Virus record (IMG/VR): IMGVR_UViG_3300044972_001176 | Span: 1 to 27,528 of that record | Length of the DNA: 27,528 nt | Direction: 5' to 3' (one strand) | Source: a virus | Shown here: piece after piece, positions 1-27,528 of the stretch | Position numbering within the stretch: position 1 is the first letter of the stretch | Layout of the letters: each line of letters opens with the position of its first letter | Notes under the pieces: generated by a model | The model's input: only the letters and a program-made list of their open reading frames with translations | Told to the model about the DNA's origin: nothing | The model's database searches: none | Translations under genes and position numbers: made by a program

Positions 1-128
1 GACTTGATGTTCAAGACCAGCGTAGAGTGATTACGAACAGCCAAGCTACCTTTAACGCCATACTTTTTAAGAATGGATTTGAGTTCTGGGGCAATTTTCG
101 CTTTACGCTCTTGATTCATATAAGCCAT
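1..128 (-). CDS. Small conserved phage protein, N-terminal part only
   Basis: The gene starts with ATG at 128 and runs leftward off the window edge, so only about 42 residues are visible (MAYMNQERKAKIAPELKSIL, then a KKYGVKG and RNHSTLVLNI stretch). A small protein with this type of start is, to my recollection, common among phages and plasmids, with no assigned function. The start is supported by a purine-rich AGGAA site a few bases upstream and by its own near-consensus promoter at 159-187. It belongs to the run of small leftward genes that share one promoter design. The C-terminus and function cannot be judged. Confidence 0.7.
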   Translation of the reverse strand, partial: MAYMNQERKAKIAPELKSILKKYGVKGSLAVRNHSTLVLNIK

Positions 129-158
129 TTTATTTCCTGTTCTCTAGTTTAAGTATGT

Positions 159-187
159 ATTTTACAGTAAAACCGATTTAATGTCAA
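159..187 (-). promoter_or_regulatory. Sigma70-type promoter P1
   Basis: On the minus strand, TTGACA (187-182), a 17-bp spacer and TAAAAT (164-159) precede the gene starting at 128. The -35 overlaps the stop codon of the upstream gene (TGA at 186-184). The leader carries the AAACTAGAGAA box shared with P3 and P4. Unlike P2-P5, no full GTTGTA-N4-TACAAC palindrome sits upstream; there is only a TACAAC half-site at 190-195. Confidence 0.75.
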
Positions 188-498
188 GCTACAACTTTAC
201 TATTGGCAACTTCCAACAATTGACCCGCATATTTGCAGATTCTAGGAACGCCTTTAGCGTTTGGTTTTAGCCAATATGACAATTGCTTTTCTGTAAGATA
301 CCCACGAGCGGCAAAGAATTTAGCCATGGAAGTTCCCATAAAAGCATCAGCCGGAGTAAAGCCTTCGCCATTACGATTTACTGTAGATTCGGAACTTTGT
401 TCGCCAAGAGTTTGACGATTAAACAGAGCAATTAAAGCACGACCCACTGCCTTGTTATTGGTAGTGAGTAAAGTAACGATTTGTTCTTTAGTAATCAT
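184..498 (-). CDS. Hypothetical small phage protein (104 aa)
   Basis: A 104-residue soluble protein with no signal peptide or membrane segment. The N-terminal half is helical (MITKEQIVTLL, then ALIALFNRQT). The middle is polar with a GFTPADAFMGTSMAKFFAARG stretch, and the end resembles a small helical DNA- or protein-binding unit (LTEKQLSYWL, ICKYAGQLLEVA). Similar GF-x-AD/GT/K-AGQL patterns occur in small phage proteins of unknown role; I recognise the pattern but cannot name a family. It is monocistronic under promoter P2 (529-557). Its stop codon lies inside the -35 of the next promoter, so the two genes are packed as closely as possible. Confidence 0.75.
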   Translation of the reverse strand: MITKEQIVTLLTTNNKAVGRALIALFNRQTLGEQSSESTVNRNGEGFTPADAFMGTSMAKFFAARGYLTEKQLSYWLKPNAKGVPRICKYAGQLLEVANSKVVA

Positions 499-528
499 GT
501 TTTTTCCGTTTTCTCAGTGTAAGTGTAT

Positions 529-557
529 ATTTTACAGTAAAATCGATTTATTGTCAA
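529..557 (-). promoter_or_regulatory. Sigma70-type promoter P2
   Basis: Minus-strand TTGACA (557-552), 17-bp spacer, TAAAAT (534-529), driving the gene that starts at 498. It is nearly identical in spacer sequence to P1. The palindrome at 566-581 lies 8 bp upstream of the -35. Confidence 0.75.
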
Positions 558-565
558 TAAAAAGT

Positions 566-581
566 GTTGTAAAAATACAAC
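566..581. promoter_or_regulatory. Palindromic operator-like site O2
   Basis: GTTGTAAAAATACAAC is an imperfect copy of GTTGTA-N4-TACAAC, eight bases upstream of the P2 -35 box (centre near -51.5). The same position and sequence recur at P3, P4 and P5. This is a likely protein-binding site, either an activator or a repressor; the binder is unknown. Confidence 0.55.
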
Positions 582-802
582 TAAGCCACTTCACGATTTA
601 GATCACGAACGCGGGTAATTTGAGAATGTTCCAAAATTACTGAATCTCGCTCAGCCCCATAAACGTTGATTGTGGAATCAAGTTTAATATGATGATGAAC
701 ACGTCCGCCATAAGCTACACGACTAAGTGTAACTTTACCACTAACGGGAAAGTCGCCCATATAAGTACCGAAAACTTGCATTCCTTCAAGATGCCAACCC
801 AT
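581..802 (-). CDS. Hypothetical small phage protein (73 aa)
   Basis: A 73-residue protein beginning MGWHLEGMQVFGTYMGDFPV. It is predicted to be mostly beta strand (VSGKVTLSRVAYGG, HHHIKLDSTINVYG, DSVILEHSQITRV). Small proteins with a very similar MGWHLEGM...GTYMG-FPVSGKV start are, to my recollection, widespread in phages without known function; this is a family memory, not a search result. It is monocistronic under P3 (834-862), with an AAAGGAC-type ribosome site. The stop overlaps the edge of palindrome O2, so promoter, operator and coding sequence of neighbouring genes interlock. Confidence 0.78.
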   Translation of the reverse strand: MGWHLEGMQVFGTYMGDFPVSGKVTLSRVAYGGRVHHHIKLDSTINVYGAERDSVILEHSQITRVRDLNREVA

Positions 803-833
803 ATTTTTGTCCTTTTCTCTAGTTTAAGTATCT

Positions 834-862
834 ATTATACAGTATTATGGATTTATTGTCAA
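834..862 (-). promoter_or_regulatory. Sigma70-type promoter P3
   Basis: Minus-strand TTGACA (862-857), 17-bp spacer, perfect TATAAT (839-834), i.e. a full consensus promoter. The leader contains AAACTAGAGAAAAGGA before the ATG at 802. Confidence 0.82.
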
Positions 863-869
863 TTAATTT

Positions 870-885
870 GTTGTATTAATACAAC
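870..885. promoter_or_regulatory. Perfect palindrome O3 upstream of P3
   Basis: GTTGTATTAATACAAC is a perfect 16-bp palindrome, extended by one further base pair on each side (869-886). It lies 7 bp upstream of the P3 -35 and contains the last codons of the 43-residue gene. It is the most symmetric of four copies and probably closest to the operator consensus. Confidence 0.6.
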
Positions 886-1007
886 ACTTTTAACTGTGAT
901 GGGACAACGATTTCACGAGTGCCGTCAGGTTTTCTAATAGAAACCACGCCATTAATATCAACAATAACACGAACCAAACGCCCAGAAACTTTGTCAATTG
1001 CTAACAT
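876..1007 (-). CDS. Very small hypothetical protein (43 aa)
   Basis: An ATG at 1007 opens a 43-codon frame ending TAA at 876-878, reading MLAIDKVSGRLVRVIVDING and then VVSIRKPDGTREIVVPSQL-KVLY. It is supported by an AAAGGAAA ribosome site just upstream, a full-consensus promoter P4, and the same leader box as its neighbours. The pattern of alternating beta strands suggests a small SH3-like or beta-sheet domain, but no family is recognised. Its stop lies inside palindrome O3. Confidence 0.72.
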   Translation of the reverse strand: MLAIDKVSGRLVRVIVDINGVVSIRKPDGTREIVVPSQLKVLY

Positions 1008-1038
1008 AATTATTTCCTTTTCTCTAGTTTATGTATCT

Positions 1039-1067
1039 ATTATACATGGAAATGGATTTGTTGTCAA
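1039..1067 (-). promoter_or_regulatory. Sigma70-type promoter P4
   Basis: Minus-strand TTGACA (1067-1062), 17-bp spacer, TATAAT (1044-1039): full consensus. It drives the 43-residue gene, with an AAACTAGAGAAAAGGA leader as at P3. Confidence 0.82.
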
Positions 1068-1075
1068 CTATCTGT

Positions 1076-1091
1076 GTTGCATTAATACAAC
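1076..1091. promoter_or_regulatory. Palindromic operator-like site O4
   Basis: GTTGCATTAATACAAC differs at one position from the perfect O3 site, and the symmetry extends two more base pairs outward (GT...AC). It sits 8 bp upstream of the P4 -35, immediately after the stop of the SleB gene. Confidence 0.55.
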
Positions 1092-1092
1092 A

Positions 1093-1626
1093 CTATTTTT
1101 GAGCGTAAAATATGTGTTGACCTATCTTGTCTACTGGATTCTTTATCTGTGTCCACTTGGGAGCACTAATCCACTCGGCATGATAGTGAGTACTAGTGTC
1201 TAGCGTGACAATTCTAGTGCCATTTAAATATTTGTTGGCAGCTTTTAAACTTTCATCCCATAATGGACCCTTGGGTTTCTCTGCTAATTTTCTTTTATCT
1301 AAAGTCCATGAAAATTGACTTTTGGCATAGACAACTTTACACACTGTATTGCCCCAGCGACCAGTATTTAAACGATTGAATGTCACTTGAGCCACGGCAA
1401 TTTTACCCTCAATGGATTCCACGCCACTTTCAAAGTAGATATTACGAGCCAGACAATCATAGTCATCATTACTAAGTTTAATTTTAGTATCTACATGATG
1501 TAAATTTGACTTGGGTTTGATATTTATAAATTCAATTGGATATGCAGTAGCAATAGGTCGACCATCTTTTAAGGTAAATGAAACGGTGGTCGTTAAAGCG
1601 ACAATTAAAATCAATATTGATTTCAT
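1093..1626 (-). CDS. SleB-family cell wall hydrolase (secreted/anchored)
   Basis: Peptidoglycan hydrolase of the SleB / Hydrolase_2 type, probably cutting glycan strands as a lytic transglycosylase or amidase-like enzyme during lysis or remodelling. A hydrophobic N-terminus (residues 1-18, ILILIVALTTTVSF) looks like a signal peptide or signal-anchor. The catalytic domain runs from about residue 56: CLARNIYFESG with Glu66 as the expected catalytic residue, then EGKIAVAQVTFNR, SQFSW, and C-terminal THYHA...W and GQHIFY motifs, all typical of the family. At 177 residues it is a complete single-domain enzyme. It has its own promoter P5 and is the last gene of the early-looking block. A second, more divergent SleB-type enzyme lies at 13018-13743. 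Which of the two is the endolysin is unclear. Confidence 0.85.
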   Translation of the reverse strand: MKSILILIVALTTTVSFTLKDGRPIATAYPIEFINIKPKSNLHHVDTKIKLSNDDYDCLARNIYFESGVESIEGKIAVAQVTFNRLNTGRWGNTVCKVVYAKSQFSWTLDKRKLAEKPKGPLWDESLKAANKYLNGTRIVTLDTSTHYHAEWISAPKWTQIKNPVDKIGQHIFYAQK

Positions 1627-1649
1627 AATATCTTATCTCTAAAATGTCT

Positions 1650-1678
1650 ATTATACAGAAATATGAATTTATTGTCAA
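1650..1678 (-). promoter_or_regulatory. Sigma70-type promoter P5
   Basis: Minus-strand TTGACA (1678-1673), 17-bp spacer, TATAAT (1655-1650), ahead of the SleB gene starting at 1626. It is full consensus like P3 and P4. It argues that the opposite-strand dioxygenase starts at 1741 and not at the upstream in-frame ATG at 1663. Confidence 0.8.
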
Positions 1679-1686
1679 ATGATTGT

Positions 1687-1702
1687 GTTGTAGAAATACA
1701 AC
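1687..1702. promoter_or_regulatory. Palindromic operator-like site O5
   Basis: GTTGTAGAAATACAAC matches the GTTGTA-N4-TACAAC consensus and sits 8 bp upstream of the P5 -35, the same geometry as at P2 and P4. It lies between the divergent SleB and dioxygenase genes and could affect both. Confidence 0.55.
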
Positions 1703-1727
1703 AATTTATTGGCTCTGAGTTCAATCT

Positions 1728-1735
1728 AATAAATA
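1728..1735 (+). promoter_or_regulatory. Late-promoter-like AATAAATA
   Basis: A one-base variant of the T4-type late motif TATAAATA lies five bases before the ATG at 1741. If used, transcription would start at or next to the ATG. The region is AT-rich, so chance occurrence is possible. Confidence 0.3.
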
Positions 1736-1740
1736 AACAC

Positions 1741-2595
1741 ATGAATATCACAAACATCTATGACAGTTGGGGTAGTAATGTAAACGTAACCTATGACGAG
1801 TTGTTAAGCTACGACCTCAAGTTTTGGCAATCATTGGTACTCAGTAGAAATCTAATTGTCATTCGTGGTTTAGGTAAAGAGTTGACCGATGACGAGCTTT
1901 ACAATTTAAGTGGTAAATTTGGAACTGTTTGGACGTCTGAAATTTTCAGTCAGCCGTACATATCGAATGGAAAAGATCCTACCATTATCAAAGACACTGA
2001 TAAGCCAGTGAGTTATTTCAGATCCAATAACAATTACTTTTCAAGTAGAAAAATGATATATCATGCTGATATGCCACATGTCAAAGAATACAGTTATCCG
2101 GGTCGTACTCTGTATATGGTTCAGAATACATTGGACAATTCAGGAATGACAAGTTGGTTAAATTTAGAGTTAGGATGGACCTTGTTATCCGAGCAAGAAA
2201 AAAAGGCATATTATGGCTATGAAATAGTCATGCACGATATGTACGTAGCAGAAACCAGAATGGAGAAACTACCATTTTTAAAAGTGAATCCAAAGACAGG
2301 AAAACTAAGTCCGCTTGTAAATTGTTATTTTCATGGTAATCCACGTGAGAACTCGTGGATACATCACGTAGTAAAAGATGGCATTGATTTGAGCTATGCG
2401 GAGTCTGAAAAATTTATAGAAGGCGTATACCGACTGTTAGAAAGCAAAACAAATACAGTGTACGATCATACCTGGTCCACTGGCGATCTGGTAATATATG
2501 ATAACTGGTTCAACGTACATAAACGCACAAGCGTCAATGACACGGGAATTCCCGGTGGCAGATTACTAAAACGTACTACTTTCAACTTCAACTGA
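1741..2595 (+). CDS. TauD/TfdA-like 2-oxoglutarate/Fe(II) dioxygenase
   Basis: A 284-residue non-haem iron oxygenase. The facial triad is visible: His108-x-Asp110 (YHADMPH), distal His260 (FNVHKRT), and Arg274 or Arg278 near the C-terminus (GGRLLKRTTF) for 2-oxoglutarate binding. These are the hallmarks of the TauD/TfdA/CAS-like family, which hydroxylates small molecules such as taurine, clavaminate precursors or carnitine precursors. The substrate is not deducible. An in-frame ATG at 1663 would add 26 residues, but that stretch coincides with promoter P5 and operator O5 of the opposite gene, so 1741 is preferred. Neither start has a good ribosome site. The gene is monocistronic and ends at a strong bidirectional terminator. 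It is a larger type than the three compact oxygenases at 8.2-10 kb. Confidence 0.85.
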   Translation: MNITNIYDSWGSNVNVTYDELLSYDLKFWQSLVLSRNLIVIRGLGKELTDDELYNLSGKFGTVWTSEIFSQPYISNGKDPTIIKDTDKPVSYFRSNNNYFSSRKMIYHADMPHVKEYSYPGRTLYMVQNTLDNSGMTSWLNLELGWTLLSEQEKKAYYGYEIVMHDMYVAETRMEKLPFLKVNPKTGKLSPLVNCYFHGNPRENSWIHHVVKDGIDLSYAESEKFIEGVYRLLESKTNTVYDHTWSTGDLVIYDNWFNVHKRTSVNDTGIPGGRLLKRTTFNFN

Positions 2596-2605
2596 CGACC
2601 ATATA

Positions 2606-2631
2606 AAAAACTCACGATATCGTGAGTTTTT
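2606..2631. terminator. Bidirectional intrinsic terminator
   Basis: A perfect 26-bp inverted repeat (A5-CTCACGATATCGTGAG-T5) lies between two convergent genes. Both strands give a GC-containing stem followed by a U-run, so it should stop transcription from the dioxygenase (+) and the Bug-family gene (-). Confidence 0.88.
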
Positions 2632-2680
2632 ATTACTATTTTCTGATAGATTCAAGCCTAGTACATATATAGTTATTTAC

Positions 2681-3577
2681 CTATTCTTTCTCGACATCAG
2701 CCACTAATTCCTTCCACTTTTTCTGATTTTGCAAGTCAATACTCTCGGCCTCTGCCAACGGCGTGTATTTAACATAGCCAAAGTCATACTCACACAGACT
2801 CTTAGCTTTGTTAATCATTCCGTTTTTAATAATGTCATGTAGTTCTTTTTGTAGGGTAGAACTCATATTTTTGTTAACAAATACATAATAATCAGCAACA
2901 ATCCCTTCAAGTCCCTTGATGCCCTGTCTACTAAAAGTCTTGAATCCAGGCTGAGCCTCCACACCGGTAATACCCAATACGTGTACATCTTTTGCAAGAT
3001 TAGCAAGCGTATCTTGTCCCACAAACTCTACACTAGAGTCTACATGACCGCCCATCATAAAGAGCGTTGCTTCCGGGGTGCTTTTGAATGGAACTTCAAT
3101 AATTTTAAGACTGGGATTATCCTTTTTCAATGATCTAACAGCCAATGACCCAATCGATCCTGGGTTTATGCCAATCGTAATTTCTCTAGTCTTTGCGTCT
3201 TCGAGTATATTCTTATTTTTTGAAAATATCGCAATTGGCTGAGCCATACAGACAGAATTTATTATACTAAATTTTGTCACATCATGACTATCTTTGAACA
3301 ACAGCGGTCTGATATAAAAACTACTTGAAGTTAGTAATACCGATGTAGATTTGTCAGCTAACATTGAGGATGCTGCGATAGATCCCCCAATACCAGGTTT
3401 ATGAACAAAGATAAATTGATACTTATCTTGTTGTCTGTTCATATTATCTATCAACTCTCTGACCATCATGGCTGATGAACTGGTAGGTGCAAACCCCCAA
3501 TATACTTTAACTTGCTCTGCGGCCATAGTATAAGTTGCCACAACTGTCAATATAAACCCCACAATAATTCTTTTCAT
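2681..3577 (-). CDS. TctC/Bug-family periplasmic solute-binding protein, divergent
   Basis: A 298-residue extracytoplasmic binding protein of the tripartite tricarboxylate transporter (TctC/Bug) family. A clear signal peptide ends near residue 19 (VVATYTMAAEQ). Family landmarks are the second ligand loop HKPGIGGSIAASSM, the GSIGSLAVRSL region, EVPFKSTPEATLFMMGGHVD and the QPGFKTFS segment. The usual first ligand loop with a PPGG motif is replaced by FAPTSSSAMM, so ligand choice probably differs from ordinary Bug proteins. No TctA/TctB membrane partners are present. A second Bug gene runs divergently next door. In bacteria these bind carboxylates, amino acids or similar small molecules; in a phage the role is unknown. 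Base composition is less AT-rich than the block to its right. Confidence 0.8.
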   Translation of the reverse strand: MKRIIVGFILTVVATYTMAAEQVKVYWGFAPTSSSAMMVRELIDNMNRQQDKYQFIFVHKPGIGGSIAASSMLADKSTSVLLTSSSFYIRPLLFKDSHDVTKFSIINSVCMAQPIAIFSKNKNILEDAKTREITIGINPGSIGSLAVRSLKKDNPSLKIIEVPFKSTPEATLFMMGGHVDSSVEFVGQDTLANLAKDVHVLGITGVEAQPGFKTFSRQGIKGLEGIVADYYVFVNKNMSSTLQKELHDIIKNGMINKAKSLCEYDFGYVKYTPLAEAESIDLQNQKKWKELVADVEKE

Positions 3578-3602
3578 AACTTAATTTTCCTTACAATAAA
3601 GT

Positions 3603-3610
3603 TATTTATT
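3603..3610 (-). promoter_or_regulatory. Late-promoter-like AATAAATA for the leftward Bug gene
   Basis: The minus strand reads AATAAATA, 25 bp before the ATG at 3577. A GATAAATA on the plus strand is also 25 bp before its ATG, so the divergent region is symmetrical. Confidence 0.4.
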
Positions 3611-3656
3611 ATGAATAATTATAGTCTAATAATTTTTATGTTATCAAAAATTAGTC

Positions 3657-3664
3657 GATAAATA
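3657..3664 (+). promoter_or_regulatory. Late promoter candidate GATAAATA
   Basis: GATAAATA, a one-base variant of the T4-type late motif, lies 25 bp before the ATG at 3690 and ahead of the four-gene rightward operon. Confidence 0.45.
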
Positions 3665-3689
3665 ACATACTATTCTAAGAGTCCAATGT

Positions 3690-4592
3690 ATGAAATATGT
3701 ACTAATATTTATAACATTATTTTTTTCATCAATTACATCAGCGTTCGATTTAACCTCAGAACCTATTAAGGTTATTATTCCATTTCCTCCAGGTGGGGGA
3801 GTTGACGCTACCTTTAAACATTTAGCCAAATATGCCTCAAATCATAATATAAAACTAGTACCCGTTTATAAACCAGGAGCTGATGGTCTAATAGGAATGA
3901 ATGAATTATCAAAATCGCCTAAAGATGGTTATCATATTTCTGTTGCTACTAGTGGTACTATAGCGACATATCGATTAAAAAATAATGATGATACTTTAAA
4001 GCCTTTAATTGGTATTAGAAATAGTATGTCAGTTGTAGTTGTGAATAGTAATTCTAATATAAGAACATTTGATGAATATGAATATAATATTAAAAATAAT
4101 CCAAACTTTAATTTTGGATTTGGAGCTCCAGGGCAACGAATGTTAATTAATCAATTGATTAAAAAAATGAAGATTACTAATAATCCCATGATGATACCCT
4201 ACAAAGGTGGCGCAAATGTCGTGGCTGATTTATTAGGTGGTCACATAACCTCAGGAATATTACCATTTGGTATTGTTGCTAGTCATATTGAATCAGGATC
4301 ACTAAGAATGATTGCTATAAATGCCAACAATCCCCCAGAACGATATTCCGATATACTCTTGATTCAAAAAAAATACCCAGATTGGGTGGATTTTGATTGG
4401 TTTTGTCTGGTATTACCATCTGATACTAGTATAGAAATTATCAAAGTGTGGCGTAACTTTATGGAACAATATTTGTCAGATAATAATGTATTGAAAGAAT
4501 TCAAACAGGAATTTACAGAATCCGTGGATAAAGATCAACAAAGTGCCGAATCTACGGTAAAAACTTTTATTGAATGGAGCGGCATAAATTGA
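3690..4592 (+). CDS. TctC/Bug-family periplasmic solute-binding protein
   Basis: A 300-residue Bug/TctC protein with a signal peptide (residues 1-18, LIFITLFFSSITSAF). It keeps the classical first ligand loop IPFPPGGGVDATFKHLAKY and the second loop YKPGADGLIGMNEL followed by the typical PKDGYHISVA strand. Further family motifs are FGFGAPGQRM, PYKGGANVVADLLGGHI and the PERYSD segment. In bacteria such proteins capture a carboxylated ligand for a TctAB permease or for signalling; no permease is encoded here. Its stop overlaps the start of the next gene (ATGA at 4592), so a periplasmic binder is translationally coupled to PP-loop enzymes. That points to a shared pathway, for example substrate capture. 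The coupling is visible; the functional link is inferred. Confidence 0.87.
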   Translation: MKYVLIFITLFFSSITSAFDLTSEPIKVIIPFPPGGGVDATFKHLAKYASNHNIKLVPVYKPGADGLIGMNELSKSPKDGYHISVATSGTIATYRLKNNDDTLKPLIGIRNSMSVVVVNSNSNIRTFDEYEYNIKNNPNFNFGFGAPGQRMLINQLIKKMKITNNPMMIPYKGGANVVADLLGGHITSGILPFGIVASHIESGSLRMIAINANNPPERYSDILLIQKKYPDWVDFDWFCLVLPSDTSIEIIKVWRNFMEQYLSDNNVLKEFKQEFTESVDKDQQSAESTVKTFIEWSGIN

Positions 4593-5737
4593 TGTATAGC
4601 ACTGGATATTATCAGGTTGGTAATACCAAATATTCTAATAAAATATTTGCAGCAATTGACGCCACTTCCACTAACCAGCCAATGACCTGGCATTTTCACG
4701 ATGAGATTTTTGCTACGGTTAAACCAACTGGAATCACTGATATTAAGTTGTTGTACAAAGCACGTGCACAACAACTCAGAGATAAGTACGACTATTTAAT
4801 TTTATATTTCAGCGGAGGGAGCGATAGTTGGACTGTGCTGAATAGCTTTTTAGAAAACAACATCAAACTAGATCGAATATTTGTTAAGTGGCCAATGAAG
4901 GCGGTCGACAAGGGACTATATAAACCAAATTCTATTGATACTTCAGCTTTTAACTTTGCCAGCGAATGGGATCTGGTTATTAAACGTGATTTGCATTGGC
5001 TATCACAACATCATCCAGAAATTGAAATAGAAATAGGCGACTGGCTAGATAACTTAAACCAAGATTATTTTAATGATGATTTATTTGCTAACGCAGTACA
5101 TCATCATTTTATGACTAACTTATTGAGAGTGCCTTGTGGTAGCGTGGCTGAAAAACAGTTGGTTGAGAAAGGTAAAAAAGTAGGATCTATATATGGTGTA
5201 GACAAGCCATCAATAGTAGAACATGATAACAAGTGTTATTTCTTTTTTAAAGACGGTGCCACTACCACATGTCCAGTACGCAAAGATAATCCAGAAGGAA
5301 CCGAATATTTTTATTGGACTCCAGATATGCCACAAATAGCGTTGGAACAGGGCTACATGGTGTATCAGTGGTACAAGAATAATAAACAAAATCGTAATGT
5401 CATTACTTCTTCAATTGTTTCGCCAGAAAAACTTAAATGGGATGATCATCAAATTTCAAGAAATTTTCAGAATTCGATATCAATAATTCGCTCTATAATA
5501 TATCCTGATTGGGACGCACGAAAATTTCAAGCAGATAAGCCACTTCCATTGGCTGAGTTTGATGGTAAACAAAAAGATTTTTGGTTAGAGACCAGACCAG
5601 AAATGCAAGAAATTAAAAAAGTATGGAAATACTATTGGCAATCTTATATTGATAAGATTGATAAAAAGTACATGAACGTGAACAAGGAATTAAAAATTAC
5701 AAGAAGTCGCTATTATTATTTGGGTACAATGGAATGA
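4592..5737 (+). CDS. PP-loop ATP pyrophosphatase, asparagine-synthase-like (paralogue A1)
   Basis: A 381-residue enzyme with the PP-loop motif SGGSDS at residues 74-79, following a YLILYF strand. This is the ATP alpha-phosphate-binding loop of N-type ATP pyrophosphatases (asparagine synthase C-domain, tRNA thiolation and lysidine enzymes). Such enzymes adenylate a carboxyl or carbonyl and transfer nitrogen or sulfur. The first ~70 residues (YYQVGNTKYSNKIFAAIDA...LYKARAQQLRDKYDY) are not an Ntn glutaminase domain, so ammonia or another amine would have to come from elsewhere. The middle has IYGVDKPSIV and YFYWTPDMPQIAL. The protein at 6952-8139 has the same layout and motifs, so the two are paralogues. 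ATG 4592 is chosen over 4574 because of the ATGA overlap and an upstream GGAGCGG site. It overlaps the next gene by ATGA. Confidence 0.78.
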   Translation: MYSTGYYQVGNTKYSNKIFAAIDATSTNQPMTWHFHDEIFATVKPTGITDIKLLYKARAQQLRDKYDYLILYFSGGSDSWTVLNSFLENNIKLDRIFVKWPMKAVDKGLYKPNSIDTSAFNFASEWDLVIKRDLHWLSQHHPEIEIEIGDWLDNLNQDYFNDDLFANAVHHHFMTNLLRVPCGSVAEKQLVEKGKKVGSIYGVDKPSIVEHDNKCYFFFKDGATTTCPVRKDNPEGTEYFYWTPDMPQIALEQGYMVYQWYKNNKQNRNVITSSIVSPEKLKWDDHQISRNFQNSISIIRSIIYPDWDARKFQADKPLPLAEFDGKQKDFWLETRPEMQEIKKVWKYYWQSYIDKIDKKYMNVNKELKITRSRYYYLGTME

Positions 5738-6621
5738 ATAGAATATGGTCATTGACCGAAGATTATAAATTTACTTATAATCTAACAGAATTCGATACAG
5801 TAGACACCAACAACTATGTAGAGGCAATTGAAAAAACTGTTAAATTAGTAAGAGATGATTTTACTAAATTAAATTTACATAAAGTGGCATTATGTTTATC
5901 TGGATCAGATAGCGAACTTATTGCTCATTTTTTACATAAAAATTTTATTCCTACAGAATATTTCTTTTTAGATATTGATGGAATTAATTCTGTTGAATTA
6001 GATTTGTGCAAAAAAATTGCCGCTAAGTATAATACCAAACTTAATGTAATATCTATTACAGAACATGAGTTACTTAATACTATAATATATGAAAATTTTC
6101 ATATTACTCATGTATGTTGGCCAACATATGTCACATTACCATACTTAATCAAAAAAATTCCCAGTGACTTTTATATCATTACCGGAGAGGGTGATATTGA
6201 AAAAGGATGGCCTAGATATTTAAAAATTTACGAACAGAAAATTAAAACTCATGATAATAATTGTTTTTACATTCCTGTACATCTGACAGAAATATCATAT
6301 AGATTATCTATGAATTACTATGATAAACATGGAGAGAGTAATTTTTACAGTAGATGTTTTGACGTCTGGTATCATATTTTAAAAGATTCTAGATTAATAA
6401 CTGATGGTAAATGTATGTTTGATCCCAAAAAAAATATCATATCTGAGATACGAACTCAACTTAATTTACTGAGTCCATTAAAAACCATGAATTATGAAAC
6501 AGGGTATGAAGTAAGAATGAAAATACGAGAGAAAATAATAGAATATGGGAGAACATTTCCCGGATGGCATCCTATTATTGGAGATGTAATACAGATACCT
6601 AAATTTATGATAAATAGTTAA
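5734..6621 (+). CDS. PP-loop ATPase-like protein with a degenerate loop (paralogue B1)
   Basis: A 295-residue protein with ALCLSGSDSELIAHFL around residues 52-67. The loop reads SG-SDS, one glycine short of the SGGxDS consensus, while the flanking strand and helix are intact. It most resembles the protein at 11367-12284 in layout: a short N-terminal region, the loop near residue 56-70, a hydrophobic FFLDIDG strand, then ELDLCKKIAAKYNTKLNVISI. Later it has YIITGEGDIEKG, comparable to the GGE-type substrate segment of asparagine synthases. The missing glycine could mean altered nucleotide binding or a catalytically silent partner subunit. It is the third gene of the Bug-led operon, overlapping its predecessor by four bases. 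Confidence 0.72.
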   Translation: MNRIWSLTEDYKFTYNLTEFDTVDTNNYVEAIEKTVKLVRDDFTKLNLHKVALCLSGSDSELIAHFLHKNFIPTEYFFLDIDGINSVELDLCKKIAAKYNTKLNVISITEHELLNTIIYENFHITHVCWPTYVTLPYLIKKIPSDFYIITGEGDIEKGWPRYLKIYEQKIKTHDNNCFYIPVHLTEISYRLSMNYYDKHGESNFYSRCFDVWYHILKDSRLITDGKCMFDPKKNIISEIRTQLNLLSPLKTMNYETGYEVRMKIREKIIEYGRTFPGWHPIIGDVIQIPKFMINS

Positions 6622-6639
6622 TAATCAAGGAGATTTTAA

Positions 6640-6948
6640 ATGATATTATTTTCAAAGACCTATACTAGATCAAATACAACGATACCTTTTCACAATGAGA
6701 TACTAGATAATACTGTGTATAAACAACATCTGAATCAGAACTATATTCAGACAGAAAAATTACTTCAACAATGGACAGAGTTTAGTGAAGATTTATTAGT
6801 AATGACTTATAATGCATTATGGACTGATCGTGAATCATTTGATGAACATAATGCAGATTCGATTTTAAATATATATTGGACTGATAGAGACGAGTATTGT
6901 AGTACAAATAATATAATACAAGGTACTGGTACATTTGGTTCAATTTAG
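6640..6948 (+). CDS. Small alpha/beta protein, possibly dimeric alpha+beta-barrel (ABM-like)
   Basis: A 102-residue protein preceded by a strong AGGAG ribosome site (about 10 bases upstream). The middle reads LLVMTYNALWTDRESFDEHNADSI, which resembles the strand-helix pattern of antibiotic-biosynthesis-monooxygenase/NIPSNAP-like ferredoxin folds, where a W-x-s-x-e-x-f-d-x-h segment is common. This assignment rests on pattern only. It is the last gene of the rightward operon (Bug, PP-loop, PP-loop, this), and its stop is three bases from the stop of the convergent PP-loop gene. If it belongs to the barrel fold it could be a small tailoring or binding protein; no active-site residue can be named. 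Confidence 0.6.
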   Translation: MILFSKTYTRSNTTIPFHNEILDNTVYKQHLNQNYIQTEKLLQQWTEFSEDLLVMTYNALWTDRESFDEHNADSILNIYWTDRDEYCSTNNIIQGTGTFGSI

Positions 6949-6951
6949 TAA

Positions 6952-8139
6952 TTAATTTTCCGTAAATTTATTAATGAAATTTGACTCATGACCTATCTTC
7001 CAATAATTTGTATACATGACAAATCCTAAGTCTCTATTTATGAAGTACTTGTCATTGATATGTCTTGTTAATAATTTCGTGTCCGACTCAATCATCTGAA
7101 TCATTTTAGAATCATTGTGTAATGTGTACATCCAAGAATCTATTTTTTTTCCTCCCATTATTCCATGTGGACCTGCCTTATCCGCTTGCCACATGAATTG
7201 ATGTTCTATAGTAGGAGCATATATACAAGATACAATTGATCGCTGCCAACGACTTCCTCGAAGTGGATGATTGTTGAACTCTGGCGGTTTAGCAATATCC
7301 CACATTAAGTTCTTAGAATAAGAATTTTCAGGCTTATACATCCATTTACACAATTCATGTGCTTGTTTTACCATGATATTTGGCATATCTGCCGCATAAT
7401 AGAAAAAAATTGACTCAACGTTTGAGTACTTGTCTTTAAAGTGTGGAGTAACTATAGTCGTGGCAGTGTCCATTAATACTGTATATAAATTACCACTGGC
7501 AGTTCTACATATCACCGGTTTGTCAATCCCATATACTACTGCTATTTTTTTACCAGACTCGGCTATATTTTTAATATGATTAATCTTATCAAGAGAGTGT
7601 CTAGTTCCACCAGATAGATGAATCCAATGTCCCAATTGATCGTATAACCACTCATCTGTTTTTAAAGTTATAATATCTTCGAAGTAATCATGAAGTGTAA
7701 TTCTGATATCAGGATGAGATTTAGATATTTTTTCCATCAATGGAATTTGAGCAAATTTTGTTTCACTTATCATTCCATGATAAGTGGTATCAGAACGATC
7801 AAATTTCCAATTGTTTAAACCACTAAATGGTGCAGCAGATACAATTTCATCTACTTTTATATTATTATTCAAAAATGAATATGCCATATTCGTACTATCT
7901 GCACCCCCACTAGTCATCAATATGACATAATCATTTTCATCACGAATCTGTTTCGCTCGCTTCGCATATAATGTAGACATTGATTCATTTGGTTCCACAG
8001 TCCAATTTATATGATCTAAGATTGATCTATTGAAATTCCATTCAATGTCAGATAATGTTTCGTTAGCGTATAATATGGCCGATATTTTATTGTCAAATAT
8101 TTTATTATTTACAGTATAGACTCCCAATTTCGAATTCAT
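6952..8139 (-). CDS. PP-loop ATP pyrophosphatase, asparagine-synthase-like (paralogue A2)
   Basis: A 395-residue paralogue of the protein at 4592-5737. It has the same N-terminal pattern (NNKIFDNKISAILYA, then LYAKRAKQIRDENDYVIL), the PP-loop SGGADS at residues 77-82, an AVVYGIDKPVICR segment, FFYYAADMPNIMVKQ, and a WQADKAGPHG motif matching FQADKPLPLA in the paralogue. N-type ATP pyrophosphatases activate substrates by adenylation; the substrate here is unknown and no glutaminase domain is present. Unlike A1 it lies on the opposite strand as a single gene, convergent with the small ABM-like gene, which suggests duplication followed by rearrangement. No clear promoter was identified in the AT-rich 8140-8194 gap. 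Confidence 0.77.
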   Translation of the reverse strand: MNSKLGVYTVNNKIFDNKISAILYANETLSDIEWNFNRSILDHINWTVEPNESMSTLYAKRAKQIRDENDYVILMTSGGADSTNMAYSFLNNNIKVDEIVSAAPFSGLNNWKFDRSDTTYHGMISETKFAQIPLMEKISKSHPDIRITLHDYFEDIITLKTDEWLYDQLGHWIHLSGGTRHSLDKINHIKNIAESGKKIAVVYGIDKPVICRTASGNLYTVLMDTATTIVTPHFKDKYSNVESIFFYYAADMPNIMVKQAHELCKWMYKPENSYSKNLMWDIAKPPEFNNHPLRGSRWQRSIVSCIYAPTIEHQFMWQADKAGPHGIMGGKKIDSWMYTLHNDSKMIQMIESDTKLLTRHINDKYFINRDLGFVMYTNYWKIGHESNFINKFTEN

Positions 8140-8194
8140 TATGATCTCAGTATAGTTTATTATTTAGTTATCTGATGTCATAATATAAATAAAC

Positions 8195-8797
8195 TTATAA
8201 TAAAATTAAATTATTAAAACTGGTTTGAGTTAGAGATTTATTTATGGTTTGAAAATCTGGATATCCAGCAAATTTGGTTTGTATAATTATTCTTGGATTA
8301 GGGCCATTACATTTGAAACTATGATATGAATCAACATCCAATACATATACATCTCCAATGTCATTATGTAATTCTTCGACATATTCGATATTTTCATAGT
8401 CATAAATTTCTAAATTTCTAGACCTAGATTCAACAGTTTTTGTTTCTACATTAAGACGATTAATAACTTCATCATCGTACCAACGAACCCAATCTGAATC
8501 ATTGCAACTTACAGCTATATTTAAGGCACTTTTACACATTATTCCATCACGATGAATTCTGAATCCATAGTTTGGCTCACTGTAAAAAGCCTTTTGTATA
8601 TATCGATCATTTTCAGAATCGTATTGAATTTTTAATTCAGTATTAATAAATATTGAATTAAAATAATTATTCAAATTTTTATTAAATTGAATCCATTGAT
8701 ATGGATCATTTGTTTTTTTCAATTTCAACAATTGATTTTTAAAATTGTCAATGATATCTATTGGCAACTTACCTAATTTGTTATAATATTTTGACAT
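8195..8797 (-). CDS. Compact 2OG/Fe(II) oxygenase-like protein (hydroxylase)
   Basis: A 200-residue, probably cytoplasmic protein with an iron-triad pattern: His82-x-Asp84 (FRIHRDG), distal His159 (DVDSYHSF) and Arg169 (NPRIIIQTKF) for the 2-oxoglutarate carboxylate. A beta-rich GDVYVLDVD strand precedes the distal histidine, as in double-stranded beta-helix oxygenases such as aspartyl/asparaginyl hydroxylase-like proteins. The motif pattern recurs at 8858-9412 and 9407-9961 with little other similarity. The substrate is unknown. A CATAAATA late-type motif lies 23 bp upstream of its start. Assignment rests on motif spacing, so the fold is probable and the reaction uncertain. Confidence 0.68.
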   Translation of the reverse strand: MSKYYNKLGKLPIDIIDNFKNQLLKLKKTNDPYQWIQFNKNLNNYFNSIFINTELKIQYDSENDRYIQKAFYSEPNYGFRIHRDGIMCKSALNIAVSCNDSDWVRWYDDEVINRLNVETKTVESRSRNLEIYDYENIEYVEELHNDIGDVYVLDVDSYHSFKCNGPNPRIIIQTKFAGYPDFQTINKSLTQTSFNNLILL

Positions 8798-8820
8798 GAA
8801 TTATCTTTGTTAATTTATAA

Positions 8821-8828
8821 TATTTATG
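8821..8828 (-). promoter_or_regulatory. Late-promoter-like CATAAATA
   Basis: The minus strand reads CATAAATA, 23 bp before the ATG at 8797. It is divergent with GATAAATA on the plus strand at 8845-8852. Confidence 0.35.
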
Positions 8829-8844
8829 ATTTAAATTAACTCTA

Positions 8845-8852
8845 GATAAATA
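8845..8852 (+). promoter_or_regulatory. Late promoter candidate GATAAATA, very close to ATG
   Basis: GATAAATA followed by only five bases and then ATG 8858. With T4-type late promoters the start site lies about six bases after the motif, so the message could be leaderless. No ribosome site is visible. Confidence 0.4.
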
Positions 8853-8857
8853 TTGAC

Positions 8858-9412
8858 ATGATTATTAATTCTGAATTCTATTGGAAACACATTGATATCG
8901 ATAATTACGACAACGTAATCAATGAAATTCGATGTTATATGAATGATGAACTAAAAAATATTCTATATCCATATGGATTTGGTATTTATAACAATAAAAG
9001 TAAATTTCAAGAACATTGTGGACTTTTTATGAATTGGGTGGCCAGTCATTCACTAAAGATAAGACGAATTGCCGTAATTAAACTTCCACCTCATAGAATT
9101 CAGAATATACACAGAGATAGTATAGAAGATTTAACTAATACATATGGATTAAATTTAAATTTGTATAATTGTGAAAATAGCTATACTAGAATGTTTGAAC
9201 TAATTGATGAAAATAATGTTCCAGTAACGTCGTATACACCATTTGGTCAACCATTCATACCATATCATGAATCTCAATGTCGAGAAGTAACAAGATATAA
9301 TTTATCTAAACCAGTATTGTTGGATTTAAATAAACTTCATTCAGTAATTAATAATACAAATGATATCAGAATAAGTATATCAATCAGATTTACCACCAAA
9401 CCAGATTTATAA
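8858..9412 (+). CDS. Compact 2OG/Fe(II) oxygenase-like protein
   Basis: A 184-residue protein with His85-x-Asp87 (QNIHRDS), distal His161 (LNKLHSVIN) and Arg171 or Arg177 (DIRISISIRF), a pattern typical of small 2-oxoglutarate/Fe(II) hydroxylases. The strand LSKPVLLDLNKLHSV parallels GDVYVLDVDSYHS in the neighbouring oxygenase. The only plus-strand gene between 6.95 and 27.5 kb, it overlaps the 3' end of the convergent oxygenase gene by six bases. There is no Shine-Dalgarno sequence ahead of ATG 8858, and a late-promoter motif ends five bases before it. An alternative start (Met28) would remove N-terminal sequence but not the triad. The substrate is unknown. Confidence 0.67.
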   Translation: MIINSEFYWKHIDIDNYDNVINEIRCYMNDELKNILYPYGFGIYNNKSKFQEHCGLFMNWVASHSLKIRRIAVIKLPPHRIQNIHRDSIEDLTNTYGLNLNLYNCENSYTRMFELIDENNVPVTSYTPFGQPFIPYHESQCREVTRYNLSKPVLLDLNKLHSVINNTNDIRISISIRFTTKPDL

Positions 9413-9961
9413 TTGATCTTCAATTAAATAATCTTTAAATATTTCAATGGATTCCGTCATAGTTACTCTTTTACTAGTAAATTTATGTATAGGTACTAAA
9501 CTTATACATAGTCTATCTTCAGTAACATCAATGATATTATGTGGAATTCCAACTTGTACAATGGTGGGATTGTAAACTTTAGTTCGTTCTATTTCTTTAA
9601 CTTCATTCGAAGTGTATTGAATACTCGACGTTTTAGTAGATGTAATATTTATTGATTTGTCTGTTTTATCAATAATTTCATACCAACACATTTGAGATTC
9701 CCCACTTCCATATATCCAATTTAGTTTGATATAATCACCACCTAAAGAGTCAACATGTATGGTACCACGATGACCGGCGGGCTTAAAAAATGTCTCGGCA
9801 AAAGTTATTTTTAAATTTAATGAATCAAAAAATTTTAGAAGTTCTTTGTTTAGAAATTCGTTACGATTTAAAATAGAAATATGTTTTTTTGATATATCTT
9901 CAACAGATTTTCCATCTTCTAAAAGTGGAATATTTAAATTTAAAAAGCGAAAGTGTTTCAT
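9407..9961 (-). CDS. Compact 2OG/Fe(II) oxygenase-like protein, last gene of the ACP operon
   Basis: A 184-residue protein with His69-x-Asp71 (GTIHVDSLGG), distal His141 (QVGIPHNIID) and Arg150 (EDRLCISLVP). The layout matches cupin-type hydroxylases. A GSGESQMCWYEI strand and a VQVGIPHNI strand fit a double-stranded beta-helix core. It starts seven bases after the stop of the desaturase gene and is the terminal gene of the seven-gene leftward operon, so it may be a tailoring hydroxylase acting on the product of that operon. That role is inferred from position only. Its 3' end overlaps the convergent oxygenase gene by six bases. Confidence 0.68.
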   Translation of the reverse strand: MKHFRFLNLNIPLLEDGKSVEDISKKHISILNRNEFLNKELLKFFDSLNLKITFAETFFKPAGHRGTIHVDSLGGDYIKLNWIYGSGESQMCWYEIIDKTDKSINITSTKTSSIQYTSNEVKEIERTKVYNPTIVQVGIPHNIIDVTEDRLCISLVPIHKFTSKRVTMTESIEIFKDYLIEDQL

Positions 9962-9968
9962 ACTAATA

Positions 9969-10778
9969 TTATTTTAAAAATGGTAAAAATATTCTGGCAG
10001 GATCCCATTCCCACCAACGACCACTTACAACAGTTCCAAAATCATATGATTTGGGATCATAATGATGATTGTTGTGCCAGCCCTGCCCCCAACCTAGATA
10101 GCCCAATAACATGTTATTATGACTATTGTCCTTGGTATCAAAATTTCTATATCCAATTAATCCTTTATCATGTCCAAATACATTAATTAAATTGTCTTGT
10201 ATCACACCAATAAATGTTACTAACCAAAAAGCACATAATGCCAATCGCCAATCAAATAATGCCACTAATAGTGGGACTCCCCAACAAACTCGTAATAAAT
10301 TTTTATGAAACCATACATGATTAGACTTACGTAATAAATCAATCGCATACTTTAAATTAACTGAATCCGTCATTTCTGTTCGTTTGGATTGCCAACCAAT
10401 AAATGCATGATATTTTCCATATATTACTGGACTATGTAAGTCTTGTACTTGATCACTAAATCTATGATGATAGCCTCTGTGTACAGCAACCCAGAATATA
10501 CTGGCACCTTGACCAGCAAATGAGGCAAAAAATAATATAATATTTTCTTTCCATCTTGGTAAATTATGAGTTTTATGACTGAATATTCGATGATAACCAA
10601 CAGCAATACCTAGTCCACATACTAACATCCACATTACTAATGTAGACCATAGATAATATAGTGGAATTATTCCAATAGCTAATAATACTATAGTCAAAAG
10701 TCCTAATATTATTGCCGGTACAAATTGAAACCAAAATGTTTTTGAAATCGTTGTTAAAAATTTAGAGAGTTTTTTCAT
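9969..10778 (-). CDS. Membrane fatty-acid (acyl-CoA/acyl-lipid) desaturase
   Basis: A 269-residue integral membrane di-iron desaturase. The three histidine boxes are intact: HRIFSH (63-68, plus His71), HRGYHH (100-105) and HNNHH (235-239). Hydrophobic segments cover roughly residues 17-60, 78-95 and 168-190. This layout is the delta-9 acyl-CoA/stearoyl desaturase type, which inserts a double bond in an acyl chain using O2 and reduced electron carrier at the inner membrane. It is shorter than typical bacterial members but lacks no box. Its start overlaps the stop of the GNAT-like gene (ATGA at 10778), and it shares an operon with an acyl carrier protein. An acyl chain is therefore very likely the material this operon handles. 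Confidence 0.9.
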   Translation of the reverse strand: MKKLSKFLTTISKTFWFQFVPAIILGLLTIVLLAIGIIPLYYLWSTLVMWMLVCGLGIAVGYHRIFSHKTHNLPRWKENIILFFASFAGQGASIFWVAVHRGYHHRFSDQVQDLHSPVIYGKYHAFIGWQSKRTEMTDSVNLKYAIDLLRKSNHVWFHKNLLRVCWGVPLLVALFDWRLALCAFWLVTFIGVIQDNLINVFGHDKGLIGYRNFDTKDNSHNNMLLGYLGWGQGWHNNHHYDPKSYDFGTVVSGRWWEWDPARIFLPFLK

Positions 10779-11365
10779 ATATTTCCACCCACCGGCAATT
10801 GTGTTCTATATTCTTGTTTTAAATAACTACAGCGAACTATAGTATCTTCTGGTAATAATAGTCTGTGATATAATAATTCCCAATGATTGGTATAATAACT
10901 TTTGCATCTAGCAGGAACAATACATTCATCAAAATAACCATATCTTTCATCATTATATTCACTATAACTGAATTTTCTAAGTAATTTTGTATGTTTTTGA
11001 TTCACTAATGTGTAAAATTTCAGTCTACCATTGGATTCATTATGATTAATAATTTTATCTAATATTGATTTTAACAATTGATTATTACCACTGCTTCTAC
11101 ACATGGTATAATACCATGCTGGTTCTTCTACACTCTCGTAGAATGACACCAGAGCAGTAACAGTGTTATCTTCAATATAACCATAGGCATGAAAATTCTT
11201 AAGATCACTTAGATAATTTGCACAGAATCTATCATAAATCAATTGATTTAATCCTTCGTCTGCTACTATAAACGAGTCTAAATTATCTACTCCCATATAT
11301 TTTTTGTGAGTAAATAGTTTTTTAATTAATTCGGTGTGTGTACTATCTAGTTTAATTACTGACAT
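10775..11365 (-). CDS. GNAT-fold acyltransferase-like protein (second)
   Basis: A 196-residue protein with a probable GNAT fold: HAYGYIEDNTVTALVSFYES resembles beta2-beta3, followed by CRSSGNNQLLKSILDKII (cofactor-loop and helix position) and LVNQKHTKLLRKFSYSEY (the N-x-x-x-x-x-l-x-x-x-f element near beta5). The canonical Q/R-x-x-G-x-G/A pyrophosphate loop is replaced by RSSGNN, so the donor may not be acetyl-CoA. Members of this superfamily include acyl-homoserine-lactone synthases and N-acyl amino acid synthases that take acyl-ACP. ATG 11365 is chosen over 11413 because it is one base after the preceding stop and has a TTTGGAA site. The stop overlaps the desaturase start. The fold call is pattern-based. 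Confidence 0.6.
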   Translation of the reverse strand: MSVIKLDSTHTELIKKLFTHKKYMGVDNLDSFIVADEGLNQLIYDRFCANYLSDLKNFHAYGYIEDNTVTALVSFYESVEEPAWYYTMCRSSGNNQLLKSILDKIINHNESNGRLKFYTLVNQKHTKLLRKFSYSEYNDERYGYFDECIVPARCKSYYTNHWELLYHRLLLPEDTIVRCSYLKQEYRTQLPVGGNI

Positions 11366-11366
11366 A

Positions 11367-12284
11367 TTATTTTCCAAATAATTGTTGTTGTAAATCAGTG
11401 ATGAATATTCCATCTAAACTGCTTTCCAATCGTTTGACATGACTCTTATATAATACATTGTAAGTTTCAACATTGAATCCCATAAGTTTTTCATATCCAT
11501 GTGTTTTTTTCTTGTCAATTATTGATGGCATCATACTTTGTAAAATGTCATTTTTTGAACTAACACTGGACATTTTATAATTATGTTTATCATTTATTAA
11601 TCGTTGAATATTATAATGTTCTAAATAATATCCCATCATTTCAGGTGTATAACTAAACCATTCATTTACCAATGGAATATTGTATTTTAAACTAAATCTC
11701 ATTGCGCTGGCATCTTCATTTTCACGAAAACAATAATACCATTGACTACCGTTGATATCAACATGTCGTCTGAGCATCATTTCACCACCCATAATAGATG
11801 GCACGCCTAATTTTAAAATATTATGATATACAGTTAAATATGCCATTTGCCGACATTGAATGGTTTCACTAAATTCATATGCTTGACCACTGTTGTAGAA
11901 CTCTTTAACATCAAATTCAATTACTTCAAGTTTAATGTCTAATTCTCTGGTAATTTCTTCAGCTATCTTTAAATCTTCAATATTATAATCGTTTTTGAAT
12001 TTAATAAACACTGTTCGTGGTGTAATACCAACATGTTTAAAAGCTCTAAGTACAATCTCACTGTCAGTGCCTCCACTAAACATTACAACCAAATCAGATC
12101 CAAAATCATCATATATCAAGTTAGCTGTTCTATATTGTTCATTAAGCCAAGAACTTTTTTTATAATAATGATGATCTATTGAACCACAAGATACTGAAAA
12201 CTTTTCATATGGAGTTAATCTAATTCCATATAATCTATCATCAATATTATATTTCAAATGATTATCAAGTGTAAAATTATACAT
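11367..12284 (-). CDS. PP-loop ATPase, asparagine-synthase-like (paralogue B2)
   Basis: A 305-residue enzyme with a canonical PP-loop SGGTDS (residues 70-75) after a DLVVMF strand, then TVFIKFKNDYNIEDLKIAEEI and a GVPSIMGGEMMLRRH segment like the substrate site of asparagine synthases. There is no glutaminase domain. It probably adenylates a carboxylate and transfers an amino group or other nucleophile. Its closest relative in the window is 5734-6621, the copy with a degraded loop. The start ATG overlaps the acyl carrier protein stop (TAATG at 12286-12282), so the two are translationally coupled. A PP-loop ligase directly after a free ACP raises the possibility that it acts on, or competes for, a carrier-bound or free acyl/amino acid. 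That is inference. Confidence 0.76.
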   Translation of the reverse strand: MYNFTLDNHLKYNIDDRLYGIRLTPYEKFSVSCGSIDHHYYKKSSWLNEQYRTANLIYDDFGSDLVVMFSGGTDSEIVLRAFKHVGITPRTVFIKFKNDYNIEDLKIAEEITRELDIKLEVIEFDVKEFYNSGQAYEFSETIQCRQMAYLTVYHNILKLGVPSIMGGEMMLRRHVDINGSQWYYCFRENEDASAMRFSLKYNIPLVNEWFSYTPEMMGYYLEHYNIQRLINDKHNYKMSSVSSKNDILQSMMPSIIDKKKTHGYEKLMGFNVETYNVLYKSHVKRLESSLDGIFITDLQQQLFGK

Positions 12285-12517
12285 TACATTAAATTAATCA
12301 AGTCTCTAACGGTTGTAGGTGATTTAAGAGTATCTGGAAATTCCACGTTAAATGTTTCTTCATATTCAACTTGAAGTTCAATTATATCCAAAGAATCCAA
12401 ACCTATATTATATAGATTGTCATCAATTGATACTTTAAAATTTTTATCAAATAATTTAGATAATGATTTATTTAAAAATTCTAATTTTTCTGATTCAGTT
12501 GTTAATTTGTTTGTCAT
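12284..12517 (-). CDS. Acyl carrier protein
   Basis: A 77-residue free-standing carrier protein, the usual ACP length. The phosphopantetheine attachment motif is GLDSLD with Ser42, followed by the acidic recognition helix IIELQVEYEETFNVEFPD and a C-terminal TVRDLINLM helix, all typical of ACPs. The protein must be activated by a 4'-phosphopantetheinyl transferase, presumably the host's. A longer upstream reading frame is open, but ATG 12517 gives the family length and overlaps the GNAT gene by 23 bases. Its neighbours (two GNAT-like proteins, desaturase, PP-loop enzyme) suggest it carries an acyl or aminoacyl intermediate for a dedicated product rather than serving bulk fatty-acid synthesis. 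Confidence 0.88.
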   Translation of the reverse strand: MTNKLTTESEKLEFLNKSLSKLFDKNFKVSIDDNLYNIGLDSLDIIELQVEYEETFNVEFPDTLKSPTTVRDLINLM

Positions 12518-13049
12518 ATTCTGCTGTCCATTGTTCTGTATAATATATTGTATGTTTGCCAATTGGTTTAAAACGTTTATAAATATCTGGCCAATCATTA
12601 AACAATACTGGTCGTTTAGTCTGACTAACTCTTTCAAAATATTTATAAATGGAATAATTATGATCATTGACAGTGACCCAAAGTTTGAGATAATTTATAG
12701 ATTCTTGAATCATCTTTGGTAATATGGTATTGCCAATAATATATTGCGCTCTATACTTGGGAGAAATATACATTCTAGTTAATAACAATGCCACACTTGA
12801 ATCTAAATCATATTCATTCCATCCTGCACTACACAAATACTTATCGTTATCATCAGTGATTACAAAATATTTACCATGACCATAATGATAACGACCTTGA
12901 TTTAAAATATAGAATAAATTACCAGAAATATTATTATAATCTGGATGATAGTTTTTGACAATATTTTCATCATGTATATCTGACAGACCATGTTTAAGAA
13001 TGTCAATTATTGGTTGATTACTTAGATCGTGTATTTCGTGTATTTTCAT
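12495..13049 (-). CDS. GNAT-fold acyltransferase-like protein (first)
   Basis: A 184-residue protein with a GNAT-like core: GKYFVITDDNDKYLCSAGWN (residues 59-78, beta2-beta3), ALLLTRMYISPKYRAQYIIG (87-106, beta4 and donor-binding loop, where PKYRAQYIIGN sits at the usual Q/R-x-x-G-x-G position) and LWVTVNDHNYSIYKYFERVS (beta5 with the family's N-x-x-x-x-x-Y element). It probably transfers an acyl group to an amine; given the ACP immediately downstream, acyl-ACP is a candidate donor. It overlaps the SleB gene upstream by 32 bases and the ACP gene downstream by 23 bases. A second GNAT-like gene lies three genes further on. Substrates are unknown. Confidence 0.65.
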   Translation of the reverse strand: MKIHEIHDLSNQPIIDILKHGLSDIHDENIVKNYHPDYNNISGNLFYILNQGRYHYGHGKYFVITDDNDKYLCSAGWNEYDLDSSVALLLTRMYISPKYRAQYIIGNTILPKMIQESINYLKLWVTVNDHNYSIYKYFERVSQTKRPVLFNDWPDIYKRFKPIGKHTIYYTEQWTAEYDKQINN

Positions 13050-13743
13050 TCTTTGATTTATCTGTAGTTGAATAGAAGATATGATTTCCTATTTTAAATT
13101 CTTTGTAATATGGCCAACGAGGATTTACTGTTGTATTGTGAAAAAATAATATATTACTTGATATTTCATCTTTCCATGAATCATGATCAATAACTTTAGT
13201 TGCTATTTCATTTGCCTGAATATATTGTGGATTGTCTTTTGATGGTTCTTTTTTACCCTGACAAACCCAACTAAATTGACAATGTATCGTGGTCTGTTCA
13301 GTTTCTGAATTAACTCTTTTAGTTTTTTGATAAATTACATGACATGGATTGATGGCAAATCCATGCAATACACGATTCATTACAACTCTAGCAACCGCAA
13401 TCTGGCCCATATATGGCTCCGAAGCGGCCTCATGATAGATGTTTATCGCCATACATTTGATTTGTTCTTGTCTATTTAAGTCAGGAATTTTTTTATTCAT
13501 ACTGTCTGACGATATTTCAATTTCCGAGACAGGTGGTAATTTTATTGGGTTAATCAAAATCACCTCTGAAACTTTTTTTAATTCTACTGTCTCTGGATAT
13601 GTTTTAACATATAATTCATTTGTTTTAACATATAGTTCATTTAAATCATTATTATTATTGTTTGTCAGTGACCAAATTAGTAATACTAGTATAGGTATGA
13701 TCGTACATAATATGATTGGTTTTATTTTGCTTCTACTAAGCAT
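13018..13743 (-). CDS. SleB-family cell wall hydrolase with N-terminal anchor
   Basis: A 241-residue peptidoglycan hydrolase of the SleB / Hydrolase_2 type. Residues 7-26 form a transmembrane anchor (IKPIILCTIIPILVLLIWSL), followed by an Asn run, a short tandem repeat NELYVKT (twice) and a linker to about residue 90. The catalytic domain starts at QIKCMAINIYHEA with Glu105 as the expected catalytic residue, then GQIAVARVVMNRV, CQFSW and a C-terminal FFHNTTVNPRW...GNHIFY. It is longer and more divergent than the one at 1093-1626. A strong AAAGGAG ribosome site precedes the ATG. It is the first gene of the ACP/desaturase operon, overlapping the next gene by 32 bases. That placement is odd for a lysis gene. 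Confidence 0.84.
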   Translation of the reverse strand: MLSRSKIKPIILCTIIPILVLLIWSLTNNNNNDLNELYVKTNELYVKTYPETVELKKVSEVILINPIKLPPVSEIEISSDSMNKKIPDLNRQEQIKCMAINIYHEAASEPYMGQIAVARVVMNRVLHGFAINPCHVIYQKTKRVNSETEQTTIHCQFSWVCQGKKEPSKDNPQYIQANEIATKVIDHDSWKDEISSNILFFHNTTVNPRWPYYKEFKIGNHIFYSTTDKSKNENTRNTRSK

Positions 13744-13790
13744 ATTATTCTCCTTTCGTTATTACGTGCAAATACAGAACACTATTTTAT

Positions 13791-13810
13791 CCGTACTCTA
13801 TTGAGTATGG
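13791..13810. terminator. Weak hairpin between virion gene and ACP operon
   Basis: CCGTACTC-TATT-GAGTATGG folds into a short stem with one G-T pair and a four-base loop. It lies after the stop of the 856-residue virion gene and before the SleB-led operon. No clear U-run follows on either strand, so it may be a poor terminator or an RNA structure. A GATAAAATA motif just downstream on the minus strand could be an altered late promoter for the operon. Confidence 0.3.
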
Positions 13811-13833
13811 GGTTTATTTAATAGCCTATATAT

Positions 13834-16404
13834 TTACAGATTCCAACAGTCACAATTACAGACAGTAACATCGGCAATTGCTTCATCAACTGTTGAGCTT
13901 GCCGAGTCTGGCGGTGGCAAGGGTGGGATAGGTCCGGGTAAATAAGGATTTTCACTAAATGTCGTAAACGGCCCAGGACCTGGAAATGTAACTACATTAG
14001 TTAAATCATTATTTGGATTTGCTTGTGGTGGTGGTGGTTGTTTATTACCTGTTCTATCAGGTGGTTGACAACTCGGTGGTGATTCTATTGTTATTTCTAC
14101 GTAGGGATATCCAGAACCTGGATTTGCTACGAATAAACTGCTGATGGATCCATCCTCTTCGATTACTGGAATTAATTGTCCTCCGTATCCATATGGATAT
14201 ATATAAACCTGTGGTGGATTAGCAATATCATAACCAATACTTTTATTTGTCATGGTTACTATATTAATTGATCCATTTTGGTTTGTGGATGCCACTGCAC
14301 TAGCAGCACAATTGTCTATTGCACCAGGAACACTATTATCTGGAGGTATGCCCGCCCAGTTAAGTCTTTCTGCATTTCTGGCTTCTCTCATGGCGGCAAT
14401 AATACTTTGACCACCAAGATTAGCAACATTGCTAATTCGTTCTAATGTTTGAGCACTTTCGCCCTGACCATTATCTTTTCCATATGCCTCTATACTTTTG
14501 ACAAATGTTGAAAAATTCAATTGTTGACTACTGGCACTTACATCAGTTGTTCTTGGAACTGAATAAGGAATTGCACGTTGTTCAATAAACAATTGATTCC
14601 CAATTTGATTCCAATAATAATTAAGTTGTTTACATTGTCCAGTATTACTTATATATATGTTAGAGATTTCACTCTCAATTTGACCAATCAATGTCACAAT
14701 TTGTCCATCTAATATTGGATCCAATGGACTTGGTGGTGGATCAGGTGGTGGATCAGGTGGTGGAATAACTGGTGTTAAACTTAAAGTGTAAAGATTCTTA
14801 TATAGAATTTGTAATGCCGCAGTAGGTAATTTAGATATTATAGATTCTGCACCTGATAACCATTGATCATAAGGATATCCAGCAGCACAACCAAAGAAAT
14901 CACATTGACGATATGTACCTGTATTACCACTACCTAATGCAATGTTACTAAGTAAATTATTGGCAGCTGGAATATTGGTTGCTGTACCAGTAGCATTGTT
15001 TATTTCACCTAACCCTTTATTAGTTAATTCTAAATCTACTACTGATAATGCCAATTTCTGAACATCAATTTGCATGATATTCTTAACTTGTTGCATTGTA
15101 GTTGAAAATGCACCACAAGCCGTAGCAATATCTGCAGGAATAACAGTAGCTAAATCAGTGGCTAATTGTCCACCTAATGATTTCACTTGTGGGTTTACAC
15201 CACTATCTTTATATATAAAATAATATGTCTTACTAGTTGGAGTATCAGTTCTATATTGTGGTACAGTTAAACTAAGATAACTATTTGGGAATAATTTCTT
15301 TGGATCCAATAGATCAGCTAACGTGGTTAAATTATTTAGTTTACAATTTAATTGTAATGTAATTCCATTACTGGCACTATATAAATCAGGACCACTAACT
15401 AATTTAAATGCCTCATAGATTTTCTTTTCTTGAATTGGTGTTGGCACATATGAAGGATTGAATATCTTACCTAATTCTTGAGCATCTAATCCAGCATATT
15501 GAAGTGCCATACCAACCGCTGGCGTCAATGCACCATACTTTTGCATAGTTAATAACAATACACTTGGGGTTCCAAATCTATGAATATTAGACAAATCAAT
15601 TACTTTACCGGTATTGATTAAATCATTACCCCATAATCTAAATGCCTGTGTAACACCGGCCAAATCATTAGTAGTCAAATCATTGATGTTACTAAAGTTA
15701 CCAACTATGAATTTTTTACTTTCATCTAAACTTGATATCTGACCATTTTGTTGTTGACGATAACTATCACTCTGACTAAAAGCATTAACAATGTCATTAT
15801 ATTGATCAAAATTACCATTCCATAATTCATAATAGGCTTGACGAGCCAATACTGATACAAATCCACGACTAAAATATTCATCATAATTAGTCATAGTAAT
15901 ATCATTCGTAGGTAGATAAGCTGCTTTATATGTATCAGTATCTTTCTGCCAAGCATTTTTACCTGGCCAACCGGTTATATAGGCATAGTTGCCATATCCA
16001 TTAAATATATAACTATATTGTCCACTATTAGGATAATTCTTTGGTGGATAACTATCACTACTTAATGTAGCACCAGTCCAACTACCATAACCAGGATAAC
16101 TTGGTTTAAATGTTGTGGGTATACTATTACCTAATGCTGAACAAACTGTACTACCAAGATTAAGTAACAATCTCCATGTACTAACATTAATTTGACCAAT
16201 ATTGGCCATGTTATAAATGTTTGGTATACTATTAGTTAAAAATTGTAATACATTGTTAGATGTTACTGAACCCTGAGTATAATTAGTTGGAGTCCATACT
16301 CCCTGTAATGCACTGACAACTGGATTAATAGTAAATCCACGATCAGCAGATATCTCTGATAATACATTTATCTGTAGTGGAGTGTAATTACCGTCTAAAC
16401 TCAT
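13834..16404 (-). CDS. Large virion/baseplate-associated structural protein (856 aa)
   Basis: An 856-residue protein without signal peptide or membrane segments, beginning MSLDGNYTPLQINVLSEISA. It is rich in Asn, Gly, Tyr and Ser like tail proteins. A proline-rich linker (PPPDPPPDPPPSP) lies near residue 550, and a second Pro-rich tail precedes an unusual Cys-rich end (CNCDCW). About residues 720-780 carry GYDIANPPQVYIYPYGYGGQ and LFVANPGSGYPYVEI, resembling the GSGY beta repeats of phage tail proteins. It overlaps the PAAR gene by four bases (ATGA), which places it in the baseplate or spike module of a contractile tail. I recall similar MSLDGNYTPLQ starts in T4-like marine phages but cannot assign a T4 gene number. 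Confidence 0.7.
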   Translation of the reverse strand: MSLDGNYTPLQINVLSEISADRGFTINPVVSALQGVWTPTNYTQGSVTSNNVLQFLTNSIPNIYNMANIGQINVSTWRLLLNLGSTVCSALGNSIPTTFKPSYPGYGSWTGATLSSDSYPPKNYPNSGQYSYIFNGYGNYAYITGWPGKNAWQKDTDTYKAAYLPTNDITMTNYDEYFSRGFVSVLARQAYYELWNGNFDQYNDIVNAFSQSDSYRQQQNGQISSLDESKKFIVGNFSNINDLTTNDLAGVTQAFRLWGNDLINTGKVIDLSNIHRFGTPSVLLLTMQKYGALTPAVGMALQYAGLDAQELGKIFNPSYVPTPIQEKKIYEAFKLVSGPDLYSASNGITLQLNCKLNNLTTLADLLDPKKLFPNSYLSLTVPQYRTDTPTSKTYYFIYKDSGVNPQVKSLGGQLATDLATVIPADIATACGAFSTTMQQVKNIMQIDVQKLALSVVDLELTNKGLGEINNATGTATNIPAANNLLSNIALGSGNTGTYRQCDFFGCAAGYPYDQWLSGAESIISKLPTAALQILYKNLYTLSLTPVIPPPDPPPDPPPSPLDPILDGQIVTLIGQIESEISNIYISNTGQCKQLNYYWNQIGNQLFIEQRAIPYSVPRTTDVSASSQQLNFSTFVKSIEAYGKDNGQGESAQTLERISNVANLGGQSIIAAMREARNAERLNWAGIPPDNSVPGAIDNCAASAVASTNQNGSINIVTMTNKSIGYDIANPPQVYIYPYGYGGQLIPVIEEDGSISSLFVANPGSGYPYVEITIESPPSCQPPDRTGNKQPPPPQANPNNDLTNVVTFPGPGPFTTFSENPYLPGPIPPLPPPDSASSTVDEAIADVTVCNCDCWNL

Positions 16405-16682
16405 GGTACTTGAACCGTCCCACTACCCTGTACAATCTTGTGACCACAACTTGTTTGTGATCCTACTCTAACTACTGGAACACCATCACAAATTACTGTA
16501 GAACTTCCATCTACAGTAACACTGGCCTTGTGTGGGGGATGACGTTTGCCAAATGGTGAGTGAGGTGTGACTTGACTAACATGTAGTGCAACCGGCAATC
16601 CGTCACAAACAACAGTTGATGATCCTCTCATTAACTGTCCACCTACACTATTTTTATCACCCTTTCTACTCAATGCTGGCAT
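16401..16682 (-). CDS. PAAR-domain spike-tip protein
   Basis: A 93-residue PAAR protein, the metal-binding cone that sharpens the membrane-piercing spike of contractile tails (the role of T4 gp5.4). It starts MPALSRKGDKNSVGGQLMRG, with repeated GSSTVVCDGLPVA / GSSTVICDGVPVV beta-hairpins, His residues in the HVSQVTPHSPFGKRHPPH segment and a CGH near the C-terminus for zinc. It overlaps the downstream 856-residue structural gene by ATGA, which suggests joint assembly. A consensus late promoter TATAAATA lies 17 bases upstream, and an AAAGGATC site serves translation. Confidence 0.9.
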   Translation of the reverse strand: MPALSRKGDKNSVGGQLMRGSSTVVCDGLPVALHVSQVTPHSPFGKRHPPHKASVTVDGSSTVICDGVPVVRVGSQTSCGHKIVQGSGTVQVP

Positions 16683-16698
16683 ATATGATCCTTTGTAG

Positions 16699-16706
16699 TA
16701 TTTATA
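16699..16706 (-). promoter_or_regulatory. T4-type late promoter TATAAATA for the PAAR gene
   Basis: The minus strand reads TATAAATA, the exact T4 late consensus, 16 bp before the PAAR start codon and overlapping the stop of the upstream 96-residue gene. It is the best late promoter in the window. Confidence 0.65.
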
Positions 16707-16992
16707 CTAGAGAAATACTGGTTGTTGACTGAATATACTGATCGGCAAACTCTTTATCAGTGGCTTCTGCTACTGTTACTGTACTTTTCAATAGTTTAAC
16801 ATCCTTTTCTGGAGCAACAGTAAACAAATATGGCATCAAACCCGGACCTTTTGGTCCCATGCCAATTACTTTGGGATGTGATAATTTGTAGTATGTTGCC
16901 GTCTCTTCTGAAAGTCTAGCTACAAGTTCTTCACCACTGGTAAGTTTCAGTGTAATTACTTCACCTGCTGATACGCCTTTATCAATTAACAT
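16702..16992 (-). CDS. Conserved T4-like phage small protein, Sm-like beta-barrel candidate
   Basis: A 96-residue protein with the pattern GEVITLKLTSGEELVARLSEET, then YYKLSHPKVIGM and GPGLMPYLFTVAP, ending DQYIQSTTSISLV. The strong five-strand pattern resembles LSm/Hfq-type small beta-barrels. I recall similar proteins ending in ...QYMQSTTG in marine T4-like phages. RNA binding is possible but not shown. The start follows the glutaredoxin stop with no gap (TAA then ATG), so it is the last gene of the nrd transcription unit. Confidence 0.65.
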   Translation of the reverse strand: MLIDKGVSAGEVITLKLTSGEELVARLSEETATYYKLSHPKVIGMGPKGPGLMPYLFTVAPEKDVKLLKSTVTVAEATDKEFADQYIQSTTSISLV

Positions 16993-17241
16993 TTATTGTC
17001 CTTTAATTTTAGTGTTAAACTCTTCTTCTGACATTCCTGCGATACCTTGATATCCGCCTGGAATGTGAGTAGTACCTTTAAAAATCTGTGGTACTGATCT
17101 GTGACCATTCTCTACTAGAAAGTCACGTGCCTCTGATTTCTCAGAAACGTTGATTGTAGTGTATTCAACACCTCGTGTCTCTAGCAATGATTTTGCCATA
17201 TCACAGAATGGGCAATTATCTTTTGTATATACTGTAATCAT
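16993..17241 (-). CDS. Glutaredoxin
   Basis: An 82-residue glutaredoxin with the redox motif CPFC (residues 10-13), a cis-Pro region SVPQIF and a GG motif (HIPGGYQGI), all standard for the family. In phages it reduces ribonucleotide reductase, as T4 NrdC does. It lies directly behind nrdB with a GAGGAAA ribosome site, consistent with that role. It could also be called NrdH-like; the CPFC motif and IPGGY favour classical glutaredoxin. Confidence 0.93.
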   Translation of the reverse strand: MITVYTKDNCPFCDMAKSLLETRGVEYTTINVSEKSEARDFLVENGHRSVPQIFKGTTHIPGGYQGIAGMSEEEFNTKIKGQ

Positions 17242-17261
17242 AATTATTTCCTCATCTTATA

Positions 17262-18362
17262 TTATATACTAGGTAACTCATTCTTGTCAACATTTTCGGA
17301 TAGAACCCCAATTACATAGTTAGTACTTTCAGTTTCTTGTAATGCAACTTGTTTTTTACCAATGTTAACATGTTTAGAGAACCATGGTATAGGACTACTT
17401 TTTGGATAACTATTTTGATATTTAATACCAATGTCTTTAAGTTTATTATAGGCAGTAAAGTCAACAAAATCTTTCAGAATCTCAGCATTCAATCCAATTA
17501 CAACACCTTTAATGAATAGATAATCAGCCCAAGTTTTTTCTTCCACAATTACTTCTTCATATAAAGCATAAACTTCTTCACGACATTCTTCTACAATGTC
17601 AGCAAATCTAGGATCCTCTTTAACAACTTGATTGATGATCCAAGCTGTCCATTCGCTATGTAAAATTTCATCTTGTAAGATCAAACTAATAATGTTACCA
17701 TTACCAATATAAATCTTGTTTTCCACCATGGCAAGAGCAGTAGCAAAACTTACCATAAATCTAAATGCCTCAAGTGCATAACTGGCATGTAATGCTAACC
17801 AAATTGCCTTGATATGTTCTTTTTCATTTACTACTGTACCAGTTTCTTTAAGACAATTTAACTTGTGAAGTTTGTCATAATAACGACCAACACTGGCAGC
17901 CATGTCTACAATTTCTTTAGTATCATGAATCTTATTAAATTCATCTTTTGGTACACCATATACATTACGAATAATATGACTATAACTCTTACTGTGAATA
18001 TTGGTTTCAAAAAATGACCAATTACTAACCAATGCTTCTAATTCAGGAATACTAATAACTGGACTGAATATCTGTGTTGGTGCACGACCTTGAATACTAT
18101 CTAAGGCAGTTTGACGTAATAAATTACTAGTAAAGATATGTTTAATAGCATCGTTTGAATCTTTATGATCCATCTTATCTTTAGTTAATGAAATTTCTTC
18201 TGGTACCCAAAAGAATCCTCTGGCAGTTTCTTCATACTTTTGAAGTTTCTGATATTTTACTTCTTCAAAACGTTGAACGGTAACTGGGCCGGCAGGATCC
18301 AGAAACATTGTTCGTTTTAAATAATTTGTTTGTTGACTTAAGTTATACTGTTGTGTTGACAT
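17262..18362 (-). CDS. nrdB: Ribonucleotide reductase class Ia small subunit (NrdB)
   Basis: A 366-residue radical-generating subunit for dNTP synthesis. Iron ligands by alignment with E. coli NrdB: Asp88 (LDSIQGR), Glu119, His123, Glu198 (LEAFRF), Glu232 and His235 (DEILH), with radical Tyr127 (SKSYSH). The D-to-E and H-to-Y spacings equal those in E. coli. The E-x-x-H helix here reads ETNIH, one residue longer than ETIH, which would need a helix bulge at the metal site. The DNA supports that reading with no ambiguity. The C-terminus (NELPSI) should bind NrdA. It lies in the order nrdA, Cys-rich protein, nrdB, glutaredoxin, with an AGGAAA site after an 8-bp gap. Confidence 0.95.
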   Translation of the reverse strand: MSTQQYNLSQQTNYLKRTMFLDPAGPVTVQRFEEVKYQKLQKYEETARGFFWVPEEISLTKDKMDHKDSNDAIKHIFTSNLLRQTALDSIQGRAPTQIFSPVISIPELEALVSNWSFFETNIHSKSYSHIIRNVYGVPKDEFNKIHDTKEIVDMAASVGRYYDKLHKLNCLKETGTVVNEKEHIKAIWLALHASYALEAFRFMVSFATALAMVENKIYIGNGNIISLILQDEILHSEWTAWIINQVVKEDPRFADIVEECREEVYALYEEVIVEEKTWADYLFIKGVVIGLNAEILKDFVDFTAYNKLKDIGIKYQNSYPKSSPIPWFSKHVNIGKKQVALQETESTNYVIGVLSENVDKNELPSI

Positions 18363-18370
18363 AATTAAAT

Positions 18371-18937
18371 TTAATTTCCTGGTGGATTCTGTATAGGCAA
18401 ACTAACAGGATATTGAGAACAGGCTTCTGGATTTCCTTGTCCTGCTTCAGTTAAGAATGTAGTGGCGGGAGGAACTTGACCAGTAGGACATGAACACACT
18501 GCTATTCCATCTGGGCCCTTAACACAATTCCAACTAAAACAGTTACTGGACTTGGCACCAAGATTCAAACTGGCATCACATTTTTGAACTACTGCTCTCA
18601 TATCCTCTGGTCTTTTACTAAAGTTACTGGATTCTTGTGGATAATATACTTTTGGAGCAAACAAACTCCATACATGTTTACTGTCGGTTGGAGTACATGA
18701 TCCTTTCATATTTCCAGCAGTAGTATCAGCGATGCTTTTTCCATTAAGAATAGGACAACGACATTCTACTTCGGGATAAGGAATTCCGTTGTTGCCGGTA
18801 ATTGTTTTACCAGTTGGTTTACATGTACTGGCTGCACATAGAGCATATTCCCCATCACAAGTTGTAATTCCCTGTGTTTGTGCTTGTACTGATAAGTTAA
18901 ATGTCACTGCTATTAGTAATAATAATATTTTTTTCAT
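18371..18937 (-). CDS. Secreted cysteine-rich protein inside the nrd operon
   Basis: A 188-residue protein with a clean signal peptide (MKKILLLLIAVTFNLSVQAQ) and twelve cysteines in the mature part (for example TTCDGEYALCAASTC, VECRCP, NCFSWNCVKG, VCSCPTG), suggesting six disulfides in the periplasm or outside. It also has Pro- and Gly-rich turns. I recall similar exported proteins (CDGEYALCAASTC type) in proteobacteria, without known function. It lies between nrdA and nrdB, separated by 14 and 8 bases, so it is co-transcribed with cytoplasmic nucleotide genes although its product is exported. No lipobox is visible. Confidence 0.72.
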   Translation of the reverse strand: MKKILLLLIAVTFNLSVQAQTQGITTCDGEYALCAASTCKPTGKTITGNNGIPYPEVECRCPILNGKSIADTTAGNMKGSCTPTDSKHVWSLFAPKVYYPQESSNFSKRPEDMRAVVQKCDASLNLGAKSSNCFSWNCVKGPDGIAVCSCPTGQVPPATTFLTEAGQGNPEACSQYPVSLPIQNPPGN

Positions 18938-18951
18938 TTTAATATTCTCTT

Positions 18952-21282
18952 TTAAAGTTTACACGATTCACAATCTTCTTCTAACAACTCCAGTGGTGGA
19001 GTAAATGATATAACATTGCTATCTGGCACTTCAGCCAATCCAACTTTAGATCCAACTTTGTTAATCAAACTATAATAGTAACTCTTAATGCCCCAATGAA
19101 TACCTAACATAAGATTCTTGGCAACTGTAGTACCTGGAACTTTACCACCTTCATAATGTGCAGGATTATAAAATGTATTAGTACTGATACTTTGATCTAC
19201 ATAGGCAGCAATTACTGCGGCCGTTTTTAGATATTCTATACAATCAGTTTGTTCCCACATTAATTGATAACGATTCTTTAATCTACGATATTCAGGAACA
19301 ACTTGTACAAAACTTCCAGCCTTACTTTCTTTAATACTAATTAGTTCCATTGGCATTTCAATACCATTAGTACTGTTTAATACTACACTACTTGATTCAA
19401 CTGGTGCCACTGCCATAAGTGTGGCATTACGAATACCAGATACTAATAATCTAGCACGTAATGATTCCCAATCTAATGTAGGAGTAAAGTCAGTAAGTTC
19501 ATTTGCACCTTCCGCTCTACGTTCCCATGGGAATACACCCTTTCCATACCATGTATGACTACTCAATGTACAACTACCACGTTCTTCAGCCAATTCTATA
19601 CTGGCTTCTGTTAGATAATAGGCTAAATGTTCCATATATCGTTTAACTAATGCCAATGTTTCTTCTTCACCGTATTTGAGATTACGTTTAGCCAAGAAAT
19701 ATGCCAAGTTAGTTACACCAACACCAAGTGGTTCAAATTCTTGATTTGCCAACTTACTTTGTATTGACAAAAAGTCTTGATAGCTAAGTAGATTACTTAA
19801 ACTACGAACCAATACACGACAAGCCTTTTTCATATCTTGTGGATTTTTAAACACACCAAGATTGATACTACCTAATGTACATAAGGCAATACGTCCTTGA
19901 TCATCTTCTAAACGTTGAAATGGTTTAGTTGGTAATAGAATTTCTTGACACAGATTACTTTGATAAATTGGTTCTATACTACAATCAAATGGTCCCTGAT
20001 TAATTACATTATCAATATTGACAATATAAATACGACCAGTATCAGTACGTTCTTTTAATATACCATTCTTAAATATTTCTTCAGCACTAATTGCTTTCTT
20101 TTTAAGACCCGCTTGTTTTTCATATTTAAGATATAATTTTTCAAACAATTCGGTATCACGATAATAAGCCTCATATAGATCAGGTACATCATGTGGATCA
20201 AATAGCGTGATTTGTTCATCATTTTTATATCTACGCCAGAACAACTTACTAATTACAACTGAATAATCCATTTGACGAACTCTTGTCTCCTCCGTCCCTT
20301 GATTATTTTTTAATACGATAAAATCTTCAAATTGATAATGCCAGATTGGTAGTGTAACAGTACAACTTGCATTTCTGATACCACCTTGACTACAACTACG
20401 TAAGTCCCCAAACCATTTCTTTAAGAATGGTATTAGACCAGTATGTTTAATTTCTCCATTTCTGATTGGTGCACCCACTGGTCTAATACGACCAATTTCT
20501 AAACCAATACCAGCACGTTTACTGGCATACTTGGCCATCATTTCTCCCGCGGCAAATATACTATCCAGAGTATCATCAGCACTGATTAATACACAGCTAC
20601 TAAACTGTTTAGTAGTTGTCCCCAAACCAGCCAATACAGGAGTAGCGAGAGTAAAATGACCGTCACTAGCACATTCATAATAGTCTTTAACATACTTTAA
20701 CCTTGTTTTTTTATCTTCGTTATGAAATGCCGTAGCGGCTGCTATAGCATATCTAACTTGTGGGGTTTCATAAATTTGTCCAGTACTACGATTTTGTACT
20801 AGATATTTCTCACATAATTGAGCAATAGCGGCAAATCCATAGGATTCATCTTTACTATGATCAATGAATAGTTCAATAATATTCCATTCATCTTCTGTAT
20901 ACCAGTCTAATAATTCACTGGTATACATACCAAGTTCAACGTTCTTTTTAACTATATCATATAATTTTGGTGGATTATATGTACCATAAACTTCTTTACG
21001 TAACATTGACACACGTTGACGACCAGCCACATATTGATAGTTAACATTATTAATTTCTGGATTTTCACTTTCATCAATTAATTCCACCATAGCTTGTAAT
21101 AACAATTTGTCAATTACTTCTGTGGTCATATCATCAGCAAATTGAATTTGTGCTTTTAATTCAATCATACTGGGACTAACATTATCAATATCTCTACATC
21201 CGTATTTTACTTGTCTTTGAATTTTTGATATATCTAAGGGGACACGTTGTCCATTGCGTTTAATAACATGAATTTGGCTCAT
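18952..21282 (-). CDS. nrdA: Ribonucleotide reductase class Ia large subunit (NrdA)
   Basis: A 776-residue catalytic subunit reducing ribonucleotides to deoxyribonucleotides. The N-terminal ~95 residues form an ATP-cone (VIKRNGQRVPLDISKIQ), so dATP feedback control may be retained. Catalytic residues: Cys230 (SSCVLIS), Asn443, Cys445 and Glu447 (SNLCQEI), and Cys468 (ALCTLGSINL). The C-terminal redox pair is CESC-KL, which passes electrons from glutaredoxin. Length matches E. coli NrdA. The gene starts nine bases after the upstream conserved phage gene and leads the nrd block that supplies phage DNA synthesis. Confidence 0.97.
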   Translation of the reverse strand: MSQIHVIKRNGQRVPLDISKIQRQVKYGCRDIDNVSPSMIELKAQIQFADDMTTEVIDKLLLQAMVELIDESENPEINNVNYQYVAGRQRVSMLRKEVYGTYNPPKLYDIVKKNVELGMYTSELLDWYTEDEWNIIELFIDHSKDESYGFAAIAQLCEKYLVQNRSTGQIYETPQVRYAIAAATAFHNEDKKTRLKYVKDYYECASDGHFTLATPVLAGLGTTTKQFSSCVLISADDTLDSIFAAGEMMAKYASKRAGIGLEIGRIRPVGAPIRNGEIKHTGLIPFLKKWFGDLRSCSQGGIRNASCTVTLPIWHYQFEDFIVLKNNQGTEETRVRQMDYSVVISKLFWRRYKNDEQITLFDPHDVPDLYEAYYRDTELFEKLYLKYEKQAGLKKKAISAEEIFKNGILKERTDTGRIYIVNIDNVINQGPFDCSIEPIYQSNLCQEILLPTKPFQRLEDDQGRIALCTLGSINLGVFKNPQDMKKACRVLVRSLSNLLSYQDFLSIQSKLANQEFEPLGVGVTNLAYFLAKRNLKYGEEETLALVKRYMEHLAYYLTEASIELAEERGSCTLSSHTWYGKGVFPWERRAEGANELTDFTPTLDWESLRARLLVSGIRNATLMAVAPVESSSVVLNSTNGIEMPMELISIKESKAGSFVQVVPEYRRLKNRYQLMWEQTDCIEYLKTAAVIAAYVDQSISTNTFYNPAHYEGGKVPGTTVAKNLMLGIHWGIKSYYYSLINKVGSKVGLAEVPDSNVISFTPPLELLEEDCESCKL

Positions 21283-21290
21283 AGGATTTA

Positions 21291-21728
21291 TTACTTTATT
21301 TTTGCTTTAATGGATTCCAATGATTTGGAACTGATGACTTGGAAATTACTTAGATTACTACTTATGACTGAGTTGGGCCAATAATTAAGTGTATATTTTG
21401 GTTTATCAACTAGTACTAAGTAGTGTTCTTCTGCTTGTTCATCTCTGACTAATACTAATTCAACATTGTTAACCTCATTCATCAACAGAGTATAACACAT
21501 ACCAACTGCTCGTGTCAAGGTACAATAGATGTTTTCGGATAATATAGTCCATGGATCAGGCCAATTTGATTGATCATGCCAATGTAAATGATGACTGATA
21601 AAGGGAGTTTGTTGCCACCAACGATCAACTACTATACATTGTTGTTCCAGTGTAAGAGTTTTAGTTGTTTCTCGTAATTGTCTCCAATCACGTAATCTAT
21701 GTTCATAAGTGCTTTGAAAAATGTTCAT
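21291..21728 (-). CDS. Conserved T4-like phage protein of unknown function
   Basis: A 145-residue protein: YEHRLRDWRQLRETTKTL, then IVVDRWWQQTPFISHHLHWH, the strongly patterned NWPDPWTILSENIYC, ALTRAVGMCYTLLM-like and LVLVDKPKYTLNYWP. I recall proteins with the same RDWR / WW-P / NWP-PW / LNY pattern in cyanophage and pelagiphage T4-like genomes, annotated as hypothetical. The Cys-rich DPW...C...GM-YTL core faintly resembles transglutaminase-like folds, but no catalytic triad can be assigned. It is the first gene of the nrd transcription unit. Confidence 0.65.
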   Translation of the reverse strand: MNIFQSTYEHRLRDWRQLRETTKTLTLEQQCIVVDRWWQQTPFISHHLHWHDQSNWPDPWTILSENIYCTLTRAVGMCYTLLMNEVNNVELVLVRDEQAEEHYLVLVDKPKYTLNYWPNSVISSNLSNFQVISSKSLESIKAKIK

Positions 21729-21765
21729 ACAGATATTACTTATCTATATGTTAAAACTGTAATAA

Positions 21766-21791
21766 AAAATGGGAACCTAAGTTCCCATTTT
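21766..21791 (-). terminator. Intrinsic terminator after the 3-FN3 gene
   Basis: AAAATGGGAAC-CTAA-GTTCCCATTTT forms an 11-bp stem with a four-base loop and is followed on the minus strand by a run of six T. It ends the leftward FN3 gene (stop at 21813) and isolates the nrd block. Confidence 0.9.
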
Positions 21792-21812
21792 AATTTACTA
21801 TTACTAAACCAA

Positions 21813-22625
21813 TTAAGGTGTTGTAATTGAGTTACTTGCTGCAGAATTTGCTCCTGCTCCAATCGCGTTGACCGCTTTAACTACAAATGTATACGCGGTG
21901 GCTGTTGTCAAACCAGTGATTGACAATGGCGATGTTGTCCCGGCTGCGGCAATTCCACCTGGAGGTGTTGATGTAACAGTATAAGACGTAATTGGTGTTC
22001 CACCCGTTGTACCAGCAGTAAATGTCAATGTGGCTGTTGTCGGACTCGCCGCAGTAGCGGTTCCAACTGTTGGAGCCCCTGGAACTGCCCATGTTGTGAC
22101 AGAGTTACTTGCGGCAGAAGCGGCACCAGTACCAATAGCATTAGTTGCCGTAACAGCGAATGTGTAGGATGTACCAGTTGTCAATCCAGTTACTGAGATT
22201 GGTGATGTTAGACCTGAACCTGTTCCACCAGCTGGTGTTGAAACAACGTTATAACCTGTAATTGGTGTTCCACCAACAATTGCTGGGGCAGTAAATGCCA
22301 ATGTGGCTGTTGTTGCGCCAGTATCTGTTGCTGTTCCAACTGTTGGAGCGCCTGGAACTGACCATGTTCTTGCTGAGTTACTAGCGGCACTAGCGGCTCC
22401 TGTTCCTACACTGTTAGTAGCTGTAACAGTGAATGTGTAGGTTGTACCTGTTGTCAATCCAGTTACTGTAATTGGTGATGCTGTACCAGTGGCTGTGATT
22501 CCTCCTGGTGAACTTGTTACTGTATAAGAAGTAATTGCTGATCCACCATCATATTCTGGAGTGAATGTTACTCTAGCTGTTGTTGTGCTTAGTGCAGTAG
22601 CAGTTCCAATAGTTGGTGCACTTGG
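21813..22625 (-). repeat. Three tandem FN3-coding repeats (~270 bp each)
   Basis: The DNA encoding the three FN3 modules is a diverged tandem repeat with period near 267-273 bp. Stretches such as GTTCCACCAGCTGG recur within it and in the single FN3 of the neighbouring gene, so unequal recombination could change the copy number. Confidence 0.7.
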
Positions 22626-23036
22626 TACTGAAGGTGCATCTGGTTCATACTCATCACCAACAAATATTGCCTGATTTGTAACAGTAACAGTATTAGGAAT
22701 ACCGGCACCTGTTAATGCATCATCAATGTTGGCCTGCAAATCAGTTGTGGTCCAAGCGTCAATAGGATATAGTGCTAAAGCAACTGAATCGTTTGTTGCA
22801 TTATAGTATTCATATACCATAACAGTAGCCAATTGTTCTGCTGTTGTAATAATTGCTTTAATTTGTGTACCTGAAAGAGCACCTGTGCCTGTTACAGTAA
22901 AAAATGCTAGATAAGGACCCTGTGGTTGAATTGGTACATTACTTTGAACCGCATTGGCTCCACTGTTAACATACGAACCACTATCGTAGTTTAATACCGG
23001 TAAGTTATCACCGTTTGCTCGTTGAAATTGTGCCAT
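21813..23036 (-). CDS. Virion/tail protein with three FN3 (Ig-like) domains
   Basis: A 407-residue protein. Residues 1-136 form a conserved head domain (MAQFQRANGDNLPVLNYDSG, LAFFTVTGTGALSGTQ, YPIDAWTT) also present in the paralogue at 23138. Then come three fibronectin type III repeats of about 90 residues (138-228, 229-318, 319-407), each with PTVGTA..TTATL-F, GGxPITxYxVxS and GLTTGTxYTFxVxATNxxGxGA patterns. FN3/Ig-like modules on phage virions are thought to bind carbohydrates or host surfaces weakly. It has no signal peptide. It is driven by a GATAAATA late-type promoter (23071-23078) with an AAAGGAG site, and ends at a strong terminator. It looks like a decoration or tail-surface protein; the attachment point is unknown. 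Confidence 0.83.
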   Translation of the reverse strand: MAQFQRANGDNLPVLNYDSGSYVNSGANAVQSNVPIQPQGPYLAFFTVTGTGALSGTQIKAIITTAEQLATVMVYEYYNATNDSVALALYPIDAWTTTDLQANIDDALTGAGIPNTVTVTNQAIFVGDEYEPDAPSVPSAPTIGTATALSTTTARVTFTPEYDGGSAITSYTVTSSPGGITATGTASPITVTGLTTGTTYTFTVTATNSVGTGAASAASNSARTWSVPGAPTVGTATDTGATTATLAFTAPAIVGGTPITGYNVVSTPAGGTGSGLTSPISVTGLTTGTSYTFAVTATNAIGTGAASAASNSVTTWAVPGAPTVGTATAASPTTATLTFTAGTTGGTPITSYTVTSTPPGGIAAAGTTSPLSITGLTTATAYTFVVKAVNAIGAGANSAASNSITTP

Positions 23037-23070
23037 TTTGAAATCTCCTTTAGATATAAATGTATAACAG

Positions 23071-23078
23071 TATTTATC
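23071..23078 (-). promoter_or_regulatory. Late promoter candidate GATAAATA
   Basis: The minus strand reads GATAAATA, 34 bp upstream of the 3-FN3 gene start and just downstream of the preceding terminator, the expected place for a restart promoter. Confidence 0.55.
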
Positions 23079-23090
23079 ATCGGATAATAA

Positions 23091-23116
23091 AAAACAGGAG
23101 ATTAATCTCCTGTTTT
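23091..23116 (-). terminator. Intrinsic terminator after the 1-FN3 gene
   Basis: A 26-bp perfect inverted repeat (AAAACAGGAGATT / AATCTCCTGTTTT) is followed by a six-T run on the minus strand. It ends the leftward gene stopping at 23138. Confidence 0.9.
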
Positions 23117-23137
23117 GTACTAAAATTACTAAACCTA

Positions 23138-23821
23138 TTAAGGTGTTGTAATTGAGTTACTTGGATCTGAAGGAACAGATACACCCTCAGCATTAGTAGC
23201 GCGAATGACTAATACATAACTAGTAGCAGTTGTCAATCCAGTAACAGCGATTGGTGATGTTAGGCCTGTGCCTGTTCCACCAGCTGGAACTGAAACTACG
23301 TCATAGCTAGTAATAGCAGATCCACCATCATACTGTGGTGTAAACTGTAGAGTAGCTGTTGTAGTACCTGTTGCAACTGCTGTTCCAACTGTTGGAGCGG
23401 CTGGAGCGATTGGGCCTGTTGGTGGATATGTTACTTCTGTGAATGTAGCACCTCCAGTAACGAGAACGGAGTTTGGTTGACCAAGTGCGGTCAAACCAGC
23501 TCTGATAGCGGTTTGCATTGTTCCAGTAGTCCATGCGTCTATTGGGTAAACAGCAATGGCTAAAGTTGCACCACCTTCGTTGTCATCAATAAATTCATAG
23601 ATATGAACTGTAGCTAATTGTTCAATTGAACGAATAGCATATGTTACTTGAGTACCTGTTAGAGCTCCATCACCTGTTACAGTGAAGAACGCTAAAGCTG
23701 GACCCTGTGGTTGAACGGTAGCACCGCTCTGAACTGCATTTGGTCCACTGTTTACATATGAACCCGAATCATAGTTTAATACTGGTAGTAAGTCACCATT
23801 AACTCTTGGGAATTGTGCCAT
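23138..23821 (-). CDS. Virion/tail protein with one FN3 domain (paralogue)
   Basis: A 227-residue paralogue of the 407-residue FN3 protein. The N-terminal 140 residues match it closely (MAQFPRVNGDLLPVLNYDSG, NAVQSG, LAFFTVTGDGALTGTQ, VYPIDAWTTG), followed by a single FN3 module (143-227) ending with the same SNSITTP. Even the bases just after the stop are shared with the other gene, showing a recent tandem duplication of the whole unit. It has its own late-type promoter (23866-23873), a TAGGAG ribosome site and its own terminator, so the two copies are expressed separately. Probably a virion surface protein whose FN3 number varies. Confidence 0.82.
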   Translation of the reverse strand: MAQFPRVNGDLLPVLNYDSGSYVNSGPNAVQSGATVQPQGPALAFFTVTGDGALTGTQVTYAIRSIEQLATVHIYEFIDDNEGGATLAIAVYPIDAWTTGTMQTAIRAGLTALGQPNSVLVTGGATFTEVTYPPTGPIAPAAPTVGTAVATGTTTATLQFTPQYDGGSAITSYDVVSVPAGGTGTGLTSPIAVTGLTTATSYVLVIRATNAEGVSVPSDPSNSITTP

Positions 23822-23865
23822 TTTTAAATCTCCTAATGTGATGAGGTTTGCATTTCCTCTACACT

Positions 23866-23873
23866 TATTTATC
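23866..23873 (-). promoter_or_regulatory. Late promoter candidate GATAAATA
   Basis: The minus strand reads GATAAATA, 44 bp upstream of the 1-FN3 gene, placed after the hairpin at 23883-23909, as at the neighbouring gene. Confidence 0.55.
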
Positions 23874-23882
23874 TTTTTTGTG

Positions 23883-23909
23883 AAAAATTAATAGTATACA
23901 TTAATTTTT
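23883..23909 (-). terminator. AT-only hairpin, probable weak terminator
   Basis: AAAAATTAAT / ATTAATTTTT is a perfect 10-bp stem with a 7-base loop, placed between the stop at 23925 and the next late-type promoter. The absence of G-C pairs makes it weak, but its position matches the two strong terminators downstream. Confidence 0.45.
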
Positions 23910-23924
23910 ATAGTTTTATACTTA

Positions 23925-24851
23925 TTAACCTATACGCCAGTTAGTACCATCGCACCACACACATACAGTGTTTGACCCACTGTTACCTACGATTGCACCA
24001 AAGTTTCCTACTGGTGCTAAGTTAGCGTCACTGACAAATGCTTTAAATCCTGCTATCGCAAATTGACCGGATGGTAATGTATCTACTGTTAGAACAGGAC
24101 TTTGAGTAACACCGGCTTCAGTAAACAAATAGTTTTTAGAATTAGTTGTTAATTTAATACCATTTACTGATGTTAATCTATTTGGTAGTGTGAACTGAGC
24201 AATCTGTTGTCCAGCTCCAGTTCCACTTACGGTAAATGTTCCGGCACCGCCACCTGTATATACTCCGGTTACCGTTGTAGCAGTGCTATCAAGTGTTATT
24301 GCATCACCTACTTCCATCAATGCCAACACTTGAAGCATGTAAGTAGAAGATGCATTAGTGAATGTAAGAGTATTTCCAGACCATACTAAATTATCATACT
24401 GATATAATATATCAAATGTAACAGGAGGAATATTATTTGTTACTGTATCACCTTCTGGTAGTGTTAGATTACCATCTGTACTAAATGTCCAAGTATATGA
24501 TGTTCCTGCATTGGCTTGTATAGACACATTACCATTAACATTGACAGCGACATTAGCAAAGTCATCAGTACCGAGAATAACAGTTTCACCGTTGCCAGCA
24601 ATGTGAATGTCTGGGCCCGCGGTTAGAAAGATATCCAAATAAGCACTAGCGTTAGCAGAGTCTGGTTGTAGTTTTAAGTTTCCTGTACCAATGATATTAA
24701 TATCATTGAATGTAACATTGCCTGTACCAAAATAATTTTTTAAATTTGCACCTGAAATTTGAAAAGTATTTGCTCCCGTATCTACTGGAATGACAGCAGA
24801 ATCTGTCATTGTTGATAATGAGGGTAAATTCCCTATTGTTGTAGTTGCCAT
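23925..24851 (-). CDS. Tail/virion structural protein (308 aa)
   Basis: A 308-residue beta-rich protein. It starts ATTTIGNLPSLSTMTDSAVI, PVDTGANTFQISGANLKNYF, a start I recall from tail-fibre-like proteins of T4-like marine phages, where a short N-terminal region anchors the fibre. Gly/Thr/Asn-rich repeats follow (GNVSIQANAGTSYTW, STDGNLTLPEGDTV). The C-terminal region has GQFAIAGFKAFVSDANLAPV and NTVCVWCDGTNWRIG, typical of receptor- or surface-exposed tail tips. It lies in the fibre module, 15 bases after the small 109-residue gene, with an AGGAA site. The receptor is unknown. Confidence 0.75.
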   Translation of the reverse strand: MATTTIGNLPSLSTMTDSAVIPVDTGANTFQISGANLKNYFGTGNVTFNDINIIGTGNLKLQPDSANASAYLDIFLTAGPDIHIAGNGETVILGTDDFANVAVNVNGNVSIQANAGTSYTWTFSTDGNLTLPEGDTVTNNIPPVTFDILYQYDNLVWSGNTLTFTNASSTYMLQVLALMEVGDAITLDSTATTVTGVYTGGGAGTFTVSGTGAGQQIAQFTLPNRLTSVNGIKLTTNSKNYLFTEAGVTQSPVLTVDTLPSGQFAIAGFKAFVSDANLAPVGNFGAIVGNSGSNTVCVWCDGTNWRIG

Positions 24852-24866
24852 TTTATTATTAAATTC

Positions 24867-25193
24867 CTATGTTATTAAATTATCACCAGATTCTGTTACT
24901 AATAAATCTCCAGATTCTGTTACGATGAATAAACCGTCAATTGGACCAGTTTCTACCCATGGTCTTCCAATCACTGGTGATACAGTACGATCTGCCCATG
25001 TTGTAAATACATTATATATACGATAACTAGGTGTTCCTACGGCTTGACGAACTGGCTCTGCAACATCTAATAACTTTAAACTAGCTTTAGCTTCTTGTAA
25101 GGTTAAACCTTGTTCGGCAGCTAAAGCAGGAGCATTCAACTCAATATATGAATTCCAAGAAACATATCCTACTGGGGTTGGTGGTAGTGCCAT
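24867..25193 (-). CDS. Small fibre-module protein (possible chaperone or fibre accessory)
   Basis: A 108-residue protein starting at ATG 25193 (MALPPTPVGYVSWNSYIELN), chosen over the longer frame because it directly follows the collagen-like gene's stop (TAA-T-ATG). It contains a helical PALAAEQGLTLQEAKASLKL region, SYRIYNVFTTWADR, and ends with two copies of a VTESGD motif (FIVTESGDLLVTESGDNLIT). That repeat resembles the short adhesin-like strands seen at ends of phage tail proteins. It sits between two fibre genes. A fibre assembly or adapter role is inferred from position; no family is recognised. Confidence 0.65.
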   Translation of the reverse strand: MALPPTPVGYVSWNSYIELNAPALAAEQGLTLQEAKASLKLLDVAEPVRQAVGTPSYRIYNVFTTWADRTVSPVIGRPWVETGPIDGLFIVTESGDLLVTESGDNLIT

Positions 25194-25194
25194 A

Positions 25195-27528
<2,334 letters not shown>

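Follow-up and report, generated by a model that had tools for sequence, protein, structure and literature searches.

A candidate virus-only biosynthetic cassette of PP-loop, GNAT and desaturase genes in large T4-like phages

We analysed a 27,528-nucleotide stretch of viral DNA (IMG/VR record IMGVR_UViG_3300044972_001176, positions 1 to 27,528; the window) and found a run of five genes that is well supported as a phage-encoded biosynthetic module. It encodes two GNAT-fold proteins (GNAT1 and GNAT2), a free acyl carrier protein (ACP), a PP-loop ATP pyrophosphatase (PP4) and a membrane desaturase (DES). The assignment follows from the recurrent gene order, overlapping frames, strong purifying selection and retained catalytic residues. 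The carriers are uncultured, very large T4-like phages with a linked set of three to five of these enzyme genes. We see an even chance that the product of the virus-only cassette, PP4-GNAT1-DES usually with GNAT2 and often with ACP, is an acylated small molecule or lipid of amide type, made in the infected cell.

The original prediction had treated 8.5 kb of the window as one biosynthesis locus. The enzymes it listed are there (PP-loop proteins, an ACP, two GNAT-fold proteins, a desaturase and three putative 2OG oxygenases), and the interval 4574-13049 is free of replication and virion genes (Table 1). The grouping goes beyond chance for the core at 9969-13049 only and not for the whole 8.5 kb, which is the core plus variable neighbours. 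We rejected the single large cluster because most genes outside the core vary independently: in related phages PP1, PP2, PP3, the ABM-like gene and the three oxygenases occur apart from the core and from one another. The biosynthesis locus stands for the core, a co-inherited set of biosynthetic enzymes, and falls for the outer genes. T4 late-promoter-like TATAAATA was no more frequent than expected by chance.

Table 1. Genes of the core and its neighbours (positions in the window)
Feature	Description	Position	Strand	Remark
PP1	PP-loop protein, SGGSDS, accessory	4574..5737	+	adjoins TctC-type gene
PP2	PP-loop-like, degenerate SGSDS for SGGxDS, accessory	5734..6621	+	NCBIfam
ABM-like	small protein, 102 aa (name from the original prediction)	6640..6948	+	real family
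PP3	PP-loop protein, SGGADS, accessory	6952..8139	-	PP1 paralogue, 31% identity
OGa	2OG/Fe(II) oxygenase-like, accessory	8195..8797	-	H82xD84...H159...R169 invariant, 29/29
OGb	2OG/Fe(II) oxygenase-like, accessory	8858..9412	+	H85xD87...H161...R171 invariant, 17/17
OGc	2OG/Fe(II) oxygenase-like, accessory	9407..9961	-	H69xD71...H141...R150 invariant, 6/6
DES	membrane diiron desaturase, SCD type, three His boxes	9969..10778	-	Pfam and PDB matches
GNAT1	GNAT-fold, motif RxxGNN (CoA/pantetheine-type)	10775..11365	-	AlphaFold2 and PDB match
PP4	single-domain PP-loop ATP pyrophosphatase, 305 aa, SGGTDSE	11367..12284	-	cassette anchor
ACP	free acyl carrier protein, 77 aa, Ser42 in GLDSLD	12284..12517	-	overlaps GNAT2 and PP4
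GNAT2	GNAT-fold, 184 aa, first core gene	12495..13049	-	AlphaFold2 and PDB match
Core	GNAT2 > ACP > PP4 > GNAT1 > DES	9969-13049	-	overlapping frames

PP4, detected at 78 viral loci, was assigned to the PP-loop ATP pyrophosphatases by its loop, in which S70, G71, G72, D74 and S75 are invariant (n = 18 members), and by weak, consistent similarity beyond chance. Profile matches were weak (QueC 2e-4, LarE 3e-4, Asn_synthase 3e-3), the PADLOC QueC model scored 5.9e-6, and PDB matches across the loop included MJ0690 (6.7e-4), NadE, LarE, Cap9, MnmA and QueC. The SGGxDS loop is common to PP4, QueC, LarE and AsnB, but outside the ~65-100 residues around it PP4 is unlike them, and it has no glutaminase domain. 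Nor is PP4 a QueC by profile, reaching 21.4 bits against a cut-off of 22 over the N-terminal 67 positions only. Several carriers also encode a separate QueC-like protein of ~210 aa, its match falling on the C-terminal part of the profile, and these carriers therefore have another candidate for a QueC role besides PP4. A defence system was considered and rejected; PADLOC matched only the QueC-like loop of PP4. Four PP-loop proteins had been predicted: PP1, PP3 and PP4 carry SGGxDS, whereas the PP2 loop is degenerate and its match to NCBIfam asparagine synthase is marginal (E 0.0086).

The ACP, whose true start is 12517, matched Pfam PP-binding (1.1e-7) and, as a profile, PDB ACPs (2.5e-11). Its phosphopantetheine Ser, within DSL, was invariant (n = 11 sequences), which bears out the predicted free carrier. 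No phosphopantetheinyl transferase was found in 19 carrier-group records; the ACP would thus need a host enzyme to reach its holo form. Where the cassette lacks an ACP, none was found elsewhere in those carriers' records. Supported branches of the PP4 tree force at least five gains or losses of the ACP, and parsimony gives seven, a pattern consistent with interchangeable carriers.

Both GNAT-like proteins adopt the GNAT fold in AlphaFold2 models, as predicted. The GNAT2 model (pLDDT 92.9) matched PDB GNATs with Z up to 13.5 (rmsd 2.6 over 142 residues), and the medium-confidence GNAT1 model (pLDDT only 70.5) with Z up to 14.8 (rmsd 2.8 over 155 residues). GNAT1 probably starts at the internal Met at 11365, the reading frame opening at 11413. 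It has R106-x-x-G109-N-N, with the R and G present in 90% or more of members and N in place of the canonical G/A at the last position. GNAT2 lacks the R/Q-x-x-G-x-G/A loop; most members show R-x-x-Y-x-x-G, without the usual glycine. The fold was identified by structure comparison, sequence searches of the PDB having returned nothing useful for either protein. Neither had a relevant family in Pfam, PHROGs or PADLOC, nor GNAT1 in NCBIfam, and in these searches neither was placed among N-acyl amino acid synthases or OlsB acyltransferases. Because there is no match at the level of sequence families, CoA or ACP is assumed as their substrate from the fold and, for GNAT1, one motif.

DES matched Pfam FA_desaturase (2e-10) and the acyl-CoA desaturase 4zyo in the PDB (1.1e-14, residues 23-246). 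Its histidine boxes are HRIFSH, HRGYHH and HNNHH, and boxes and profile across the catalytic core together identify the predicted three-histidine-box desaturase as one of SCD type. The ACP, GNAT and PP-loop identities likewise held when folds and families were compared.

We then asked how constant the arrangement is among 54 viral loci, the set left after clustering at 95% nucleotide identity; being related by descent, they are not 54 independent trials. GNAT1 was present at 54/54, DES at 53/54, GNAT2 at 33/54 and ACP at 21/54. GNAT1 followed PP4 immediately at 53/54 loci. With GNAT1 as reciprocal anchor, PP4 was found at 52/54 loci; of the two loci without it, L156 begins at a contig edge. 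PP4, GNAT1 and DES thus stay together while ACP and GNAT2 come and go and DES moves before or after PP4. Frames overlapped in 46/48 PP4-GNAT1, 23/39 GNAT1-DES and 19/24 ACP-PP4 pairs, most commonly by 4 bases. PP4, GNAT1 and DES are under strong purifying selection: against locus L004 their dN/dS was 0.074, 0.071 and 0.064, and the phage NrdA/NrdB genes, compared with L024, gave 0.083/0.067.

The neighbours behave differently. PP1, PP2, PP3, the ABM-like gene, the oxygenases, TauD and TctC appear and disappear among related phages. PP1, which we start at 4574 and not at the earlier 4592, has relatives (65% identical) at locus L001; the stretch examined there showed no core cassette. The PP1/PP3 family is related to PP4 by profile (161 columns, E 4.8e-7) and had no PDB match. 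PP2 has relatives at 3 other loci. The small protein named ABM-like belongs to a family of 13 members at 11 loci that adjoins PP1/PP3 genes at 5; the name itself was not confirmed, no meaningful match emerging in Pfam, PHROGs, NCBIfam or PADLOC. The three predicted 2OG/Fe(II) oxygenases had no Pfam match, and their candidate assignment is upheld by H-x-D...H ligands and a downstream Arg invariant in every member. OGa was present at 24/71 loci compared, and OGc occurs in a scattered fashion. A further gene, OGh4, recurs at 32/71 loci, lies next to TauD at 16 and falls near the Asp/Asn beta-hydroxylases (PF05118). The cargo region of relatives is enzyme-rich, with radical SAM/SPASM, ATP-grasp, Rieske and P450 genes.

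Where does the cassette occur? Carriers include T4-type (gp23) phages, on contigs of up to 525 kb. PP4 and GNAT1 had no relative in 84,980 prokaryote species (GTDB scans, at tblastn-level reach), and within that reach a cellular origin was rejected. PP4 was not found in 50,697 phage records, and no cultured phage carrying PP1, PP4 or the ACP was found. The cassette was found only in phages and, judged by these searches, appears restricted to them.

Gene content, folds and motifs, catalytic residues, adjacency, overlapping frames and purifying selection are the observations behind the proposed pathway; we propose the order of the reactions, the acyl and amine substrates, the product and what the phage would gain from it. 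Host fatty-acid synthesis would supply a fatty acyl group, carried as acyl-ACP on a phage ACP charged by the host phosphopantetheinyl transferase, or on host ACP or CoA in phages without one. DES would introduce a double bond into the chain, and one GNAT would transfer the acyl group onto an amine. PP4 would use ATP to adenylate a carboxylate (or amide), the adenylate being captured by an amine or other nucleophile, and the second GNAT, if present, would attach a further acyl group. Variable 2OG oxygenases, radical SAM, Rieske and P450 enzymes might then tailor the product phage by phage. An AMP-binding ligase occurs in only 2/19 records, outside the cassette, so the acyl thioester is probably host-derived. 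The acyl-ACP step would not be universal, as ACP is missing at 33/54 loci and GNAT2 at 21/54. An acylated amine or amide product is compatible with the enzyme types. More tentatively, the carriers may hold a complete virus-only natural-product or lipid pathway, evolved and diversified by T4-type large phages themselves, in which a constant PP-loop/GNAT/desaturase core is joined by swappable tailoring enzymes (oxygenases, radical SAM, ATP-grasp and P450) and the products differ between phages.

Could the product stay in the membrane? A desaturated acyl chain on an amino acid or amine, like an ornithine-type aminolipid, might alter host or virion lipids; the enzymes would be the same, but no diffusible molecule would be made. 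The SCD-type membrane desaturase fits this reading, as does the recurrent OGh4, since the PF05118 family includes the lipid hydroxylases LpxO and OlsC. We nevertheless consider it unlikely: neither GNAT matches OlsB-type or other acyltransferase families by sequence, and PP4 is not known to have a role in aminolipid synthesis. PP-loop enzymes also act in sulfur transfer and in tRNA or base chemistry, a point against the acyl-amide reading, and phage base modification often employs such enzyme types. A QueC/TilS-like PP4, with the GNATs and 2OG oxygenases, could thus hypermodify phage DNA bases or tRNA, DES and ACP being passengers, and the best weak matches of PP4 are indeed QueC, LarE, MnmA and TilS. 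A desaturase at 53/54 loci and an ACP at many fit this poorly, as does the separate QueC-like protein of several carriers, and we hold it to be very unlikely.

The genes might also be independent auxiliary genes gathered in a hypervariable cargo region, their order merely inherited. This holds for PP1, PP2, PP3, the ABM-like gene, the oxygenases, TauD and TctC; moreover, GNAT2 occurs without a strong PP4 at 9/38 loci, and DES-family paralogues lie elsewhere in the same genomes. For the core it is distinctly unlikely, because PP4, GNAT1 and DES remain linked despite changes in ACP, GNAT2 and DES position, and because frames overlap and dN/dS is low. Least probable is the tailoring of a phage- or host-encoded RiPP-like peptide or a protein N-terminus, with the GNATs as N-acyltransferases and PP4 forming amides. 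Protein N-terminal acetyltransferases do figure among the many proteins that the GNAT folds resemble, and radical SAM/SPASM, ATP-grasp and P450 genes lie nearby in relatives; however, these genes are outside the core, and gene maps with ORFs of at least 60 aa revealed no conserved small precursor ORF beside PP4.

The proposed acylation pathway has partial counterparts among known systems. FeeM/FeeL (an N-acyl amino acid synthase with a dedicated ACP) and OlsB exemplify GNAT-type acyltransferases using acyl-ACP; the cassette differs in GNATs without a Pfam match and in its additional PP-loop enzyme and desaturase. In JamABC-type acyl-ACP desaturation a dedicated ACP is paired with a membrane desaturase, but the cassette lacks an acyl-ACP ligase, and PP4 and the GNATs have no JamABC counterpart.

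Metabolic genes of phages are usually single host-derived copies that boost host metabolism. Here we find a multi-gene module, selected across many phages, whose PP-loop and GNAT1 families went undetected in the prokaryote species scanned; the combination was undescribed in the open-access papers searched. If the cassette makes a defined molecule, viruses possess a secondary metabolism of their own, and one could ask whether the molecule changes membranes, excludes competing phages, acts as a signal or inhibits other cells. The question is directly testable, since the ~3 kb core can be expressed as a single operon.

The review PMC10452541 describes biosynthetic gene clusters borne by phages (Dragos et al. 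2021) as rare and found mainly in temperate phages. They resemble the cassette in encoding small-molecule biosynthesis on phage DNA; the cassette differs in its T4-type large phages and in PP4 and GNAT1, for which the searches found no counterpart in cells. Free ACP genes in large phages are known from cyanophages P-HM1/P-HM2 and Eneladusvirus/Vi01-like phages (PMC3037559, PMC7760394, PMC10892097). P-HM2 has an ACP synthase, and its ACP lies among baseplate and fibre genes, whereas the cassette ACP belongs to an operon of GNAT, PP-loop and desaturase genes, and no PPTase was detected in its phages.

Only two cultured-phage entries matched DES. In Pelagibacter phage Mosig EXVC030M (MT647606; T4-type family Kyanoviridae) the desaturase adjoins an aminotransferase, an N-acetyltransferase, 2OG enzymes and a methylase, in the cargo style of the cassette carriers, but it is only 28% identical to DES, and no ACP or PP4 was found in MT647606. 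The other, Acinetobacter 'phage MD-2021a', has a DES neighbourhood (trp genes, btuB) that resembles a bacterial chromosome.

The original prediction treated an 8.5 kb stretch of the window (4592-13049) as one possible phage small-molecule biosynthesis locus. The prediction holds in a narrower, stronger form. In a first comparison with relatives, the order GNAT2-ACP-PP4-GNAT1-DES (two GNAT-fold proteins, an acyl carrier protein, the PP-loop protein PP4 and a desaturase) recurred on one strand across phages, whereas the genes outside this core shifted independently. The conserved unit is real, but it is the core cassette and not the whole 8.5 kb.

A PP4 profile scan returned 78 viral loci. Clustering all 89 PP4 loci at 95% nucleotide identity gave 66 clusters, and the counts that follow use the 54 that extend 4 kb or more in each direction. 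GNAT1 was present in 54/54, immediately downstream of PP4 in 53, and DES in 53, GNAT2 in 33 and ACP in 21, counts that are not independent trials because the loci share ancestry; PP4 members diverge down to ∼50% identity. Conversely, PP4 was found in 52 of 54 GNAT1-anchored loci (one exception starts at a contig edge) and, as a strong match, in 29 of 38 GNAT2-anchored loci; in several others GNAT2 adjoins a desaturase. Reading frames overlap in 46/48 PP4-GNAT1, 23/39 GNAT1-DES and 19/24 ACP-PP4 pairs. Against the close relative L004, dN/dS was 0.074 for PP4, 0.071 for GNAT1 and 0.064 for DES, versus 0.17–0.37 for GNAT2, ACP and the three small oxygenases. ACP presence requires 7 changes on the PP4 tree, at least five forced by supported branches. 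One locus class has the order DES-PP4-GNAT1 without ACP, usually with another protein, g12, on the opposite strand. g12 matches the GNAT2 profile weakly (hhalign probability 37%, E 3.7e-4) and by sequence may be a second GNAT there.

The predicted activities are mostly present in the window. The acyl carrier protein was confirmed (Pfam, 1.1e-7), and numbering from its true start, 12517, makes the modified serine Ser42, as proposed. DES is of the SCD type and matches a solved acyl-CoA desaturase at 1e-14. GNAT1 and GNAT2 gave no family match by sequence search; their AlphaFold2 models (pLDDT 70.5 and 92.9) match solved GNATs along the chain (Z 14.8, rmsd 2.8 over 155 residues; Z 13.5, rmsd 2.6 over 142 residues), supporting the predicted fold. 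In all three 2OG oxygenase families, all members retain H-x-D...H...R. Of the four proposed PP-loop proteins, PP1, PP3 and PP4 carry SGGxDS, but PP2 has SGSDS and a marginal match. The "ABM-like" assignment is unsupported; this small protein had no meaningful family match.

The enzymes flanking the core change among relatives and include radical SAM (three families), TauD-like and Asp/Asn-hydroxylase-like 2OG enzymes, cupins, Rieske, ATP-grasp, methyltransferase, short-chain dehydrogenase and Asn-synthase-like proteins. The names of family 58 (AsnB-like) and of the ATP-grasp and Rieske examples seen at single loci come from motifs, and the census supports the latter two in aggregate only. PP1, PP2 and PP3 belong to this cargo region; the PP1/3 family is distantly related to PP4. 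PP1/3-type genes directly adjoin TctC-type solute-binding genes (8 adjacent same-strand pairs), possibly a second small cassette. A Rieske-type oxygenase family occurs in 7/71 compared loci (L018, L068 and others), and a second, divergent PP4-like gene often adjoins it. A cytochrome P450 (Pfam 2.8e-17) adjoins PP1/3 and ABM-like genes in T4-type large phage (L018; L225, within a 348,701-base record). Some of the phages have two, three or four desaturases, and in many relatives NifU/IscU-like and rubrerythrin-like proteins are encoded upstream of the cassette.

Coordinates of features in the window and in relatives' viral loci (L handles)
Feature	Record	Positions	Strand
Core cassette	window	9969-13049	-
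ABM-like protein (102 aa)	window	6640-6948	+
TctC-type and PP1/3-type pair	window	3690-5737	
TctC-type and PP1/3-type pair	L001	7916-9980	
TctC-type and PP1/3-type pair	L008	13408-15400	
TctC-type and PP1/3-type pair	L012	10788-12900	
NifU/IscU-like and rubrerythrin-like proteins (also in kin)	L008	2926-3306	
NifU/IscU-like and rubrerythrin-like proteins (also in kin)	L018	5358-5825	
Rieske-type oxygenase	L018	14112-14948	
Cytochrome P450	L018	16505-17641	
Three desaturase-family genes in tandem, additional to the core DES	L010	8975-11228	
GTP cyclohydrolase I-like gene	L029	4918-5694	
Collagen-like GATG-repeat frame	window	25195-27528	

Nineteen records of the window's phage group yielded no PPTase, so a phage ACP would depend on the host enzyme; only 2 of the 19 have an AMP-binding ligase, outside the cassette. 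Given these results and the optional ACP, we infer the order of reactions and their substrates. The host would supply acyl groups as acyl-ACP or acyl-CoA, DES would desaturate them, the GNATs would pass them to amines, and PP4 would use ATP to form an amide or comparable bond.

Among four rivals to this reading, the likeliest is that the same enzymes remodel membrane lipids, followed by the core being loosely linked auxiliary genes. Nucleic-acid modification ranks third; the near-constant desaturase and separate QueC-like proteins (∼210 aa) in several carriers (L220, L222 and others) make it less likely. With these QueC-like proteins and a GTP cyclohydrolase I-like gene in L029, the phages may have a deazaguanine pathway. 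Peptide tailoring is the least likely.

In scans reaching tblastn-level relatives only, which may miss records very near the window, PP4 and GNAT1 had no relative among 84,980 prokaryote species, nor PP1, PP4 and ACP among 50,697 phage records. In Acinetobacter phage MD-2021a (CAKLQH020000002.1) a desaturase is surrounded by trpB, trpC, btuB and baeS/baeR; these surroundings resemble a bacterial chromosome, and the record may thus not be phage there. Biosynthetic clusters on phages, mostly temperate, have been described (review, PMC10452541), and a few large phages are known to carry an ACP (PMC3037559, PMC7760394, PMC10892097). The open-access literature searched held no description of the cassette's enzyme combination. 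The gene context of the P-HM2 ACP differs from that in the cassette; the Mosig desaturase region is the nearest cultured analogue in style.

The longest record with a related cassette is 525 kb, and 8 of 15 tested cassette-bearing records have a match above cut-off to the T4-type major capsid protein gp23. Among cultured phages, those with the closest gp23 are Vibrio phage 2.275.O (67%), Sinorhizobium phage Phosso (65%) and Pseudomonas phage PA5oct (64%); neither PP4 nor a desaturase is present in these phages or in Escherichia phage PBECO4. The window itself is a 27,528-base fragment of a virus genome. Outside the metabolic stretch it encodes two SleB-type cell-wall hydrolases and, by names read from sequence, putative ribonucleotide reductase NrdA/NrdB, glutaredoxin-like, PAAR-like, and fibronectin-like and collagen-like fibre genes. 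The long collagen-like frame is fused to what looks like the C-terminal domain of a fibre and runs past the window end.
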